Shown in pieces: positions 1-64,000 of a DNA stretch of 64,000 bases; positions within the stretch are counted from its first letter, which is position 1; every line of letters starts with the position of its first letter. The DNA is from a virus: positions 1-64,000 of IMG/VR virus record IMGVR_UViG_3300009545_000023. The stretch is one strand, 5' to 3'. The position numbers and the translations under genes were made by a program. The notes beneath the pieces were generated by a model that did not search any database, had not been told where the DNA came from, and saw only the letters and a list, made by a program, of their open reading frames with translations.

Positions 1-50
1 AGACGTGCGCGAACCCGCGCAGTGATATCGGCGCGTGTAGAGGTAGCCAT
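1..50 (-). CDS. 5' end of an unidentified phage gene (runs off the left edge)
   Basis: An ATG at 48-50 opens a minus-strand frame that stays open to the window edge (16 codons, beginning MATSTRAD). It follows the TPR-glycosyltransferase stop by 24 bases in the same direction, so it probably continues the head operon. No strong ribosome site is visible before the ATG. Too little sequence remains to assign a family. Confidence 0.45.
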   Translation of the reverse strand, partial: MATSTRADITARVRAR

Positions 51-74
51 AGGTTTTGCAGGGGGAGCAAAAGA

Positions 75-1391
75 TTACTTAACAGAACGAGCGTCAGCAA
101 AGTTAATCAATGTTTGGCGAACGCGGGAAATCACACTAGGCCAATCGCCGAGTTCCTTCTGACGGAACAGGTAATGGTTCGCATACCAGGGCGTTTTCTC
201 ACCCTCTCTCCCCCATCGCCAATCGGGAGTCGCGGCGAGCATCAGGAAGACAGGACACGCCATCGCACCGGCTAGGTGACACACGGAGGTATCAACGCCG
301 ACAACGATGTCCAGCGTCTTGATGACTTCGGCAGTCTCATAGAAAGTCGTGATGGTTGGCTTTTCGATGTCGATCGGGCCACTGCCGTTTCGGAACGAAA
401 CGCTTGCATCATAGCCATACTGGAGATTCACAAACTGAAAGCGATCATCCATTGGCTGAATGAGATTCAGGATATCTTCGTCGCTTAGGGATCGCTTAGA
501 GTCGTCCGCGTGTGCTTTACTGCCTTTCCAGACGAGACCGACACGCACCGGGAGGCTATTGCGGATCTCATCGCGGGCGGTGAAGTGCGGCGCGTAGGGG
601 AATGGCTTGAGATTATCCGGTGTCACCTTCAGGATGCGCGGCAAGCTCATCAGCGAGGCGTGTACGGGATCTTTCTCGCCACACTGGAACGCATAGGAGG
701 GATGGACCGCGACCACCTGCGTTGCACCCGGTACGAGATCCTTTGAGCCGAAGATAGGCAGTAGATCCGGGTATACCTCCACGATGATCTTCGCATCAGG
801 ACCGGCCAGGACGCGAGCGTCTGCCACAAAGCGAAGCATCTGTATCATGTCACCAATGCCCTGCTCACACGATAGGTACAGCGTTCGATTGCCGATATTC
901 TCGCCGTTCCATTCTGCCTCGGGACTGCGCACCGGGCGTTTGCCCAGTACCTGCCCGTAGCGGTAATCTTTCCACCCTTCTTCCCATTCGCCCCGCGCCA
1001 GCAGTTCAAGAGACCGGTTCCACCGTGCCGTCGATTGGTTCGGGTTCAGCCGCAACGACTCATCACAGCACCGCAAAGCATCATCGAAGCGGGCAAAGTA
1101 GGCATAACCTGCGCCCAGTTCTGCCCATAGGTTCGCATCTAGTGGAGAGAGGGCAACTGCCTGTTCGAGAAGCGCGACGACCTGCGCCGTATGCTTTCCG
1201 TTCGTCTGATGCAGAAGCAGCGCAAACGAGTGCAGAAAATCACTATTCGTGGTCCGAACGAGCGGAAACGCTGCCTCAAACAGTTTCAGAAGTTCCGGCA
1301 GTGACTTGTCCTTGTCCTTCGTCGCTGCGAGCGCAACGGCAACAGGATCGGGAGGGCCAAGTTTCACAGACCTCTGTATCGGTTTCTTCAT
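75..1391 (-). CDS. TPR-repeat glycosyltransferase (GT9/GT41-like fold)
   Basis: 438 residues. Residues ~55-145 form tetratricopeptide-like helical pairs (ALLEQAVALSPLDANLWAEL, then DALRCCDESLRLNPNQ). Residues ~170-435 resemble the GT-B domain of TPR-linked glycosyltransferases related to heptosyl- and O-GlcNAc-transferases: GIGDMIQMLRF, VGLVWKGSKAHADDSKRSL, and the late donor-site segment DIVVGVDTSVCHLAGAMACP. Such enzymes transfer a sugar from a nucleotide sugar to protein or glycan; the substrate here is unknown. It lies directly after the capsid genes in the head operon, suggesting virion or host-surface glycosylation (inference). The family is fairly secure, the substrate is not. Confidence 0.8.
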   Translation of the reverse strand: MKKPIQRSVKLGPPDPVAVALAATKDKDKSLPELLKLFEAAFPLVRTTNSDFLHSFALLLHQTNGKHTAQVVALLEQAVALSPLDANLWAELGAGYAYFARFDDALRCCDESLRLNPNQSTARWNRSLELLARGEWEEGWKDYRYGQVLGKRPVRSPEAEWNGENIGNRTLYLSCEQGIGDMIQMLRFVADARVLAGPDAKIIVEVYPDLLPIFGSKDLVPGATQVVAVHPSYAFQCGEKDPVHASLMSLPRILKVTPDNLKPFPYAPHFTARDEIRNSLPVRVGLVWKGSKAHADDSKRSLSDEDILNLIQPMDDRFQFVNLQYGYDASVSFRNGSGPIDIEKPTITTFYETAEVIKTLDIVVGVDTSVCHLAGAMACPVFLMLAATPDWRWGREGEKTPWYANHYLFRQKELGDWPSVISRVRQTLINFADARSVK

Positions 1392-1415
1392 AGGTGGAGA
1401 ATGGAAACAGCCAGA

Positions 1416-1721
1416 TTAGAAACGGACGGCGTTAGCGAATTCGGGGATGGAATCAAACTCATCGCGCTTGCGGCGGCGTTCCATCTCGCGATCTGCTGGT
1501 GAGACATACACGCCATAGGAGGGCATACCGCCCGTAGCCTTCAGAAGCTCGAAGAAGGCGTCCCGTGCCTCCGGGCTGTGATCGGTAATCGTCCCTGCCT
1601 GCGCCATCAGTGCGGGCATAAGCGCCTTTATCTTTGCCTCGTAGAACCCTTCGAGACGCGATACAGGAGTATCTATATCCAGTTCAGTCTCATCCGGTTC
1701 GGTAGTTGCAGTACGTGCCAT
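1416..1721 (-). CDS. Small head-operon protein of unknown function
   Basis: 101 residues, beginning MARTATTEPDETELD. This ATG is chosen over an in-frame upstream TTG because AAAGGAA lies 8 bases before it. The N-terminus is acidic, the centre looks helical (LEGFYEAKIKALMPALMAQ), and the C-terminal part is charged with a final NAVRF. No family recognised. Its place between the putative cement protein and the TPR-glycosyltransferase suggests a minor head component or head-completion factor. Confidence 0.7.
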   Translation of the reverse strand: MARTATTEPDETELDIDTPVSRLEGFYEAKIKALMPALMAQAGTITDHSPEARDAFFELLKATGGMPSYGVYVSPADREMERRRKRDEFDSIPEFANAVRF

Positions 1722-1736
1722 AGAAACGTTTCCTTT

Positions 1737-1773
1737 CAAACAAAGCGGGTAGTAGTTGTTGACCGCTACCCGC
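1737..1773 (-). terminator. Rho-independent-like terminator after the putative cement gene
   Basis: On the minus strand an 8-bp stem (GCGGGTAG with CTACCCGC, 1745-1752 and 1766-1773) is followed by TTTGTTTG. It lies between the 136-residue capsid-associated gene and the next gene, and could reduce read-through from the highly expressed capsid pair. Only the T-run quality is imperfect. Confidence 0.6.
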
Positions 1774-1793
1774 CATTACTTGCGCACTATTGT

Positions 1794-2204
1794 TTATGCG
1801 CTGTCTTCTTTGGCGGTCACGAGACCGACCTGATAAGCGATCTGAAGCCCAGAGGGAGTGCCACCAAGAGTGACGTTGATGCCCGCTGCGAGATACGGTT
1901 CGTTAGCACCGAGGCTAATCAGTGGCGTTGCCATGTAGCTTTGCGTCGCGGTGGTGACGGTCTGTGTATCTCCCTGCCAGAATGCGGTCCACGGCCCCGA
2001 TGTTGCCGGTGCGCGGAAGAGTTGTGGTATGAAGGTAGTCGTGCCGGTTCCTGCTGTTCCGTAGAAGTAGGAAGGAACCTGGAAACTGACTCGATACCCG
2101 AAGTTCGGCGAACCGCTCGACGTATTCAGCGGTGTCGCCGTGGTGTTCAGCGAGTTGGTTGCAGTGGTGAATGTCTGCAAGTAAGACTTGGCGTCATGTG
2201 CCAT
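1794..2204 (-). CDS. Putative capsid cement/decoration protein (Bbp16-like)
   Basis: 136 residues from the ATG at 2204, preceded by the same TTGAAAGGAAA leader that precedes the next gene downstream. The protein is Thr/Ser/Gly-rich with predicted beta strands (FGYRVSFQVPSYFYGTAGTG; LISLGANEPYLAAGINVTLG) and no strongly charged segments. Genes for Bbp16-type trimeric cement proteins sit immediately downstream of the coat gene in many short-tailed phages, and both size and position agree. The family call rests on position and general character, not on a diagnostic motif. Confidence 0.6.
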   Translation of the reverse strand: MAHDAKSYLQTFTTATNSLNTTATPLNTSSGSPNFGYRVSFQVPSYFYGTAGTGTTTFIPQLFRAPATSGPWTAFWQGDTQTVTTATQSYMATPLISLGANEPYLAAGINVTLGGTPSGLQIAYQVGLVTAKEDSA

Positions 2205-2264
2205 GATGAGGGGTTTTCCTTTCAAAGAGTCTCCCGGAAGAACCGGGAATATTACGCCAAGTCG

Positions 2265-3269
2265 TTAAACGTACTTGATTCCTAGCATTCGTGCAAGACA
2301 GCGGTTATCTTCCGGCCAGAAGCCATAGACGTACTGGAGCAGTGTGCGATCGATGACGCCCGTGTCGTCACGGAACGCCGGTCGCGCCTTAAGTGGTGCC
2401 CACTGCCAGCCACTGAAGCCCTCTTCGGAGTGGTTCACGAAGTAGAGCGAGGTGTAGTTCGAGCCGCTGTTATCGACGCCTGCGCTGTCTTCCGTCTTAA
2501 TGATCTGCGTGGTCTGATCCGCAGTACGACCGATGTTCTTGATCTTAGCCTTATTGTAGGTCGTCACAGGGCGGTCGTAGTTATCTCGCCCGGTGTCGAA
2601 GCCAGCGCCATTCACCAGCGATCGAACGACGGTACCGAAACGCGTTTCCATCGTGTCATTGCAGTAGATCGTAACATTCGACGGGTCGCAGTCCATGCGC
2701 TGAAGGACGGTTGCGATCGATTCGAGGAAGTTCACAGCTGTCGTTTGGGTGATACCGCTTTTCGTGATATCGACCGCGCCCGCATCGTACTTCATCTCGG
2801 ACGGGATACCGAATGAGGCGGTATTGTCGAGGCGATAACGCCAACCAACCGCACCCTTCTTATTCCCCGTGATGTGGTTGTTGTTGACGATATAGTCGTT
2901 GAACTTGTAGGTAAACGCTTTCGTCCACGCCTTCACCTGAGACGCTGCCGGGTTGGTGATGTTATTCTCATCCTCGCTCAGCAGTTCGTCTATCTGGATG
3001 AAGTTGCGGATGATGTGCGCCGACTCTTGCCGCTGTGTCGGTGTGCCGTAGGTGACGACCGGCTCTTCGTTGATGTCCACATGGTCAACAGAGGGTAGGT
3101 TGCCTTCCCAGCGGGCACCGTTCCGTCGCATGGTCTTGCGGTTCGCCATGACCATATCGGTCAGCACGTTGCCGCGTTCGTAGAGCGCCCAACTAATCTT
3201 TGTGATCAGCGGGTCGTTGGTAGATTTTGCCCAGGCATGAAAGGGCAGTACATTTGCATCAATTGCCAT
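2265..3269 (-). CDS. Major capsid protein (HK97-fold type, putative)
   Basis: 334 residues. It shows the usual signs of a coat protein of short-tailed and siphovirus phages: an N-terminal helical segment with DPLITKISWALYERG, a segment GTPTQRQESAHIIRNFIQIDE, a central region about synthesis copies (SIATVLQRMDCDPSNVTIYC), and a beta-rich C-terminal half ending with QYVYGFWPEDNRCLARMLGI. It follows the scaffold gene and precedes a cement-like gene, the standard head order. A terminator-like hairpin lies just upstream. The function is well supported by context, the exact family is not determined. Confidence 0.8.
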   Translation of the reverse strand: MAIDANVLPFHAWAKSTNDPLITKISWALYERGNVLTDMVMANRKTMRRNGARWEGNLPSVDHVDINEEPVVTYGTPTQRQESAHIIRNFIQIDELLSEDENNITNPAASQVKAWTKAFTYKFNDYIVNNNHITGNKKGAVGWRYRLDNTASFGIPSEMKYDAGAVDITKSGITQTTAVNFLESIATVLQRMDCDPSNVTIYCNDTMETRFGTVVRSLVNGAGFDTGRDNYDRPVTTYNKAKIKNIGRTADQTTQIIKTEDSAGVDNSGSNYTSLYFVNHSEEGFSGWQWAPLKARPAFRDDTGVIDRTLLQYVYGFWPEDNRCLARMLGIKYV

Positions 3270-3288
3270 TGTTGCTATTCTCCGGGTA

Positions 3289-3323
3289 ACAAAAAACGAC
3301 GCGCTCAGAGTTGAGCCGTCGTT
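3289..3323 (-). terminator. Terminator-like hairpin between scaffold and capsid genes
   Basis: On the minus strand AACGACGGCTC pairs with GAGCGCGTCGTT (one bulge), followed directly by TTTTTTG. It lies in the 158-base leader between the scaffold stop and the capsid start, so it would act as an attenuator upstream of the coat gene or separate two transcripts. No clear promoter was found between it and the capsid ATG. Confidence 0.6.
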
Positions 3324-3427
3324 ATCGGGTTGCTATGTGAGGTTTTTAGAGTTCTAGGTAATCAAACAGGCTTAGGAGAGAACAGCAAGTAGCGGAATGG
3401 AAAGAGCAAGGTACTACCCTGCATCTT

Positions 3428-4342
3428 TTATCCGCGTCTGCGGTTCATCTCGTTGGAGTATTTCAGGGCCGCTGCCATCGGCATACGGCGCATCTCTTCT
3501 TCCGTGAGCGGCTTCAGGTTGCCCTGATCACTTCCAGGTGTCCGACGAACGCCCTGTACGTTCTTGGCGCGTGCCTTGGCTGCTGCCGCGTCCGCAAGTG
3601 CCTTAGTCTGCTGTGCCGCGCTAAGTTGTTTCTGTTTTTCGAGGTCGCTTTGCCGCTTGGCCTCTACCTTCGCCGCCTGATCGTGCAGTAGTTTCGCGAG
3701 CGGCATGATGTACTGCGGTTCGGTCACATTGGCACGGAGGAGATCCGGGTCAGCGAGCGGGAATTGTTTGGAAGCGGCCTCAAACCCCTGGTTCATTTCG
3801 AGGCGAGCGGTTCGAGCGGCATAGACGCGCAGGTCAACAAGTGCCTTGGCATCCTCCGCGCTGATCTGCCCCCATTCGACCTTCTGAGCGGCTTCTGCTT
3901 CCAACTGCTCACGGTACTGCTGCTCTTGCTGTCTCTCCAGTGCAGCGATAACAGCGGCAGAGTCCGTGAACCCCTGTGATTCCAAGTGACTGATCGTTGG
4001 TGCGAACTTCTCATACTTCTCCGCTAGTGCTGCACGTTCACGAAGTGTTTGCAGTTCCGCATTGAGTTCACGAATCCGGGCATTGGCACCACGCGGCGAC
4101 TCGCTACCTTGTGCCTGCGCCTCGGTATCGTCGGGAGTAGTCTCGCCCTCTTCGAGCAAGCCGCTATCAGCATCATCTGCCACGGCATCTACAATCTCTT
4201 CATCATCAGGTGGCGCACTGCCGAAATCATCGTCGGCCAGGTCGCCGGGATTGACGAAAGTCGTGTTACGATCGGCGACAGGTGCCGGGTAATCATCATC
4301 TGCAACGGTGGACGACCCCGTGTCATACGTCTCTATTTGCAT
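3428..4342 (-). CDS. Capsid scaffolding protein (putative)
   Basis: 304 residues. Residues ~15-85 are very acidic and low in complexity (DDDYPAPVADR, PPDDEEIVDAVADDADSG). Residues ~90-250 are long charged coiled-coil helices (ARIRELNAELQTLRERAALAEKYE, EAKRQSDLEKQKQLSAAQQ). The C-terminus is basic and short (MRRMPMAAALKYSNEMNRRRG), as in scaffolds that bind the inner coat shell. It is positioned directly upstream of the coat gene. A ribosome site (AAGGAT) precedes the ATG. Confidence 0.8.
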   Translation of the reverse strand: MQIETYDTGSSTVADDDYPAPVADRNTTFVNPGDLADDDFGSAPPDDEEIVDAVADDADSGLLEEGETTPDDTEAQAQGSESPRGANARIRELNAELQTLRERAALAEKYEKFAPTISHLESQGFTDSAAVIAALERQQEQQYREQLEAEAAQKVEWGQISAEDAKALVDLRVYAARTARLEMNQGFEAASKQFPLADPDLLRANVTEPQYIMPLAKLLHDQAAKVEAKRQSDLEKQKQLSAAQQTKALADAAAAKARAKNVQGVRRTPGSDQGNLKPLTEEEMRRMPMAAALKYSNEMNRRRG

Positions 4343-4439
4343 GGGTTTTTATCCTTCATGGAATGGGTTGGAGTCTGTAGGAGTCAAGCAAGCCGTATTG
4401 ACGGTTGCGGTTGGCACGATTGCCAGTTGTGTGAACGAT

Positions 4440-4844
4440 TTATTGATGGATTCGATGGATCATCTTCGCGACAATGCTTTTTGTCCAGATAGAATTAAGG
4501 CACTCACGAACAACGGAGACAACTTCCTCTTCGTCTTTCGCAATACGCGTCCAGCCCATCAACCCCTGCATTTCTGGTAGAAGTTGGATGGTTAGACCAG
4601 CATCGCGGCAATCGACACGAAGGAGCGTTGTTGTATCGGGACTGTTCGCAATATGGATATAGAAATCGAAACCATCGGTATTGATCGGCTTTCCAACAAT
4701 GCCGGAGACGCACTTCTGCTTGTAGAGAGTGATTCGTCGGATATGTCGGATCTGCTCCTCTAGTACAGTCTCACAGAAGGAGAGCAGCGCGAGGTTCTTT
4801 GGTGTCGGTTCGAATGTCTCCGGCCAGAGGCTTTCTGGTTTCAT
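4440..4844 (-). CDS. Unknown head-region protein
   Basis: 134 residues, starting MKPESLWPETFEPTPKN at an ATG overlapping the stop of the preceding gene (ATGA). Mixed alpha/beta composition: ETVLEEQIRHIRRITL helix, then several predicted strands (FDFYIHIANSPDTTTLLRVD). No motif recognised. The pair 4440-4844 and 4841-5197 sits between portal and scaffold, a place often taken by accessory genes. Confidence 0.65.
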   Translation of the reverse strand: MKPESLWPETFEPTPKNLALLSFCETVLEEQIRHIRRITLYKQKCVSGIVGKPINTDGFDFYIHIANSPDTTTLLRVDCRDAGLTIQLLPEMQGLMGWTRIAKDEEEVVSVVRECLNSIWTKSIVAKMIHRIHQ

Positions 4845-5197
4845 TGGGCGTTTGCCACATACGAGGCGTGCTGTGTCAGGTCATAATGAATCTGCTCAGG
4901 CATTTCATTCAGTCGGCGCGGTTCAAAAGACGGATGCCCGATAATCACGCTCCAGCACATACGATCTTCGCAATGGTGTACACTTTTTACGGTCACATCG
5001 GCAGGTATACTGGTGGGCATCGTCAGCGTTAAACGACCGGTGATAATACCGAACATCGTATTTTCATCAATCAATAACGCCTTGACGCAGAGCCGTTCCC
5101 TGCCGTAAGCAGTGAGATTACCCTCTCTATACCATAGAGCATTAACAGGAATATCATTTTCCTGCTCACTTGTCTTAATCTCAGTGTCCTTACTCAT
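4841..5197 (-). CDS. Unknown protein between portal and scaffold
   Basis: 118 residues, beginning MSKDTEIKTSEQENDIPV. Its ATG overlaps the stop of the small membrane gene at 5194 (ATGA), and its stop overlaps the next start. Predicted strands alternate (MFGIITGRLTLTMPTSI; CWSVIIGHPSF). One CEDRMC pair is visible, but too few cysteines for a zinc ribbon. No family recognised; the tight coupling shows it is a real gene. Confidence 0.65.
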   Translation of the reverse strand: MSKDTEIKTSEQENDIPVNALWYREGNLTAYGRERLCVKALLIDENTMFGIITGRLTLTMPTSIPADVTVKSVHHCEDRMCWSVIIGHPSFEPRRLNEMPEQIHYDLTQHASYVANAQ

Positions 5198-5367
5198 TTT
5201 GGTTTACCTGTCGCCTGTTTAGATTTACGCGGCTTCTTAGCACGTGCCTGAATACGTTCCTTGACTTCAGCGACTGCCCATTCCGACAGACTAACGACGA
5301 TTGCAGTAGCGGCGGCAGTCAGAACTGCTAAGGCAAAATCACCTTTGCGGCTTGTTGGCTCACTCAT
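5194..5367 (-). CDS. Small membrane protein (57 aa)
   Basis: The start at 5365-5367 overlaps the portal stop (ATGA) and the stop overlaps the next ATG, so it is translationally coupled on both sides. Residues ~11-30 are hydrophobic (FALAVLTAAATAIVVSL), enough for one membrane helix, followed by a strongly basic tail (KKPRKSKQ). No family known. It may be a membrane microprotein or a nonspecific nucleic-acid binder anchored by the helix. Confidence 0.6.
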   Translation of the reverse strand: MSEPTSRKGDFALAVLTAAATAIVVSLSEWAVAEVKERIQARAKKPRKSKQATGKPK

Positions 5368-8240
5368 TTCTTGGTACTCGCTTGCTTCGCCTTGGTCTGA
5401 GCGTTTAACTTCGCCGCCTTCTCCTGCGCGGTCAGTTGCTTATCCTGCATCTGTGCCTGCTGGGTGCCCTGTACGGCGGTCTGTGTAAGGTCATGGGCAT
5501 GGTCCATCTGCCCTTGCGCTAAATCGTGCTGGTGTTGCTGTTCGGCTTCGACGAGACTATGAACATGCTTGATATGCTCAACGGCGGCAGTCTTACCGAC
5601 TTCGAGAGCGGCGTTTTGCTGGGCGGCGGCGGCTTCCTTCTCGGCGTTGAATTTGCCGATGATCAGATCCGCGTTCACGCGTGCTGTCTGCTCCTCTTCG
5701 GGAGTTGCCTGTCGTGCGCCCTTTGGTATCATCTGATCTTCGAGTTGGTACTTCTGTGCCTGTAGCGCGGCGGCTTGTTGTCCCTGAGTCTGAAGTAGGA
5801 TCAGTTTCTGCTGTGTTTCGAGGTTAGCCTGTTGCGCCTCAAGCGATTGTTTCTGCTGCTCCATCGCCTGAGCCGCAGCCATAGATTTCTGTTGCTGCTG
5901 TTCTAGGAGCGGGACTATCGTGTCGGCGAGTTTGGAGGATTTCAGCGTCGGGAGTGCGCCGAGAAACGCCTGCCCTGCCTCCGGGCTACCTGGCGCACCA
6001 AACAACTGCATCTCGTACCATCGTTCGAGTTGTGCCTCTTCCTCACCGGGCGTTTCCGGCATCGCCGAACCAACCGTTACCTCACACCGCGCTTTGCCTA
6101 CCCGCATCAGATCCGGCATAAACAGACGCGCTGCCGGGATATCCCCCTCTAACTCGTCGTCAATGGCGATTAGGCGCGGTTCCGTCGCGTACTTGCTGAA
6201 GCAGGAGATAACGCGCTCGGCGATAGCGACTTCAGCGTCCTCTATACGGCGTGTGTACTCACGAATGATGCGGTTATCGGCCTGCTGAAGAAGGTAGGTC
6301 TGTCGCCCGCTCTGCTGTGCCGATTCCTGTTGCCCATCGGAAGAGTCGTGGATACCGATCGCGTCTTCCATCTGCCGCTCGCAGAGTTCCATGACTCGCT
6401 CGTACTTCTCCCAATCAGCGGGAGGTGATTGTAGTTGCGGAGGAGCCATCCCCTTCTTATGGTAAATCTTCCGGTAGTCCAGACCGCTGATATAGTCGTC
6501 CGGGCGAAGACCAATGCCTTCCTCGGCCATCACGAAGAGTTTATCCATCCGCATTCGACTCATCATGTGAGAGAATGCGGAGTTGTAACCGATCTGTGAG
6601 TCAACGAGGCTCGGGACGATGCCACGGCCCCATATACTGTTCACCTCACGCTGATAGTAGAACGGCACGAACGGATTCGGGAACTCCTGATCATCAAGTA
6701 CGGTGTGCTTGAGTAGTCGGTTGTCCGCAACTGCGCTGTATCTGCCTTCCGGGTACTTCGGACTTTTGAACTCCCATCGCTCGAACAGGGTTACATAGTC
6801 GCCCGTATCGCCTGTGCCGTATAGATCGTCACCCGTGATACCCGCAAGACGCGCATCGGATGCTACGGACTCCATACCATTCCCGCCGCCGCCTTTATCG
6901 GGCTTGACGAGATAGGCCACACCACCAAAGGTTGCCTGCACCTCGGAGATTGGCACACGCCGCGCATGGATAAAGAAGCGGATCTGCTCCCAGTGCCGCG
7001 CATCCGGATCGGGATAGGCTTCAAACGGCGCAACGTACTCGATCTTCGTCATTCCAACCGGCGCACGGACACTGCCGACAATCCGAAGCATCGGCGAGAG
7101 CGATGTGATCGGCTCTGCCTGCTCGCGAGCAAGCTCGCTTGCGTGCTCGTCGTCCTTCTGTCCCTCTCCCGATTCCGGAGTGTTCAGCGGTTGCAGTTCA
7201 TCGTCGCTACCTGCCTCGGTCGGTTCCTGGTCCGGTCCCGGTACACCCTGTTGCATCGCCTGCTGTCTGCCCTGCTGAATCGCGGCGAGCATCTGCGCGG
7301 CGGGTGACTGCGGGCCACCCTGCGGGCCCCCCTGCGGGACTCCTGGTGGCGTCGGTGGTAGTGTTTGGCCCTGCTGACCTGCTAATGCCTGCTGCACCAT
7401 CGTGGGAGGAACGGGAGAAGGTGGCACATCGTTGTCACCGCCCTCTGCCGCTTCTCCTTGGGGAGATCCTGTGTCCTGTGGTTGCTGCCCTTGCTGCTCC
7501 TGTGCCGGGTCGATGATCTTGAACTCAGGGATATCATCTTCCGCTTCAGCGTCCCAAACGACCTTCCAGAAGATCGGGTAGCACTGCCCGAAGTAGACGC
7601 CTTCTTCCTTTACCTCGTCCCACTTGCTAAACTTTTTGGCGTGGTGCCACACCTGACGGCATTGTTTGGCGGCTAGTTTGTCAACCGCTACACCGGGCGC
7701 AACAGGTACGAAGTCAAGATCGGGCGAGGAGGCAAGAGCGCGGGAAGTGTTCTTACGGAGTAGTGGCGCTATCTTGTTGACGGTTTTGAAATACTCTTCG
7801 GCGTCGGGATCGTTCCAGCGGTTACGGAGTCGCCGTGTCGAGCGGTCATACTCCACCCACTGATTATCGCGCTCGAATGCGGCTGCCAGGTACCATTTCT
7901 CTTCCCGTGCCGCTTTTGCGTTCGCGGCCAACTTGAAGTCGCGCATCACATCATCGACGATGAGTTGCCGCGCCGCAAGTTGCTTGGCGACCTTCTCCGA
8001 CGAGGAAGCGTCTTTCTTGTCCTCTACCTTGATACTGAAGTCAATATCGTCGAGCAGTGCCTGCGGGTCTTCGATATCCTCCGGCGTGATATCGCGCTTC
8101 TGATTCTTCTTCGCTTCCTCAGTAAGCGGCGGAACCTTCTTCTTTGGTGCGAGTCCCTGAAGTACCGTTAAAATGCCGTTCTTTTGCCCTGGTGCGCCCG
8201 TGCCGTTGCTGTTGGAGCGATTGAGAGCAGGTGGAAACAT
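5364..8240 (-). CDS. Portal protein (P22-like superfamily, extended)
   Basis: 958 residues, long for the P22 gp1 type (about 725). The portal core is in residues ~90-270 (REEKWYLAAAFERDNQWVEYD, NKIAPLLRKNTSRALASSP) and again ~390-700 (QIRFFIHARRVPISEVQATFGG, FVPFYYQREVNSIWGRGIVPSL, ESAQQSGRQTYLLQQADNRI). Between them is a Pro/Gln/Gly-rich insert (~270-370). Residues ~770-950 are Gln/Ala-rich coiled coil, as in portals whose C-terminal barrel extends into the head. It forms the dodecameric DNA gate and packaging-motor dock. The scaffold and coat genes follow. Confidence 0.9.
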   Translation of the reverse strand: MFPPALNRSNSNGTGAPGQKNGILTVLQGLAPKKKVPPLTEEAKKNQKRDITPEDIEDPQALLDDIDFSIKVEDKKDASSSEKVAKQLAARQLIVDDVMRDFKLAANAKAAREEKWYLAAAFERDNQWVEYDRSTRRLRNRWNDPDAEEYFKTVNKIAPLLRKNTSRALASSPDLDFVPVAPGVAVDKLAAKQCRQVWHHAKKFSKWDEVKEEGVYFGQCYPIFWKVVWDAEAEDDIPEFKIIDPAQEQQGQQPQDTGSPQGEAAEGGDNDVPPSPVPPTMVQQALAGQQGQTLPPTPPGVPQGGPQGGPQSPAAQMLAAIQQGRQQAMQQGVPGPDQEPTEAGSDDELQPLNTPESGEGQKDDEHASELAREQAEPITSLSPMLRIVGSVRAPVGMTKIEYVAPFEAYPDPDARHWEQIRFFIHARRVPISEVQATFGGVAYLVKPDKGGGGNGMESVASDARLAGITGDDLYGTGDTGDYVTLFERWEFKSPKYPEGRYSAVADNRLLKHTVLDDQEFPNPFVPFYYQREVNSIWGRGIVPSLVDSQIGYNSAFSHMMSRMRMDKLFVMAEEGIGLRPDDYISGLDYRKIYHKKGMAPPQLQSPPADWEKYERVMELCERQMEDAIGIHDSSDGQQESAQQSGRQTYLLQQADNRIIREYTRRIEDAEVAIAERVISCFSKYATEPRLIAIDDELEGDIPAARLFMPDLMRVGKARCEVTVGSAMPETPGEEEAQLERWYEMQLFGAPGSPEAGQAFLGALPTLKSSKLADTIVPLLEQQQQKSMAAAQAMEQQKQSLEAQQANLETQQKLILLQTQGQQAAALQAQKYQLEDQMIPKGARQATPEEEQTARVNADLIIGKFNAEKEAAAAQQNAALEVGKTAAVEHIKHVHSLVEAEQQHQHDLAQGQMDHAHDLTQTAVQGTQQAQMQDKQLTAQEKAAKLNAQTKAKQASTKK

Positions 8241-8271
8241 ATTTGGTTTTCGGGGAGCAATAATAGTGGTA

Positions 8272-8502
8272 TTACAGCGGTATGGGTGCGCTAACTACGG
8301 GCGCATCTTCAGGGTCTTCTGCTTGGTTGTACCAAAAGCAAAAGCAATGCTTGCGGCGTCCCCATTGGTCGCAGATGATGTATCCTTTACCTTGGCAGTC
8401 GATACAATGCGCTAATGGTCGCTGAATCGGTGCAGGACCATCCAAAGAAGCCATGCGAGGTATCACAAAACGCCCTGACCCAGCACTAAATGGATGATTC
8501 AT
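8272..8502 (-). CDS. Small DnaJ-type zinc-ribbon protein
   Basis: 76 residues from the ATG at 8500-8502, which has GAGG eight bases upstream. An earlier in-frame start would overlap the preceding gene. The core CIDCQGKGYIICD and later CFCFW resemble half of a DnaJ CxxCxGxG zinc-binding repeat with additional cysteines. It probably binds one zinc ion; the partner is unknown. It lies just upstream of the portal gene in the operon. Confidence 0.6.
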   Translation of the reverse strand: MNHPFSAGSGRFVIPRMASLDGPAPIQRPLAHCIDCQGKGYIICDQWGRRKHCFCFWYNQAEDPEDAPVVSAPIPL

Positions 8503-8510
8503 AGTAGCCT

Positions 8511-8753
8511 CTAAAACTTCGGCACTCGCCCGCTCGGATATCGCCGCCATTGCAACAATCGATCACGAAGCCGCTGAAAGAACGGCAGAAAGCCCGTCTC
8601 AAGTGCCGCTTCTGAGGTAAAACCCTCTTCCGATATCGCCGATTCGATGCGTAGACCGACCTGATAGATCGCCCTACAGAAAGCGATAAGGGCAAAGGTG
8701 CCGATGGCGTTTAAGGTGAGCAGAGCAACTATCACGACAAGAACGGGCATCAT
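8511..8753 (-). CDS. Small membrane protein
   Basis: 80 residues. An N-terminal hydrophobic helix (PVLVVIVALLTLNAIGTFALIAF) is followed by an amphipathic cytoplasmic or periplasmic part (FLPFFQRLRDRLLQWRRYPSG). The start (MM) overlaps the stop of the preceding gene (TGATG). No family recognised. Confidence 0.6.
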   Translation of the reverse strand: MMPVLVVIVALLTLNAIGTFALIAFCRAIYQVGLRIESAISEEGFTSEAALETGFLPFFQRLRDRLLQWRRYPSGRVPKF

Positions 8754-8983
8754 CGGTTGAACTTGCCGTACTCTCGTTCGTCCAGCGCATCTGCAATCTT
8801 TATTGTCTCGGTAGGCGTCAATCCGACTACATCGCCCGTAGAAATGCGCAAGTTGAACTGACGGTCAAACCATGCGTCTCCCGCTTTTGCCATGCGTATG
8901 CACAACTCGAACTCGGCTTTGCAATACTCATCGAATGACCAGCGCTGTGAGTAGGCATGACGCGAACGATCGGTATCTGTCAT
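8750..8983 (-). CDS. Unknown small protein
   Basis: 77 residues with aromatic, charged N-terminal helices (YSQRWSFDEYCKAEFELCIRMAK) and a C-terminal TETIKIADALDEREYG helix. It overlaps the genes on both sides by four bases. No recognisable motif. Confidence 0.6.
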   Translation of the reverse strand: MTDTDRSRHAYSQRWSFDEYCKAEFELCIRMAKAGDAWFDRQFNLRISTGDVVGLTPTETIKIADALDEREYGKFNR

Positions 8984-9726
8984 AATCCCTCACGCCGCGC
9001 TATCTCGGTCGCATCATCCGGCCAGTCCATCGGGTACTTATTCGCTCTCTCGACGCCTAGCCGTTCATTAGCTAACTTCATGTACCCTTCGTGTGTATAG
9101 GGATACTGCGCGGCCAATTGCTGCATCGCGGCCCGACGCTCGGCGAGGTCACGACCATAGCCGTGGAAGGCGGCAACAATTGTTCCGTCGCTCTGCTCAT
9201 CGTGCAGCGTGTTGTTCCATGACTGGTAGATGGTGCAGAGGCTTTGCTGATAATCCGGGTACGCCATCAACTGGCTATTTACGGCGTGTTGGTCATTCGC
9301 GAACAGATGCCGCTTCGCAAGACAGTTCCCTAGGAAGTCGCTTGCATCGGTATCGCACCGGAAATACATCTGCCCAACCTGCCAATGCCAGCGGTTAGCC
9401 CGGTATGTGGCGATTGGATACGGATGCACTGTGAAGGCGTAGGAAGCATAGCCAGGAAGCGTCTCCCGCATATCGCGCCGAAGGTCGAGGACGATGCAAT
9501 CGGCGTCGAGCCAGAACACATGCGACCACTTGCCTTCTCGGATGCGATCAAGCGGGACCTGAAGGCGGGCGAACCCGTTATCGTAGGGCACACCTGCCGC
9601 CGTCATGTCGAAAACTTCGTAATCGTATCCGTGGCGGTCGGCATAGGCTTGATGGCGGTCGCGATGGTCGGCTATCATCGCCGCGTACTCATCGTTGGAA
9701 TGGCACTGAAGAAGGAGCGGTTTCAT
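8980..9726 (-). CDS. Glycosyltransferase with DxD motif (GT34/GMA12-like)
   Basis: 248 residues from the ATG at 9724-9726 (ATGA overlap with the preceding stop). The GT-A pattern is clear: N-terminal LLLQCHSNDEYAAMIADHRDR, YADRHGYDYEVFD, and the metal/nucleotide-sugar site HVFWLDADCIVLD (DAD) near residue 80. Then comes FANDQHAVNSQLM, as in galactosyl/mannosyltransferases of the GMA12/MNN10 type, and later IVAAFHGYG. It would transfer a sugar from a nucleotide donor. With the FkbM methyltransferase two genes upstream it makes a glycan-modification pair inside the head operon. Acceptor unknown. Confidence 0.75.
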   Translation of the reverse strand: MKPLLLQCHSNDEYAAMIADHRDRHQAYADRHGYDYEVFDMTAAGVPYDNGFARLQVPLDRIREGKWSHVFWLDADCIVLDLRRDMRETLPGYASYAFTVHPYPIATYRANRWHWQVGQMYFRCDTDASDFLGNCLAKRHLFANDQHAVNSQLMAYPDYQQSLCTIYQSWNNTLHDEQSDGTIVAAFHGYGRDLAERRAAMQQLAAQYPYTHEGYMKLANERLGVERANKYPMDWPDDATEIARREGL

Positions 9727-10325
9727 TCGGTCGGTGCCTCCTGCTTCTTTTGGAATCGGGCACATGCGGACCATTGCGCCTGCACAGCGACTGCCTCACC
9801 CAACGGGCATACGATTACACCACCTACTACACGCCTATTACCGGGAGATATCCAATTACCATTGCCTTTACTATTGCTCGTGTCTGCTTCCCAGCCGTTC
9901 TCAAGCAGGTACTCACAATCACGTTCGAGAGGATGCCCGTACTGCGGCCATTTGATGAATTGAACACGCGGAGCGTTATCATATGTCGGCTCGAATCGAA
10001 CGCCAGAAATAGACGGAACGGCGCGACCCATACCCAAAACTCCGTCGCCAGTAGTCAGTCCGGTATTCTCGTCATACTGTGTACTCAATTCATTGCACTC
10101 CTCGGCTACGATATCACTGGTTTTTACAAACACTAATCCCGATCTACTTATCGTAGAGACCGTATAGAAATTAACCCGTTCCTGCGTCCCGGTTTTCGGT
10201 CTCATATGCAGTGATTCTATTCGGACGCGAGATCCAGCCTTACCGATATACTCATTATCAATAAGCGTCCTTCCAATTTGCCCATTATTAAGAAAAGATG
10301 TTTGGGCAGGAGAGACAGTACTCAT
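9723..10325 (-). CDS. Unknown protein between two transferase genes
   Basis: 200 residues. It looks like one compact domain with many short strands (RVRIESLHMRPKTG, VNFYTVSTISRSGLVFVKTSD) and a Gly/Asn-rich C-terminal half. It overlaps the FkbM gene upstream (ATGA with its stop) and the glycosyltransferase downstream. It could be the modified protein or a virion part; nothing in the sequence decides. Confidence 0.65.
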   Translation of the reverse strand: MSTVSPAQTSFLNNGQIGRTLIDNEYIGKAGSRVRIESLHMRPKTGTQERVNFYTVSTISRSGLVFVKTSDIVAEECNELSTQYDENTGLTTGDGVLGMGRAVPSISGVRFEPTYDNAPRVQFIKWPQYGHPLERDCEYLLENGWEADTSNSKGNGNWISPGNRRVVGGVIVCPLGEAVAVQAQWSACARFQKKQEAPTE

Positions 10326-11119
10326 TGTGCCTGTCCTCCGTAAACCGGTGCAATCTCACCCTGTCGCCATGCAACAAAGATCGTCGGCGCACCGTTGCCC
10401 AGCCCCAACCATGCCGCTTCGTACCCGGCGCTGACGAGTTCACGCCGCAACGCTTCCTGAGACAACATTGTCCACGAGTGCCATTCGCCGATGATGTAGC
10501 GGATGCGATGTGCGACCGACTTGAACGACTCGCCGCGCAGTATCTCGCTCTCTGCGCCCTCTACGTCGAGTTTGAGCAGGTCGATGGTGTCAATCTCTTT
10601 CATTCGCATAAGCGTTGATAGAGTGACAGTGGTAACTTCTTCGATTGGGCCGCCGATACCATTATCCAATAAAGAATGCGCAGTAGGATTTGAGGAATGG
10701 TGCAGATTGTACGTACCGTCCTTATCCCACAGAGCGACCTTCATAGGAAATACATCCTGCCACTGCTCATTCAGTTCAAGAGTATTACGTATGCAATCGT
10801 AGTGATCTTTACAGGGTTCGAGCGCGTAAACTTTATCAGCGTAGTCAGCGAAGTAAACCGCCGTGATACCGATGTTAGATCCAGCGTCTACAATGACCAG
10901 AGGCTTAGGCACTGAATGATTGGCGCGCAACCCTACGGCCCTGATTACCGGGTCGTATATCCGCGCATGGTAGACCTCGCTGATAATGTCGCCGATGTGA
11001 GCGTTTGCGAGATCGCCGTTGTAGAAGATCGCTTTCAGTCTGTTACCTCGCCAGTACAATCCGTGATCGGTTCGCGATGACTTCCTGCGCCTGTTGATGT
11101 TCCGCTTTTGCCGACTCAA
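10322..11119 (-). CDS. FkbM-family methyltransferase
   Basis: Up to 265 residues. An SAM-binding Rossmann fold is visible: IVDAGSNIGITAVYFADYAD (motif I), VYALEPCKDHYDCIRNTLELN, and TIDLLKLDVEGAESEILRG, the hallmark of FkbM O-methyltransferases that act on sugars or small molecules. The start is uncertain: the longest frame begins at a TTG that overlaps the previous gene by 77 bases, and a TTG near 11058 is an alternative. It most likely cooperates with the neighbouring glycosyltransferase to methylate the added sugar. Confidence 0.75.
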   Translation of the reverse strand: MSRQKRNINRRRKSSRTDHGLYWRGNRLKAIFYNGDLANAHIGDIISEVYHARIYDPVIRAVGLRANHSVPKPLVIVDAGSNIGITAVYFADYADKVYALEPCKDHYDCIRNTLELNEQWQDVFPMKVALWDKDGTYNLHHSSNPTAHSLLDNGIGGPIEEVTTVTLSTLMRMKEIDTIDLLKLDVEGAESEILRGESFKSVAHRIRYIIGEWHSWTMLSQEALRRELVSAGYEAAWLGLGNGAPTIFVAWRQGEIAPVYGGQAQ

Positions 11120-11270
11120 TGATATTGATCAGTCTCGCAACCGCGTCGTTCAGAGCGGCGATTTCCTCGCCCTGCGCGGCGAGCTTCGCTTCGATCTCGG
11201 CAAAGCGTTCGCCATTGGTACGTGACGGTTCGAGCGGTGTCATAACGAGCGGTGTTTTCTCTTTACGCAT
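11043..11270 (-). CDS. Small coiled-coil protein
   Basis: 75 residues. After a basic N-terminus comes a continuous heptad-rich helix (GERFAEIEAKLAAQGEEIAALNDAVARLINIIESAKAEHQ, split by few breaks) ending in RSRIVLAR. ATG at 11268-11270 overlaps the previous stop. It could be an oligomerising accessory of the head genes; no family recognised. Confidence 0.6.
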   Translation of the reverse strand: MRKEKTPLVMTPLEPSRTNGERFAEIEAKLAAQGEEIAALNDAVARLINIIESAKAEHQQAQEVIANRSRIVLAR

Positions 11271-11583
11271 TGGTTGGTACTTTGTAATCCACGGGAACTT
11301 TGACCATTAACCGGTAAGATACTACCTTTTCATAATCAAGCCACGGCCTATGAATAGGATAAATCGCTCCCTCTACCCATAAGCAGCGGTAATTCTGTGA
11401 CCCGTCTACTTTTGGGACACAAACATCATCATTAAGAAGATAGTAGACTTGAAATACAAACTGTTTTCCATTAGAGCCACTGGTTGACTCAAGACAGGCT
11501 ATTTTCTTATCGCATAGCCCACACACCTCAGTAACCGCATTACAGATATTGATTTCGTGCTTTTCTAGCGGTGGGATATACAT
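11263..11583 (-). CDS. Unknown protein with CxxC
   Basis: 106 residues, starting MYIPPLEKHEINICNAV. A CGLCDKKIAC cluster near residue 21 could bind zinc together with later cysteines (DDVCVPK, YRCLW). The C-terminus is beta-rich. It overlaps neighbours at both ends. No family recognised. Confidence 0.55.
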   Translation of the reverse strand: MYIPPLEKHEINICNAVTEVCGLCDKKIACLESTSGSNGKQFVFQVYYLLNDDVCVPKVDGSQNYRCLWVEGAIYPIHRPWLDYEKVVSYRLMVKVPVDYKVPTNA

Positions 11584-12113
11584 TACTTACCCTTGGCGAG
11601 CATAGCCCGTGCCTTCGATTTGATCGTTGCCGCCTGAGCAGGAGTGATATTCCCGGCACGTTCGGAGCGCGTAGACATAGGGATCGCAAGACGGGCATGG
11701 GTAGCGTCACCTATTGGAAAGCTACCTGATGGGCCTGCGGTTACACTGCGTGCCTTTGCCGGTGCAGTCGTGTTCGGCCCAATCTTAGCGGTCGTCGCTG
11801 GCTTCATGGGGGCCGCTACCGGTGCTACTGTCGCCTTCTTGGGGTGATGGTACGCGCCCAAATTCGCCGCAGGATTGAACGGCTTGCCCGATGGTGCAGG
11901 CGTTGACTTCTTCGCCATCTGCATCGCGCCTTTGGCGTCCATCGCGTTATCGGCCTTCGAACCCTCTTTGGTGCCTGTGCGGGCATCCTGACGTTTGTCG
12001 GCGGCACTTCCTTCGTAGGCTTTCATTTGCGCGGCAGTCGGTTTAGTCGCGGCAGGTTTTAACTGCACGCCGGGCTTTGGCCCTTGCGAACTCCAAGGAT
12101 TTTTCATTGCCAT
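11583..12113 (-). CDS. Ala/Pro/Lys-rich low-complexity protein
   Basis: 176 residues from the ATG at 12111-12113, just before the preceding stop. Composition is dominated by Ala, Pro, Lys and Thr (AATKPTAAQMKAYEGSAADK; APVAAPMKPATTAKIGPN). The C-terminus is helical: ITPAQAATIKSKARAMLAKGK. It is likely disordered and basic, perhaps DNA-binding or a packaged internal protein. It lies between the terminase and the head-modification genes. Confidence 0.55.
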   Translation of the reverse strand: MAMKNPWSSQGPKPGVQLKPAATKPTAAQMKAYEGSAADKRQDARTGTKEGSKADNAMDAKGAMQMAKKSTPAPSGKPFNPAANLGAYHHPKKATVAPVAAPMKPATTAKIGPNTTAPAKARSVTAGPSGSFPIGDATHARLAIPMSTRSERAGNITPAQAATIKSKARAMLAKGK

Positions 12114-12117
12114 CGGA

Positions 12118-12399
12118 TTACTTGCCCTTCTTGTGCAGTTCCTTCGTGTCATCGATCTCTTCGACCTTGGAGACACCGGACGGCGTTATCTCACCTTCGG
12201 GCGCATCAGGCAGCGCGACAGGCGACTCGACCACATCCGGCAGGATCGGCTCAACCGGCAACGGATCAGGCTTCGACCAATGGTTATCATCGCCCTTAAC
12301 CCAACCCTTGCTGACGAGATAGGCTTCGTCCGCTTGCTTGGCGTCTTCCTGTCGCTGAAGGTTCAACGCGGTCTCAATGTGCTTGTTTTCGAATGCCAT
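12118..12399 (-). CDS. Unknown acidic small protein
   Basis: 93 residues. An N-terminal helix (FENKHIETALNLQRQEDAKQADEAY) precedes a Pro-rich acidic tail (PEGEITPSGVSKVEEIDDTKE). It starts two bases after the terminase stop in the same direction. It may act with the terminase or in head maturation; no motif decides. Confidence 0.6.
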   Translation of the reverse strand: MAFENKHIETALNLQRQEDAKQADEAYLVSKGWVKGDDNHWSKPDPLPVEPILPDVVESPVALPDAPEGEITPSGVSKVEEIDDTKELHKKGK

Positions 12400-12401
12400 G
12401 A

Positions 12402-14048
12402 TTAAAACTTAGCCTTTCTCTCGTCGCCCTCAAGTTCGAGTTCCCATTTGTTTTTCGTGCGCGGCTTTACAGCGGCTTCCGGCCTGGTGCGGAGCGCATA
12501 GCGGATCATGTCACCAACAAGGTGATCCCACGGGCCTTCCGCCATGTCTTCAGACTTCACTTTGCTGAATTGCGCCATTGGGAACAGTCGGATAACGTCG
12601 GCGTTGTAGCCCTTCCAGATGCGCAGGACCGGCTTCTTGTCGGAACACACCTGCTTTAGTGCGGCACGAACCACGGAGAAACCCGCCTGACGGTTGTTGT
12701 CAGCGGGTGCGCAGGATAACCCGGCGCGATGGTACGCCTCTATATTCGCTTCGCCAACAAAACCGGGCTTATTACGGGCGTGCGGCTTGTTCCACATCGT
12801 CGGGTCGCAAGCGATAGGACAATCGTCTTTATCGACTCCCCAGCGTTCGAGGAGATCACATATCTTCTCTGCCTGTTCGTCGTCCTCCAGCCGTGTCACC
12901 TGAAACGACTCGATCAGATGCACCGCACCAATCTCGTCACAGGCGAAGAGTCCGAACGCTTGCGGATCGCGCCAACCCCAGTCATTACCGGCGAAGTAGT
13001 TCCACCATTTCGGCGGTCGCTTGCCCTCAACGGGTTGATAGAGCGGTGCGATACAATGGCGATCTGCACTAAACTCGCTATAGAAGGTTGTGCCCAGTCC
13101 GGTACGATGCTGACATTCACGCTCGAACGAGACCGCGCCAAACTTGTTTAGCTCAAATTCACAGACTTCGAGATCCTTACCGGCCCAAGTCGGCGTACCA
13201 CCGGTGATCTCGAAGACTTCCTGCCCGCGCTCATTGATGTACTTTTCGTATTTCAGGTCAACAACGGCGGGTATCTTCTCCGTTGGAAAGCGGTCAAGCA
13301 ATATGCCGTTCTCACCCGATAGCGTCTGCGCCATCACGGAGTACGAATGAATCTCGTTTTGGACGAAGATCACCGCGCAATCATCAGAGCCAGCCGGGAG
13401 AACTGTCTGGGATACGGTCTCGGTCTTCTTGGCGGCGGCTTCGATGCTATCGTGACGGTCGTCTATGTCGTCAAGGACGATAATATCGGGCCGCAGCTCG
13501 TCCAGCTTGACACCGCGAGTACCGCCGTTCAGACCGAAGGCAAGAACGTTAAAACCGTTCGCGGCGCGTAGCTGGGTACCGTTCCATCCTCGTGCAAAGC
13601 CATACTTGCCCATGGCGCGTTCAACACCCATGCGCTCCATCTGTACCCCGATGGCCTGTACGTGCCTGTCTGCTGCCTCCTGAGTACCCGATACATAGAG
13701 TACGAATCGCCGGTTGGCAGTCGCGCACAGTCGGCAGATATTGGTTTCTACCGTTGTCGATTTACCGTGACCTCGGCTCCAGCATTCGATCAGTGCCGGA
13801 TGATGAACACCGGGTTGCAGTGCTTCGAACCACTCCCAAACCCGCGTATGATGCGGTGCGAGCGGTTTATCAACGACACCACCGCCGTACCGCTCTCGCC
13901 ATTCCTGCCAGGTTAGATCCCCGCTCGGCAATCGTGTCGCCGGTTTCGCACCGATGGCGTTTTCCGGGTCAAGACTCTTGGCGAGATTCAATAGCCAGGT
14001 CGTTAAGGCGTCTTGCTGCGGCGGCAAGATCGACAGGGTTGCGGACAT
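12402..14048 (-). CDS. terL: Terminase large subunit
   Basis: 548 residues. The N-terminal ATPase has a Walker A-like loop SRGHGKSTT (residues 91-99) and Walker B DIIVLDDID (188-196). The C-terminal part has the RNase H-like nuclease pattern, with NYFAGNDWGWRDPQAFGLFACDE near residue 350 and further acidic residues (DPTMWNK). It pumps DNA into the prohead through the portal and cuts the concatemer. It overlaps the putative small subunit by 80 bases. The first motifs are intact, so it is likely functional. Confidence 0.92.
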   Translation of the reverse strand: MSATLSILPPQQDALTTWLLNLAKSLDPENAIGAKPATRLPSGDLTWQEWRERYGGGVVDKPLAPHHTRVWEWFEALQPGVHHPALIECWSRGHGKSTTVETNICRLCATANRRFVLYVSGTQEAADRHVQAIGVQMERMGVERAMGKYGFARGWNGTQLRAANGFNVLAFGLNGGTRGVKLDELRPDIIVLDDIDDRHDSIEAAAKKTETVSQTVLPAGSDDCAVIFVQNEIHSYSVMAQTLSGENGILLDRFPTEKIPAVVDLKYEKYINERGQEVFEITGGTPTWAGKDLEVCEFELNKFGAVSFERECQHRTGLGTTFYSEFSADRHCIAPLYQPVEGKRPPKWWNYFAGNDWGWRDPQAFGLFACDEIGAVHLIESFQVTRLEDDEQAEKICDLLERWGVDKDDCPIACDPTMWNKPHARNKPGFVGEANIEAYHRAGLSCAPADNNRQAGFSVVRAALKQVCSDKKPVLRIWKGYNADVIRLFPMAQFSKVKSEDMAEGPWDHLVGDMIRYALRTRPEAAVKPRTKNKWELELEGDERKAKF

Positions 14049-14658
14049 ACGTCTTTAGAAGTTCAGAAATCACACCGAAGAGGACGGCGACCCGCTCGGC
14101 ACTGATAGAGGTAGCAGCGGCAAAATCGCGCTTGGTTTGGGAGTCCGCGCATTTACGGCGCTGCTCGGTCGTCTCACGGATCTCCTGCCACACCTTGAAG
14201 TTCGAGCCACCCTGCGAGATGATCAGGCCCAGCGATTCGACTGCATTGTCAGTATCGCGGGTTCTGTCAGCGGGTTCACCGTGCCCGCTGCGCTCCCTGT
14301 AGATGGCGGGTCCAATCTCATTCCATGCGTCGGATAGTGCTTCCCACAGTTCGCCACTCTCTCCATGGTCTACCTGTTCGAGGAGGTCATCAATCCGCGC
14401 ATCCATAAGCGCGATATTGCGTTTACTCTCAACAAGAAGCGGATCTCGCAGGTACTCATGGTATTTCTCCTGCATCCGTGCAGGGAGCGATGTGCTGTAG
14501 CGGCCATGTTTGAAGCGAGGAGATGCAACACCGATACGAGCGTTGCCGCTGTGCATTCGGCACTTACCACCGGATTGGGCCGGGTTGCGGCACGGATCGC
14601 CATTACGCGTTTTAGCGCCACATGCCTTGCTGATATTGTTCAGAGGTGCGGTTTGCAT
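13969..14658 (-). CDS. Putative terminase small subunit (HGGxx motif)
   Basis: 229 residues. The N-terminus carries CGAKTRNGDPCRNPAQ followed by CRMHSGNAR, the short Cys/His motif often seen in proteins encoded just before the large terminase. Residues ~50-220 are mostly helical (IALMDARIDDLLEQVDHGES; ISELLKTYVRNPVDLAAAARR). The role as DNA-recognition subunit is inferred from motif and position. It overlaps terL, which suggests coupled translation. Confidence 0.7.
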   Translation of the reverse strand: MQTAPLNNISKACGAKTRNGDPCRNPAQSGGKCRMHSGNARIGVASPRFKHGRYSTSLPARMQEKYHEYLRDPLLVESKRNIALMDARIDDLLEQVDHGESGELWEALSDAWNEIGPAIYRERSGHGEPADRTRDTDNAVESLGLIISQGGSNFKVWQEIRETTEQRRKCADSQTKRDFAAATSISAERVAVLFGVISELLKTYVRNPVDLAAAARRLNDLAIESRQES

Positions 14659-14726
14659 GGGGTAGTCCCATTTGCATGGGGTATCAGTGCGTGCGCTCTA
14701 TCCAGTCCCATCGGATCGGCGGCTTT

Positions 14727-14924
14727 TTACTTACTGGCATCGCTCACCACGGGTGCAGGAATCTCATCGGTGTGCATGACATGCCATCGTTCGGCATGGA
14801 GTCGCACGTCTTGCGTCATCAGGTGAAAGTACGGTTTGAGTTGGTGAAGTTCGGCGAGCGTCGTCAGCATCAGATCATGCACAGTCCAGGCCCGCGCCTT
14901 CTGTTCGAGTTCTTGGGTTGTCAT
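14727..14924 (-). CDS. Small helical protein upstream of terminase
   Basis: 65 residues from ATG 14922-14924 (MTTQELEQKARAW). Charged helices, no recognised motif. A GTG at 14934-14936 is a possible earlier start. It could be an additional packaging-region protein. Confidence 0.5.
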   Translation of the reverse strand: MTTQELEQKARAWTVHDLMLTTLAELHQLKPYFHLMTQDVRLHAERWHVMHTDEIPAPVVSDASK

Positions 14925-14928
14925 TTCG

Positions 14929-15033
14929 TTATCCACTCGTCGCCACCAAAGCCGCCACGATCAAACTGACGAAGGAAAGCACGATCAACCCGATCAGAAC
15001 CGCGATGCAGCCAGAGCCGGGAAGTTCGCGCAT
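14929..15033 (-). CDS. Single-span membrane microprotein (34 aa)
   Basis: Starts at the ATG 15031-15033, immediately after the preceding stop. Residues ~9-30 are one long hydrophobic helix (CIAVLIGLIVLSFVSLIVAAL), the rest is a few polar residues. It is one of four tiny membrane proteins in this genome that fill gaps between overlapping genes. Function unknown. Confidence 0.45.
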   Translation of the reverse strand: MRELPGSGCIAVLIGLIVLSFVSLIVAALVATSG

Positions 15034-15037
15034 TTCA

Positions 15038-15430
15038 TTAACTCAGCGGTTGAATGTTAAAGAACCCTGTTTTGTTGTCCCGTTCGACAGAGAGCGGCAC
15101 ACGACCATAAGCGGTTCCCACCTCGTCACGTCGGTTCGGGCACTTGTAGTCATAATCCCAATCACGACGCGCTACCTGGATATAAGCGGTTCCTGTAGCT
15201 CGGGCGCATTCCTTCTTCTCGGAGTCGAATGGTCGCACATCGGGAAGAGAGCGGGAACGACTCTTTACCATCGCTCTGCGCTGGGTGGCTGCGCTGGGAC
15301 TAAGTGCCATTTTAGGGAGTATCACAATCTGCGGAAGATCCGCCTGGAAAGTGACAGCTTTAGCCGGTGCGTTTTGAATGCGGGGAGACAGCGCGGTTAA
15401 CGCTGTCACAAAGTTACGAGGGATATACAC
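15038..15430 (-). CDS. Unknown protein (start uncertain)
   Basis: Up to 130 residues. The start codon is GTG, with GGAGAGG too close to it, so a later start is possible. The middle is basic (RRAMVKSRSRSL). Near the C-terminus is DYDYKCPNRRDEVGTAYGRVPLSVERDNKTGFF. No family recognised. Confidence 0.45.
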   Translation of the reverse strand: MYIPRNFVTALTALSPRIQNAPAKAVTFQADLPQIVILPKMALSPSAATQRRAMVKSRSRSLPDVRPFDSEKKECARATGTAYIQVARRDWDYDYKCPNRRDEVGTAYGRVPLSVERDNKTGFFNIQPLS

Positions 15431-15696
15431 CTCTCCATTCGGTCACGGCGGGCAGTTCGCTTTACGCGTCTGTGCGGCCTGTCAGGATGGTTCCCCATCG
15501 GTCGGCAACCGAGCCTTATTATTGCGATCTCAGAGAACCCCGGCAGGCATCGCGTGTACCATGAAGACTCAGCCGACGCTTACCTGCCGGTTGCTCCACG
15601 ACGGAGAGAGAAAGGAGATCACATCTCGAATCTACCGCATCTTCTGTGCGTTTGTTAGCCGCTCAAACTTACGATGTCGGAATCCTACAAAAATAC
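15431..15696. other. Non-coding stretch with an inverted repeat
   Basis: About 265 bases without a convincing gene. It contains CCGGCAGG at 15540-15547 and its complement CCTGCCGG at 15583-15590, plus a smaller hairpin near 15500 (TCGGTCGGCAACCGA). This could be a transcript structure or a cut/packaging signal ahead of the terminase region. Evidence is limited to the repeat itself. Confidence 0.35.
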
Positions 15697-15951
15697 CTAT
15701 ATCGACGGGTCAATGGCAGACGCGAAGTACGCTCCGAACCGCTCTACGACACGCAGGATGGTGCGTTCATCCATCTTTACTTGTTGCTTTGCCCTGACCG
15801 CTGATCGATGCTTCAGCCATGCGGCCAGAAGTCGAAGCTCATCGGATGTCGGCGGGCAAACTCCCTGCGGAAATCGAATCGTGATGGTGATTTGCCGTCC
15901 GTTCTCTTCCCTCTGCGTCGGTTGCTGAATCATCGGCCCTGTTGGTGTCAT
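15697..15951 (-). CDS. Unknown small protein
   Basis: 84 residues. A central segment ITIRFPQGVCPPTSDELRLLAAWLKHRSAV looks like a helix-loop fold, and the C-terminus is hydrophobic (FGAYFASAIDPSI). It shares one base with the preceding stop (overlap at 15951). No family recognised. Confidence 0.55.
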   Translation of the reverse strand: MTPTGPMIQQPTQREENGRQITITIRFPQGVCPPTSDELRLLAAWLKHRSAVRAKQQVKMDERTILRVVERFGAYFASAIDPSI

Positions 15952-16283
15952 TACGGTTGCTCGCTCTCTATCCGTCCATTATGGTGAAGCGGTCGAAACA
16001 ACTTATCCTCAACGTCCTGTGAACGCGGGCTATTCTGCAAACTGCGCGATATTAGCCACGCCTCAGCCAGCATAACAACCTCTCTCCTGCTCACCTCGCC
16101 GAATGTCTCATAGATGCGCTCTATAGCATTACACAGGTAGTAATTCAGGCTGCGGTCTAAGCGGAACTCCTCTAGCGGTCGGTGTTCTAGGTTCACAGTT
16201 CCATACCGCGCATAGAAATGCTCACGGGTAAAGTTAATTAACGCATGGAACTCCTGCAATGGAATCGACTTTTTGTCGCTCAT
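15951..16283 (-). CDS. Unknown protein
   Basis: 110 residues beginning MSDKKSIPLQEFHAL. The body is helical and aromatic (NFTREHFYARYGTVNLEHRPLEEFRLDRSLNYY is interrupted by short loops). It overlaps the upstream gene by four bases. No motif recognised. Confidence 0.55.
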   Translation of the reverse strand: MSDKKSIPLQEFHALINFTREHFYARYGTVNLEHRPLEEFRLDRSLNYYLCNAIERIYETFGEVSRREVVMLAEAWLISRSLQNSPRSQDVEDKLFRPLHHNGRIESEQP

Positions 16284-16855
16284 CCTCGCCCCTCGCCTTC
16301 CTCTGACCCAAACACCGGATTGGTCAGTCGTCCTGCCTCATTGTTCAGCATATCGAAAGCCGACGCAGGTACAAACTCCTCACCGCTCGCGATTCGGATT
16401 TCGATGTTTTGCCGTTCGATTTCCGCCGCCTGACTCGCCACCGTTTCGAGCAGGGTGTCTCTCTGCTGCCGTGCGGTGTTCCGTTCGGCTTTTACCTCGA
16501 TCGCTTTTTGGTGCCAGCTATCCCGTGAGTCGGCATTCCAAAACGCTTCTGTCTCAAGGCGATTTATGCGCTGATTCTTTACCTCCAACTGTCGTTCCAG
16601 TTCAGCGATGCGCTCCCGTGCCTCCTCAAACGCCTTGAGGGTGCCTGTCATGACCGCCGCGTTTCCCGCCATCATCGCGAGTGTCTGCGGCTTGTCGAGG
16701 TCAAACTCTTCTTCCTGCACGCCGACATTGTGAATCGTGAGCGTTTGCGTCGGCGTCTTCATGAGGATAGTCTGCGGCTCAATCGCCGGGTCAATCGTGA
16801 CCTTCGGGAAACCGATCTGTGCCAAACTACCGCCATACTCGTCAATGTTAGCCAT
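16280..16855 (-). CDS. Coiled-coil protein
   Basis: 191 residues from the ATG at 16853-16855 (MANIDEYGGSLAQIG). Residues ~75-145 form a long coiled coil (EARERIAELERQLEVKNQ; ETEAFWNADSRDSWHQKAIEV). The C-terminus is glycine/glutamate-rich. The short overlap with the preceding zinc-like gene supports this start. Function unknown. Confidence 0.6.
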   Translation of the reverse strand: MANIDEYGGSLAQIGFPKVTIDPAIEPQTILMKTPTQTLTIHNVGVQEEEFDLDKPQTLAMMAGNAAVMTGTLKAFEEARERIAELERQLEVKNQRINRLETEAFWNADSRDSWHQKAIEVKAERNTARQQRDTLLETVASQAAEIERQNIEIRIASGEEFVPASAFDMLNNEAGRLTNPVFGSEEGEGRG

Positions 16856-17099
16856 CTGTTTGAGTCCTCGCTTCGTGAAAAATACAACCGAAACTATGCT
16901 GTGTACGGATCTCGGTAATATCAGCGGCGTCCGATGCGTTGATTTTGAACGACCGCTCCAAAGCATAGGCACTCCATCGTGTGTGAACACTGTCGTTGAA
17001 ATCATCACTGTCGCAAACCCCTCGCGCCCGACTTCCGACCCGCGCTTTCTCTCGCCAGAATCGGCACGTCTCGCAGGTTGGCTTGTCATTCGGTGCCAT
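16848..17099 (-). CDS. Small cysteine protein (possible zinc ribbon)
   Basis: 83 residues. CETCRFW at residue ~9 plus later GVCDSDD and FGCIFHE are spaced as in small zinc-binding phage proteins. The family is not recognised. Both ends overlap neighbours. Confidence 0.55.
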   Translation of the reverse strand: MAPNDKPTCETCRFWREKARVGSRARGVCDSDDFNDSVHTRWSAYALERSFKINASDAADITEIRTQHSFGCIFHEARTQTDG

Positions 17100-17334
17100 C
17101 TTTACACCCCTCCCTTATTTGCTGCCGTTTATGCGCAATCCATGGTCCTTGTTTTGCATCCGGGTATCCGGCAGAAAAACCGTTTTCAATATCAACGGCT
17201 TGCTCAAAAGTGACGGAATTACCAAACGGCAGGATCAGCCAATCGCGCCAAATGTTGAACCATTGGTCATCGCCGACAATTTGCCAGCCGCGCTCCGTGA
17301 GCATCAGTTCAAGGTTCGTGTCATTCTGCGCCAT
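17086..17334 (-). CDS. Unknown small protein
   Basis: 82 residues. The tryptophan-rich centre (ERGWQIVGDDQWFNIWRDWLI) and the following EQAVDIENGFSAGYPDAK give a compact mixed fold. It overlaps the gene upstream by 14 bases. No family recognised. Confidence 0.55.
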   Translation of the reverse strand: MAQNDTNLELMLTERGWQIVGDDQWFNIWRDWLILPFGNSVTFEQAVDIENGFSAGYPDAKQGPWIAHKRQQIREGCKDGTE

Positions 17335-18190
17335 CGGTTTTGCCCTCCTGAATTACCGGGAAGTCAAAACCCTTTTCACGCCATGCCTGCGCCTCTTCTT
17401 CAGGCGTCATGTCATGCCACAGGACCGGTAACACATCGCGTCGCGGCTCCTTCAGCGATTTGTTCTCGGCTTTCAACTGCTCGTTCTCTGCCCTGAGTCG
17501 GTCGCGCTCTACCCGCAATTCGTCAGTGCCACGTTCGTATCGAACTACTTGATTGCGCAACGATACCAGTTCCTCAACCGCCTCTTTCGCGTGTCGTTGG
17601 GAGGTATGTAACTCCTGCCGCAGGACATGGTTCTCTGCTAAAGCGCATTCTCTCTCGACTCCCATTTCGTCGGTACACTGCACCATCAACCGATTAGCAG
17701 ACCGAAAAAACAGCGCGTTACGGAATGACTCGTTTAGCAAATCGCAGATAGATACAGCATCCTCGGAACTTGGAACCAACCCGATATGAACCAATGTCCC
17801 GCGCTCAAAAATCTGCACATCACCATCAAAATCACGGTAGCCATATCGCCCATGGACTGTCATTGAGTCCAGGTGGTATCGATCGTAATCAGCGAGTCGA
17901 TCCGGGCTAACGCGGATAATCTCAACGACTTTCGATTCGCCATTTTTGCTACCTTCCCGCCGATTTTGACTTTCGTCTTTTGGCTGAATTACCGAGGTCT
18001 CCGGTTCCGCAGGGTATTCTGGTGCCACCGGAACCCCTTCCGCGTCTCTCCGTGGCAAGGAATCACCTTCCTGCGGCATCTCCGCATTGGGCGACGGGTC
18101 GTAAAAGTCGCCAATTCCCGCGCCAATGATGCCCGGTTCCTCAACGTCAAGTTTTGACGCCAACCATTCCGGTGTGATTTTCAGGTTCAT
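17321..18190 (-). CDS. Long coiled-coil protein with acidic N-terminus
   Basis: 289 residues. The first third is acidic and Pro-rich. The middle includes YDRYHLDSMTVHGRYGYRDFDGDVQIFERG. Residues ~200-265 are a coiled coil (ASQRHAKEAVEELVSL, RVERDRLRAENEQLKAENKSLKE). No family recognised. It sits in a run of small genes between helicase and terminase. Confidence 0.55.
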   Translation of the reverse strand: MNLKITPEWLASKLDVEEPGIIGAGIGDFYDPSPNAEMPQEGDSLPRRDAEGVPVAPEYPAEPETSVIQPKDESQNRREGSKNGESKVVEIIRVSPDRLADYDRYHLDSMTVHGRYGYRDFDGDVQIFERGTLVHIGLVPSSEDAVSICDLLNESFRNALFFRSANRLMVQCTDEMGVERECALAENHVLRQELHTSQRHAKEAVEELVSLRNQVVRYERGTDELRVERDRLRAENEQLKAENKSLKEPRRDVLPVLWHDMTPEEEAQAWREKGFDFPVIQEGKTDGAE

Positions 18191-18555
18191 CGTTTCCGCC
18201 CTCTCTGTTTCGCCCGCTGCTTTGATTCGTTTTTCTGAAAGGTTGGTCGGTTCAGCGGTTGGACGGTGAGCGAGGACATTCGCGCCATCTCTTCGCGTCT
18301 ATGACCTTGACTGTCAAACTCATGGATAACTTTATCGACCTTCCCGAACATCGCCCGCTCCGCTGACCGCAAAGCATCAGCCATATCCCTCTCGCGCTCC
18401 ATCTTGGCAATCTGCGAGGTATCCGGTAGAGGCATCGCCGCCATCATTTCGCCCATTCGCACACTCAACAATCCCATACCAAGGCAATGCAGCAACGAAT
18501 CGCTGTGACCGATCACTGCGCGCTTTGGTTGTTCTTCCTGCTCGTTGTCTTTCAT
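18187..18555 (-). CDS. Unknown basic protein
   Basis: 122 residues from ATG 18553-18555 (MKDNEQEEQPKRAVIGHS). Helical centre with LLHCLGMGLLSVRMGEMMAAM and a highly basic C-terminus (SKQRAKQRGRKR). A nucleic-acid contact is likely but not shown. It overlaps the next gene. Confidence 0.55.
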   Translation of the reverse strand: MKDNEQEEQPKRAVIGHSDSLLHCLGMGLLSVRMGEMMAAMPLPDTSQIAKMERERDMADALRSAERAMFGKVDKVIHEFDSQGHRREEMARMSSLTVQPLNRPTFQKNESKQRAKQRGRKR

Positions 18556-18557
18556 CT

Positions 18558-19046
18558 TCACCCTTCCTCCTTCGCCGCTGCATTTTGTTGCGGTCGGCAC
18601 AAATGCAGTGCCATCAGTTCGCACAGCCCGCGATACGTCCAACCCGGCAGGATGTGCGGCTCGGTAAACATCGCGCTTAGTTGCTGGAACTCGTAATCTG
18701 TTTCGTACATACCGAGAATGAGAAGTGCGTCCACCACGGCATCAATATCCCATTCCTCTTCCCGTGGCATCGGGTCTACCATGTCCGGCAATCCACCAAA
18801 GACGGTGCGCTCTCGCCAGTCCAGTAACACGAACAGGAGCGAAGCAAGACACGGGTCAATGATTAACCATCGGATCTCTTCACGGTCGAACCTCTCACTG
18901 ATCTGGTCCATGTAGGCAATATCGCCACTGACACACCGACCGACCGATCGGGCTTCGTTGCAGTGACCGTGATAGCCGCTGTATCGCCGCGTTGCTGAGT
19001 CAAGAAGTTCCGCCGATATTCTGTCCCGTGCGCTTTGGGTTAGCAT
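18558..19046 (-). CDS. Unknown protein downstream of helicase
   Basis: 162 residues from the ATG at 19044-19046, one base after the helicase stop. It is helical and acidic (IRWLIIDPCLASLLFVLLDWRE; WDIDAVVDALLILGMYETDYE). Its position next to dnaB suggests a replication accessory. No motif recognised. Confidence 0.6.
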   Translation of the reverse strand: MLTQSARDRISAELLDSATRRYSGYHGHCNEARSVGRCVSGDIAYMDQISERFDREEIRWLIIDPCLASLLFVLLDWRERTVFGGLPDMVDPMPREEEWDIDAVVDALLILGMYETDYEFQQLSAMFTEPHILPGWTYRGLCELMALHLCRPQQNAAAKEEG

Positions 19047-19047
19047 C

Positions 19048-20412
19048 TCAGGACTCCACGAACCGCGTCTGTGACGGGTAATACACCAGGTCGAACATTC
19101 CTTCCGACCCGTGGCGGCACTTGGCAATATTGGCTTTGTAGTACAGGCCGTTGCCGTTTGCATCGGGCACGTCCTTTGCCTCCTGTTGCCGCTCCAGAAT
19201 TATCAACACGCTTGCATCTTCCTTGATTTTTCGCGATTGCTTTACGAGTCCATCGTCGTTCAGTTGCGAAAGCGCGATGACCGGGATACCCAGGCTTTTA
19301 GCGGTGCGCTTGAGTCCGGCGACGATCGCGTTGATCTCTTCCACGGGCGATTGTGCCCGGTGATATCGCGAGGGTGTCACGATCTGCGTGTAATCCACGA
19401 TCACAAAATCGCACTTGTCTTTGAACCGCTCGGCGCGGCAGTAGGACGCGATATCATCGACAGTGACGGACTCCTCGTCGTGCAAATGCAACGGCAATCC
19501 GCGCAGAGTCTCGAAAGCATCGCGCAGATTTCCCCAGGACTCCGCACTGAGCGACCGGGAGGCAAACTCATCGTGACGGACACCTGCGGCACCGAACATT
19601 AGGCGGTCCATGATCTCTTCCTGCATCATTTCGATCGAGAAGATGTGACCGACCGCTGGGCGTCCGTCCGGTTTCTTGTTCAGGAGGGAAAGGTTTTTGC
19701 CGATCTGGAGCGCAAGGGCAGATTTACCCTTGCCAGATTGCGCGGCCAGGATAACCAGGTGCCCCGGCCCGAAACCACGAGTCATGCGGTTTATGGTGAA
19801 AAAACCGGTATCCATCCATTGCAGCGCGTCGTCTCGCTGATTGGCGTACTCTTCCTGCATTCGCTCCCAGTGCGCCGGGAGGATATCGGCCAGGGCGGTC
19901 GGGCGCGTGTCTTTCGAGTTGCCAACACGCAGAGAGAGCGCATCGGCTTGCATCTCGGCGATGATATCGGCGGCGCGGCGCGGTGTTGTTGCGTTGCCTT
20001 CGGCCTGTTGCTGACAGATGGCCTTGTATCGCTCGGCTATCTCAGCGATACGGTACAGAGCCGCATTATTGGCTATCTCCTCGGCATGGAGTGTGTAGTT
20101 CTGCCGTGACTCTACCGGCTCGGCAGAGATCGCAACCAGAGTGCGCTGTGCGGCAGACGTGGCGCTCTCGCCAGCCGCGAACGTGAACCGTGACAGGGCA
20201 GCAGTTAACTTCTCACGCATCGCTGTCATGGTCGGTGCCCGCCCTTCCACCACGAGGTCATGGACGACCTTGTAGGCTTCCGCAAAGCACGGATCGGCGA
20301 AGTCTTGCGGCGTGACGATCTGCGCTACCTGCGAGGCGACAAACAGACGGTTCGGTGCCTCAGTGCGGATAATCGCTGCGATGACGGCCCGCTCGGAACC
20401 GGATGCGCTCAC
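19048..20412 (-). CDS. dnaB: Replicative DNA helicase (DnaB type)
   Basis: 454 residues from a GTG that overlaps the preceding stop (GTGA). The DnaB N-terminal helical domain is present (FADPCFAEAYKVVHDLVVEG). The RecA-like motor has Walker A AQSGKGKSA (~224-232), Walker B CDFVIVDYTQIV and the sensor segment LGIPVIALSQLND. It unwinds the fork as a hexamer and binds host primase, since no primase gene is visible here. Full length for the family. The preceding DUF1376 gene probably loads it. Confidence 0.93.
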   Translation of the reverse strand: MSASGSERAVIAAIIRTEAPNRLFVASQVAQIVTPQDFADPCFAEAYKVVHDLVVEGRAPTMTAMREKLTAALSRFTFAAGESATSAAQRTLVAISAEPVESRQNYTLHAEEIANNAALYRIAEIAERYKAICQQQAEGNATTPRRAADIIAEMQADALSLRVGNSKDTRPTALADILPAHWERMQEEYANQRDDALQWMDTGFFTINRMTRGFGPGHLVILAAQSGKGKSALALQIGKNLSLLNKKPDGRPAVGHIFSIEMMQEEIMDRLMFGAAGVRHDEFASRSLSAESWGNLRDAFETLRGLPLHLHDEESVTVDDIASYCRAERFKDKCDFVIVDYTQIVTPSRYHRAQSPVEEINAIVAGLKRTAKSLGIPVIALSQLNDDGLVKQSRKIKEDASVLIILERQQEAKDVPDANGNGLYYKANIAKCRHGSEGMFDLVYYPSQTRFVES

Positions 20413-21659
20413 TGGAGATACGCCCCCTTCGGATCACGGGTAATTGATGCACCAGACGGCAGACGCGGCAGACGAGTAGCGGTAATGCGTGGCGAGGTAT
20501 CAGCGCCCACTGTGACAGGGATCTGGTAGATACTCGCCTCGGTCGGCGGCGCGTCGTCCTCGTCGGACTGCTCTTGCCCGGTGAGATACGACGGCAGACG
20601 GTCGAGACCGGGGCGGAACTTGACTAGCTCATCCTCAAAACCACCGGGGCCGGTGATGTACCAAACCTCCTTGCCCTCCTCACGCAGTCGATCCATCGGA
20701 TAGCCGGGATACGGCACCTTCGCGAAGTTCTGGAACATCGGGAGCGGCCTGCCGTTGATGATCGGCGGTTGCTGTGCCTTGATGCGCTCCAGCCGGGACA
20801 TCTGCCCGTCAAACCGCTGATTGTTCAGCCAGTCCTTGACGGCCCTCTCGTCACGGTAGTCCGGCACCGGCACGGAAGAGGGGGGCGCGGCGGAACTTGG
20901 GGGGGTGTTGGTCTGGTTGCGCTTGAGGCACGATCTCAGTTCAAGTTTCCTCTGAAGGTCATTGAACCAGGTAAATTCCCAGTTAAGTTTCGTAGCGTTG
21001 CTTGCCTGAGAGAGCCAGTGGTGTACAAAGGCTTCGATAGCCACGGGCATATCGATTTCCGGGTACCGTGCCTCCATCTTCGCCAATGCTTCCGGTGACG
21101 GTTGCCAATCGGCAGGTATGCGTGTACCTCGCTTACTCTTTGGCTCGGAGGGAATATCCTCCTTTCCGGGGAGAGACGGCGCGTTAGCGTCGATATCTGC
21201 GTCGTCAAGATCGGCTTCGTAACTCCCTGCACCCTCTCTCTCTTCTTTCTCTGTATCTACTTCTGCATCTGTATCTGTATGGTTGGGCGTCCGTTGTAAC
21301 GGGCGTTGAACGGGCGTTGAACGGGCGTTCGTTCTAGCGGCAACGGATGCTTGTCCAGCGGCCTTAGCCTGTTCACTTTTGGCCCGAAACTTGGCTAATT
21401 CGATTTCAATGCGCTTATGGGTCCAGGTTTGACCATCGTCAATGAAAAATTCTGCAAGCGTCGCTCGAATCTCGTTCCACTGTTCGTTGGACATCCGTAC
21501 AACGTTCGCTAAGCGTCCGTTGTCACTGGGGAGTGCTTTGCCGCGTTGCCAGTAGGTCATTATGAGGAGCATATACGCTCCATGCTCCAGCGTGGACAGG
21601 TGTGCGGCATCAGCCATGTAATCAGCGATATAGAGGGGCATATAGGGGACAGCGGGCAT
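20409..21659 (-). CDS. DUF1376 replication protein (putative helicase loader/replisome organiser)
   Basis: 416 residues. Residues ~5-100 match DUF1376: YMPLYIADYMADAAHLSTLEHGAYMLL, WTHKRIEIELAKF. This fold is common in phage replication initiators. The middle is a low-complexity linker, and residues ~200-400 carry a helical region with NQRFDGQMSRLERIKAQ. It is the first gene behind the 21.71 kb promoter and overlaps dnaB, so initiator and helicase are made together. The loader role is inferred from that linkage. Confidence 0.8.
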   Translation of the reverse strand: MPAVPYMPLYIADYMADAAHLSTLEHGAYMLLIMTYWQRGKALPSDNGRLANVVRMSNEQWNEIRATLAEFFIDDGQTWTHKRIEIELAKFRAKSEQAKAAGQASVAARTNARSTPVQRPLQRTPNHTDTDAEVDTEKEEREGAGSYEADLDDADIDANAPSLPGKEDIPSEPKSKRGTRIPADWQPSPEALAKMEARYPEIDMPVAIEAFVHHWLSQASNATKLNWEFTWFNDLQRKLELRSCLKRNQTNTPPSSAAPPSSVPVPDYRDERAVKDWLNNQRFDGQMSRLERIKAQQPPIINGRPLPMFQNFAKVPYPGYPMDRLREEGKEVWYITGPGGFEDELVKFRPGLDRLPSYLTGQEQSDEDDAPPTEASIYQIPVTVGADTSPRITATRLPRLPSGASITRDPKGAYLQ

Positions 21660-21710
21660 ATTTTTACCTGCAACCTTTTTGTCTAAAGCGTGTCTGATTT
21701 CCGTTACAGT

Positions 21711-21741
21711 ATTATACCATTCCTGTTATGGTGCGCTATAA
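21711..21741 (-). promoter_or_regulatory. Promoter of replication operon with operator-like palindrome
   Basis: On the minus strand TGGTATAAT (21711-21719) is a perfect extended -10. The -35 region is poor. An imperfect 16-bp palindrome (TTATGGTGCGCTATAA, 21726-21741) covers the -35 position, where a repressor would block polymerase. The start of the DUF1376 gene lies ~50 bases downstream, behind AGGT. Confidence 0.7.
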
Positions 21742-21758
21742 CGAATCGACCATTTTTG

Positions 21759-21767
21759 TGATATACT
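21759..21767 (+). promoter_or_regulatory. Extended -10 promoter of the divergent HTH gene
   Basis: On the plus strand TGATATACT (21759-21767) is an extended -10, 22 bases before the HTH ATG. A GGGTAGG ribosome site follows. It faces away from the replication promoter, and only ~20 bases separate the two, so both can share the palindrome. Confidence 0.6.
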
Positions 21768-21788
21768 ATTTATGGGTAGGCTAAACTA

Positions 21789-22061
21789 ATGTACAATCCC
21801 GATGTGTTCATTTCGCATTTTGATAAACTGCTGCTCAAAAAGAGCGCGCTAGTTGGCCGTCGTCTCTCGCTGCGGGATGTAGCGGCAGGCGCGAAAATCT
21901 CTCTAGTGACTGTCCATAAAGCGAGTCGCGGCCCGCTTGACACACTCTCCCTAGCCTCGGTAAAGTCACTGTGCGCGTACTTTGAGGTCAAGCGACTAAC
22001 CGATCTCATCGAATGGCAGCCCGATCCACCGACCGACGAAAAAGCGGACAAGGCGGAATGA
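21789..22061 (+). CDS. HTH transcriptional regulator (XRE-like)
   Basis: 90 residues, the only plus-strand gene in a long minus-strand block. Residues ~20-75 form a helix-turn-helix (RRLSLRDVAAGAKISLVTVHKASRG, then DTLSLASVKSLCAYFEVKRLTDL), as in small XRE/Cro-type repressors. The position back-to-back with the replication operon and the palindrome between them suggest it represses that promoter (inference). It overlaps nothing. Confidence 0.75.
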   Translation: MYNPDVFISHFDKLLLKKSALVGRRLSLRDVAAGAKISLVTVHKASRGPLDTLSLASVKSLCAYFEVKRLTDLIEWQPDPPTDEKADKAE

Positions 22062-22064
22062 GGG

Positions 22065-22460
22065 TCAGCGCGTCCCTCCCATGAATCCCAAGCCGAGAAT
22101 GCAGTACCCTTCCATCAGACCGAACGCGGGACCATCCAATCGGTAGGTGATGATTCGATGGCATTCGCGCCCGCTGTAGGTGTCTGTCGCCGGATCGTAT
22201 TCCACGAGGTGCAGGACGTTACCGACATTGAAGGGACGATCGGCCTTGCGCAACTCGAATGGCTTCTCGCCTGTCCGAACCGCTTCGAAATATTCCGGCC
22301 ATGTTTTAAGCGTGTGCGTCATCGGCGTCATCTGCTCCCTCTGTCTTTTCGCATCCTCGGTGATTTTTTTCTTGATCCATTCCGGGCACCGTTCGGCGGC
22401 GGCTTCGACTTTGCGCCACATCTCAGCAGCGGCCTTCTTGTCGTAGTGAAGTTTGCTCAT
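22065..22460 (-). CDS. DUF3850/ASCH-like protein
   Basis: 131 residues. The N-terminal ~40 are helical and charged (EMWRKVEAAAERCPEWIKKK). Residues ~48-128 match the DUF3850 (PUA/ASCH-like) fold: THTLKTWPEYFEAVRTGEKP, ELRKADRPFNVGN, and YCILGLGFMGG. Such domains bind RNA or modified nucleotides. The stop lies four bases after the divergent HTH stop. Role here unknown. Confidence 0.75.
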   Translation of the reverse strand: MSKLHYDKKAAAEMWRKVEAAAERCPEWIKKKITEDAKRQREQMTPMTHTLKTWPEYFEAVRTGEKPFELRKADRPFNVGNVLHLVEYDPATDTYSGRECHRIITYRLDGPAFGLMEGYCILGLGFMGGTR

Positions 22461-22714
22461 TTGTTCGGCTCCTCCAGCCCGATTTGCTCAAAGATCGCTC
22501 GCATTGCCCGGTGTTCACGAATAGGAAGCGGTGCAACGACGGTGAATCCGTTCTCCTGATGAAAGAGGATCTTCTCGTCGTGTTCAGCCATGCGGTTCAT
22601 CTCGTCGCGGAACTCGCGCAGGTAATCGCGGATGACAGCAACAGCGAACGCGTTCTCGCTAGAGTCAGCAGGTTCACCGTCCCATTCGCTGACAAACTCT
22701 TCGGGTGTCTTCAT
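22457..22714 (-). CDS. Unknown small acidic protein
   Basis: 85 residues. Acidic N-terminus (FVSEWDGEPADSSEN), then a helix RDYLREFRDEMNRMAEHDE. It overlaps both neighbours by four bases. No family recognised. Confidence 0.55.
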   Translation of the reverse strand: MKTPEEFVSEWDGEPADSSENAFAVAVIRDYLREFRDEMNRMAEHDEKILFHQENGFTVVAPLPIREHRAMRAIFEQIGLEEPNK

Positions 22715-23082
22715 CTCGCCTCCTGAAAAAGCCCGCTCGTTATCGACTTGCCTTCAGTCCGCAACTTACCGAACCGTCGCAACAGAAAGGCTTTCCGTTC
22801 ACTCAGCCATATTTTGTACGGATGGTTTTCTCTGCCACCACGAAACGGGTAGACCGCACTGTAAACGGCTTCAACGGTCTTCCGGTCGGCGTCTTTGGGA
22901 ATGACCGCATCGATGGCACAGAGGACCGCACGGGCCGCGTCTCGCCATGTCGTGCCATCAGCACCGCCGCCGACTGCACCCGCCCTGTCAATGACACCAC
23001 GCTTGGCGATTTGTGCGCGTTCGATCAGTGCCGCAAGTTCTGCGTCCCGTTCGGCGCGGGTTGGTATTTTATCGGTGGTCAT
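22711..23082 (-). CDS. Unknown protein near rusA
   Basis: 123 residues. The first part is an Arg/Ala-rich helix (RAERDAELAALIERAQIAKRG), with a Gly-rich loop (AVGGGADGTTWRDAA). The C-terminal part is basic (ERKAFLLRRFGKLRTEGKS). Coupled to rusA by overlap. No family recognised. Confidence 0.55.
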   Translation of the reverse strand: MTTDKIPTRAERDAELAALIERAQIAKRGVIDRAGAVGGGADGTTWRDAARAVLCAIDAVIPKDADRKTVEAVYSAVYPFRGGRENHPYKIWLSERKAFLLRRFGKLRTEGKSITSGLFQEAR

Positions 23083-23426
23083 TTGGCCTCCACGAGTGCG
23101 ATAGACACCTCTGCCCTTGGGTTCTTGCTGTCATCGTGCAGGTAGAAATGCGCTTCTACAATCTGCTTGTCATCCTTGTAAACGACACCTTGCAAGGAGT
23201 CAGAAAGCACCTTCTCACGGTTCATCAGGTCGCCTGACTTTTGAGGTCGGAACACATGGACAGTGAGAGATACCGGGCCTTCGACCATCGGGACGCGCTC
23301 AACCATGCCGATCTGAGCAACGGTCTGTTTGAATGCCTTGGCTTCCTCGCTGACGTAGGTTCCGTGCTTTCCATTTCGCCAATATCTGTTTGCCGAGGGG
23401 GGATATGGTAGTGTCATGTGGATCAT
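23079..23426 (-). CDS. rusA: RusA-type Holliday junction resolvase
   Basis: 115 residues. Conserved RusA features: PYPPSANRYWRN near the N-terminus and the acidic catalytic block GDLMNREKVLSDSLQGVVY with KDDKQIVEAHFYL. RusA cuts four-way junctions, finishing recombination or debranching replicating phage DNA before packaging. It sits in the same operon as the RecT-like protein. A common RusA NxxK segment is present as NREK. Confidence 0.88.
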   Translation of the reverse strand: MIHMTLPYPPSANRYWRNGKHGTYVSEEAKAFKQTVAQIGMVERVPMVEGPVSLTVHVFRPQKSGDLMNREKVLSDSLQGVVYKDDKQIVEAHFYLHDDSKNPRAEVSIALVEAK

Positions 23427-24220
23427 GGCAACGTTACTCCTATCTCCTGCGCCATCGCTGGGAAGACACGCAAGAGTTTCTGGCGAGCGCCTTTGACGAT
23501 CTGCCCAAGGCGCTGGGCACTAAAACCGTACAATTTCGCGATATCTCCGTTGCTCATATCGCCGAGGTTCTGGTAATAGTCTTCGAAGACTCGCTGCTGC
23601 AACGGTGACAACTCTGCCCGCTTGTACAGCAGTTCGCGGAACTGCGCATCGTCCGTCTGTCGGTAGCGGGATTCGACCTTACCGGCGCGAAGCCATGCCA
23701 TCGCCATCTGGTCCCGCTCCTCCGGTCGCACCGGTTCATGTAGCGAGACAGACACACCGACACCGGCATGAGAAAGGAACTGTTTCTTTACCTGCTTCTT
23801 CGGGCCGTGGTTCTCGTGCAGGTAGGATGGGATATTAATCAGGCGGGAATGGCGCATCGTGTAGTGACGCGCCGCTGCCAGGATGCGATGCGCACAGTAG
23901 GTCGTCCACGATCCGCCCTTATTCGGGTTGTAGGTGTTCGCACCATTGATGACCATCGCCCATATCTCGCCCGTCAGATCGTCCACAGAGAGCGCGGAGA
24001 GGCTACCCGGCATCGGGCTTGTTCCCCACTTGGCAACCGTCTTTCGGGCAATCGCCATCACCATGTCGTGAACGGCTTCCACAGCGGTATTGCGTGCGGA
24101 TAGGTCGCCTTCGATCTGCCATCGGCGGATCAATTCGGCATGGAACGTTGAGCGAGCGCGGGCCTCATCAGTGACCGGTAGATAGGCTTCACGTTCGAAG
24201 ATAACAGGCGCGGAGGCCAT
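23423..24220 (-). CDS. Phage RNA polymerase sigma factor (sigma-70 family)
   Basis: 265 residues. Region 2 is clear at ~75-130: ALSVDDLTGEIWAMVINGANTYNPNKGGSWTTYCAHRI is the 2.1-2.3 pattern, followed by ARHYTMRHSRLINIPSYL. Region 4 at ~210-260: LSPLQQRVFEDYYQNLGDMS, then the HTH KLYGFSAQRLGQIVKGARQKLL. It would redirect host RNA polymerase to phage promoters, most likely the late virion genes. Located in the early operon between recT and rusA. Confidence 0.85.
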   Translation of the reverse strand: MASAPVIFEREAYLPVTDEARARSTFHAELIRRWQIEGDLSARNTAVEAVHDMVMAIARKTVAKWGTSPMPGSLSALSVDDLTGEIWAMVINGANTYNPNKGGSWTTYCAHRILAAARHYTMRHSRLINIPSYLHENHGPKKQVKKQFLSHAGVGVSVSLHEPVRPEERDQMAMAWLRAGKVESRYRQTDDAQFRELLYKRAELSPLQQRVFEDYYQNLGDMSNGDIAKLYGFSAQRLGQIVKGARQKLLRVFPAMAQEIGVTLP

Positions 24221-25233
24221 TACCGTGAACCTCCTGCCCTACTGCTCGTCTTGGTCTGCGCTGGGCCTCGCATGTCGTTCGCGGGATCGTAAGGGCTTGT
24301 GTGTGCCTCCTCAGCGGGCGGAACGTCAAGAAGGCGGTCGGAGGAGAAGTTAGGCTCGGCGAATAGATCCTCTGCGGTGCCGTTTTCGGGATCAGGGAAT
24401 GGGTCGCGCAGTTCCGGATCGTCTCCCGCGTCCAGGATCTCGCCTTCGTCAGCATCGGTTGGCGGCGCGTTCTGCTTCTGTTTTGCGAGCAGGTCAGCGT
24501 GATACCGCTTCAGGCTTTTTGCAGCCATGTCCCAATCGTCAGCACTCGCCTCTTTCGCGTCGATGCCAACCTGCTCCATAAGCAGGTCGGTCATCTTCTT
24601 GCGGCTCAGGTTGCCCTTCTCGCCTAACATATCGAAATCAAGGGATCGGGCCAGGTTGCCGTATCGCTCCATTGCCGCGATGATCTGCCTACGCTCATCA
24701 GGTGCGATAGTCCGCCCTGGCTCTGGCTGACTCGGAGCGGCACCTGTAGCCTGTGCGATACCCTCCGGTGTGTCCCAGCGCTCCTCTACAGAGCAGAGAG
24801 CGATATCAAAGGCAAACCGTAGGGCGCGGGCCATGGCGACCTTTTCCGCCATCTCAGGGCCGAACTGATGATTTTTGCTCTTGGGAAAGCGACCACGGAA
24901 ACGGAACGGACGGCTCATATCTTTGCGGTAGACCGTCGCAACGGCACAGTAATGTGTCTGCGTCTCTGGCAGTTCCTCAGATTCGATGCCGTCAAGCATC
25001 CCGCTTCGATGCGCGACATGGAGTAGCCCGTCACGGGTTACGTAGAGACCTCCCTGCTGACCGGGAATGACGATAGCGTGTTTCAGGATCGGGTCAAGGC
25101 CATACTTTTCACACGCCATTACGAGCGCCTGAACACGTGGCTCTCTCGGGTTCAGGCTCAGGGCACTGTAGACCGCGTTCCAGTCGATCGGAGCGGAATC
25201 TGCCCTGTTGATAGTTGACAACTCATTACTCAT
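24220..25233 (-). CDS. RecT-family single-strand annealing protein (putative)
   Basis: 337 residues. The recombinase core is residues ~25-160: VQALVMACEKYGLDPILKHA, GGLYVTRDGLLHVAHRSG, and FGPEMAEKVAMARALRFAFD, as in RecT/Bet proteins. The C-terminal half is an acidic, variable linker (EGEILDAGDDPELRDPF). It anneals complementary single strands during phage recombination or replication. No exonuclease partner (lambda Exo-like) was recognised. It shares one base with the sigma gene. Confidence 0.8.
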   Translation of the reverse strand: MSNELSTINRADSAPIDWNAVYSALSLNPREPRVQALVMACEKYGLDPILKHAIVIPGQQGGLYVTRDGLLHVAHRSGMLDGIESEELPETQTHYCAVATVYRKDMSRPFRFRGRFPKSKNHQFGPEMAEKVAMARALRFAFDIALCSVEERWDTPEGIAQATGAAPSQPEPGRTIAPDERRQIIAAMERYGNLARSLDFDMLGEKGNLSRKKMTDLLMEQVGIDAKEASADDWDMAAKSLKRYHADLLAKQKQNAPPTDADEGEILDAGDDPELRDPFPDPENGTAEDLFAEPNFSSDRLLDVPPAEEAHTSPYDPANDMRGPAQTKTSSRAGGSR

Positions 25234-25316
25234 CGGGATCGGAACCTTTCAATTTTGCGGCGGAAGTGAAACAGGGCAAAGGTGAGGAGGAAGGCGACGA
25301 GGAGGGCATCTTTCAT
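25230..25316 (-). CDS. Membrane microprotein (28 aa)
   Basis: Starts at ATG 25314-25316, right after the preceding stop, and its TGA overlaps the recT ATG. The first 16 residues are a hydrophobic helix (ALLVAFLLTFALF), the rest is basic (FRRKIERFRSR). No family known. Confidence 0.4.
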   Translation of the reverse strand: MKDALLVAFLLTFALFHFRRKIERFRSR

Positions 25317-25748
25317 CTATCGCCCTCCCAGCACGTAATAAAGGGCAGACAGCAGCACCAACCCGCCGACGACATTGCCGACGATTTGAGCGGCGTACAA
25401 CCAATCAATCGAATCGTCTTCCTCGCCTGTCCGTGTCACCTCGCAAGCCGCAGAACCAATCAGCGGCACAGGTGAGCAGTGTGTCGTCTCTGGGTGCTGA
25501 CTGAGCAGGTAATCAACGGGATCGATCTGCTCACGGTAAACATGCCCGGTTCGACTCCACACCTCGCCACGGTCGCGGCAGGGTTTGCATTGCTCGGCGT
25601 CGGCGTCCTGAACAAAAAGCGGCGCAGGGAACAGGGTTTCGAGCGGCACGACACGGAAACAGCGCTCACACGGGCTTTCGTGCTTGGCGGGACGTTGCGG
25701 CGTGTCAGCGGTGAACGTGACGAGGCGTAGATGGTTGGGGCGTTTCAT
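25317..25748 (-). CDS. Cysteine-rich protein with C-terminal membrane helix
   Basis: 143 residues from ATG 25746-25748 (MKRPNHLRLV), which overlaps the methyltransferase end. An N-terminal CERCF and CKPCRD pair suggests one zinc site. Residues ~115-140 are a membrane helix (AAQIVGNVVGGLVLLSALYYV). It may be a membrane-anchored zinc protein; no family recognised. Confidence 0.6.
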   Translation of the reverse strand: MKRPNHLRLVTFTADTPQRPAKHESPCERCFRVVPLETLFPAPLFVQDADAEQCKPCRDRGEVWSRTGHVYREQIDPVDYLLSQHPETTHCSPVPLIGSAACEVTRTGEEDDSIDWLYAAQIVGNVVGGLVLLSALYYVLGGR

Positions 25749-27094
25749 AGAACCTCCGTGAGTGAGCGCATCAGAGCGGCCATAAAGAGCGGGGGAACCG
25801 CGTTCCCTACGATGGTTTGAGCAACGCCGGGTTTGCAGTTGAACCGGTAGGAGTCGGGAAACGTTTGGAAGCGGGCGATGCAACGGGCGGGATCGCCTTC
25901 CGGCTGTAACTTCACGACGCGATAGTCACGCTGCGCGAAGAGTTCCTGCTGATCGGGTTCCGTTCCGTACAGGACGTGCCGTCCTGTACGGCCTCCCTCG
26001 CCTGCCATTACTGTGACCATCGGTTTATCGTCGGGTAGCGTCGTTGGCGGTCGCTCACCGGTTGATGCACCTTCAATGAAAAGGGCGCGAAGTTTACCTG
26101 CACCGTCAGCGGTCAGCGTCGGGCAAGGGATGGAGGGCGGGACCGCGATATCTCCTGCCTCACCGTTGATGCGGATCAGGGCGCGTAGATTGTTCAGCGA
26201 ACCCGTCATGGTGTACGCCGGGTCTAAGTCCTTCGGCGCAGGGAACCAGGGATTATCGGCGTTCGGGTGAGGCAGGACCGCTCTAAACGGATGCTTGTCA
26301 ATGGACGCCGTTATCGTTGGCGCGGGTGCCTCTCCATCTCGCGTCATGGGCGCAGCGTCACCGAAGGACGAAGGGATTCCCGCAACTTGTTGCGGGAAGA
26401 TGGCTTTCTCTCTCAGTCGCTTTTCCTGCCATTTCGCTAGTTTGGTCTCAGGACATCGCGGGAGCAGATCGGCAATCGCGTCGTACCAACCGCACCAAGG
26501 CAAGAGTGGCGCAGCGGCGAACATATCCATCGTCTTCCCGGCGAGTTTGGACCGCTCACAGTGTGTCGGCAGGAACATCGGAATCGTGTCGCTCACATCT
26601 CTGCGGACAGCACGAACGATAAGGCGCTCACGTGTTTGTGGAATACCGAAATCTGCGAAATTGAACACGTCGTACTGAACTATGTAGCCCTGAACGTAGA
26701 GCATGGCGAGGATGGATTTAAACGACTCCGAATGCTCATAGGCGCGGACATTCTCCAGCGTGAACAGTTTTGGGCGGATCTCAGCAATAGCGCGACAGAT
26801 CGCGTTTGCACAGGTGATTTCAAGTTCCGATTCCTTCCCGTTCGTGTTCGCGACAGAAAAGACCGTGCAGGGCGGGGAACCGTGAAAGTGGTCAGCACCG
26901 GCAAGCGATCGGTAATCGACTGCCCGCACGTCGGCACAGCGCAGGTGCTTGTCTCCGAAGTTATCGGCATAGACCTCGCAGATTTTCGGATCGTGTTCGA
27001 CGGACAGGACGACAGAGCCGCCCGTCGCCATGACACCCATTTCGACGCCACCGCCGCCGCTAAAGGTCACGACTGAGGTATAAGGCTTGCTCAC
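25745..27094 (-). CDS. C5 cytosine DNA methyltransferase
   Basis: 449 residues from a GTG start that overlaps the previous stop (GTGA). All core motifs are present: FSGGGG (I, ~11-16), GSPPC with Cys76 (IV, the nucleophile), ENVR (VI, ~114), QTRERL (VIII, ~153), and GNAVPP near the C-terminus (X). It methylates cytosine in a specific site, probably protecting phage DNA from host restriction. The target recognition part (~190-380) is long and unusual. No restriction enzyme lies beside it. Confidence 0.9.
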   Translation of the reverse strand: MSKPYTSVVTFSGGGGVEMGVMATGGSVVLSVEHDPKICEVYADNFGDKHLRCADVRAVDYRSLAGADHFHGSPPCTVFSVANTNGKESELEITCANAICRAIAEIRPKLFTLENVRAYEHSESFKSILAMLYVQGYIVQYDVFNFADFGIPQTRERLIVRAVRRDVSDTIPMFLPTHCERSKLAGKTMDMFAAAPLLPWCGWYDAIADLLPRCPETKLAKWQEKRLREKAIFPQQVAGIPSSFGDAAPMTRDGEAPAPTITASIDKHPFRAVLPHPNADNPWFPAPKDLDPAYTMTGSLNNLRALIRINGEAGDIAVPPSIPCPTLTADGAGKLRALFIEGASTGERPPTTLPDDKPMVTVMAGEGGRTGRHVLYGTEPDQQELFAQRDYRVVKLQPEGDPARCIARFQTFPDSYRFNCKPGVAQTIVGNAVPPLFMAALMRSLTEVL

Positions 27095-27675
27095 GCTGCA
27101 CCTCCCTCTTCGCAATCGACTTCCTCACCCGCGACGTAGGATTCTTCCAAATCCTCGTTGGCTTTGTCGCCGCCCTTCGTCTCGAAGTCGTCCACCCACA
27201 CGAACGACCACACATCAAATCGAACGCTGGGGTGTTCCTCTGAAAGACGCTTCGCCTCCGCTGACCAATCGACCGAGCAAGAGCGGATAGACAGGCCGAA
27301 CACATCAAGTTCAGCGGCTTCGAGATCGGCAACAGTCGTGACACCGGGAATCATCACAGCGCAGATTTCGCGGTACCGGATTGGTCCCTCCCAAACGTCA
27401 GCAAACACCGTGTCTTTCTCCTCATCGCGGTACATCGTGTGATCGACCGGCAGGGCGAATTGATCGGCGGCAGGACTCGGCATCAGGTCAGCACCAGCCA
27501 TGAACGGCAACACAGTGTTTGCAAGGTGTCCCGGCATTTCCGCATAATCGCCCGCGTCGAAAAAGGCGTCGTTTGGCATCGGGATTGGTCCGGCAGGAAG
27601 CACGGGCACATCGACCGGTTCAAACTCCGCTTTGCCGGTCTCGGCGTCGAAATGGATCAGGGAGACGGTTTTCAT
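27091..27675 (-). CDS. Unknown protein upstream of the methyltransferase
   Basis: 194 residues, acidic, with several predicted strands (MKTVSLIHFDAETGKAEFE; DVWSFVWVDDFETKGG). It overlaps the gene before it by four bases. No motif recognised. Confidence 0.55.
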   Translation of the reverse strand: MKTVSLIHFDAETGKAEFEPVDVPVLPAGPIPMPNDAFFDAGDYAEMPGHLANTVLPFMAGADLMPSPAADQFALPVDHTMYRDEEKDTVFADVWEGPIRYREICAVMIPGVTTVADLEAAELDVFGLSIRSCSVDWSAEAKRLSEEHPSVRFDVWSFVWVDDFETKGGDKANEDLEESYVAGEEVDCEEGGAA

Positions 27676-27914
27676 TGGGTCGCCTCGCTTTCCGCCTTGT
27701 CGTACTCACGTCCGCAGAACGGGCAGAACTTCGCGTTCATTGAGTGCTTTATCCGCTTATTGGTACCGTCGATGCGCACCAAAGGAATAGAAACGTAGGT
27801 CGCTCCTGTCTTCGTATTCCATGCAAACCCAACGCCTACACCGGGTTCCATCTTGCTAATAGCATCATTCATCTGACTAAGGCAATCGCAGTTTCCAGCA
27901 ATATCGCGGTTCAT
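27672..27914 (-). CDS. Small zinc-ribbon-like protein
   Basis: 80 residues. CDCLSQ near the N-terminus and CPFCGREYDK near the C-terminus could form one zinc ribbon around a short domain (GVGFAWNTKTGATYVSIPL). It overlaps both neighbours. No family recognised. Confidence 0.55.
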   Translation of the reverse strand: MNRDIAGNCDCLSQMNDAISKMEPGVGVGFAWNTKTGATYVSIPLVRIDGTNKRIKHSMNAKFCPFCGREYDKAESEATQ

Positions 27915-28267
27915 CCCGTCACCTTCCCTTCTGCCTTAGTAAGGGCGGCATAAACGGCGCGGGCATCGGCAATGGTCAGCACGATTTCAATGCGCGCGTC
28001 GGGGTTCCAATCGTCCTCAGAGACGTGCTTCTCGGAGTGTGAGGAGTGAATCAGGGCGGCGGCGACACGCTGTAGAGCGGCGTTCTGATTTGGAGAAGCA
28101 GAGATCAGGTTGAGATTCGCCCTCATCTGATCGCAGGTATTACCGTGGATCTCAGCGGCGATGATCTCTCCTGCTTCGTTCATCACGTAGGAGTCGCCGG
28201 AATGGAACTCAACGTAGTTTGGTATCCATTCGCCTTCGGTGACGCCCGGTTTCGTTGTGTCGCTCAT
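27911..28267 (-). CDS. Unknown small protein
   Basis: 118 residues with YVEFHSGDSYVMNEAGEII and a helical C-terminus (LTIADARAVYAALTKAEGKV). The style is that of many short early phage proteins. It overlaps the genes on both sides. No motif recognised. Confidence 0.55.
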   Translation of the reverse strand: MSDTTKPGVTEGEWIPNYVEFHSGDSYVMNEAGEIIAAEIHGNTCDQMRANLNLISASPNQNAALQRVAAALIHSSHSEKHVSEDDWNPDARIEIVLTIADARAVYAALTKAEGKVTG

Positions 28268-28560
28268 CTCGTGACCTCCGACTCTGCATTATTGAGAAGC
28301 GCGAAGACGCCATCAAAGAAAGGCCCGTAGAGATTCGGCGGAACGGTGTATCGTCCGGTCTCCTGCTGGATCTTGAAAATCTTGACGCAACCTTCTAGCG
28401 CGGAGTGGTATTCTTTGACGGTCTGTGTTAGCCGAGATATCTTCGCCCGGTCCTCATCAGCAGCAATACGATAGCCGTTTAGGTGATTCTCTTTGTCCCG
28501 GCACAGGGATTTGAGGCGGTAGTTCTCGGCAATCAAGTCCGTTTCTTCTCGCACGGTCAT
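28264..28560 (-). CDS. Coiled-coil small protein
   Basis: 98 residues. Residues ~1-60 are heptad-rich (AENYRLKSLCRDKENHLNG; DRAKISRLTQTVKEYHSAL). C-terminal aromatic segment YGPFFDGVFALLNNAES. No family recognised. Confidence 0.55.
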   Translation of the reverse strand: MTVREETDLIAENYRLKSLCRDKENHLNGYRIAADEDRAKISRLTQTVKEYHSALEGCVKIFKIQQETGRYTVPPNLYGPFFDGVFALLNNAESEVTR

Positions 28561-29012
28561 CAGTCGAGTCCTCCCAGTCCTGAGATTTTCTGATAGTGTT
28601 CGTACTCAAGGTCGGTACATTCGCCCGATGCCATACGCAGGGAGATGTATCGTGCGTACTCACTCAGTACCTTCTCAGCCTCTTTGGTGCGCCCTACCCA
28701 ATCAAGGGCGGTTGCGATGTCACCGGAATTGCTGTCACCGTTCGGCTCCTCAACGTAGCGGTCGATAAGAGCGATGGCGAAGTCGCGCCCTATCACCGTG
28801 GAGGGTGGCATCATATCAACCGCCCGTTGTCGCAGTGAGTCGCGGTACTGCTCGGTCATCTTGTCGCCGGGATTCAGTCTCACAAACTCATTCGTGAGTT
28901 CACGCTCTGTCGGCAGGCCATCTTCGTGCAGTAGCTCTGAGACGCCTTCCGTATCCGCACCGCGCTCCATCCATGTGTCACGCGCCCACGCTTTTGCAGA
29001 TGCTTCGCTCAT
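28560..29012 (-). CDS. Unknown helical protein
   Basis: 150 residues from ATG 29010-29012. It is all helical, with conserved-looking segments WARDTWMERGADTEGVSELL and ATALDWVGRTKEAEKVLSEYARYISL. No motif recognised. Shares one base with the next gene. Confidence 0.55.
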   Translation of the reverse strand: MSEASAKAWARDTWMERGADTEGVSELLHEDGLPTERELTNEFVRLNPGDKMTEQYRDSLRQRAVDMMPPSTVIGRDFAIALIDRYVEEPNGDSNSGDIATALDWVGRTKEAEKVLSEYARYISLRMASGECTDLEYEHYQKISGLGGLD

Positions 29013-29413
29013 CCTGCTAACCTCCCGTAAGTGTGTTCTGTCGTCGGCGTCCACGGTGTGAAGGCGAGAGGCGGCGCGGCAGGTCCGTCAAAGTCGGCGG
29101 CGCTCATCACGGAGCGGTCAGCGAGGCGCACAGGAGCCACGGAGCGCGGCATCGTATCCGCTAAAGACACAGCATCGCGCGATGCTCGAATCATCGGCAG
29201 GAAATTCTCACGGAAGGCGTACAGGTGCCAACAGTCACGCGGCGATTGGCAGTTGCAGACATACTCGCCCTTTCGAGGAGATAGGCACAGCGTGTATTTC
29301 TTGCCGCTATGCGCAGATACGACTTCGAAGGTAGGCCATCCCTGAATCGATAGACCGGTGTCAGTCCAGAGCGATCTGTCAGCGTAAAGAGACGCTTTGA
29401 CTTCGATTGTCAT
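29009..29413 (-). CDS. Small SWIM-type zinc-finger protein
   Basis: 134 residues from ATG 29411-29413, preceded by AGAGGT. The segment EYVCNCQSPRDCWHLYAF matches the SWIM pattern CxCx(n)CxH. SWIM domains bind DNA or proteins, and some occur in recombination (Shu2-like) complexes. The first gene after the pentamer array, in the same direction. N-terminal part beta-rich; C-terminal tail Pro-rich. The SWIM call is strong, the role unknown. Confidence 0.7.
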   Translation of the reverse strand: MTIEVKASLYADRSLWTDTGLSIQGWPTFEVVSAHSGKKYTLCLSPRKGEYVCNCQSPRDCWHLYAFRENFLPMIRASRDAVSLADTMPRSVAPVRLADRSVMSAADFDGPAAPPLAFTPWTPTTEHTYGRLAG

Positions 29414-29565
29414 AGCTACCTCTTTACAGGAATCCGCCGCGCTCTTGGTGGCTCCGGCGCATCGGTGCTGCCTGTATACGCTATTTAGATTGCGATTGTT
29501 GCCTTTCATTTTCTGTGATAGAATCCCTTCAGCTTTTGATTTTTTCTTTCGCCTTTTGGCGGTGC

Positions 29566-29590
29566 CCGCTCTCATGGAGCGGGCTTTTCT
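29566..29590 (+). terminator. Hairpin with terminator form on plus strand
   Basis: GCCCGCTC, a 4-base loop and GGAGCGGGC followed by TTTTCT form a rho-independent type structure in plus orientation, beside the pentamer array. No plus gene ends here, so it may block antisense transcription or act as an RNA hairpin in the leftward transcript. It is part of a longer leader element repeated near 31.45 kb. Confidence 0.5.
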
Positions 29591-29596
29591 ATTTCT

Positions 29597-30337
29597 TGCC
29601 TGCCAATCCACCCGTGCCATCCTCTACACACCTCGGCTTGCCATGCCTGCCTAACCAAACCGGGACACGCCATACCATGCCGCGGCATACCCAACGCGGA
29701 CTGACCAAGACATGCCTGCCTTACCTGACCAAAACACGCCAAAACTGGCCCCACCATAACTCGCCTGACCGCGCCAACCGTGCCAAGCCTGCCTCAACAG
29801 GCCCGACCTCAACGCGCCACACCTGAAACAGCCAAAACATGCCTCGCCTGCCTTGCCGCACCTGGACTCGACTAGACTAACCAAGCCAGAACCGACCTAA
29901 CCGGAACTTGCCCCGCCTGCCACACCTCGCCAATCCGTGACCGGACGTACCACGCCTTGCCTACCTCACCAGTCCCTGACAGAACCAGGCTGACCCGACC
30001 TAAACACGACCTGCCTGCCTCGCCAAAACTACCTTGCCCCGAACGGCCCCGCCGCAACCCGCCTTACCTGCCATGCCCGGCCCGGCCAAGGCCCAACATG
30101 CCCCGAATTGCCTGACCGTGACTGACCCAACCTCGCCTGCCATACCCCACCAAACAACGCCATAACGAGACTAACCACGCCTGCCCCACCATGCCACGAC
30201 TTACCGTGCCAAGACGCGCCGAGAAAAGCCGTGCCTGCCAAGACTCACCGCACCTCACCAAGCCGCACACCGCCATGACACACCGGGCCTGCCGAACCAA
30301 GCCATGACAAACCACGACGTACCCCACCTCGCCTGCC
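29597..30337. repeat. ~740-bp array of degenerate 5-bp units (NNRMC on the plus strand)
   Basis: About 145 units follow without a break. Each ends R-[A/C]-C, and most end GCC, ACC, AAC or GAC; on the minus strand every unit starts G[G/T][C/T]. About a dozen times an NNGCC unit is followed by a 4-base TGCC, giving GCCTGCC at 29598, 29645, 29714, 29787, 29846, 29915, 30013, 30135, 30179, 30233, 30287 and 30331. Outside coding genes; all six frames are broken. It lies between two genes of the leftward early operon. Function unknown. Possible roles are a replication, recombination or protein-binding array, or a structured RNA. Confidence 0.85.
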
Positions 30338-30341
30338 TAGA

Positions 30342-30830
30342 TCAGATATGAACCTTCTTTTCGATGACGCGCTGTTGCAACTCGTCAACGCCTTGAAGCA
30401 GATCGGAGAACTCTTTGAGGCTTTCCAGTTTGCGGCGAGTGGTGGCGAGGTCTTTTGCCACCTCATCCAAAACCTGAAGGCGTAGATCGGGATCGATCAT
30501 CACTGCCTGCACCGACTCGTAGGAGGAGTCTTCTTCGATAACCACATGGCAGAAAGCCCGTACTGGTTGCGCGAGGTCTTCACCGTTCGGCGTTGTAGCA
30601 ACGACCACAGAGCGGATAATTTGACCTGCCTGCTCCAACCGCCAGCGCGTCGCGGCCTTCTGATCGTCCCACTCGAAATACCGATGCAGCAGGTTGTCTT
30701 CCGGTGTCGCCGCCTCAACGACCAGGGGAGCAGTCAAACTCCCCTTCTCGTCGCGGATCGCTTGCAGTGCCTCGCCGACCGCCTGCGGATCACCGGGCAT
30801 TCTCGCTGTTTTTGCGAACTTATAGACCAT
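30342..30830 (-). CDS. Unknown conserved-looking phage protein
   Basis: 162 residues from ATG 30828-30830 (MVYKFAKTARMPGDPQAV). Features: FEWDDQKAATRWRLEQAGQIIRSV and a C-terminal coiled coil (LATTRRKLESLKEFSDLLQ). The start overlaps the previous stop (TGATG). It lies just before the pentamer array. I do not recognise a function. Confidence 0.6.
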   Translation of the reverse strand: MVYKFAKTARMPGDPQAVGEALQAIRDEKGSLTAPLVVEAATPEDNLLHRYFEWDDQKAATRWRLEQAGQIIRSVVVATTPNGEDLAQPVRAFCHVVIEEDSSYESVQAVMIDPDLRLQVLDEVAKDLATTRRKLESLKEFSDLLQGVDELQQRVIEKKVHI

Positions 30831-31441
30831 CAGGAACCTGCCGCTCCGTCCGTCTCGGTGGCGACGTGGAACATTCCGTAACTGCCGTCTTTCTGCGGTC
30901 GCCACTCGCCGACTCCAACCGCAAACCCGGCTACATTGAAGAGGTTGACCAGTTGCTCAACCGAGATCACGGAGGCGTTATAGCGAATCTCTACCGTCGC
31001 CTCCCACTTCTTGAACTCGCCACGATAGCGAATATCAGCGGTCCCCATCCCGACGCGCACCATATCCTCACGCATCGATGGCTCACCTTCGATCTTCACT
31101 AACTCGCCGTTGATGTGGAAGGAACCACGGGCCGCGACCTTGGTCACATTGGCGATATAGGAACAGGCATCGACCGCCGCCGCTTTGAATCCCACGACAG
31201 GGAAACCGTATCCGCCGTCTGGATGCTCGTACAGGGAGTCGAGATAGTCTTGCTCGGGGTTCTTAGCAGACTTGGCGGAAACCGCCTTCTTCATCTGCTT
31301 GTCCAGCATCTCTTTCTTGGCCTTCTCCGACCACTTGTGACAGATCAGGGGAGAGTCGCCAATGATGCGGACTTTGATCGTCCGCAGGTCAAGTCGAGGA
31401 AGTTCGATTACTTCCGGGGTTGGAGCAGTTTTCTTTAGCAT
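30830..31441 (-). CDS. Unknown phage protein (203 aa)
   Basis: 203 residues. Residues ~22-200 look like one well-formed alpha/beta domain (RTIKVRIIGDSPLICHKWSE; PVVGFKAAAVDACSYIANVT; VRVGMGTADIRYRGEFKKWE; NVAGFAVGVGEWRPQKDG). It is likely conserved among phages with a recombination operon. Its leader, AGAAAGAAAAAATCAAA, is repeated at 29.54 kb. I cannot name a function. Confidence 0.65.
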   Translation of the reverse strand: MLKKTAPTPEVIELPRLDLRTIKVRIIGDSPLICHKWSEKAKKEMLDKQMKKAVSAKSAKNPEQDYLDSLYEHPDGGYGFPVVGFKAAAVDACSYIANVTKVAARGSFHINGELVKIEGEPSMREDMVRVGMGTADIRYRGEFKKWEATVEIRYNASVISVEQLVNLFNVAGFAVGVGEWRPQKDGSYGMFHVATETDGAAGS

Positions 31442-31474
31442 TTGATTTTTTCTTTCTCGCCGGGTGTTCCGGTC

Positions 31475-31636
31475 TTAGTCCGCCACGATGTCATACACGC
31501 CGTCGATGATCGCGGTGTCCTTCTCCGCTTCCATCAGCAGTTTTTCCGCCGCGATGCAACCAAGGCCTGGTTCGATCACGATCACAACCGGCTTGCCGTT
31601 CTCCGTCGTCTTCAGCACCAATGAATAAGTTCGCAT
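31475..31636 (-). CDS. Small protein, first gene of the leftward operon
   Basis: 53 residues from ATG 31634-31636 (MRTYSLVLKTTENGKPV). Beta-rich with EPGLGCIAAEKLLMEAEKD. It begins ~40 bases downstream of a strong minus-strand promoter, so it would be made first after induction. No family recognised. Confidence 0.6.
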   Translation of the reverse strand: MRTYSLVLKTTENGKPVVIVIEPGLGCIAAEKLLMEAEKDTAIIDGVYDIVAD

Positions 31637-31677
31637 CGTTCGTCTCCGTGTCCGCTTGTGCGGGATGTGATACAACC

Positions 31678-31706
31678 ATTATACAATCTTCACTTGTATT
31701 TGTCAC
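31678..31706 (-). promoter_or_regulatory. Leftward early promoter (GTGACA-17-TATAAT)
   Basis: On the minus strand, -35 GTGACA (31701-31706), a 17-base spacer and a perfect -10 TATAAT (31678-31683). It reads into the 53-residue gene and beyond into the recombination operon. An ACTTGT site (31692-31697) lies inside the spacer, and others at 31714, 31739 and 31764 sit 22-25 bases apart, as expected for cooperative repressor sites. Confidence 0.8.
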
Positions 31707-31718
31707 TAGTTTTACTTG

Positions 31719-31988
31719 TTATTTTTGGCAAGGAAAATACTTGTTTATCTGAGTGACCATATCACTTGCTGACAAGTCGGTAAGCCGCATGATGATGGGC
31801 CAATAGGAAGGATCGGGGCGACATACACCTGTTACCCAATACCCAACCGCTTGGACTGTGATTTTGCATTCTGCGGCAAGATCGTCTCGGGTAATTCCCT
31901 TATCCTGCATGCCTTTTGCAAGCTCACGCCACACAATATTGGGGCGTCGTCCACTGGTATTACGCTGCTTTGTCGTCCCTGTAGCCAT
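31719..31988 (-). CDS. HTH regulator, left member of the switch pair
   Basis: 89 residues from ATG 31986-31988. Helix-turn-helix at ~25-60: GITRDDLAAECKITVQAVGYW, as in XRE/Cro-type proteins. It lies between two facing operator clusters, opposite a second HTH gene, and its stop overlaps the ACTTGT site upstream of the leftward promoter. Likely a Cro- or CI-like regulator; which role it plays cannot be read from sequence. Confidence 0.75.
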   Translation of the reverse strand: MATGTTKQRNTSGRRPNIVWRELAKGMQDKGITRDDLAAECKITVQAVGYWVTGVCRPDPSYWPIIMRLTDLSASDMVTQINKYFPCQK

Positions 31989-32008
31989 GCACACACTTTA
32001 CACCAAAT

Positions 32009-32072
32009 ACAAGCCAGATACAAGTGCAACTTTTTGAGCATCTGAGGACACTTACAAGTGATGCTTTATAAT
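32009..32072 (+). promoter_or_regulatory. Rightward switch promoter and ACAAGT operators
   Basis: A perfect plus-strand -10 TATAAT lies at 32067-32072, with a weak -35. ACAAGC at 32009, ACAAGT at 32020 and ACAAGT at 32054 precede it. The last is part of ACTTACAAGT, which overlaps the spacer. The plus-strand HTH gene starts ~90 bases on. In minus direction TTGTAT-17-TAAAGT serves the left HTH gene. Confidence 0.65.
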
Positions 32073-32159
32073 GTAAACCACGGCGATAAAGCGCAAATCC
32101 GCTCGCCTTTTACTATTCCTGATGCTCGGGGTGTTCTAAGCCCGCTCAGTTTAATGCCT

Positions 32160-32585
32160 ATGACATCGACAAAGGAAATACAGGAGACATTCGGGCTTTA
32201 CTTCAAGCGTCTACGCAAGAAAACACGCCCCAATGTCAGTCAAAAGGAAGCTGCTGATGCGGCAGGTGTTACCCAGCAATATGTGTCCCTGATTGAGAGA
32301 ACAGCGGGCACCATAGAGGAACCAGAGGTTGATTGGGAGGTAGCCATCAATCTTGCACTGGCTGTCGGCGGTACAAGAGAAGGCGCTCTAAAAGCTCATG
32401 GAAGAGATCCAAACTCCCCGAAATTTTCCGACCGAGTAGCGCCAGACCACGCAACCATTCTTGTTTCCGGGGAGATCGCTTATCTAAATTCAGCAAGCGG
32501 TCGTAAGATTTTGCTTACTGACGATCTGATGAAGCGTTTGAACTTGGAATCCGAACTGCAAGAGCAGATCGGAGAGCGAAAGTAA
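32160..32585 (+). CDS. HTH regulator, right member of the switch pair
   Basis: 141 residues from ATG 32160; a longer frame begins upstream of the promoter and is rejected. HTH at ~10-70: YFKRLRKKTRPNVSQKEAADAAGVTQQYVSLIERTAG, a classical XRE domain. The C-terminal half (AHGRDPNSPKFSDRVAPDHA) is not a recognised peptidase, so RecA-stimulated self-cleavage is not evident. It reads away from the left HTH gene. A weak ribosome site. Confidence 0.75.
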   Translation: MTSTKEIQETFGLYFKRLRKKTRPNVSQKEAADAAGVTQQYVSLIERTAGTIEEPEVDWEVAINLALAVGGTREGALKAHGRDPNSPKFSDRVAPDHATILVSGEIAYLNSASGRKILLTDDLMKRLNLESELQEQIGERK

Positions 32586-33190
32586 ATCGCTAACACGAGA
32601 TATAGACCGCACACAAACTATGAGTGTGGACATATCGGAGTGGAGGCGAACGCATACTGGTTCCTGTTTTGGGTCACTTACCTCTAGCATACGTATGGCT
32701 GTGATGGGGACCAAAACAGGGGACGGTATCAACTCCTCCGATCTATTACTGACCATGACCTGAACCTCTTTGTTAACCGATCGTTAGTGAAATAAAGCAA
32801 CTTGGGATGAATCGCATTATATCATTTTTGCATTGAGAACACAAACAGGCGTTTGCCTTATAGCACTGAGCAAGTGTCGCGGCTTGCCTCTTTGCGACAG
32901 TACATCATACGCCCAAAAATCACGTTTATTCGTCAGTAGGCACATAAAAAATTGCGTGTTTTTTCGCTCTTATTACAATACATTAGCCGTTTAACGCCTG
33001 TTTTTGTGCAATAACGGTTTTATTTCAGTGAAATTGGTATAGGGCATACGAATGTGCGCCCGATTATATTCGTTTTTATTGAGTGCCGTTGACAGCAATT
33101 CAATTAGTGTCACAGCTAATGAATCTGCTTCAAAATATTAGCTATTGTACTAATAACTTTTGAGCATAGAGTCTGCCGACTACAACCGGC
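32586..33190. other. 600-bp non-coding region with nested inverted repeats
   Basis: No gene was found in either strand. AT content is higher than around it. A ~107-bp imperfect inverted repeat is centred near 32692: ATCGGAG (32634) with CTCCGAT (32736), CCTGTTTTGG (32663) with CCAAAACAGG (32711), and a central palindrome CATACGTATG (32688-32697). A second pair, AACAGGCGTT near 32844 and AACGCCTGTT at 32993, is ~150 bases apart. Candidate origin, partition site or attachment site; none is proven. Confidence 0.5.
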
Positions 33191-33445
33191 GTGACCGAGA
33201 AGCGAGACCCGAAACGAGACCCGAAACGATGGTCAGGGAGCCATCTTAACGACCGAGGATTCAGCGTTAGTTTTACCTTGACGCAGTGGCACGTAGCGGT
33301 GATGCGGCTTTATGCCGAGCGGCTGGGCGCGGAGGTCAGCAAGAGCGCGGCAATCCGACGACTCATCGAAGCGGCAGCAGAAGAGTTTACAGACGAGCAG
33401 ATCGCGGCGGCATTGGAAGCCATTCAGCAGGACAAGGCAACATAG
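33191..33445 (+). CDS. Ribbon-helix-helix-like DNA-binding protein
   Basis: 84 residues from a GTG start without a clear ribosome site. The N-terminus has a tandem DNA repeat encoding RDPKRDPKR. Residues ~23-70 fit the RHH layout: a strand (FSVSFTLTQ), helix A (AVMRLYAERLGAEV) and helix B (SAAIRRLIEAAAEEF). It lies just after the non-coding region with inverted repeats, which could be its binding site. Confidence 0.55.
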   Translation: MTEKRDPKRDPKRWSGSHLNDRGFSVSFTLTQWHVAVMRLYAERLGAEVSKSAAIRRLIEAAAEEFTDEQIAAALEAIQQDKAT

Positions 33446-33502
33446 GCGCAAATATATACACCAACCTACACAGATAGGTAGACACGCGGGTACAACTCAG
33501 GC

Positions 33503-33985
33503 ATGAGCAACACGACTGCCCTGCCGAGGCGAACACCGCGCATCAGACGGATCATCGGGAACCTCCACGAAGAGGAGATCGGCACCTTGGCAACAGACAG
33601 CGGAGATAACGGCGGCGACTCAGGAGGGCCACAGAGGGCACCAGGAGGCGCACAGAGGCAGCGAGAGGTCACAGCGCGAGAAGCAGGGGCAAGTCTCGCA
33701 TACACCTGCCTGATGGGTGGCGCGGTCATCCTGTGGGTTGTCACGATTCTAACCGTCTTCTCCAACCTCGCGGTCAAGTTCGTCATGACGATGGACGGCA
33801 TCGAGCGGACCACACCGGGTTATCTTCGCTTCGCTGGGCAGGTCATCGCTGCGCCGGTTGTCGCCGTCAAGTTTGGTGATTCGGTCATGCTCACGATTCT
33901 TTTGGTGGGGCTGGGCATCGGGGCCGCGATGGTCACAGGGGCGGTTGTCCTGGCACGGAAGGTTATTCGCGGTCCTCAATCTTAA
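33503..33985 (+). CDS. Membrane protein with two helices
   Basis: 160 residues. A basic, Gly/Arg-rich N-terminus (~1-60) is followed by two hydrophobic helices (LMGGAVILWVVTILTVF; VMLTILLVGLGIGAAMVTGAVV). It converges with and overlaps the next minus gene by 23 bases. No family recognised; a superinfection or membrane role would be speculation. Confidence 0.6.
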   Translation: MSNTTALPRRTPRIRRIIGNLHEEEIGTLATDSGDNGGDSGGPQRAPGGAQRQREVTAREAGASLAYTCLMGGAVILWVVTILTVFSNLAVKFVMTMDGIERTTPGYLRFAGQVIAAPVVAVKFGDSVMLTILLVGLGIGAAMVTGAVVLARKVIRGPQS

Positions 33986-34178
33986 TCCGCTTGCCGTCCT
34001 TCAATTCGACAATAGCCGTCTTTGGCAGCAGGAAAGCATCAAAAAGTAGATGATTCGACCCGTTGTACTTCTCACCCGGCGTCGCCAATGATTCCAACAG
34101 GGCAACAAAGCCGCGCCCTACCTTCATTACCTTAATATCAGGCTCTGGTTTCATATCCAAAAACTCTCTAATTGTCAT
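33963..34178 (-). CDS. Small protein, convergent
   Basis: 71 residues. Starts MTIREFLDMKPEP; beta-rich (IKVMKVGRGFVALLESLA; IVELKDGKRIKIEDRE). No motif recognised. The end overlaps the end of the plus membrane gene. Confidence 0.55.
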   Translation of the reverse strand: MTIREFLDMKPEPDIKVMKVGRGFVALLESLATPGEKYNGSNHLLFDAFLLPKTAIVELKDGKRIKIEDRE

Positions 34179-34182
34179 GTCT

Positions 34183-34716
34183 TTAATTTCCTCTTTCTGC
34201 TCTGGCAGCGGCTAATTTTGCTTGCCATTTTGCTTCGCGTTCTGTGTGAATCCGAATCACTTCCGGGTCATTGTCGAACTCCTTCATATTCTCCATAAAT
34301 GTAGGAAAGAAAGCATTGATTGCTTTGTTACGTTCAATCTGTTCACGCATCTTTTTCAAGTCTGCGGCTTTTTTCGCCTCTGTCTCTTTGTTTATCGCCT
34401 CCTGAGTTACCTTCTTAGCCTTGTCACGGGCGATCCGCTGCTGATATCGAATATACCGAGAGCGTAGACTTTCCATATCATCGGACGCATCATCAACCGA
34501 GACACCGACAACTGTCACACGCTCCAGCGAGCAATTCAGGCATGAGCGTTCCGAAGGCCAATATGCACCACGCTTGCCAAGTTTCAGTGAGTCCGTCACC
34601 TCCTTGACTAACGTATCAGCATCCATTCGCCCGATGATCCGAGATACGCAATCGGCAGATCGCTGCATAGATGCTTCTATTCTCTCATGGTTTATCTGCT
34701 GTCGCGTTCGTCGCAT
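34183..34716 (-). CDS. Unknown helical protein with one CxxC
   Basis: 177 residues from ATG ~34714-34716. Helical (DTLVKEVTDSLKLGKRG), one SCLNCSLER, and a long charged C-terminal coil (KKMREQIERNKAINAFFP). It overlaps the preceding gene by 32 bases. No family recognised. Confidence 0.55.
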   Translation of the reverse strand: MRRTRQQINHERIEASMQRSADCVSRIIGRMDADTLVKEVTDSLKLGKRGAYWPSERSCLNCSLERVTVVGVSVDDASDDMESLRSRYIRYQQRIARDKAKKVTQEAINKETEAKKAADLKKMREQIERNKAINAFFPTFMENMKEFDNDPEVIRIHTEREAKWQAKLAAARAERGN

Positions 34717-34906
34717 CCTGGTTTCCTTTCTTCCTGTCCGCATCGATCAGGCGGCGAAGGTAAGCACTCACGCCGCCCGGTTGTTTTTTGCAGTGATCGT
34801 TCTGCTTCTCGGTCAGGTTCACCAACACCGATTTCATCGGTTCACCGGGAATGATTAGCGGGCGATGCGCTGGGTTCCCGGTTGGCTTGTAGTTTTTTCT
34901 TGGCAT
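34685..34906 (-). CDS. Ribbon-helix-helix-like small protein
   Basis: 73 residues from ATG 34904-34906 (MPRKNYKPTGNPAHRP). KSVLVNLTEKQNDHCKKQ, then SAYLRRLIDADRKK resemble the RHH strand/helix order of CopG-type repressors. TGATG overlap with the previous gene. Moderately supported. Confidence 0.55.
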   Translation of the reverse strand: MPRKNYKPTGNPAHRPLIIPGEPMKSVLVNLTEKQNDHCKKQPGGVSAYLRRLIDADRKKGNQDATNATADKP

Positions 34907-35124
34907 CAGCCCTTCTTTTCTACCTTTTCCAAAAGCTTCCATCCTCCTGGTTCGACTTCATCGGATGGCTGCTCATCAATCCGTGTTACACAGAACCATA
35001 CGGTAATATGTGGTTCGTCTGCATCTCTGCGCGTACTACGCCACACATTACCGCCATGTTTCCCTGCTAACCTATAAGCGAATCTGCTTGATGTCACCAC
35101 CGAGCAGCGATCTGTTTCGTTCAT
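34906..35124 (-). CDS. Unknown small basic protein
   Basis: 72 residues, MNETDRCSVVTSSRFAYRL, with WFCVTRIDEQPSDE later. No motif recognised. It is coupled to both neighbours by overlap. Confidence 0.5.
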   Translation of the reverse strand: MNETDRCSVVTSSRFAYRLAGKHGGNVWRSTRRDADEPHITVWFCVTRIDEQPSDEVEPGGWKLLEKVEKKG

Positions 35125-35357
35125 TTGTGATAGCCCTGATACTTCAGCGGGTCTTGCATATACTCTTCAGCATCAGCCTTGTCTAAGGCATAATGGGCTA
35201 CTGCATGCGATTCATGGTTTTCGCAGAACTTATCAAACGACTCATGATACACGCGCCAATCACCCGTCGTATTGTGTGCTGTAAAGCGATGATAGCGACC
35301 TCCACAACTAACATGAGTCACCTGCATCCAATGTCCGTAGTCAGTTACTTTTACCAT
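35121..35357 (-). CDS. Small protein, first gene of its own promoter
   Basis: 78 residues from ATG 35355-35357; AAGGGAA lies upstream. Aromatic and His-rich (GHWMQVTHVSCGGRYHRFTAHN; NHESHAVAHYALDK). No family recognised. It is the leading gene of the short leftward operon 35357-33963. Confidence 0.6.
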   Translation of the reverse strand: MVKVTDYGHWMQVTHVSCGGRYHRFTAHNTTGDWRVYHESFDKFCENHESHAVAHYALDKADAEEYMQDPLKYQGYHK

Positions 35358-35392
35358 TTTCTTGATTCCCTTAAGTTCGTTCTTACATGTAC

Positions 35393-35421
35393 ATAGTAAC
35401 ATATATACTTAAGTGCGTCAA
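35393..35421 (-). promoter_or_regulatory. Promoter TTGACG-17-TACTAT
   Basis: On the minus strand -35 TTGACG (35416-35421), a 17-base spacer and -10 TACTAT (35393-35398). The spacer contains the palindrome ACTTAAGT (35407-35414), which resembles a compact form of the ACTTNNAAGT operator seen in the switch region. It drives the gene at 35357. Confidence 0.7.
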
Positions 35422-35492
35422 GCCCAACCGCCAAAAATAACCCAAGAATTTTCAAACAAACGTAAAGTCAGCGAAAGGAGCGGCGAAAGCGG

Positions 35493-36173
35493 TCAGCGCC
35501 AACCGAACCAACCGGCGATTGTTTCGAAGAAGCCCGGTTTTTGCCCGTCTGGTGCATTTTCAGGCGATGGCGGGGGCGTCGGGGGGATGGAAGGGCTGTG
35601 CGTTGATCCTGGGGCGTCCTGCGCTTGATTCTGCGAGTCGCCGCCATCGGTTGCAGTCTCGCTGTGAGTCGCTGCAATTATCTCAACACTGCGACCTGCG
35701 GAACCTGGAATCATTCGGTATAGCGATAACTCCTGCTCGTGCTTCAATACTTCGAGCAGTTGCGCCTTCTCCTGCGCGGCAGTCTTTAGTTGCTCACGTA
35801 GGGATTGGATCTCACTACTTTGTGTTTGTATGGTCTCGTCTTTGGCACGGATGACCTCTTGTATAAGTTCGTCCTGTAGTCCTGTACCAACTTGCGGCGA
35901 CTCACTGCGAGACAGGAGCGGTTTGCCGACAGTCGCGGCGAGTTGCGGCAGGATAGACTCACGGTACAGTTTGACCGGTCGCCCGTCTCTTCTTCCTTCC
36001 TCGGCACGTTCGGCGAATCCGTGACGCTCCAGCCAACCCGTGACCGTTCGCACCTTCGCACCGAACCGGGCCGCGATCTCCTCGGCGGTGAGTTGCGGCG
36101 AGTCGTCAGCGGTTGGCGTCGAGTCGCTGTCAGTCACAGTAACCTCATTCGTGTTCGTGTCCTGCTCAGGCAT
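35493..36173 (-). CDS. DNA-binding coiled-coil protein (HTH plus coiled coil)
   Basis: 226 residues from ATG 36171-36173. Residues ~28-75 form a MerR-like or ParB-like HTH (QLTAEEIAARFGAKVRTVTGWLERHGFAERAEE). Residues ~105-150 are coiled coil (IRAKDETIQTQSSEIQSLREQ). Then a Pro/Ser linker and a C-terminal amphipathic end (FFETIAGWFGWR). This layout resembles plasmid partition or regulatory proteins such as KfrA. It overlaps the initiator-like gene. Confidence 0.6.
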   Translation of the reverse strand: MPEQDTNTNEVTVTDSDSTPTADDSPQLTAEEIAARFGAKVRTVTGWLERHGFAERAEEGRRDGRPVKLYRESILPQLAATVGKPLLSRSESPQVGTGLQDELIQEVIRAKDETIQTQSSEIQSLREQLKTAAQEKAQLLEVLKHEQELSLYRMIPGSAGRSVEIIAATHSETATDGGDSQNQAQDAPGSTHSPSIPPTPPPSPENAPDGQKPGFFETIAGWFGWR

Positions 36174-37059
36174 TCGCGTACAACCTCGTCTTTTGGAGCG
36201 CGGCGCGAAAGGCGTCACGACCTTTCGGGCCGCTCGTAGTCTCAAGCGCAGGAATAGGCACCGTAACGCGCTTCGACCGCTCAGGGGGCAACGTAGGGCG
36301 ATCTGACGGGTATTTTGTACGGGCGTCGGCGTACTGGTAATCGTTCACAATGGCTCGTCTCAGCCATCCACCGCGCTTGTGTTTCTCCAATGATGGAGGG
36401 ATCATCGGGATATGACGAAGGCATTGACGGACACCGTACTGTTTAACCACCTTACCGGCTTGACCTTTAGTGAATCCCGCAGACTCCATCGCAGTGATAG
36501 CGGCTTTCTCCTCGGCTGTATATATCTCATCAACACACACAGGAGGAGAGGATACCGGATCTGTAGGCGCATCCGGTGAGGCTATGTTATGTTCTTCTTT
36601 TACATAAACACCCTTCAGATCCTTTGATCCGTCAATCGGCGGTACGGTCGGGCATGGCTTTTTAGGCGTTCGGGACTGACGATCGGCGGTACTGTTCTCA
36701 CGATCAGGTAGCAATGAATAGACCGGTGAGAGGTCGTATTCGTTGCTGGTACTGGTGCCGTCTGATAGTTTGCGCTGTCGTGCTTTCACGAGTCCTGATT
36801 TCTTGAGCGGTCGCAGTGCCTTGCCTACCTTATCTGTCGAGCAGGAAAGCGCCTCAGCAATCGTTTCCTGTGCAGGATAGGCGATCTGCTGCGCGGGCCG
36901 CGTGTAGGTCAGCAGATGGCACAGAAGGCGAAACGATGCGTCAGATAGCGAGGAATTGTGAAGGATCGATACCGGAACCATCACAAAAGCATTAGGCGAA
37001 TATGCGTTCGCCTTGACAACGGGTGTCTGTGACCCGTACAATAGGGCGGAATTACTCAT
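36166..37059 (-). CDS. Winged-helix replication-initiator-like protein (HTH_36)
   Basis: 297 residues. Residues ~25-110 match the winged-helix of plasmid/phage initiators: MVPVSILHNSSLSDASFRLLCHLL and YPAQETIAEALSCSTDKVGKALRPLKKSGLV. The C-terminal half is Pro-rich, then helical (EEKAAITAMESAGFTKGQAGK). It could initiate plasmid-like replication or act as a DnaD-like loader. The HTH type is clear, the replication role is inferred. Confidence 0.65.
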   Translation of the reverse strand: MSNSALLYGSQTPVVKANAYSPNAFVMVPVSILHNSSLSDASFRLLCHLLTYTRPAQQIAYPAQETIAEALSCSTDKVGKALRPLKKSGLVKARQRKLSDGTSTSNEYDLSPVYSLLPDRENSTADRQSRTPKKPCPTVPPIDGSKDLKGVYVKEEHNIASPDAPTDPVSSPPVCVDEIYTAEEKAAITAMESAGFTKGQAGKVVKQYGVRQCLRHIPMIPPSLEKHKRGGWLRRAIVNDYQYADARTKYPSDRPTLPPERSKRVTVPIPALETTSGPKGRDAFRAALQKTRLYANA

Positions 37060-37087
37060 CGGGAAAACTACTCTTTCTCGGTGACAG

Positions 37088-37130
37088 GCCCGCAGGTATC
37101 TGGTAAATACCTGCGGGCTTTCTGATTTTT
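37088..37130 (+). terminator. Strong rho-independent terminator, plus orientation
   Basis: A 12-bp perfect stem (37088-37099 with 37107-37118, GCCCGCAGGTAT/ATACCTGCGGGC) is followed by TTTCTGATTTTT. No plus gene ends nearby, so it may insulate the leftward initiator gene from antisense transcription or fold in its leader. Confidence 0.7.
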
Positions 37131-37174
37131 GGTTGGTTGATTGTAGCGGATTGGTTGGCGGGAGTCAAGCGGGA

Positions 37175-37408
37175 TTAGATTCCCGTGTTGATGAATGGGA
37201 ATGTACGCCGACCGGTAGGCCGTGGCGAATCGCGCCATGCACCCGGTTTATAACGACCTGCGATCCGCTCCAACTTTGCGATAGCGTCAGCATCAATTTC
37301 TTTGCCGCTTGCGATAGGCTCGATAAAGCAAACACCATCGGGCGTTTCTCCGATTACGCGCCACCCTCGCGGTACTGGTTGCCCTTTGTATTTCAGTTCT
37401 TCAATCAT
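37175..37408 (-). CDS. Unknown small protein
   Basis: 77 residues. MIEELKYKGQPVPRGWRVIG at the N-terminus, DGVCFIEPIASGKEIDADAIAKLERIAG, and an Arg/Pro-rich C-terminus. No motif recognised. Leftward like its neighbours. Confidence 0.5.
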   Translation of the reverse strand: MIEELKYKGQPVPRGWRVIGETPDGVCFIEPIASGKEIDADAIAKLERIAGRYKPGAWRDSPRPTGRRTFPFINTGI

Positions 37409-37450
37409 TTCTCACATCTCGTTTCTGCCCGCACCAGGCGAGCGCGTTGG

Positions 37451-37882
37451 TCAGGCGGCGGTAACTTCGATCTCATCGCGTTCTTGAAAGTCACGCGGCG
37501 CAGGCCGGATCTTCAGCCACGCTTCGTACCTGGGATTGTCACGGATTGACGGGAACTCATGGCAAGTTTCGCCGCGCTCCTTCACCTCAAGGTCACAGCA
37601 TCGTCTAGCTAGTCCAACCGTATTCCCAAATCCGCCTCCCCAGGACTCGCCTTCGTTGCTGACAAAATCCCATGACGCAGTAGAACCGCGATGCTCGCCC
37701 CACAGCGTCACCACGCCTTCAGGGAAGCCGTAGCGGGCAAGTTTAGCCGCTGGGTACAGTTCGCCGGTTCCGTAGTTCAGGTGATGCCGCGCCAGTGTGA
37801 CCATGCGGCGAATCCAATACTCCTCATCGGTCTCTTTTTTGAAGCGGGTCACGTTCGCTGTTTTTGGTAAGCCTTTAGCCAT
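37451..37882 (-). CDS. Unknown protein
   Basis: 143 residues, starting MAKGLPKTANVTRFKKE. It has a Gly/Trp-rich middle (VTLWGEHRGSTASWDFVSNEGESWGGGFGNTV broken by turns) and LARRCCDLEVKERG. It looks globular. No family recognised. It follows a regulated promoter at 37.93 kb. Confidence 0.55.
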   Translation of the reverse strand: MAKGLPKTANVTRFKKETDEEYWIRRMVTLARHHLNYGTGELYPAAKLARYGFPEGVVTLWGEHRGSTASWDFVSNEGESWGGGFGNTVGLARRCCDLEVKERGETCHEFPSIRDNPRYEAWLKIRPAPRDFQERDEIEVTAA

Positions 37883-37908
37883 TTTACAGGCAACCTTTCA
37901 ATTAATAA

Positions 37909-37955
37909 TCAAACTAGCGTTTGAGCTTGATAATGTAAGTTGTAGTACACAACAA
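37909..37955 (-). promoter_or_regulatory. Promoter with operator palindrome upstream of the 37.5-kb gene
   Basis: On the minus strand TTGTTG (37950-37955), a 17-base spacer and TATCAA (37927-37932). TCAAAC TAGC GTTTGA (37909-37924) has 6-bp arms and covers the start point, as an operator would. 37960-38090 beyond it holds only GC-rich direct repeats (GGGCGAAACGGGC type). Confidence 0.5.
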
Positions 37956-38090
37956 ACACGGGCGTTAGCATACGTTGCAAGCAATTGGCGAAACGCGATT
38001 TTTGGCGGCATTTTCCGCCCGTTTCGCCCGCAAATGTCAATTTCAGGCATGGATTCAGCCCGTTTCCCGCCCAAATCGCCGGATTTATTG

Positions 38091-38480
38091 CTATTGTTGC
38101 GAGCGGTTTTCGATGTCGTTTAATTCAAAGACGCTTTCAACCAGCCGCATAAACGCATCGGCCTTCTTCTCTGGGAAGTCAGGCAGTGAATAGATAACCT
38201 GCGCGATGCGCTGAAGCGGCGGCGTCTCGTAATCCTCGGCAATCCCATCAATGAAATCGGCGGGTGACTGCTCCAACCATTCACAGATTGTCAGAATTGT
38301 TGTGAGGTCAGGCGGCAGTCCTGAATCGATGCGCGACAGGGTTGCCGTTGACACGAATCCGTTCGTACAGGCTTCGATTTGCTCAGACGCCCAGCGCAAA
38401 CCTTTGTCGTCGCGCTTGGCCCGAATCGCCGCCGCGAACAGTTTGTCATTGAATGAGAACGCGACACGCGACTTAGCCAT
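38091..38480 (-). CDS. HTH regulator (XRE family)
   Basis: 129 residues from ATG 38478-38480 (MAKSRVAFSFNDKLF). HTH at ~18-85: WASEQIEACTNGFVSTATLSRIDSG, then DLTTILTICEWLEQSPADF, typical of XRE proteins. A third type of HTH gene in this phage. It may act on the palindromic promoter immediately downstream (37.91-37.96 kb). Confidence 0.7.
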   Translation of the reverse strand: MAKSRVAFSFNDKLFAAAIRAKRDDKGLRWASEQIEACTNGFVSTATLSRIDSGLPPDLTTILTICEWLEQSPADFIDGIAEDYETPPLQRIAQVIYSLPDFPEKKADAFMRLVESVFELNDIENRSQQ

Positions 38481-38895
38481 TGGATTGCGTCCCTTCCTCC
38501 TTCGACACGACCGGCGCGGCCAACTCAGCATACATATCAACGAGGCTACGGATCATACGACACATAGCCATAGGCGCGGACGTATCGGATAAGGCGAGGC
38601 TTCCGTCTCTGCCCGTTGTCTTCCATGTAACCTCTATAAGACAGGAACTGGTCTGAATTGTCAGGGCGACCTTAAACCCGCGCTCGTTCAGCCACGCGAC
38701 AAGTTCCTCTATGAGCGCCCAGGACACGGCGTAAGGTGGTAGCAGCGGCTTATCCTCCTCGTCTCGGAAGGCGTAGCCCTCGCCTTCGTTGCGGACGTAA
38801 AACGTTATGCCAAATTCGGTTGTTAGTCGCCATCCCATCAGCCGCGCGATGAACTCCGACAGTTCCAGTTGGGCGGGTGTTTGTTCAGTTGTCAT
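38473..38895 (-). CDS. Unknown protein
   Basis: 140 residues. LSEFIARLMGWRLTTEFGITF, EELVAWLNERGFKVALTIQ, and SLVDMYAELAAPVVSKEEG. Looks globular alpha/beta. Overlaps its neighbours by a few bases. No family recognised. Confidence 0.55.
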   Translation of the reverse strand: MTTEQTPAQLELSEFIARLMGWRLTTEFGITFYVRNEGEGYAFRDEEDKPLLPPYAVSWALIEELVAWLNERGFKVALTIQTSSCLIEVTWKTTGRDGSLALSDTSAPMAMCRMIRSLVDMYAELAAPVVSKEEGTQSNG

Positions 38896-39164
38896 TTGGA
38901 TGGCTCCTTGTCATCGGGTGCGAGGAGGGCGGCGATTTGGCGCAGAGTGTCGGTTGATTCGGTCGCTTTCTGAAATGCCATGGATTTCAAGCATTTAGGG
39001 CACGTTACTGCACTGTCAATACTCGTCCACGATTGACCTTTTGTCAAATCAATCTTATGCGGTGTCTTAGCGCAGAGCGGCGACACATCACCAAATTGGT
39101 TGACAAGATGAGCACGGTGATAGATTTTCAGGTCGTAGTATGGATTGTTTTTGCGCCTAGTCAT
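38892..39164 (-). CDS. Unknown protein with one CxxC
   Basis: 90 residues starting MTRRKNNPYYDLKIYHR. One TCPKCLKSMAF and a cysteine in SPLCAKTP could form a zinc site with two partners. No family recognised. Confidence 0.5.
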   Translation of the reverse strand: MTRRKNNPYYDLKIYHRAHLVNQFGDVSPLCAKTPHKIDLTKGQSWTSIDSAVTCPKCLKSMAFQKATESTDTLRQIAALLAPDDKEPSK

Positions 39165-39166
39165 GG

Positions 39167-39574
39167 CTATTGTTTCTTCTTATCAAGTAGTATAGCGATT
39201 TCTCGCAGAGCATCTATATCGATTTTATTCCAATTGATTCCACGCAGACGCGCAACTAATTTGTATTTATCGATTTCATCAACGATATCTTTAGTCACTT
39301 GATATAGCATAGTGCCACGTGTCCACGAATCGGCTCCGCGTAGTTGCCCATCACTCTTATTGAACTCGTCTGTTCCGATACGGATACGAGTTGCAGTTAT
39401 GCCAGTGACTTGCTGTATCTCATAAGATCCGAAATGGCGTGCTACTTGATCACCAATCTTCAGGGATTCAAGCCAACGCTTACGCTCTGCTTGAGAACGT
39501 GCTAGCATTTCTCTGTAGCTAAGTGATTCTGCCTCTTCTGTAGACGCATCAACGCTCTGTTCAGTCTCGCTCAC
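39167..39574 (-). CDS. Unknown protein (GTG start)
   Basis: 135 residues. The GTG at 39572-39574 overlaps the preceding TGA (GTGA) and has GATGGA upstream, so it is preferred over an upstream ATG (~39598). Helical N-half (RSQAERKRWLESLKIGDQV) with a beta-rich centre (SYEIQQVTGITATRIRIG). No motif recognised. Confidence 0.5.
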   Translation of the reverse strand: MSETEQSVDASTEEAESLSYREMLARSQAERKRWLESLKIGDQVARHFGSYEIQQVTGITATRIRIGTDEFNKSDGQLRGADSWTRGTMLYQVTKDIVDEIDKYKLVARLRGINWNKIDIDALREIAILLDKKKQ

Positions 39575-39786
39575 TCCATCACCAATCCTTTCCGCCATGC
39601 CGCAATGTGAGCGACGAGGCAACCAACCGCAAACAAAACCGCGCACTTAAATCCCGCCATGCCGACCGTGCACACAATCACCTGGCGAAGGGTTGGAGCG
39701 GTCCCAAACAGCGCCGCCACGAACGGGATGGCGATCAGGGACAGCAGGGCAAGGGGCGGGAATGGAGGGAGAGGGCGGGTGGTCAT
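39571..39786 (-). CDS. Small membrane protein with two helices
   Basis: 71 residues: FPPLALLSLIAIPFVAALFG and VGMAGFKCAVLFAVGCLVAHI are two hydrophobic spans joined by a short loop. Possible holin or superinfection protein by size, but its place outside the lysis module does not support lysis. Confidence 0.5.
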   Translation of the reverse strand: MTTRPLPPFPPLALLSLIAIPFVAALFGTAPTLRQVIVCTVGMAGFKCAVLFAVGCLVAHIAAWRKGLVME

Positions 39787-40181
39787 AGCGTGTCCCTCCA
39801 GATCAGCGGTCGGGCCGCCTTGGTCACCTGAGTAATCAGAGCGCGGAACGGTTCGATGTCCTCCAGGTCGCTTTCAACCTTCGTTTCGTCGCAGGACATC
39901 ACGGCGTAGATGCGCGGGCTATAGCTGATAGCGATTTGCCACCAACCGTCATAGTTCGGGAAGGCGCGACAGTTCATAGCGCCATTAGGTAAAGGCACGC
40001 CGGGAATTACAACTCCGCGAACAACTCCCTCCTCAGCGTGAAGACGCTCTACCTGAGCCATCGCTTCGTCGGTGAGAAAGCGGTTCGGCGACGGTCCATC
40101 CGATTCCCAGAATATGTGCGTCCATTTCCTGAAGGCGTCGAACGTCTTTTCGGCGGTTGCTTTATTCGATGTAGTGGTCAT
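39783..40181 (-). CDS. Unknown protein
   Basis: 132 residues: MTTTSNKATAEKTFDAFRKW, then WQIAISYSPRIYAVMSCDETK. No motif recognised. It overlaps both neighbours. Confidence 0.5.
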   Translation of the reverse strand: MTTTSNKATAEKTFDAFRKWTHIFWESDGPSPNRFLTDEAMAQVERLHAEEGVVRGVVIPGVPLPNGAMNCRAFPNYDGWWQIAISYSPRIYAVMSCDETKVESDLEDIEPFRALITQVTKAARPLIWRDTL

Positions 40182-40402
40182 GCGTTCGGTTCCTCATTCG
40201 ATGCGGGCGGGGCGGTCGGAATCAGTTTGCCGCGTTTGTTCAGTTCGGCATAGCATTCGCCCTGCTCTTGTCCTAGCATCGTTAACTCTGCCCGTAGATC
40301 TTCCGTAAGTCTGTCCATCGCCTCAACGGTGGCAATCTTGTCGCGGTTTAGGCTCTCAATACGGGAGCACAGTTCGTCGTCGGTCATCTCACTTATCTTC
40401 AT
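40178..40402 (-). CDS. Small coiled-coil protein
   Basis: 74 residues from ATG 40400-40402 (MKISEMTDDELCSRIESL). Continuous heptads in RDKIATVEAMDRLTEDLRAEL. No family recognised. It overlaps the HTH gene upstream by 14 bases. Confidence 0.55.
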   Translation of the reverse strand: MKISEMTDDELCSRIESLNRDKIATVEAMDRLTEDLRAELTMLGQEQGECYAELNKRGKLIPTAPPASNEEPNA

Positions 40403-40742
40403 GCTTCTGCTCCTCCTCGGTTGCGCCATCGTTTGCGGCGGGGTCTTTCTTTTTCCTGCCCGATCCGGCCCGCTTCCCCCCCTGTGTTCCTAGAACCCAT
40501 GCGTCGGCGTCCACGATCCTTATTAACCGTCGTTTCAACATCTCGTCACGGATAGAGGGGAGCGATCCGCGAGACACTGCTGACTTGACTGTGCCCTCTG
40601 TCACACCCTTGCGGAGGGCAACTTCCTGCACCGGAATATACTCGAACCCATCAATTACTATCATCGTGTCCATGATAGCAGACTTCTTCTTTTCAAGCAT
40701 CCGAGTAGTTGCTTTTTTAGTCGCGCTTCTTGCTTTCCTCAT
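40389..40742 (-). CDS. Excisionase-like HTH DNA-binding protein
   Basis: 117 residues from ATG 40740-40742; a later ATG near 40673 is possible. Core: FEYIPVQEVALRKGVTEGTVKSAVSRGSLPSIRDEMLKRRLI is the small winged HTH of excisionase/MerR-like proteins. The C-terminus is a basic linker (GGKRAGSGRKKKD). It is divergent from the plus cassette and may control it. Confidence 0.65.
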   Translation of the reverse strand: MRKARSATKKATTRMLEKKKSAIMDTMIVIDGFEYIPVQEVALRKGVTEGTVKSAVSRGSLPSIRDEMLKRRLIRIVDADAWVLGTQGGKRAGSGRKKKDPAANDGATEEEQKHEDK

Positions 40743-40758
40743 AAACCCATGCTATCAT
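40730..40758 (+). promoter_or_regulatory. Promoter of the plus-strand cassette (TTGCTT-17-TATCAT)
   Basis: TTGCTT at 40730-40735, a 17-base spacer and TATCAT at 40753-40758, ~40 bases upstream of the first gene's ATG (40800), which has AAAGGAG. It overlaps the start of the divergent HTH gene, which could therefore repress it. Confidence 0.55.
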
Positions 40759-40799
40759 AAATCTAAGCCGTTGCAAGAAAAGTTGAAAGGAGTTTAGTG

Positions 40800-41327
40800 A
40801 TGAGCATAAAAGAATACATGGAGTCAATCGGAGCGGAGTACCTCGGCGAGAACCATCACCTGTTCTCTTTTGGTCCCGGTCATGTCGTCTTCGAGGATGG
40901 GAATGTCGGCGATTGGTTTATCAACTCGTGCATTAAGAACTGCGACGAGGAACGGTTCGTAAGCCAATGGACGCCTGAGCAGTTGGGGTTAGTACGCACG
41001 GCGTTGGAGACGCTGAAAACCTATCCGTACAAAGACCGCTATATGTGGGCGCATGACGGCGAGGAACCGTCAGCAGAGGATCACGATGTCGAGGGCAAGC
41101 CTCTTGGTGATTGGGGCTATTGGGGTAACGATCCGCCTTGCGAACACATCATTGCACTCCGCAATTTCTTGATAGAGAGCGGGTTAAGTGTATACGGTGA
41201 GAACACAGAGTCCCCTAGAGGTTGGGTGAATGTGAATTGCGAGAAGTGTCAGAAGACCTATGAGGCGACGTTACAGAAACCATGGCGCACTGATGACGAT
41301 GAAGAAGACGAGGACGACGAGGATTAA
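40800..41327 (+). CDS. Unknown acidic protein, first of the plus cassette
   Basis: 175 residues from ATG 40800, preceded by AAAGGAG. LFSFGPGHVVFEDGNVGDWF, DYRYMWAHDGEEP-type segments and a C-terminal CEKCQKTYEATL zinc-like pair followed by a run of acidic residues (DDDEEDEDDED). Such acidic tails occur in DNA mimics, but no family is recognised. Confidence 0.6.
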   Translation: MSIKEYMESIGAEYLGENHHLFSFGPGHVVFEDGNVGDWFINSCIKNCDEERFVSQWTPEQLGLVRTALETLKTYPYKDRYMWAHDGEEPSAEDHDVEGKPLGDWGYWGNDPPCEHIIALRNFLIESGLSVYGENTESPRGWVNVNCEKCQKTYEATLQKPWRTDDDEEDEDDED

Positions 41328-41375
41328 CGCATTCAAAACGCCGGGTCGTTCGTCCGGTTGGAAGGGAGGGAGTTG

Positions 41376-41627
41376 ATGATGGCGGAAACAAAAACTGAAC
41401 CGCGACGGCTCATCGATAGACCGGGCTTTCAGTTGGCGCACGGTATCGTGCCTGAGCGCGAGGACGAGGCGATACCCGAAGAGTGTATCGTTGGTCGCTG
41501 TCCTGAGTGCGGAGACAGTCTCCTGAGTAATCTGTATTGGCACCCGGAGAAGGGGTATCTGCTCAGGTACGAGTGTGTGAGCGCGTTATTGCCGAACGGA
41601 CGATGCCATTTTTACTGCAATCCGTGA
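41376..41627 (+). CDS. Small zinc-ribbon protein
   Basis: 83 residues from ATG 41376 (preceded by GGAGGGAG). CPECGDSLLSN and a later RYECVSALL with CHFYCNP form a likely zinc ribbon. Plus-cassette gene; no family recognised. Confidence 0.55.
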   Translation: MMAETKTEPRRLIDRPGFQLAHGIVPEREDEAIPEECIVGRCPECGDSLLSNLYWHPEKGYLLRYECVSALLPNGRCHFYCNP

Positions 41628-41646
41628 GAAAGGTTAGGTGGGATAA

Positions 41647-42024
41647 ATGCCATCTGTATTGACAGAGCAAGAGGCTATAGCGACGATTTTAGTCAATCAG
41701 CGTTTTATGAGGAATGGCTCACCGCCGATCATCAACGCACTTGACCTGCTGCCGAAGAAACTGAAAGATGAGGTGATGGGCGATGCGCAAGCAGTGATTG
41801 ATGGACTGAAGGCAAGCCGTCTACAGGAAGGCGCACAGGCAATTGACGATAAGAAGGATCGCCTATGGGAGTGTTGTGAATCATACATTAAAGGCAAGCA
41901 GGTCTGTGAAGAAGGTGTTTACCAAATGGATCACATCGCGCTTACTGCTCTTGATTTCATAAGCAGCGTTGGCGAGATTATTGGTTTTTACGAGTACCCG
42001 CCCGAAGACGAGGCCGCACCCTAG
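41647..42024 (+). CDS. Unknown helical protein
   Basis: 125 residues. MPSVLTEQEAIATILVNQRF, LPKKLKDEVMGDAQAVIDGLKASRL. All-helical and likely globular; no motif recognised. Confidence 0.5.
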   Translation: MPSVLTEQEAIATILVNQRFMRNGSPPIINALDLLPKKLKDEVMGDAQAVIDGLKASRLQEGAQAIDDKKDRLWECCESYIKGKQVCEEGVYQMDHIALTALDFISSVGEIIGFYEYPPEDEAAP

Positions 42025-42027
42025 CCT

Positions 42028-42261
42028 ATGCGCAAGCCCTGGCTATCCCTTCGCCTGAACGACGATGGCACGGTCTCTGTCACCGGCTCGGTTGAACTCG
42101 TCGGCTTGTTGCTCAGGGACGCGGAGCAGGGTGCTTTCGCCATGCGGGAGAGGGTGGAGCAGGCAGACACGCGCCCGGACATTCGAAAAGTGATGACGGG
42201 TGATGTTGCAATGTATTTGCGGTTGTGCCGATGCCTGGAACGGGTGGCACAGAAAGAATGA
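42028..42261 (+). CDS. Unknown small protein
   Basis: 77 residues. LSLRLNDDGTVSVTGSVELVG then a helical C-terminus (REDAEQGAFAMRERVEQ-type). Only three bases after the preceding stop. No family recognised. Confidence 0.45.
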   Translation: MRKPWLSLRLNDDGTVSVTGSVELVGLLLRDAEQGAFAMRERVEQADTRPDIRKVMTGDVAMYLRLCRCLERVAQKE

Positions 42262-42277
42262 GGGAGTGAGGAAGAGA

Positions 42278-42556
42278 ATGGCTAAGATGTTAATCGACTT
42301 GGAGAAGGCCGGGTTTTCCGCGCTCTACGTCATGTGTGAGGATTGCGACGGGAAAGGCGGTTATCACCCGTATGACGATATCCTCTGTGAAAATGATACG
42401 TCACGATGGGTTGAGTGCCGCTCGTGTGGTGGTACAGGCAAGACTGACAATCGCGACACTGTGATACTGGAACTGGCAACGGCTATCGTGGCGCTCGAAG
42501 CATCGTTGAAGGCGGTCGGCGTTCCTTTGCTGGAACTGAAGGGAACCACCGAATGA
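42278..42556 (+). CDS. DnaJ-type zinc-finger small protein
   Basis: 92 residues from ATG 42278. CEDCDGKGGY and CRSCGGTGK are the CxxCxGxG repeats of DnaJ zinc domains; ILCEND between them could complete the sites. The C-terminus is a helix (ELATAIVALEASLKAV). Zinc binding is well supported; partner unknown. Confidence 0.6.
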   Translation: MAKMLIDLEKAGFSALYVMCEDCDGKGGYHPYDDILCENDTSRWVECRSCGGTGKTDNRDTVILELATAIVALEASLKAVGVPLLELKGTTE

Positions 42557-42657
42557 GCGCAGACTTTCAGCCGCCATCCGCCCTGTTGCTCGCTGTACTG
42601 TGCTTCCTGGCGGCTATGATCGCCGGGAGAGGCAGAGGAGGAGGGAGGTTGTCGTGA
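42553..42657 (+). CDS. Membrane microprotein (34 aa)
   Basis: Starts at ATG 42553 overlapping the preceding stop (ATGA) and ends in a GTGA overlap with the next gene. It has one hydrophobic helix (ALLLAVLCFLAAMIAG) and a Gly/Arg tail. Function unknown. Confidence 0.4.
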   Translation: MSADFQPPSALLLAVLCFLAAMIAGRGRGGGRLS

Positions 42658-42956
42658 GTGAACCGAAAGATAGAGTTGAATTGAAAGCGCGTCTATTCGG
42701 TGCTGACGAGTTCAGGCGATGGGCGGCAGAGCATACAGCCGGTGAGCGACCGACGTTCACCGGTCTGAAGGTGACGCTGCACGGTGCTTGTGACGCTGAC
42801 TTCCCGCTGTTTGTGGTCTTCCGTGACTGCCTATATCAGCAGCGGCAGGTATCTATCGAAAACACTGAAGCGGGCCGCGTGTATGTCGGTGTCTATTGCA
42901 GAGAGGCAGCGGAGGCACTGACAGTAGACGACATCGTAAAAGGAGATTGGCGATGA
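42654..42956 (+). CDS. Unknown small protein
   Basis: 100 residues from GTG 42654. FRRWAAEHTAGERPTFTGLKVTL, FVVFRDCLYQQRQVSIEN, with AAEALTVDDIVKGDWR at the end. GTGA overlap before it. Alpha/beta, no family recognised. Confidence 0.5.
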   Translation: MSEPKDRVELKARLFGADEFRRWAAEHTAGERPTFTGLKVTLHGACDADFPLFVVFRDCLYQQRQVSIENTEAGRVYVGVYCREAAEALTVDDIVKGDWR

Positions 42957-43453
42957 CCACACAAAACGAGGCACAAAGCGAGGCGATTCGAAGCGAGGAG
43001 CCGTTTTGGAAGCGGTGGGAGAAGTATGGAAACGGTAAGTGCGTATTCCTTTATCGTCGTCCCGAAGGCAAGCAGATAGAAGACGTTTACCTGGTGCAGC
43101 GCAGTCACGCATGTGTGCTTTCTGTATATGGTAACGGGTCTCGTGATTACAGAGCCTGTGATTGTGACGGACTAACCGTATACGGTGGCGATGTAGCCAA
43201 CGATATGCCTGAGTTCAAATGGGCTGCTGATGCAATGGCACACGCACGGGCGAAGGGTCTGCTTACTCCTGCTCCTCTCACGCCTTTAGAGCAGTCAGAG
43301 CAGCGTGTGAAGGAGTTGACGGCACTTCTAGTAGAGGCCGCTGACGCGCTCGAAGGCAGTTGTCCGCGTGGCACCATACCACCCGTGTACCAAGAAGAGG
43401 TAGCGAAGAAGATTAGGGCGGCACTCTCAGGCACGGAAGGAGCGCAAAAATGA
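42953..43453 (+). CDS. Unknown protein
   Basis: 166 residues from ATG 42953. WEKYGNGKCVFLYRRPEGKQI, then a helical C-half (RVKELTALLVEAADALEGSC). Short overlaps with both neighbours. No motif recognised. Confidence 0.5.
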   Translation: MTTQNEAQSEAIRSEEPFWKRWEKYGNGKCVFLYRRPEGKQIEDVYLVQRSHACVLSVYGNGSRDYRACDCDGLTVYGGDVANDMPEFKWAADAMAHARAKGLLTPAPLTPLEQSEQRVKELTALLVEAADALEGSCPRGTIPPVYQEEVAKKIRAALSGTEGAQK

Positions 43454-43977
43454 GCGAGACACCGGGATTGACGGCGGAACGGTTGGCATGGGCTAGGACG
43501 ACGATTAAACTGCTCATAGGCACGGGCGCAGGTTGGAAGGCTTCCAAGGACCGCGACACTTTGCTATCCGCTCTGCTGGACGCCGCCGAGGAGAACGTTA
43601 GGCTAAGAGAGCAGTTGGCATCAATCGAAGCGACCGCAGAGAACTTCGTCTTGAAAGTTGGCGCGTCCGAACTCTCAATTGAGGAAGTAAACCGGAATCT
43701 GCAAACTATCGCCAATTCGTTCAAAGAGAAATACGGCACTTACGAAGCGGCTTGTGAAGCGTTGGAAACGCTGACCGGTGCGGATCTCTTTTTGCATGAG
43801 TTACTGATGGATAAGTTCAGTTGCCTGAAGGTGACGAGAGACGCGCTCGCACAGTTGGCGGAATGGCGGGAGGTCGCGGAGGCGGTCGCGGTCGATTGGG
43901 AACACCCGCTCCAAATACGCAATGACGTTGCTTATATCAGGAACCTGATGGAGAAGTACCCGAAAGGCGGTGAGTGA
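43450..43977 (+). CDS. Unknown helical protein
   Basis: 175 residues. TAERLAWARTTIKLLIGTGAG, then long helices (LLDAAEENVRLREQLASIEATAENF; DALAQLAEWREVAEAVAVDW). Coiled-coil tendency. No family recognised. Confidence 0.5.
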   Translation: MSETPGLTAERLAWARTTIKLLIGTGAGWKASKDRDTLLSALLDAAEENVRLREQLASIEATAENFVLKVGASELSIEEVNRNLQTIANSFKEKYGTYEAACEALETLTGADLFLHELLMDKFSCLKVTRDALAQLAEWREVAEAVAVDWEHPLQIRNDVAYIRNLMEKYPKGGE

Positions 43978-44390
43978 TGGAATATACGGAAGCCACAACC
44001 AATATAGGTCAGCCGCGAGTCATTACCGGCACACTGCAAGATATCAACGGTAGGCAAGAGGGCGTGTATCTGCCGCTTTCGGATCTGAAACAGGTGTGGG
44101 TGCAACGGCCGGATACGAGCGTTTCATCGTGGGACGTGCCGCACGAAATCTATTACGGTATCTATGTCGAGCAGTGCTATTCCGCGAAAGATCCGTCGTA
44201 TCGGGCGTGGGCCGTGAAGTGCGGTGCGTGGCAGAACGATTACCTTACACATGCTGGTGGATGGGAGACCGCGCCGATGCCGTCAGACCGCACCGACTCA
44301 TTCTATAAGCGTTGCCGATGGCCTGACTTTGGCGAAGCGATGGCGGCGGCACAGAAGGCAGTCGAGAAGGCGAAGGAGGCGAGCAAGTGA
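43977..44390 (+). CDS. Unknown protein
   Basis: 137 residues from ATG 43977, with a GTG at 43974 as alternative start. VITGTLQDINGRQEGVYLPL, YGIYVEQCYSAKDPSYRAWA, C-terminal helix (AMAAAQKAVEKAKEASK). No family recognised. Confidence 0.5.
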   Translation: MEYTEATTNIGQPRVITGTLQDINGRQEGVYLPLSDLKQVWVQRPDTSVSSWDVPHEIYYGIYVEQCYSAKDPSYRAWAVKCGAWQNDYLTHAGGWETAPMPSDRTDSFYKRCRWPDFGEAMAAAQKAVEKAKEASK

Positions 44391-44656
44391 CCGACCAGGA
44401 GTTGAAAGAGCGACCGTACAAAGGCACGTGGGGGCCGAACGGATACTGCAACTCAACTGCTTGCGACACGACGCCAGCATCGTATTACCATAACGGAAGA
44501 TACGAGGACGAAGGCAATAACCGGTGGTACTGCGCTGAGTGTGCTAGTAGGATAAACCAGCGGTTCGGGTCCGATATTTGCCGCACGAGACAGGGAGAGA
44601 TCCCGCCCAGCACAACGCCGACAGGGACAGACGATCAGGAGGGGATGAGATGTTGA
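44387..44656 (+). CDS. Small cysteine protein
   Basis: 89 residues from GTG 44387 (GTGA overlap). GYCNSTACDTTPASYY and WYCAECASRIN are two Cys pairs that could hold one zinc. The tail is Pro/Thr-rich. No family recognised. Confidence 0.5.
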   Translation: MTDQELKERPYKGTWGPNGYCNSTACDTTPASYYHNGRYEDEGNNRWYCAECASRINQRFGSDICRTRQGEIPPSTTPTGTDDQEGMRC

Positions 44657-44856
44657 TAGAGATACGTGCCGAGATTAACGGAAAAGTTTACGACCTTAAT
44701 AGCCCTGAAGAGTTGGAAATGCTAAAGGTCATAGCGTTGCAACGGATACAGATAATAGCACTATCAAAAGTTAAAAAACGTCGTGGCCCTTACTCCCTAA
44801 CCGATGAAGAGAGACAGAGGCGCAGGAGGCGTTTGTCTGCGATAAGCAAGGAGTAA
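44650..44856 (+). CDS. Small helical protein, last of the plus cassette
   Basis: 68 residues from ATG 44650. EEIEMLKVIALQRIQIIALSK-type helix and a basic C-terminus (ERQRRRRRLSAISKE). Possibly DNA-binding; no family recognised. A 7-bp hairpin (CATAAGG/CCTTATG) follows at ~44858-44880. Confidence 0.5.
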   Translation: MLIEIRAEINGKVYDLNSPEELEMLKVIALQRIQIIALSKVKKRRGPYSLTDEERQRRRRRLSAISKE

Positions 44857-44912
44857 CATAAGGCGGTGTCACCTTATGCCCTTGATGACGGTGAGTTTTG
44901 ACGGCGTTATTG

Positions 44913-45548
44913 TCACGGCGTCGGCTGCTTAGAGATAGGATCGTTCGGGAATCGGGCTTTATACGAGGCGATCCAATCGGAGGCAGGATCGTTGCTCAGG
45001 AAGATTGCCTGCGCCTTTGGTAGCGTGATCTTGCCCGCCTGAAGGTCACGGTAAATTTTTGCCTCCAGCCGATCTTTGACCCGGAAATTCCATGTGCTGG
45101 TGCCGGTCTCAATCCAAAGGTTCAACCGCGAATTATCGCCGCCGAGACAAAGAGGCAGCCGGTGATCGACCTCTCGGCGAATGTGCGGGTCGGGCTTGAC
45201 GTGATACTCGGCGTAGACCGCGTTTTTGGTGGACTCGGGAACGTCTCGAACGCCCGTCTCACCATCGGATGCCGAACCGTTGGCGTAGCCCTTCTTGACG
45301 AGTTCTGAGACAGGCACAGGAGCACCATTGACCATCATGAGCGCACCAGGCGTTAGAATCGGGTCAGGGCGGATCGGTGCGCCATCGGAGGCTAGAACAG
45401 GCACAGAAGGCGCAGGAGAGGACAAAGCGATGACATGGACAGCGACCGGCGTTTCAACCGTGGCGGCGTGTTGTGCGATGCCCGCGATTCCGATAGTCGC
45501 GATGATTCCACCACCGAGACCTGCGGCGAGTTTGTAGAGGGTTGACAT
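44913..45548 (-). CDS. Exported HNH-type nuclease-like protein
   Basis: 211 residues. N-terminal signal/membrane helix (AAGLGGGIIATIGIAGIAQHA, ~7-27). C-terminal HNH-like core: VRDVPESTKNAVYAEY, EVDHRLPLCLGGDNSRLNLW (a D-H pair and the asparagine), then RLEAKIYRDLQAGKITLPKAQ. Such cores are common in secreted HNH proteins. It lies next to the lysis genes, so it may be a cell-envelope or periplasmic nuclease. Catalysis is not certain because the final His is not obvious. Confidence 0.65.
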   Translation of the reverse strand: MSTLYKLAAGLGGGIIATIGIAGIAQHAATVETPVAVHVIALSSPAPSVPVLASDGAPIRPDPILTPGALMMVNGAPVPVSELVKKGYANGSASDGETGVRDVPESTKNAVYAEYHVKPDPHIRREVDHRLPLCLGGDNSRLNLWIETGTSTWNFRVKDRLEAKIYRDLQAGKITLPKAQAIFLSNDPASDWIASYKARFPNDPISKQPTP

Positions 45549-45578
45549 CTTTACTATCCTTTAGGAGGGATTGAGATA

Positions 45579-45938
45579 ATGGATAACTTTAAGATTGACA
45601 TAACAAGCGATGGGCGAGAAGGGTTCGACCTCGCAATGCAAATTGCCTTTCAGGGTCGCATTAAAGCGATTGGTTGGAAAGAAGTTGCTGATAAGGGCAT
45701 CATGCTGTACTGGACAAAGGCAGACGGCATAAACCTTCTACCGGTGCCGTTGGACGCGGCAGGCTCATCTGATCTTGTATGGCTATGGCTTGGCGGTCAA
45801 GACTACGGCAAAGAACCGGATCACGACGGGAGCAATGGAAGAGGTTGGCGCATATACAATGAGCAATGGCGGCGTGTTAACAACGAATGGGAAGCATTTA
45901 TCGCCATAAAGCCCGCATGGGCTATGTATGGGAAATGA
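45579..45938 (+). CDS. Conserved phage protein of unknown function
   Basis: 119 residues. FKIDITSDGREGFDLAMQIAF, then VWLWLGGQDYGKEPDHDGSNG and WRIYNEQWRRVNNEWEAF, a set of segments typical of a small conserved phage family with no known role. It is divergent from the HNH gene. Confidence 0.6.
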   Translation: MDNFKIDITSDGREGFDLAMQIAFQGRIKAIGWKEVADKGIMLYWTKADGINLLPVPLDAAGSSDLVWLWLGGQDYGKEPDHDGSNGRGWRIYNEQWRRVNNEWEAFIAIKPAWAMYGK

Positions 45939-45939
45939 T

Positions 45940-46203
45940 CTAACCGCCCGTCCCTGCTCCATCCGTTCCTGTCGAGATCGGCGGCGCGGAATCGATCGCA
46001 CCAACCGCCGCCGATTGTTCCTGTGCTTTGGTTGCGTCCCGCTCAGTCGGTGACTTGTCGATGAATGCTCGAACCGCCACAAGGCCCGCTAAGAGGACCG
46101 TAGCGCCTTCCTGATAGTATCCGTGCAGGTATTGCGTACCCGCTCCCAAAACAGCGATCAGGAAGTACAGCCAGCCGCGCAGTTGGTAGTCGAATCGTGT
46201 CAC
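45940..46203 (-). CDS. Small membrane protein in the lysis region
   Basis: 87 residues from GTG 46201-46203 overlapping the preceding TGA (GTGA). Two hydrophobic segments (GWLYFLIAVLGAGTQYL; GATVLLAGLVAVRAFI) and a polar C-terminal tail. Could be a second holin or an antiholin by position. Confidence 0.5.
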   Translation of the reverse strand: MTRFDYQLRGWLYFLIAVLGAGTQYLHGYYQEGATVLLAGLVAVRAFIDKSPTERDATKAQEQSAAVGAIDSAPPISTGTDGAGTGG

Positions 46204-46763
46204 GGTGATGTGCCTTTCTCGTATCGCTCTTTGTCCATCAATCGATCGGTGGTCAGTTGCTGAATTGCCATCTGGAACGTTGCCCGCTCTGCTGCCCATC
46301 CTGCCCGTTCATCAGCAGCACCGGCCCGCGTCGCCTCAAGTGCGCGGTGTAGTCGATCAATCTCTTTGTCCTGGCCCGCGATATAGGCGTCCTTCTTGTC
46401 AACCGTCGCCTCAAGATCGGCTATATGTCCCTCGGCAAAGGCGCGATACCGTTGCAGTTCCGAAGTGAGCGTATCGACCTTGCTTTCAAGCCGAACGACA
46501 TTAGCCTCGGCTATGGCGGCTTTTGATTCAGCAGCAATAGCCTTATCAAGCGTCTGTTCGTTCTTGTCGAATAGTTCACGGGCGATATCGGACCATTCTT
46601 GTTTTGACTTGTCTTTAGCCTGTGCCGCTGATAGATCCGTTTTTCTTGCTTCGTTGATTTGCGCCCAGCGAGCGGCGACGAGTGTTCCCGCCGAGGCGAT
46701 TGCCGCACTAGCCGTTGCAATGAATGCAGTTACCCAACCGCTCGTCGTTGCCTGTTCTGACAT
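46200..46763 (-). CDS. Membrane-anchored coiled-coil protein (spanin-like role possible)
   Basis: 187 residues. One N-terminal hydrophobic span (WVTAFIATASAAIASAGTLVAARW) and a long coiled coil (residues ~40-160, e.g. ESKVDTLTSELQRYRAFAEG). This is the layout of i-spanins, and it follows the holin gene, but no lipoprotein partner is adjacent. The family call is tentative. Confidence 0.55.
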   Translation of the reverse strand: MSEQATTSGWVTAFIATASAAIASAGTLVAARWAQINEARKTDLSAAQAKDKSKQEWSDIARELFDKNEQTLDKAIAAESKAAIAEANVVRLESKVDTLTSELQRYRAFAEGHIADLEATVDKKDAYIAGQDKEIDRLHRALEATRAGAADERAGWAAERATFQMAIQQLTTDRLMDKERYEKGTSP

Positions 46764-46779
46764 GGCACTACCTTATCTG

Positions 46780-47385
46780 TCATCTGCTGCTGACCTGCTG
46801 CACGGCCTGTGCGCTCGCTGTGGAGTCCTGCGCGGGCTGCGTGACCGTGTGAACCTGCGCGGTGGCTTCGACCGGTCCCGCTGCGGTCTGAGTCGTCACC
46901 GTTGCCGTGGTGTCGGTGGTGGTCGTGGCGTTGTACCGCTCCTGCAACCGATCGGCGAAGCGGACGAATGGTTCCTCCGCGCCATTGAAGAGGCTATGAA
47001 TGAAGTCTCTCAGCATGCGCTCACTGGTGCCGGGAGGGATATACCGGGCGATCAGAGGCGAGCAGGAAAAAGACGCATCGCGCAGGTTCTCAAGTATGCT
47101 CAGGCATTCGATACAGGCAAAGACAAAGCAGAAACCGATTGTGCTAAATAGTGGTGCATGGCAAATCTGCATCACATTCAGTGTTATTAATGCTCCTGCT
47201 TTTCGGATCGCGCCCCACCACCCCAGGTAACTGATAAATCGACGGTTCCGGAATGCCTTTATGAAACCGGTAAAGATGTCAACGAAAAATAGAAGCGTAA
47301 ACGGAACGTCCATCAGCATGACAGACTGAACTGTAGTAGCTTCGAATAAGCATTTTATGATGAATAAGAAGGTTTGTGGGTTCAT
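46780..47385 (-). CDS. Holin (TcdE/phage holin family)
   Basis: 201 residues. LLFFVDIFTGFIKAFRNRRFISYLGWWGAIRKAGAL and IECLSILENLRDA are the signature of the TcdE/Cph1 holin family, with three predicted membrane spans. The C-terminal ~70 residues are a Thr/Ala/Gln-rich tail not typical for the family. It times membrane opening so that an endolysin reaches the wall. Confidence 0.8.
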   Translation of the reverse strand: MNPQTFLFIIKCLFEATTVQSVMLMDVPFTLLFFVDIFTGFIKAFRNRRFISYLGWWGAIRKAGALITLNVMQICHAPLFSTIGFCFVFACIECLSILENLRDASFSCSPLIARYIPPGTSERMLRDFIHSLFNGAEEPFVRFADRLQERYNATTTTDTTATVTTQTAAGPVEATAQVHTVTQPAQDSTASAQAVQQVSSR

Positions 47386-47529
47386 TTACTCGTGATCGAA
47401 ACGGGCGACCGCTGCCTGCTGAATGGCGCGGTGATGATGGCGATGGTGATTTCCTTTGTGATCGTGTAGGTTGCTATCGTTGCGCTTTTGGTGATAGGAT
47501 AGAGGCAAGTACCCGCTTGCCTTTCGAGG

Positions 47530-47573
47530 TGAGCCGGATCGGATGTCGAAGGGTTCGAGTCCCTTACGCTCAC
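47530..47573 (+). other. tRNA 3'-half-like sequence (T-arm plus acceptor end)
   Basis: AAGGG (47549-47553), loop TTCGAGT and CCCTT (47561-47565) make a canonical T-arm. ACGCTCA and C at 47566-47573 look like the acceptor strand and discriminator. TGAGC (47530-47534) can pair with GCTCA, but there is no room for D and anticodon arms, so it is not a tRNA gene. It may be an attP-like copy of a host tRNA end, or chance. A WYL-like gene starts at 47575. Confidence 0.45.
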
Positions 47574-47574
47574 T

Positions 47575-47799
47575 ATGAACGATAAGCCCATCTGGATCAA
47601 CTACACCAACTATCGCGGCGAGACAAGCGACCGTTTAATCGTGACGCGTGAACTCTTCTTCGGGTCGAACGAATGGCATCCTGATCCGCAATGGCTCCTT
47701 CGCGCTTTCGATGTCGAGAAGCAAGCAGAGCGCACCTTTGCCATGAAGGACGTTCACCGCTGGGACGTGCCGATTACTTCATCCCCGTCATCGTCTTAA
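47575..47799 (+). CDS. Small WYL-like domain protein
   Basis: 74 residues. INYTNYRGETSDRLIVTREL, FGSNEWHPDPQWLLRAFDVE and AERTFAMKDVHRWDV follow the strand order of WYL-type ligand-sensing domains, without an attached HTH. Similar stand-alone proteins occur in phages. The end overlaps the 1833-residue gene tail by 26 bases (convergent). Confidence 0.6.
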   Translation: MNDKPIWINYTNYRGETSDRLIVTRELFFGSNEWHPDPQWLLRAFDVEKQAERTFAMKDVHRWDVPITSSPSSS

Positions 47800-50700
47800 C
47801 GCTTGGCATCCCGCTTTTGTCGCTTTTTGGCATTCCGAGCATCTGCATTAGAGCGGGATCTATCTTGCCTTTCGGTTGGTACTTGTCGTATTGCTGTGCT
47901 GATAATCCAAAGACCGACATACCCGTCTGTGCCGCGTTCTTAGCAAGCGTCTTCGGATCTCTGATATCCGTGTGCTTCTCCGCGTCTTTTCGGATGATAT
48001 CGGCGAGGTCCATCACGACCATTGGCGCGGCCAGTTGCAGCGTGCGCTCTGCTGTTAGCTTGGCCTTATCGCTAAAAGACACCTTGGCGGCACTGTGTGG
48101 TTCGGCAAGTTTCTTAGCAATCGGGTTATCGTACCGGTCAGGCGCGTATTGAGGCATGAAGATATCAGAGATATACCCAGCGACCGGGTTCGCACCGTTC
48201 CGCATATACTGAAGCGTGGTAGACATCGCCTTATCCGGGTTGCCGGTCACGATGTACCGAGTGATATCGTAGATGGTCTTTGCCTGCCGCACGAGACCCG
48301 CCGACATATCGACCACCACATCACCAAAGCGCATCTTTCCGTTCTCATACTTCCCGCCCATGAGTTGAGCGAGGGCCATTGTCGATAGCACAGCACCGGC
48401 ATAGGCGAGATTGCGCTGTGCGATCAGTTTACGGGCTACCGGTGTCTGCTTTGCGTAAAAGGACGGGTCGCCGAACATCTGAAGACGCGATGCGCCATAG
48501 GTCGGTGACAGCGTGATTACGCGCAGTACCTTCGTGAGTGTCTCGGCTCGTTCCTTGTTCATACCGGGAAGGCGGGAGAGGTCGCCCTTACCGCTCGCCA
48601 TATTCACGTATCGGGCGATAGCCTCCATGGTCTGCCCGCGCTCTACTGCGCCTTTCTCACCTGGCAGTGCGATATCGATCGCCTCTTTCATCTTCAGGTA
48701 GGAGTTCCACCGCAGGGCATCGAGATACGTTGTGTTCGCTGTCTCAATCGCCTTGAGTGGCCCTACCTTATCTGCGAGTTTACTGGCATAGTTTTCCGGT
48801 CGCTCCATGTACGGCACATCGGCGGCGTTGGCATCAACCTGCTTTCGTGCTTCATAGATCCGCTTTGTCAGCCCGTCCAGGCGCAGGCCGTTCTCCAATG
48901 CCTCTTTAATCGCCGGGTGCGATGCGACACTCTGATAGAACGCCTCGCTATTCGCCTCGCCATTCTTGCCAAAGGACTTGACTAGTTCCGGTGCGGCCTT
49001 GAAGGTAGTGCCATCGAATAGCCCGTAGATACCGAGCGCGGCACCCTGACGACCGACATAGCCGAGATCACCGATCACCTTCGCGGTACGGATCGAATCA
49101 GCGGTTTCAACGACGGCATCAACGACACGCTTTGCCGTAGGATCGGGTATGTGTGCTGTCTTCGCTATCGTCTCTGCTTGCTGCTGTAGTGCCCGTACAC
49201 GCCCCGGAGGTGGTTCATAGCCCATCTGGTACGGTAATGGCTCAGGCTTAGGAGGTGCCTGCGGATTGGAAGGCCTGCGGAATGGCGTTCCTTCCATGCT
49301 GTTCGCGGGTGCCGGTCGCTGTTGTTTCGGTGTCGATGGCTTGGCGGCAGGGATGGACTCGAATGGGTCTTCACCGTCTTTGAGCGGTTCGTTCTTTGGT
49401 GCGGACTGGAACAGGATATCGGAAGGCAGGTCGGGCCGCTGACTCTCACCATGTTCCCGTGCGATGAGTTCCTGAGCGCGCCGAAACTGCTTGGAGACCA
49501 CGCGAGTCTCCACGGGCACTCCGGCCCGTCGCAACTGCGTATTGATGCCGTCGCCGCGAACGATCTCGCCATGAATGTTCCGTGCGCCTTTGATGCCGTT
49601 GAGGTTCCCGATGGAATCCGGGTCGTTTGATTGTCCTGTCTTGACATTGACCTCATAAACCGGGAATTTGGTATCGTTGCCAGCATCCTTGAAGTATGCC
49701 GGGTGAGAGTTGATATACGCCTGTTTCTCTGTGAAATCTTTGCCAGGGGGAAGAGAGGCGGATCTGATCTTAGCTATACCGGTCTTCGAATTATAGGCGA
49801 GTAGCTTGGAACCGTCTACCTCCTCCGCACCGCGCACCATACGATCACGACCTAATTGAACCGCCTTTGCAATCAGCGTTTTTGTCTCATCCGTAACAGG
49901 CTTGCCCTTCGCCCTCATCTTCGCGGCGACCTCGTTCACGACATCAGGAATCGGACGCGATTCTACGGGTTCGGTTTTTGTTTCAGGCTTCGCGGCAGTA
50001 GCCGGAGAATCTGACTCTGTAGTCCTGCCTAAATACGCATTAACGGCAGATTCGTCAGAGGATAACTCTCTAGCCCTATCGCTATTTAGAAGTAATTGAC
50101 GTGACTTTTCAGATGGGCGATTTGCGAGAATATGATCAAATTCTGCGCGGCGTTCATCTGTTGTGCTTTGGTTCTTAAATTCGCGTTTACTATTAGCAGT
50201 TTTAAATACCTCACGAGCAGAACGGCCAGTATAACCATCCATAGACCATTGTGGGTTATCAGAGTTCTGTTCGGTAACTCTCAATTTACCCGTTGCAATA
50301 GCTTCAGCAATCAACCTTTCATGCTTAGATCCTTTGATAACGCCATAGTATGGGTTTGAGGTTCCTTCTCTCTCAGCATCACGCTCATACTGAGATTTTA
50401 ATTTAGGCGCAGATGGTTCTACTCGCTCAACAGTTCTTGCTTCTTGAACCGCGACGGCAGACGGTTTGGATTCAGTAGGCGCGGCAGGTTGTCGTATGGG
50501 TTCCGCTGGTCGCACACGCTCTGCCGTGGCCACAGGAACGACTTCGGACGCGACACGGGATGAAGATGCAGTCCGTCCTCCTCCCAACTGTTCCGCCCGA
50601 ACGCCGCTATCTCGTCCATCCGTCGTTCCAACTGCGGCAAGTGTTCCTTCGGGTCCAGTCCCCGTTGCTCCAGTTCGTGCCGGACCTGGTTGATTATTTC

Positions 50701-53275
50701 CGTTCGTGTCATTCTCTGATTTTACACCTTCGCCTGTTAAGTCGCTAACGTCGCCAATATTGCGCTTCAGTACATCAATAACCTCTGGCGAGAAAGCACG
50801 AATCTTCACGCCGCTTTTTCCGCCGATCTGTGTCACGCGCTGATAGACCGAGGTCATAAAGTTGCGGAAGGTCTGGAAGACACCCTTGAGTGATGCATTC
50901 GGTGCTTTCCCGTCTCGCGTCCATCGCTCGAACCCTTGCGCGAATTGCTCTCGCTGACTGTCGGTACGCTGACCGCTCTCTGGCACACCAAGCCAATCAT
51001 TGACCACTCTGTTATCTGCGGGATCGCTCAGGTTGTCGAGGAAGACGTGCCCTAGCTCGTGAATCGGCGACGAGGGGTTCGCGCCCGTGAATGTCAGTAA
51101 GACACGCCGCAGGTCAACCGGGTTGCGCGATGCCTTATCCCATATGACCGAGCCATCGGAAGCGTAACGGTTGGCGGCGTAGGTCGCGGCAGGCCGTCCG
51201 GTTACATCCATCGGCCTTTTCGCGGTTGGCTTGGTGAACTCCTTGCTGTACAGGTCGGCGAGTTGTTCGGCATGTGCGGTCGCACCGGGTAGAATCTGCT
51301 TGTACCAATCGGCAGAGGTCGTGCCTTCGGGTTGCTGATCGGCCCAACCACGCGCGATTGCCTCATAGAAATGCGCTGTCTTCGTCGCCTCGTCAGGTGT
51401 GTAACCGAGTTTCAGCGCAGGATCTTGGAACGCGGCGGCAAGGTCTTCATGGTTTCGAATCAGGCGGGTGTAGGGTGCGGCACCATCCGCAGATTCAATC
51501 TCAAACGGTAGGTTTTCATTTGGAGTCGGCGCGGGTATCGGTGCTGCCTTCGCTGCCTGCTTCGCTGCCTGCTGTGCTACCGGTGTCTCTACAGGAGTCT
51601 CTACTGGCGCAGGAGCGGCGTTCTGTGGCACGCTGACGGGTTGCGCGGCCTCTGGTGTGGCTGGTGCCTGCGCGGGTGCGTTCTTTGCCGCTTCGATCTC
51701 CTCAAAGGTCGGCAGGTTGCGGTAAATGGCGAGAGGATCGGCGGGGGGTGAGGATGGTTCTGTAGCAGGTGCCCTACCTTTTACGGGTGGACGTACCGGA
51801 GGCATAGCGCTATCTGCCGGTGTTGCGTTCCCGCCGAACAGTGCCGGTTTACCTGCCCGCGCTGCTGCGATACGACCGACGAGGTTATCGTTCACGAGCG
51901 GCGACGATGCCTGTCTACCTTGCGTGATGCGGTTCAATATATCGGTGACACGCGGCGTAACCTCACCTGCCTTTTTCGCCGCTGATCGGCTCAGGTAGTC
52001 ACCCGTTTCTGCCGCCGATTCGTGCAGTTGCTCGCCAAACTCTCCGAGCGAACCCGGCGCGAGAAGTCCAATCAGTGACGGGATTGCCGACTCTCCGAGG
52101 TTCTGCCCCTGACCGGAAAGGGCACGCATAGCCACATCACCGCCATACCCGATGCCTGCGCCCATCAATCGCTCTGGCAGTGCCGCGCTCATCGGATTGC
52201 CGCTGAGGATCTGTGAACCATTCTCCCATAGTGCCATGCCGAGCGGGTCTTGCTGCTTCATCTCCGCTTCTTTAGCGAGGAACTGACGGATCTTGCCGGA
52301 CTTGTCAGAGTCGAGCATCGCCGCACCGAGTCCCTGCGTCGTGCCTTCGGTCGCCTTGCTACCCGCGTAGACACTCCCCAGGATCTTTGCGAGGTTCACG
52401 CTGTTCCCTGCCGCCTTGAGTAGCCAGGGCGCAATAGCCGGTGCGCCTTCGCTCGCCGCCCAATTACCTAGTGCTTCGAGCGCAGGAGCAGTCAGCCCTT
52501 CGACCGCGCCGCCTGCGATCGCGCCCGCGCCGAGACCGGTCACGGTACCGAGCGTGTTACCTGCCATGGATAGCATCGCGGTATTGGCACGGTCTTTCTG
52601 CGGTAGAGAGGGAGACAGAACACCGCTAAAGGCAGGATTATCGCCATGGTAGCCCGTGAGCGGCGTTGCACGCACCCGTGAGCGATTCGCGCCCGGTGCC
52701 TTCGTTTCCCGTGCGATGAAAGACGGTGTATTTTCGACGTTGCCGCTTCCCATAGGGCCGGCGTCCGGCGTGATGCCGGGAATCACCGCTCCCGCATTGC
52801 GCAGTTGGTCGAGAGCGCCACCGGGCACCAATGCACCGGCTTTCAGTAGAGCGGCGCGGGCACTTGTCGGCGTTGGAGCGGAGGGCGTCGGGTCAAACCA
52901 GGGACGCGCAGTATCGGAGGAGTACGCAGGCGCAACGGGTTGACCGCGCTTCATTCCCGTGACAGTGCCCGGAGGAACGGCAAGTTGGTTCGAGGGTACG
53001 GCGGGGGTCGGCGGTGTTGATAGTTTCGTCGCCTTGCCGAGCCAGAACGGATCAATGGGAGGAGTTGCCGAGGATTGGGCAGGCGTGCCATTACCGGCGC
53101 TCTGCTGGCCGTAGGAGGAGCCACCCGAAGCATCACGAAGCGCGCCGCGTTTTATTAGCTCCTGAATTGCAGCGGCGCGAACCGGGTCATTCTTGAAAAC
53201 GCCGCGCCGCCGCAGTTCTTCATAGGCTTGTTGCCTTATAGGGTCAACTTCGGGATAAGTTGCGGTATCTGGCAT
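47774..53275 (-). CDS. Very large internal/polyvalent virion protein with metallopeptidase motif
   Basis: 1833 residues. N-terminal short repeats PIRQQAYEELRRRGVF / PVRAAAIQELIKRGAL. A Gly-rich helical segment (~235-300) may contact membranes. A zincin motif HELGH begins at residue ~739 (51047-51061), followed by REQFAQGFERWTRDGKAPN as in phage polyvalent proteins. The centre and C-terminal half hold several conserved blocks (RARGNIHGEIVRGDGINTQLR region; RLPGMNKERAETLTKVLRV), then a hydrophobic helix (AYAGAVLSTMALAQLMGG). It is likely ejected with the DNA. The protease role is inferred from the motif alone. Confidence 0.8.
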   Translation of the reverse strand: MPDTATYPEVDPIRQQAYEELRRRGVFKNDPVRAAAIQELIKRGALRDASGGSSYGQQSAGNGTPAQSSATPPIDPFWLGKATKLSTPPTPAVPSNQLAVPPGTVTGMKRGQPVAPAYSSDTARPWFDPTPSAPTPTSARAALLKAGALVPGGALDQLRNAGAVIPGITPDAGPMGSGNVENTPSFIARETKAPGANRSRVRATPLTGYHGDNPAFSGVLSPSLPQKDRANTAMLSMAGNTLGTVTGLGAGAIAGGAVEGLTAPALEALGNWAASEGAPAIAPWLLKAAGNSVNLAKILGSVYAGSKATEGTTQGLGAAMLDSDKSGKIRQFLAKEAEMKQQDPLGMALWENGSQILSGNPMSAALPERLMGAGIGYGGDVAMRALSGQGQNLGESAIPSLIGLLAPGSLGEFGEQLHESAAETGDYLSRSAAKKAGEVTPRVTDILNRITQGRQASSPLVNDNLVGRIAAARAGKPALFGGNATPADSAMPPVRPPVKGRAPATEPSSPPADPLAIYRNLPTFEEIEAAKNAPAQAPATPEAAQPVSVPQNAAPAPVETPVETPVAQQAAKQAAKAAPIPAPTPNENLPFEIESADGAAPYTRLIRNHEDLAAAFQDPALKLGYTPDEATKTAHFYEAIARGWADQQPEGTTSADWYKQILPGATAHAEQLADLYSKEFTKPTAKRPMDVTGRPAATYAANRYASDGSVIWDKASRNPVDLRRVLLTFTGANPSSPIHELGHVFLDNLSDPADNRVVNDWLGVPESGQRTDSQREQFAQGFERWTRDGKAPNASLKGVFQTFRNFMTSVYQRVTQIGGKSGVKIRAFSPEVIDVLKRNIGDVSDLTGEGVKSENDTNGNNQPGPARTGATGTGPEGTLAAVGTTDGRDSGVRAEQLGGGRTASSSRVASEVVPVATAERVRPAEPIRQPAAPTESKPSAVAVQEARTVERVEPSAPKLKSQYERDAEREGTSNPYYGVIKGSKHERLIAEAIATGKLRVTEQNSDNPQWSMDGYTGRSAREVFKTANSKREFKNQSTTDERRAEFDHILANRPSEKSRQLLLNSDRARELSSDESAVNAYLGRTTESDSPATAAKPETKTEPVESRPIPDVVNEVAAKMRAKGKPVTDETKTLIAKAVQLGRDRMVRGAEEVDGSKLLAYNSKTGIAKIRSASLPPGKDFTEKQAYINSHPAYFKDAGNDTKFPVYEVNVKTGQSNDPDSIGNLNGIKGARNIHGEIVRGDGINTQLRRAGVPVETRVVSKQFRRAQELIAREHGESQRPDLPSDILFQSAPKNEPLKDGEDPFESIPAAKPSTPKQQRPAPANSMEGTPFRRPSNPQAPPKPEPLPYQMGYEPPPGRVRALQQQAETIAKTAHIPDPTAKRVVDAVVETADSIRTAKVIGDLGYVGRQGAALGIYGLFDGTTFKAAPELVKSFGKNGEANSEAFYQSVASHPAIKEALENGLRLDGLTKRIYEARKQVDANAADVPYMERPENYASKLADKVGPLKAIETANTTYLDALRWNSYLKMKEAIDIALPGEKGAVERGQTMEAIARYVNMASGKGDLSRLPGMNKERAETLTKVLRVITLSPTYGASRLQMFGDPSFYAKQTPVARKLIAQRNLAYAGAVLSTMALAQLMGGKYENGKMRFGDVVVDMSAGLVRQAKTIYDITRYIVTGNPDKAMSTTLQYMRNGANPVAGYISDIFMPQYAPDRYDNPIAKKLAEPHSAAKVSFSDKAKLTAERTLQLAAPMVVMDLADIIRKDAEKHTDIRDPKTLAKNAAQTGMSVFGLSAQQYDKYQPKGKIDPALMQMLGMPKSDKSGMPSVKTMTGMK

Positions 53276-53276
53276 C

Positions 53277-54998
53277 TTATTTACCCTGTCCCTTCATCGC
53301 AAGAGCCATCAGTTCATCGTTGGTCATCTGCTTCAATGACTTACCGTTGTGAGTCACAGGAGGTAGCGTCACCTTTGGCTTTGGCCCGCCATTACCGCCC
53401 ATGACGGTCACACGAGGCACCGGAGGCGCACCCTTGCTGATGCCCGGTGTCCCATAGTCAGCCATCGGTGGTGCCTGTGCGGGTGCCTGTCCATTGGGTA
53501 GCCTGCCCTGTTGTACTGATTTGAGATAGCCGGAGTAGGTGCCGAGTCGCGCCTTTGTCTCGTCGCGCATTGCGGCAAGGTCTGCCGCTTGCTGTTGTAA
53601 CTGCTGCTGTGTCACGCCAAGTTGGTCGAGTGCCTGCGGTGTCAGGTCGTTGCCGTTCTGATCCTTCTTGCCCTGGATCATTGCGGTCACGTGCCCTAAC
53701 TGTCCGCTCACCTTCGCAAGTCGAGTGCTGTACCCGTTCGGGCCGTTCAGATCCTGATAGATGGAGCGCACCGTTCCGCCGAAGGTGCGCAGGTCGTTCG
53801 CGTTCCGGTTCTGCTGCAAGGCGTCGAACTGCTGCTGTGCCAGTCCGAGCCGATTCACCGCTAGGCCATAGTTGCGATCACCCTGCGCAAGACGATATGC
53901 GGCCTGTCCGATGCGCTCCTGCCCTTGCGCGAGCATCCCCGCATGGTAGCCCGCTGTATCCTTGGCGCGAAAGATGTTCGTACCGGCGTTGGTCGCCATC
54001 GAAGCGGCGTTGCTTTCCTTCACGGCGATCTCACGCGGAAGGAGTTGCGTCCGTCCTGCCGCCAGTCCCGCCGCCTGAAGTCGGTACTGATCAATTGCCT
54101 GCGGTGTGAGTCCGGGCATGAACTGCTTTACCGGGTTGCCGTTCGCATCCTTGCCCATGCCGAGGAATGTACCCGGAGCCGGGATATACCGGTCGGAGCC
54201 GTTCGCCTTCGCCTCGTCGTTGAGTGCGGCAATCATCTGTTTCTGCACGGCTAAGGGCTGTTGCGCGATGTTGCCGAGACGCTTCATGTAGTCCCGCTCA
54301 AAGGCGGTCAACTTACCTTGCTTTGTCTTCTCCGCGAGCGCATCGGCCTTCTCCTGCGCTGTCTGTTGTCGCCCGTAATCCTGTTGCGCATCGTCATAGG
54401 CTCTCTGTGCGTCCGCAGTCTGCCGAGCGACGTTCTGATTGGCCGAGTTGATCGCGCCTGCCTGAGCGTTGTACTGCCCCTGTGCCTGTTGCTCCTTGTT
54501 CTGGAACGCCTGATCCTGTGCCGAGGTCGCGCCACCCATGTAGCCCTGCAAGGTCTGCGGTAGGTATTTCCCGCCGCCGAAGAGAAGCGAGCCGAGGCCC
54601 GCGAGACCGACGCCGAGAAGGTTCTGTTTCGCCTCGCCCTGAAGGTCACGAGTCGGTGCCTGATACGTCGGCAGATCCTGATACTTCCCGATGCCGCTGA
54701 AGTAATCATCCCGGTTCGGTGCGCCGCCCGAGAGACGCGTATCAATCACAGGCCCGATCTGCCCTCCCGCCCCCATTGGGCCTGGTGCGCCCTGTATCTG
54801 CAATGACGGGTCAATGATGGGAGGTGAAGGCGGCATAGGTGCCTGTCCTCCCTGCCCCTGCGTCGGTGCGATTGGCGGCGTCATGCCCGGTCGATTGTTC
54901 CCCGTCGCGGGTGTGACTGCTCCCGTCTTCGGGTCAAAGGCACCGCTGCCCATGAGAAGTTGCAGAAGGGCGTTTGCCGGATAGGTATTGTAGGACAT
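53277..54998 (-). CDS. Gln/Ala-rich virion protein (possible internal or ejection protein)
   Basis: 573 residues. Pro/Gly-rich N-terminus (TPPIAPTQGQGGQAPMPPSP). Long Gln/Ala-rich coiled-coil region (~165-300; NQNVARQTADAQRAYDDAQQD) and a second helical part to ~480. Similar low-complexity proteins lie between portal/tail and injection proteins in short-tailed phages. One base separates it from the large gene. Confidence 0.6.
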   Translation of the reverse strand: MSYNTYPANALLQLLMGSGAFDPKTGAVTPATGNNRPGMTPPIAPTQGQGGQAPMPPSPPIIDPSLQIQGAPGPMGAGGQIGPVIDTRLSGGAPNRDDYFSGIGKYQDLPTYQAPTRDLQGEAKQNLLGVGLAGLGSLLFGGGKYLPQTLQGYMGGATSAQDQAFQNKEQQAQGQYNAQAGAINSANQNVARQTADAQRAYDDAQQDYGRQQTAQEKADALAEKTKQGKLTAFERDYMKRLGNIAQQPLAVQKQMIAALNDEAKANGSDRYIPAPGTFLGMGKDANGNPVKQFMPGLTPQAIDQYRLQAAGLAAGRTQLLPREIAVKESNAASMATNAGTNIFRAKDTAGYHAGMLAQGQERIGQAAYRLAQGDRNYGLAVNRLGLAQQQFDALQQNRNANDLRTFGGTVRSIYQDLNGPNGYSTRLAKVSGQLGHVTAMIQGKKDQNGNDLTPQALDQLGVTQQQLQQQAADLAAMRDETKARLGTYSGYLKSVQQGRLPNGQAPAQAPPMADYGTPGISKGAPPVPRVTVMGGNGGPKPKVTLPPVTHNGKSLKQMTNDELMALAMKGQGK

Positions 54999-55013
54999 AG
55001 GGAAGCCTTAGTG

Positions 55014-55256
55014 TCATTCCTTCGGTGAAATAGTTACCGTGTGGGTGACGTGTATTAGAATCGGCCCATCAGATGGCTTCTTGAGTTCGCTGTCCTCAGC
55101 ACACTCAGTAAATGCCTTGCTCATAGCCGCGAGGATATTATTTAAGTAACCGGATTCAGCAGGGAAATCAAAGGTGACCCGTGCGGTCCCATCTTTGAGT
55201 AGAGGTTGGAATCGGCATTTTACACGCTGTGTCGAAACTGGAATACGAAGTATCAT
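55014..55256 (-). CDS. Small beta-rich protein
   Basis: 80 residues from ATG 55254-55256 (MILRIPVSTQRVKCRF). GTARVTFDFPAESGYLNNIL, then PILIHVTHTVTISPKE. It has its own upstream leader with an inverted repeat, so it may be regulated separately from the virion genes around it. No family recognised. Confidence 0.5.
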   Translation of the reverse strand: MILRIPVSTQRVKCRFQPLLKDGTARVTFDFPAESGYLNNILAAMSKAFTECAEDSELKKPSDGPILIHVTHTVTISPKE

Positions 55257-55285
55257 ATACGCTCCTTTGAATGATTCAATGGTAG

Positions 55286-55326
55286 CGTACAAGTGTAACT
55301 AACACATCCGTCAAGTCAGTTACACT
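55286..55326 (-). promoter_or_regulatory. Promoter-like site with 9-bp inverted repeat
   Basis: AGTGTAACT (55292-55300) and AGTTACACT (55318-55326) form a perfect inverted repeat flanking a minus-strand TTGACG (55309-55314). A -10 is weak (TGTACG at 17 bases). The repeat overlaps ACAAGT (55289-55294), like the switch operators. It lies upstream of the 80-residue gene. Confidence 0.5.
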
Positions 55327-55351
55327 AAATATATTTTATTTTTTAATAAGA

Positions 55352-56191
55352 CTAGAACCGATACTGCGGCAACTTAGGCACACCGGGCATTGTTGCTGGA
55401 GTCACGGGCAAGCCCGTCCCGTAGGAAGGGTTCATACCCGTCTGCATTGAGTTCTCCATGCCGATCTTTGCGCCGATGCCGGGTACTGTCGATCGGTTCG
55501 GTGTCATCGCACCCGCGAGCAGGCCGCCGAGTTGCCCGTAAATGCTCGCGTTCTGCCCCTGCTGCTGGTTCCATTGGTTCTGCTGGTTGTAATCCTGTTG
55601 CGCGAGTTGCCCGTACTGACTGCCTGCGCTCCCGTACCCACCCATCGCCTGACCGAGATAGCTCTCTGCCGCACCTCGGTACCCGTTCGCCGTCCCTGAA
55701 AGCAGGTTCGCGAGTTGCTGCGACCGGTCGTACTGATTCTGCACCGACTGACCGTACAGGTTCTGCCGTGCGCCCGCAATCGCGTTATTTCGGTTATTGG
55801 CGATCGCTGTCAGTCCTCCCGTGAGCGCTGAGGAGTCGCTGATACCGCGCTGGGCAAGTTGTGCCGCGAGGTTGGATTGTGCCGCCTGCGCATCACCGTT
55901 CACACCCGCTGTCATCGCGCCGAGTTGGTTGGTGCTGTACTGATCGGTATACGGGTTTTGCCTCAGCAGGTCCGCATAGTCACCGATGGCACGCTGCGAC
56001 TGCTGGTTGTACTTGTTGTAGTCGCCTTGCGCCTGATTGCCGTAGCCCTGAAGCGTATTGGCGAGGTTGCCCTGCTGCTGTGCGAGTGCTGCTTGCTGCT
56101 GCTCATAGGCTGATGGCTTGCGCTTCCCACCGAGGAGAGAGCCGAGCGCAGACGCCGCAAACGGGATAAGGGAAGTTGCTCCAAAACTCAT
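55352..56191 (-). CDS. Gln/Gly-rich virion protein
   Basis: 279 residues. N-terminal small hydrophobic part (SLIPFAASALGSLLGG), then repeated Gln/Ala/Tyr-rich segments (AALAQQQGNLANTLQGYGNQ; QYGQLAQQDYNQQNQWNQ). Genes of this composition occur in tails and internal cores of short-tailed phages. Membrane or ejection role possible. No family certain. Confidence 0.6.
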   Translation of the reverse strand: MSFGATSLIPFAASALGSLLGGKRKPSAYEQQQAALAQQQGNLANTLQGYGNQAQGDYNKYNQQSQRAIGDYADLLRQNPYTDQYSTNQLGAMTAGVNGDAQAAQSNLAAQLAQRGISDSSALTGGLTAIANNRNNAIAGARQNLYGQSVQNQYDRSQQLANLLSGTANGYRGAAESYLGQAMGGYGSAGSQYGQLAQQDYNQQNQWNQQQGQNASIYGQLGGLLAGAMTPNRSTVPGIGAKIGMENSMQTGMNPSYGTGLPVTPATMPGVPKLPQYRF

Positions 56192-56212
56192 AGTGTGCCT
56201 GCTTATTTCTGA

Positions 56213-56701
56213 TTAGGTCGGGTCGGTGAATGCGGTAATGATGCCATTGACGACGGTGATATCGCCGTTCGTACCAAGTGCTGTGAGTTTGGCAAGGTGG
56301 ATGGTGCCTGATGCGCCTAATGCCCCAAGCGTCGGGTTTGGATAGGTGCCGGTGAGATCTCCCCCCGCTGGCCCGGTTGGTGTTCGTGCGTCGGTGTTGC
56401 GCGGGTCGGTGTCGGAGACGGCTATAGGCGTCGCTGCATCGGCTGCCGCTGTCGAGAGTTCGACGATCCCAAGCGTCGATATAGTTGCAATCGGCGTAGA
56501 GGGTGCCGGAGTTCCATCGCTTGGTACAGCGACCACTGTATTTGTGGTCGTCGCCCTGGTCGTCGGCGTCTTGCCAACGGTCGCGATCTGCTTCCCTGCC
56601 GTTTGTGTCCCGCGCTCAAGGGCAGTAATACGTCTATCTAGCCCCTCATGGTCGGAGTCATACGCCCCCTGTACAGGGCGGTCTACATTGAAATTAGACA
56701 T
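56213..56701 (-). CDS. Tail-fibre-like protein with YPNPT motif
   Basis: 162 residues. N-terminal coiled coil (EGLDRRITALERGTQ), a Thr/Ala-rich linker, and the repeat motif PAGGDLTGTYPNPTLG, which is common in phage tail fibres and related adhesins. Likely a small fibre or an attachment part between larger tail proteins. Confidence 0.65.
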   Translation of the reverse strand: MSNFNVDRPVQGAYDSDHEGLDRRITALERGTQTAGKQIATVGKTPTTRATTTNTVVAVPSDGTPAPSTPIATISTLGIVELSTAAADAATPIAVSDTDPRNTDARTPTGPAGGDLTGTYPNPTLGALGASGTIHLAKLTALGTNGDITVVNGIITAFTDPT

Positions 56702-56707
56702 GGTAGG

Positions 56708-56830
56708 CTACCGATCGCAACCACACTTAGAGCATTTCCAGTCGGCGAATCCTTCCGGTATCCAGTCGTGAATGCAATCGTTCCAGACTCCGTAAAACAT
56801 GAAATTTATGATTTTTACAAGTAGTTTCAT
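56708..56830 (-). CDS. 40-residue protein with CxxCxC end
   Basis: From ATG 56828-56830 to a TAG at 56708-56710, filling the gap between two tail genes. N-terminal hydrophobic stretch (LLVKIINFMFYGVW) and a C-terminal CSKCGCDR, which with an upstream Cys/His could hold zinc. Real by spacing and composition, but weakly supported. Confidence 0.4.
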   Translation of the reverse strand: MKLLVKIINFMFYGVWNDCIHDWIPEGFADWKCSKCGCDR

Positions 56831-56832
56831 AG

Positions 56833-59800
56833 TTAATACTGCTGCCAGTTTGACCCAATCTTCGACTGAAGGCGGATCGGGCCAATCACGAAGCGTTTCT
56901 TGACCGTCGCCGTGACCGTCGCCTGAAGCGTCTTGCCCTCGGCATAGTCCGGTGTGAATGTCCAGTTCTGTGGAGTGTTGAGCAGTGCGAGGTTATATGA
57001 TTGAGTCGAGACTACGGAGCCTTTATCACCTGCTAAAGCAACCGTGACCGCGATACCTGCTGCCTCTGCTGAACTGCTCGTAAACTCCGTGTCACACCGG
57101 ATCGGCACCTTCAGGTCATAGAGGTTCGCATCATGGCCGTACTGTCGCGTCGTGAGCGTGAAGGCAATACCGGTGATAGATCCTGCCGCCGTTGCCTTAT
57201 CACCCGCGCCCTGGACATATTGATAAATCATGCCGTCCAATCCGCCGACGTAATGGCCGTTGCTATCGCTCTGCCCGGTGAGCGCACAGCCGCCCGTGAC
57301 ATTGCCCTGAAGCCAACGCACCCACGCCCCCGCAACACCATCACCGGAGATGACGCCGGTATCACTGCCTTCTTTCGGGTCGAATCGGAATATCACCGTA
57401 TTTGCATTGTCGCTGCTCGTGCCTGGTGCCGCGAGGTAGATGCGCCCTCCTTGCTGCCAGAGCGAGCAGAGCGGGTATCCTGTCGTATTCAGTGCCGTGC
57501 CACCACCCATGAGCGCCGGGTTAAGATAGCCCTGAATGGGAAGGGAGAAGGGTTGCGGATCGGTCGCGGTGTTCCACCGTAGAAGTCCATTCGGCGAGAG
57601 GTAGATAACAAGCCGCCCCCAGACGATCGCCGCATTCCGAGCCGATAAGCCCATATCCTGCCCGCTACTGCTGATGAATGGGCGAATGGAGTAGTTCGAC
57701 GGGTCACTACCTAGCATGATATACGGTGACTTGCGCGAGAACAGGAATACCATCCGGTCATCGAGCGGCATCATTCGCAGAACCTGATCGTTATCCTCCG
57801 TCGCGATATGGTCATAGAATCCCTTCACAGGCGCGTTCGGGTCGGTCGGATCTACAGAGCGCGAGAAGTACAACCCGGCGTTTACGTCAGCAGAGAGAAG
57901 CCAACTTCCATAGAACTCGTTGCGCAGTCCCGATCCCGCGAGAAGCCATAGGCGGTTGCCGTACTCAACGATATCGCGGACCTTCGGCGGCGGTGCATCA
58001 CGGCCATCGATATACAGTTGCAGCGACGGGAATAGGAACGATGAGGGCGTATTGTCGGTGACGACGATTCCCGCCGATCCGACCGTACTGCCCTCCGCAC
58101 TGAAATCCACGGCGATATACGGGTTTGCCAGGTAAGCGTAGAAAGGTAACTGCCCTTTGTTGGTGTCAGCACCCTCGGCGATATTCGACGGCACCACGTT
58201 CAGGTAGTTACCGGAGCCGTCGAAGGTAGACCATCCAATCACGCACAGGAGCCGCCCTAGCCCGTCCTGAAAGTCACCAAAACGGTAGATTGCAAAGTAG
58301 GTGCTGTACGCGCCGCTGGTCGTGCTATTCTTCCTTGCCGCGAGGGTAATCACACCAATCGCATCGTCTAGCGTCGGGATAATGGCGGTAGTCTGGTCAC
58401 TCCCGTTACTTTGAATGATGTTAAGCAGTTTGAGCGGGTCGGTGCGCCCATCAATCTCCACCACGTTGTAGGTAATCGACGTGTCAACGCTTAAATTACC
58501 GGGTTTTGTAACGAAATTAACCTGTAAGAGATTGACGCCGCCATCAACTGCTGGAGGATAGATCGCAGAGGTATCCGGTATCGGCACATCGTCACCGAAC
58601 TCAAAGCCGATGCGTGTCACTGCTGACCTAATGGCGATATCGGCGGTCGTAATGTCAAAATCAATGCTCTGATTGGCCCCAACCGTTAGATCGATCTGCC
58701 CACTATACGCTCTATTCGCCGCCGTCTCGGTCCCGCTCGTGTAGTTGCTGATATAAAGCTTGACCGGTACAGTATTGGTCGTGCCGATATTAAATAGCAT
58801 CTGGACACTTGCCGCGATGCGCTGCACCTGAGAGAAGTCCGTCGAGGAAATGTCTGTATAGAAGCGTCTGCCACGGGTATAGAATGCCGTAACTTGCGGT
58901 AGCGGGTTGACGTAAATCTGGTTGCCGTCGCTGCACACATTACCGACCGGCGAGGCGTAGACCGTGCCACTCTTGACCGTGAGTGTGGTTGTCGAGGCAA
59001 CGAACCCGAAGCCATACCCGCCCGCCATGACAACGATATCGCCGATCATGGGATCGTCACCCTTGATACCGCTATTCGCGTTTTCGATCTTCAGCAGAAC
59101 CGATTTAATGTTATCTGCGGCGTCTCGGCAGTCAAAGGTAACGGTCTGCAACTGCGGTGTCGTGGACATCAAACCAATCAGGAATACACGCACATCAACA
59201 GGAACCGATGCGCCCGTATCTGAGAAGGTTGACAGCGTGACTTTCAAGCGACTTGTGATGTCGTCACCGCCGAGCTTGGTCTGTCCCAGGAAGGAAACCT
59301 TGACAGTGGTCGGGTAAGTGCCGTCAGTGCCAGCGGCGAACACAATCGGGTTCACCGTGACGATTGAGGTACCAACGGAGCCGCCCAGGGTACAGGACGC
59401 TGCGCCGCCTACAAAAGTAGTAAACGCGACGTTCGGGAATGCGCTTGCTTGCCAGTCTTTACCGGTTCCGGTGTCCGTATTACCTGCGGTGGGAGTCGAG
59501 AACGCAGAGACGTAGTTGCCGATAGGATCGTCGGCGTCGTAGGTATTCCATGTGAGCGTACCCGGCGTCGATAGGAGCGGCTGATGGGAGAGTTTAGATA
59601 CAGTTGGCGCATCGGGCTTCGCCAGCCCTGTCACTGCCCCGCCACTCGTACCGGTGCTGCCATCCGGAAAGAAACGCAGGATACCGGTACTCAGTCCGCC
59701 ACTCGTGTATGTGCTGTTGTCGCAAACGTAAACATACCCGGCTGCTTGCTTGATTACGACGTTCGCCGCAGTGAGCGAGGGCATACCGCTATAGGTGATT

Positions 59801-60099
59801 TGGGTTGCCGACGTGCCGCCCGGTACGTACTTATAGAGGTTACTTCCTTGCGCGAACCATATATTTGTCGTTCCGTCGCTCTGGATGATCGGCGTGAGCG
59901 CATAGATCGCGCCGCCCATGATAGAGGTTAATTGTCCCTGCTTACCGGGCCTGATGACCAGTTGTCCGCCTTCGATGACAAGGTTATCAATGACGGAGCA
60001 AAAACCTTCGGGCACATTCTTTGCCGGGTGATACGTGTCGAGACCGTACCAATACGGGTCGCCCGCTGTATATATGGCGGGTTTGGGCATCTTAGACAT
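56833..60099 (-). CDS. Large tail protein (tail tube/hub or fibre, putative)
   Basis: 1088 residues. The N-terminus resembles attachment domains of short-tail proteins (GDPYWYGLDTYHPAKNVPEG, LVIRPGKQGQLTSIMGG). The middle and C-terminal parts are repeating beta strands with a possible propeller (LFSRKSPYIMLGSDPSNYSI; CALTGQSDSNGHYVGG). Ends with FVIGPIRLQSKIGSNWQQY. Its place between fibre-like and virion genes suggests a tail hub or tube. Confidence 0.65.
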   Translation of the reverse strand: MSKMPKPAIYTAGDPYWYGLDTYHPAKNVPEGFCSVIDNLVIEGGQLVIRPGKQGQLTSIMGGAIYALTPIIQSDGTTNIWFAQGSNLYKYVPGGTSATQITYSGMPSLTAANVVIKQAAGYVYVCDNSTYTSGGLSTGILRFFPDGSTGTSGGAVTGLAKPDAPTVSKLSHQPLLSTPGTLTWNTYDADDPIGNYVSAFSTPTAGNTDTGTGKDWQASAFPNVAFTTFVGGAASCTLGGSVGTSIVTVNPIVFAAGTDGTYPTTVKVSFLGQTKLGGDDITSRLKVTLSTFSDTGASVPVDVRVFLIGLMSTTPQLQTVTFDCRDAADNIKSVLLKIENANSGIKGDDPMIGDIVVMAGGYGFGFVASTTTLTVKSGTVYASPVGNVCSDGNQIYVNPLPQVTAFYTRGRRFYTDISSTDFSQVQRIAASVQMLFNIGTTNTVPVKLYISNYTSGTETAANRAYSGQIDLTVGANQSIDFDITTADIAIRSAVTRIGFEFGDDVPIPDTSAIYPPAVDGGVNLLQVNFVTKPGNLSVDTSITYNVVEIDGRTDPLKLLNIIQSNGSDQTTAIIPTLDDAIGVITLAARKNSTTSGAYSTYFAIYRFGDFQDGLGRLLCVIGWSTFDGSGNYLNVVPSNIAEGADTNKGQLPFYAYLANPYIAVDFSAEGSTVGSAGIVVTDNTPSSFLFPSLQLYIDGRDAPPPKVRDIVEYGNRLWLLAGSGLRNEFYGSWLLSADVNAGLYFSRSVDPTDPNAPVKGFYDHIATEDNDQVLRMMPLDDRMVFLFSRKSPYIMLGSDPSNYSIRPFISSSGQDMGLSARNAAIVWGRLVIYLSPNGLLRWNTATDPQPFSLPIQGYLNPALMGGGTALNTTGYPLCSLWQQGGRIYLAAPGTSSDNANTVIFRFDPKEGSDTGVISGDGVAGAWVRWLQGNVTGGCALTGQSDSNGHYVGGLDGMIYQYVQGAGDKATAAGSITGIAFTLTTRQYGHDANLYDLKVPIRCDTEFTSSSAEAAGIAVTVALAGDKGSVVSTQSYNLALLNTPQNWTFTPDYAEGKTLQATVTATVKKRFVIGPIRLQSKIGSNWQQY

Positions 60100-60200
60100 A
60101 TGGAATTACCAAGCAAATATTAGTTTGTGAAGGAAACAGGTATGCAGAGGAGCAACATTAGCCGTTAGCAAGCGTCACACTCGCATAGGAGAATCGCTAA

Positions 60201-60728
60201 GTGTCAAAATATCAATCTATCGTCGGCGTCGTTGCCGGGTTCATCTTCTTTTCTGCGCTCGTCGTCGGTTGCGGCGGTGGTAGTTCACCATCCCCCAGCG
60301 CGAGCACAACACCTACGCCATCCCCTGCCCCAACTGCCCCACCTGTAGGGCGCGGTCTTGCAATCAGCATGCAGCCAACATCGCTTACCTTTGATCCGAA
60401 GTCGGGTTATGTCGGTAGCGTGAACAGCACAGAACCAGGGCAGACACGGTTAGTACACATCAACGGAACCGGATTCGTGCGCCCCGATGTGCCCTACACC
60501 TGCTATATCGAGAGTTTAGACGGCACGAAGAAATCCAATACATCAAAAGTCGAGGTCAATTCAGCGACTTTTGCGACCGTTAGCGAGTTATTCGTACCAA
60601 AGTCATTCCAACCGCAACCGGGAGAAGCCGATAGAACCGTTCACGTCGTTCTGCTGGACACGGGCGTTAAAGTACCAGAGCAGGCGGGCGGCATGACGAT
60701 TGTTCTTCACGCTGTCGCGCCTCAGTGA
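60201..60728 (+). CDS. Lipoprotein, plus strand, inside the tail module
   Basis: 175 residues from GTG 60201 (AGGAG nine bases before). Signal peptide ~1-24 ending in lipobox VVGC (GFIFFSALVVGCGGG), then a Ser/Pro linker and a beta-rich body (QTRLVHINGTGFVRPDVPYT). It is opposite in direction to every neighbour, ending 7 bases inside the tail gene. A candidate lysogenic-conversion or superinfection-exclusion lipoprotein; no family match. Confidence 0.75.
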   Translation: MSKYQSIVGVVAGFIFFSALVVGCGGGSSPSPSASTTPTPSPAPTAPPVGRGLAISMQPTSLTFDPKSGYVGSVNSTEPGQTRLVHINGTGFVRPDVPYTCYIESLDGTKKSNTSKVEVNSATFATVSELFVPKSFQPQPGEADRTVHVVLLDTGVKVPEQAGGMTIVLHAVAPQ

Positions 60729-62083
60729 CAGGTACACGCGTCACTCGTGAAAGTGCAGGATGTCGGCGGATCGGTTGTAAAGGTGCAGGTAACTGGAGCG
60801 TCGGTGGTAAAGACGCAATCAGTATCATCCGCATCGCTCACGAATCCGTGAACGCGAATCGACACAAAACCACGTTGCCCATCACCGCCCGATAGAATCG
60901 CGCTTACCCCATAGATATAGTCGGTCAGTGCTGTCGGCGGATAGTCGGTATAGGTCAGCACGTTGCCGACCGTCGCTATCTGCGTCATGCCGCGAGTAAT
61001 ATCGTAACCTATTGCCCCGTCTACTGCTGTCCATGTCAAGGTGACTTCGGGCGGAGTATCGCAACAGTCCTGACAGGCGGTAACGACAGGCGCATCACCA
61101 CCGGTGCCGAAGTCGTAGCATCCACCACGGGAGAAGCCTGAACCAGTCGGGGCGGTGAGAACATAGAGCGATTCGAGATAGGCGAATGTCAGACGGTTTC
61201 CATCTAGGATATTCAGTGACATATTCGGATTCGAATAGTGCTGAATGCCTGTCGTTAGATCGTTGAATGTCGAACCGTCTGTATACTCGATAAGGTTTGC
61301 CGATTCGGTTGGTGAGACCGTAGTCGCCCCTACAACCACAACCTGCCCTGATTTCGTTCCTTCCAGAGACGCGATGCGTGTTCCAAACTCACTGAATCCG
61401 CTAAAGATATTCAGCGCATATTGCCGGGTCACTACCGAGGTTGATAGATCGATCGTGTAAACAGCGGCATCGGTCGGGCTGCTGGTATTGTTAACGCGAA
61501 TAAAATATAGGGTGTTCTCGTCGGACCTGAGCGCGAGCGACATGTAACCCGAGTTTGTAGTTGCATCCTGATGGACTATCGAAACTGTTGCGGTATCAAT
61601 GTCGTACTTTTTGATCGCCGCTACATTGGGGGACACTCTACTAGAAGCGAAATACAGGCAATTCCTACCGACATCGGCGACCATATCCGTTCCAATAACG
61701 GCATCCGTGGCCAGTACCGGGAAGGTAGTTTCATCCGTTGAGTTCCATATGAACCAGTGGTCATTCGGCACGCCGATTAAGGTGCCGTCACCATGGACAT
61801 ACAGCACACCATTACAGCAGACTGGGTAATAGGGATTTGGCGCGAGGGCAGTTTGAACTGATAAAGGCGTGCTGGTGCTGAAATCCTGATTGTAACTCAG
61901 GCTAGTGAACTTGTTAAGTTTGATTGCACCAGTATTGATCTGGCTTATTAGAATAAAGCCGTCACCTGATAGTTTGACCTGCCCTGCGTTGAAATACTGA
62001 CCGCCAATTTGCGGAAGATTGGTCGCTAGTACGTCTAACTGGTAGCCCTGCGCAATAGCGTAGGCGGTAAGTGCAACTGACAT
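60722..62083 (-). CDS. Beta-propeller tail protein with FnIII and Cys repeats
   Basis: 453 residues. Residues ~40-310 carry repeated beta blades (GDGFILISQINTGAIKLNK; SLALRSDENTLYFIRVNN). Residues ~340-410 fit a fibronectin III-like domain (VTLTWTAVDGAIGYDITRG). The last 35 residues have three copies of C-x-FTTD/TSD-x-P-x-x-C. Probably a receptor-binding or adhesion tail protein. Confidence 0.7.
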   Translation of the reverse strand: MSVALTAYAIAQGYQLDVLATNLPQIGGQYFNAGQVKLSGDGFILISQINTGAIKLNKFTSLSYNQDFSTSTPLSVQTALAPNPYYPVCCNGVLYVHGDGTLIGVPNDHWFIWNSTDETTFPVLATDAVIGTDMVADVGRNCLYFASSRVSPNVAAIKKYDIDTATVSIVHQDATTNSGYMSLALRSDENTLYFIRVNNTSSPTDAAVYTIDLSTSVVTRQYALNIFSGFSEFGTRIASLEGTKSGQVVVVGATTVSPTESANLIEYTDGSTFNDLTTGIQHYSNPNMSLNILDGNRLTFAYLESLYVLTAPTGSGFSRGGCYDFGTGGDAPVVTACQDCCDTPPEVTLTWTAVDGAIGYDITRGMTQIATVGNVLTYTDYPPTALTDYIYGVSAILSGGDGQRGFVSIRVHGFVSDADDTDCVFTTDAPVTCTFTTDPPTSCTFTSDACTCH

Positions 62084-62102
62084 GGCGGCTTATGCTGTGA
62101 TC

Positions 62103-64000
62103 TCAGATAACGATGGAGAGTGAGCCGAGCGGAGCGAGTCCACCGCCGCCGCCTACGGTGTCCGCTGCTGTAATCAGCTTTGCAAGTTGCCCGGTCATAT
62201 AGGCTACCTCGTCGGATTGGCGCGGGTGCGTTGAGTCTGCGCTACGATAGGATGGTGTGCCATACGGCTGATCAGCAATCCCTGATATTGCGGGTGGGTC
62301 AATCAGATACACCAATGAATCGGAATTTGCTGCCTTATATGCCGCGTATCCGGCCAGCATCGCCGATCGTTTGGGTTGTCCAAATTCGATAATAAGACGG
62401 ATGCGTGTGCGGCTCCCAACTGCCGCTCGATGCTGCACGAGAAAATCAGTAACACTTGCCGTGACCTGAGCATCACTCACAACAGCAGATTGAATGAAAT
62501 CGTTCATGCCCATGAATATGTAGCTATCGTTGTAATAGCCGCTACCCGAGGTCAGAGTAAAACTGCGGCTATGGGCAGAGTCGAGTTTGTCCCAGGATCT
62601 GGCACCGTTCGGGACATGGAAGGCAGGAACACCATCGGCACCACCCAACCGCCACCCCTGACCACTGAAGCCAACGATGCACACCTCGGCGTTCATGATG
62701 TCAGCGAAGGGTAACACCCATGACAGGTGCGCACCACCGGTACTGCTATTGCCATAGGAATCTCCGATGATATTCCCCTGTACAATGGAGTCTCCATAGA
62801 AAATCATGCGGTTAGTACGGGTAGTCGGCGCAACCGGTGTTCCGTCCGTGATTACCTGCGTGATGCGTACAATGGGAATGGGTGAAGTCCATCGGTTATA
62901 GCCAAAGCCCGTGGGAAGATCGCCAACGAGGATAAAGCGCTCATGGTCGCTTGAGGGCGAAAGTCCAGAATCGATCGTGACCGTGGTCGTCGCCGCCCCG
63001 AGCGTTAACTTCGTCCACCCCCCATTATCGCTATACCAGGCAACAGTCGGATACTGTGTCAGACCTGCCCCCGTATAGGTGGACATATCAAAGGTCAGTT
63101 GCAGCGTCGAACCGCTGGTTGTCTTGATCCGCAGATACGCACCCGCATTGTTCGTCTGGATCGACGTGCCCGCAGTGACAAGCCAGTTGCCCTCTGACAT
63201 ATACGCCAGGACCGCATCCGGTGCGAAGACTTGCACGACTCCAACAGAACACTGTTTGCCAGTTGTGCTATCCTGAATAACGATCGTACCTGCACTCGCC
63301 CCCGTGGTTATCGTGAGGTTGATCGTCCCTAGATCGGCTTGTGTCTGCGAGGTGATCGTTCCCGGCCCGGAGATAATGGAGAGTGGCGTCGTGCCTGATC
63401 CCCACGCGGTCCCCTGCCCGGTGATAGTAACGGGTGCTGATACTTGCGATACTGCAAGGCTATTTGGTGAAGCAGAGATCGTTACCGGTGCGATGTTCAG
63501 ATAAAACGCCGAGGACGTGGCGCTATCCTGCACCACTACGCCAGAGGTCGCACTGCCGGGAATAAGGTTGAGTGTGCCGGTAGTTGTTCCTGATCCGGTC
63601 TGAGTGACAATGCTTGCCGCGCTGCTGTTGATCAGTTGCAGGGAGAGTGTGCCCATGTTCGCCGAGCACGTTGTAGTAAAGGCGACACTAGCCAGGTTAG
63701 GCGAAACCGTGGTTGGTGATAGGGCGAGTGTGTTCGCGCAGTCGTAATAGGTCTGAACACGGGCAATCGGTACATCGGTGGTTCCACCCGTGACAGTAAG
63801 AGAACATCCTGCCGCCGCCTGAAGGTCCGCAGGTGCGCCCGATGTCCATGTAACGGTAATCGTTCCCGATGTGGTTGATGCCGTGACATCCTGAATGAAC
63901 CCGATGACCTGCGGCGAGGTTGTCCCTGCGCTCTGAACCGTTATCTTATAGGTATGCCCTGCTGTGTAGGCTATGCTTGCTGTACCGGAGCCTGATAGTC
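62103..64000 (-). CDS. Tail protein with SGNH/GDSL esterase domain (5' end beyond the window)
   Basis: The frame is open past 64000, so the protein is longer than 632 residues seen here; the ATG at 63656 is only internal. N-terminal part seen: Ig/Big-like beta repeats (TVTGGTTDVPIARV; SAASIVTQTGSGTTTG). SGNH block I MIFYGDSIVQGN with the nucleophile Ser near 62789, block III GMNDF (62498-62509), block V DSTHPRQ (62226-62237). It would remove acyl groups from host surface polysaccharide during adsorption. Gly/Ser-rich C-terminus. Confidence 0.8.
   Translation of the reverse strand, partial: LSGSGTASIAYTAGHTYKITVQSAGTTSPQVIGFIQDVTASTTSGTITVTWTSGAPADLQAAAGCSLTVTGGTTDVPIARVQTYYDCANTLALSPTTVSPNLASVAFTTTCSANMGTLSLQLINSSAASIVTQTGSGTTTGTLNLIPGSATSGVVVQDSATSSAFYLNIAPVTISASPNSLAVSQVSAPVTITGQGTAWGSGTTPLSIISGPGTITSQTQADLGTINLTITTGASAGTIVIQDSTTGKQCSVGVVQVFAPDAVLAYMSEGNWLVTAGTSIQTNNAGAYLRIKTTSGSTLQLTFDMSTYTGAGLTQYPTVAWYSDNGGWTKLTLGAATTTVTIDSGLSPSSDHERFILVGDLPTGFGYNRWTSPIPIVRITQVITDGTPVAPTTRTNRMIFYGDSIVQGNIIGDSYGNSSTGGAHLSWVLPFADIMNAEVCIVGFSGQGWRLGGADGVPAFHVPNGARSWDKLDSAHSRSFTLTSGSGYYNDSYIFMGMNDFIQSAVVSDAQVTASVTDFLVQHRAAVGSRTRIRLIIEFGQPKRSAMLAGYAAYKAANSDSLVYLIDPPAISGIADQPYGTPSYRSADSTHPRQSDEVAYMTGQLAKLITAADTVGGGGGLAPLGSLSIVI

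Follow-up and report, generated by a model that had tools for sequence, protein, structure and literature searches.

Viral Interference Programmable Repeat (VIPR) is a CRISPR-like system used by bacterial viruses against each other and described in a recent preprint (PMC13142463, bioRxiv 2026.04.26.720920). The system comprises Vipr, vap and vrRNA. Vipr is described as a protein of the ancestral RAMP family with an RRM core and a G-loop, and the vrRNAs are made of 9–16 YNNGG repeats in which GGY (or, as the preprint permits, "a related consensus") is conserved, the NN pairs are hypervariable and the target is read with a 1-nt skip. Type II vrRNAs are said to carry an invariable structured 3' tail; the preprint also mentions "staggered arrays with overlapping vrRNAs" (PMC13142463). 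VIPR has been proposed as the ancestor of CRISPR.

The DNA analyzed in this study, a viral stretch of 64,000 nucleotides (the window), contains an array of five-base units that is almost certainly the guide-RNA (vrRNA) array of a phage VIPR system (Table 1). Like the systems described, the window combines a predicted RAMP-fold Vipr homologue with tandem GGY/NN repeats, a phage location, a small operon that includes an accessory gene, and guides of 9–14 units; its code likewise appears to pass over one nucleotide, that of the wobble position, in reading a target, and some guides of related loci appear directed against other vipr genes. Unlike them, it has guides that abut in a single 740-nt array, the junctions commonly reading GGCA/GGC (the slash marks the end of a 4-nt unit) and no structured tail being evident; moreover, part of its core is GTY where VIPR has GGY. 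The initial annotation, which knew of no described element of this form, is superseded on that point by the VIPR vrRNA (PMC13142463).

Table 1. Features of the array and its adjacent genes in the window.
Feature	Position	Strand	Remarks
VIPR vrRNA array (putative)	29600..30338	-	consensus (GGY or GTY)NN, split by 4-nt units (GGCA/GGC) into guide-sized modules
Accessory gene (vap-like), phrog_15946	30342..30830	-	conserved beside arrays
vipr, predicted RAMP (Cas7-like) protein, 203 aa, phrog_4652	30830..31441	-	PDB 36pp profile match and Foldseek
Module 1	30290..30333	-	9 units; GGCA precedes, just behind accessory gene stop codon
Module 2	30236..30289	-	11 units; no unique target
Module 3	30182..30235	-	11 units
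Module 4	30138..30181	-	9 units
Module 5	30069..30137	-	14 units; no convincing target
Modules 6+7	30016..30068	-	11 units, one internal 4-nt unit GGTA
Module 8	29962..30015	-	11 units, GGTA at end
Module 9	29918..29961	-	9 units
Module 10	29849..29917	-	14 units; target not found
Module 11	29790..29848	-	12 units; no convincing target
Module 13	29717..29775	-	NN = GC CA GA AT GG CA TT GT TT CA AA
Module 14	29648..29716	-	14 units; target not found

The periodicity of the array is real. A chain of 148 NNRMC pentamers runs along the plus strand from 29610 to 30333 with a score of 443 (shuffled sequences: mean 17, maximum 32), and identity at lag 5 amounts to 0.4375 against 0.305±0.017 (maximum 0.361) in 1000 dinucleotide shuffles; the autocorrelation test on which the initial annotation had staked its claim thus came out in its favor. 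Segmentation of positions 29600–30340 yields 135 five-nt NN-RMC units with entropies of 1.93, 1.97, 1.21, 1.06 and 0.32 bits for the five positions. The first two are close to the maximum, and the other three are constrained: R at position 3 (A.41, G.54), M at position 4 (C.69, A.27) and C at position 5 (.95). The near-maximal entropy bears out the earlier view that two bases of each unit are free, but these bases are not filler: the NN pairs hold the guide information. Selection on phase and on three positions, rather than tandem copying of a fixed sequence, remains the appropriate description, and Tandem Repeats Finder called no tandem repeat at the array. Also upheld is the absence of a coding frame, as the mechanical ORFs of 87 and 103 aa that overlap the array have no support as genes. 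Scanning both strands of the window revealed no second array; in E. coli genomes, blastn found weak matches to it only, and no array.

The "almost unbroken" series reported at first is confirmed as far as the succession of pentamers is concerned, but its phase is broken by some 14 slips, every one of −1 (a 4-nt unit), usually separated by 8–14 units. The slip unit is mostly tGCC on the plus strand, corresponding to GGCA/GGC on the minus strand. The latter, which is also the strand of the operon, is the functional one; GGC and GGT are its commonest core triplets, with GTC and GTT as minor forms. A recurrence of GG or GT every five bases on this strand had been recognized from the outset; what had been missed is that the strand would act as transcribed RNA. 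On this strand, the gene ending at 30342 has its stop codon immediately ahead of the array, whose edges are approximate. About 10% of the five-nt cores deviate from GKY, two modules include 4-nt units that are internal or odd, and the array ends in a degenerate module, all of which one might expect of a decayed, inactive relic of a VIPR array. We consider this improbable given that C is kept in 95% of the units at the last position, that the vipr and accessory ORFs are intact, and that module 13 retains a complete protein motif (see below).

Binding of RNA at such intervals has a precedent in TRAP (MtrB), a protein ring that grips an RNA triplet approximately every five bases, its sites being (G/U)AG trinucleotides about two bases apart. 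The core triplet of the window is a different one, the neighboring protein is a predicted RAMP, and the spacers of TRAP sites hold no target information. A TRAP-like RNA ring, a RecT/Redbeta filament and Rho or anti-Rho signals were considered and dropped.

By profile and structural model, the gene two places upstream of the array encodes a Vipr, a RAMP protein. The profile of its family matches the PDB entry 36pp, "SUSP1 Vipr protein", with an E value of 3.1e-19, and hhalign comparisons of the family with the ESCO50 and LESphi2 homologues gave probabilities of 98.9–99.6%. The AlphaFold model (pLDDT 92.7) was submitted to Foldseek: each of the 50 matches listed is a CRISPR effector protein, and Csm3/Cas7 RAMPs from types III and VII make up most of them (best E 4.4e-6). 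Residues G172, G176, R181 and G189 are invariant in the family. The likeness to Class 1 CRISPR-Cas (the type III Csm3 and type VII Cas7 backbones) comprises the predicted RAMP fold, the presumed periodic grip on a guide RNA and the guide array. In contrast to those systems, the window array is devoid of CRISPR-type repeats and spacers, its only recurring element being the junction GGCAGGC; NN pairs every five bases take the place of contiguous pairing, and a single small RAMP protein is present.

The accessory protein has about 162 aa when counted from a nearly invariant methionine, Met26 of the 187-aa ORF at 30342–30905, and its family is marked by the motif LHxxFEWDDxxAAxxYRxxQARxLI. Its model is confident, yet no significant fold match was found in the PDB. 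The window also differs here from the VIPR of ESCO50 (Felixounavirus) and Pseudomonas phage LESphi2, as the accessory protein has no detectable homology to their vipr-adjacent genes.

The search for arrays of the same rule in related phages, proposed in the initial annotation, was productive. We scanned IMG/VR with a degenerate pattern of a slip plus seven units, which demands one GCCTGCC per locus and leaves the other slips unselected. At least 120 stretches matched; practically all of them hold arrays, of about 60 to 1570 bp, in which the slips are almost always −1. Arrays are also present in Gordonia phage Ecliptus, Cyanophage Cy-LDV1 and Mycobacterium phage Quico. When neighboring ORFs were clustered with the arrays masked, two families recurred, A (vipr) and B, arranged as A-B-array or A-array-B; on the GGY strand, an array typically starts some 10–20 nt after the preceding gene's stop codon. 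Both families are PHROGs of unknown function, and a Pfam search of the two returned no credible match. Vipr lies within 2.5 kb in 27 of the 31 array loci that have full 2.5-kb flanks on both sides, always on the GGY strand, as compared with none of 38 control viral loci; the accessory family is conserved at 24 of the 31. The linkage also holds in reverse, since a search by the Vipr protein alone found an array near each of five genomic vipr loci. These data bear on the earlier suggestion of primase-type trinucleotide starts, many of which on one strand could serve as a replication origin. While a DnaB-like helicase and primosomal genes do lie within the window, arrays follow Vipr in unrelated phages and the NN content is informative, which leaves this reading next to no credibility.

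Of the genomic vipr genes recovered, the closest belong mostly to Hyphomicrobiales. One further locus, L145 (KE159636.1, labeled Lachnospiraceae bacterium A2), has a vipr gene 59% identical to that of the window, with an array; its label, far from the Hyphomicrobiales relatives, could reflect a mislabeled assembly or a transfer. Three loci depart from the common pattern: in the arrays of L020, L088 and L030, most slips are of +1 (6-nt units), or there is hardly any slip along 311 units, which hints at further types of array architecture.

Under the guide-array reading, the slips acquire a meaning. Over 123 loci, GGCA makes up the large majority of slip units and the intervals between slips have a mode of 10–11 units, the bulk falling between 8 and 14; arrays often open with GGCA and close with GGCAGGCA. 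The window array has about a dozen such modules, most of 9–14 units. Mycobacteriophages of the same genus have many modules in common and differ by gain or loss of whole GGCA-bounded modules. (The set compared consists of L175–L181 and L011, Mycobacterium phages of Cheoctovirus, in which vipr carries the annotation of a hypothetical protein.) We infer from this pattern that a module corresponds to a single guide, and that neighboring guides share a junction. No shared structured 3' tail was evident by eye in the 3' flanks of the arrays, and an Rfam scan of the window returned no match. The junction-sharing arrays may correspond to the "staggered arrays with overlapping vrRNAs" mentioned in the preprint (PMC13142463).

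To read the guides, 695 of them were decoded and compared with 1.17 Mb of DNA, arrays masked, allowing for 0–3 skipped bases. At E<0.005, matches were obtained for three guides with a skip of 1, and for none with a skip of 0, 2 or 3. One guide, from L069 (6586–6707), decodes to VGVGEWRPE, the vipr G-loop, and many vipr genes match it at 18–20 of 22 positions; VIPR phages thus appear to target rival VIPR systems. The other two, which come from different phages, L097 (924–1511) and L098 (2081–2594), match perfectly (18/18 and 16/16) in the same L052 gene (~754–1019), in frame, with the wobble base skipped; the label of Sak4-like ATPase for this gene comes from a reading of its sequence and not from a family search. 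The 1-nt-skip code is supported over related loci; within the window array, its support comes from a single source, the motif decoding of module 13.

It was initially proposed that a protein contacts every fifth base. The idea appears right, but the partner would be the adjacent, predicted RAMP protein Vipr and not the RecT-like, SWIM or DnaB proteins. A variant of that proposal makes the array a double-stranded DNA element to which the RecT-like, DnaB or accessory protein would bind at every half-turn, with a role in packaging, replication or partition. A 5-bp period does equal a half-turn, and the window holds replication and recombination genes. Against this stand the position of Vipr on the GGY strand in 27 of 27 cases, array starts that typically lie just past a stop codon, NN pairs whose decoding yields motifs conserved in the proteins of other phages, and the RNA-guided nature of described VIPR; we regard a DNA element as very improbable. 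Taken as a whole, the initial interpretation is partly supported.

If the array is a set of VIPR guides, its targets may be sought with the same code. Module 13, read with a 1-nt skip, gives A-[HQ]-[DE]-[IM]-G-[HQ]-[FL]-V-[FL]-[HQ]-[KN], which is compatible with the zinc motif of ImmA/IrrE proteins (Peptidase_M78), AHEIGH-LVLH. Viral matches of the module core lie in frame in Peptidase_M78 (ImmA/IrrE) and M48 genes, although these matches prove little alone because the search pattern already held the HExGH core. More telling is the recurrence of the motif: module 13 of the window and guides of L015 and L123 decode to AHE[IL]GH[LF]V[LF], and shuffled guides yielded no comparable pairs. Module 13 reads along the coding strand and the guides of L015 and L123 against it, so that the shared motif cannot be put down to common descent of the array. 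Three HExGH-like guides were seen among the 695, as against about 0.14 expected by chance, an estimate that assumes uniform bases. No Peptidase_M78 match exists in the window phage's own genome, and the target of module 13 is probably the ImmA-type gene of a competing prophage. Exact full-length targets were found in IMG/VR for none of the window guides searched; modules 2, 5, 10, 11 and 14 gave chance-like, scattered or off-frame matches only, and none was found for module 10 in 297 genomes from the order of one vipr-bearing genome.

These results, combined with the properties of other VIPR systems, allow one to envision the following sequence of events. The minus-strand operon would be transcribed in the order vipr, accessory gene, array. 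By analogy with the systems of the preprint (PMC13142463), oligomerized Vipr would bind the array RNA, either whole or in pieces of roughly module length, and one Vipr subunit might grip one GGY or GTY trinucleotide per five bases. The exposed NN pairs would then base-pair with double-stranded DNA, in a target of the form NNxNNxNN... whose skipped base is usually the codon wobble position, and binding would repress genes that belong to rival phages or prophages. A module bounded by GGCA/GGC would make one guide of about 9–14 units, that of module 13 being directed against a metallopeptidase gene of the ImmA/IrrE type. Less well described than the rest of the system are its shared-junction architecture and its accessory gene. 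With somewhat less than even confidence, we propose that the window exemplifies a tail-less form of VIPR, in which guides share a 7-nt GGCA/GGC junction and turn over as whole, spacer-like modules, the accessory protein has a new fold, and unrelated phages have converged on the gene for ImmA/IrrE, a protease of prophage immunity.

The window and the at least 120 related contigs represent an independent set of arrays whose code can be read directly. They give a name to a probable target, ImmA/IrrE, that belongs to the lysogeny switch, and they reveal turnover by whole modules in sequenced mycobacteriophages that are workable in laboratory strains. How VIPR guides are acquired and processed thereby becomes amenable to testing.

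Two features of the surroundings deserve mention. Immediately past the array at its 3' end lies a strong hairpin (29562–29596, plus strand; GCCCGCTC-TCATG-GAGCGGGC) followed by a T-rich run, for which a terminator of plus-strand transcription and a boundary structure can be suggested as alternatives. Further along, in the same operon direction, the minus strand carries a C-5 cytosine DNA methylase gene (25745–27115; Pfam E 6.9e-41).
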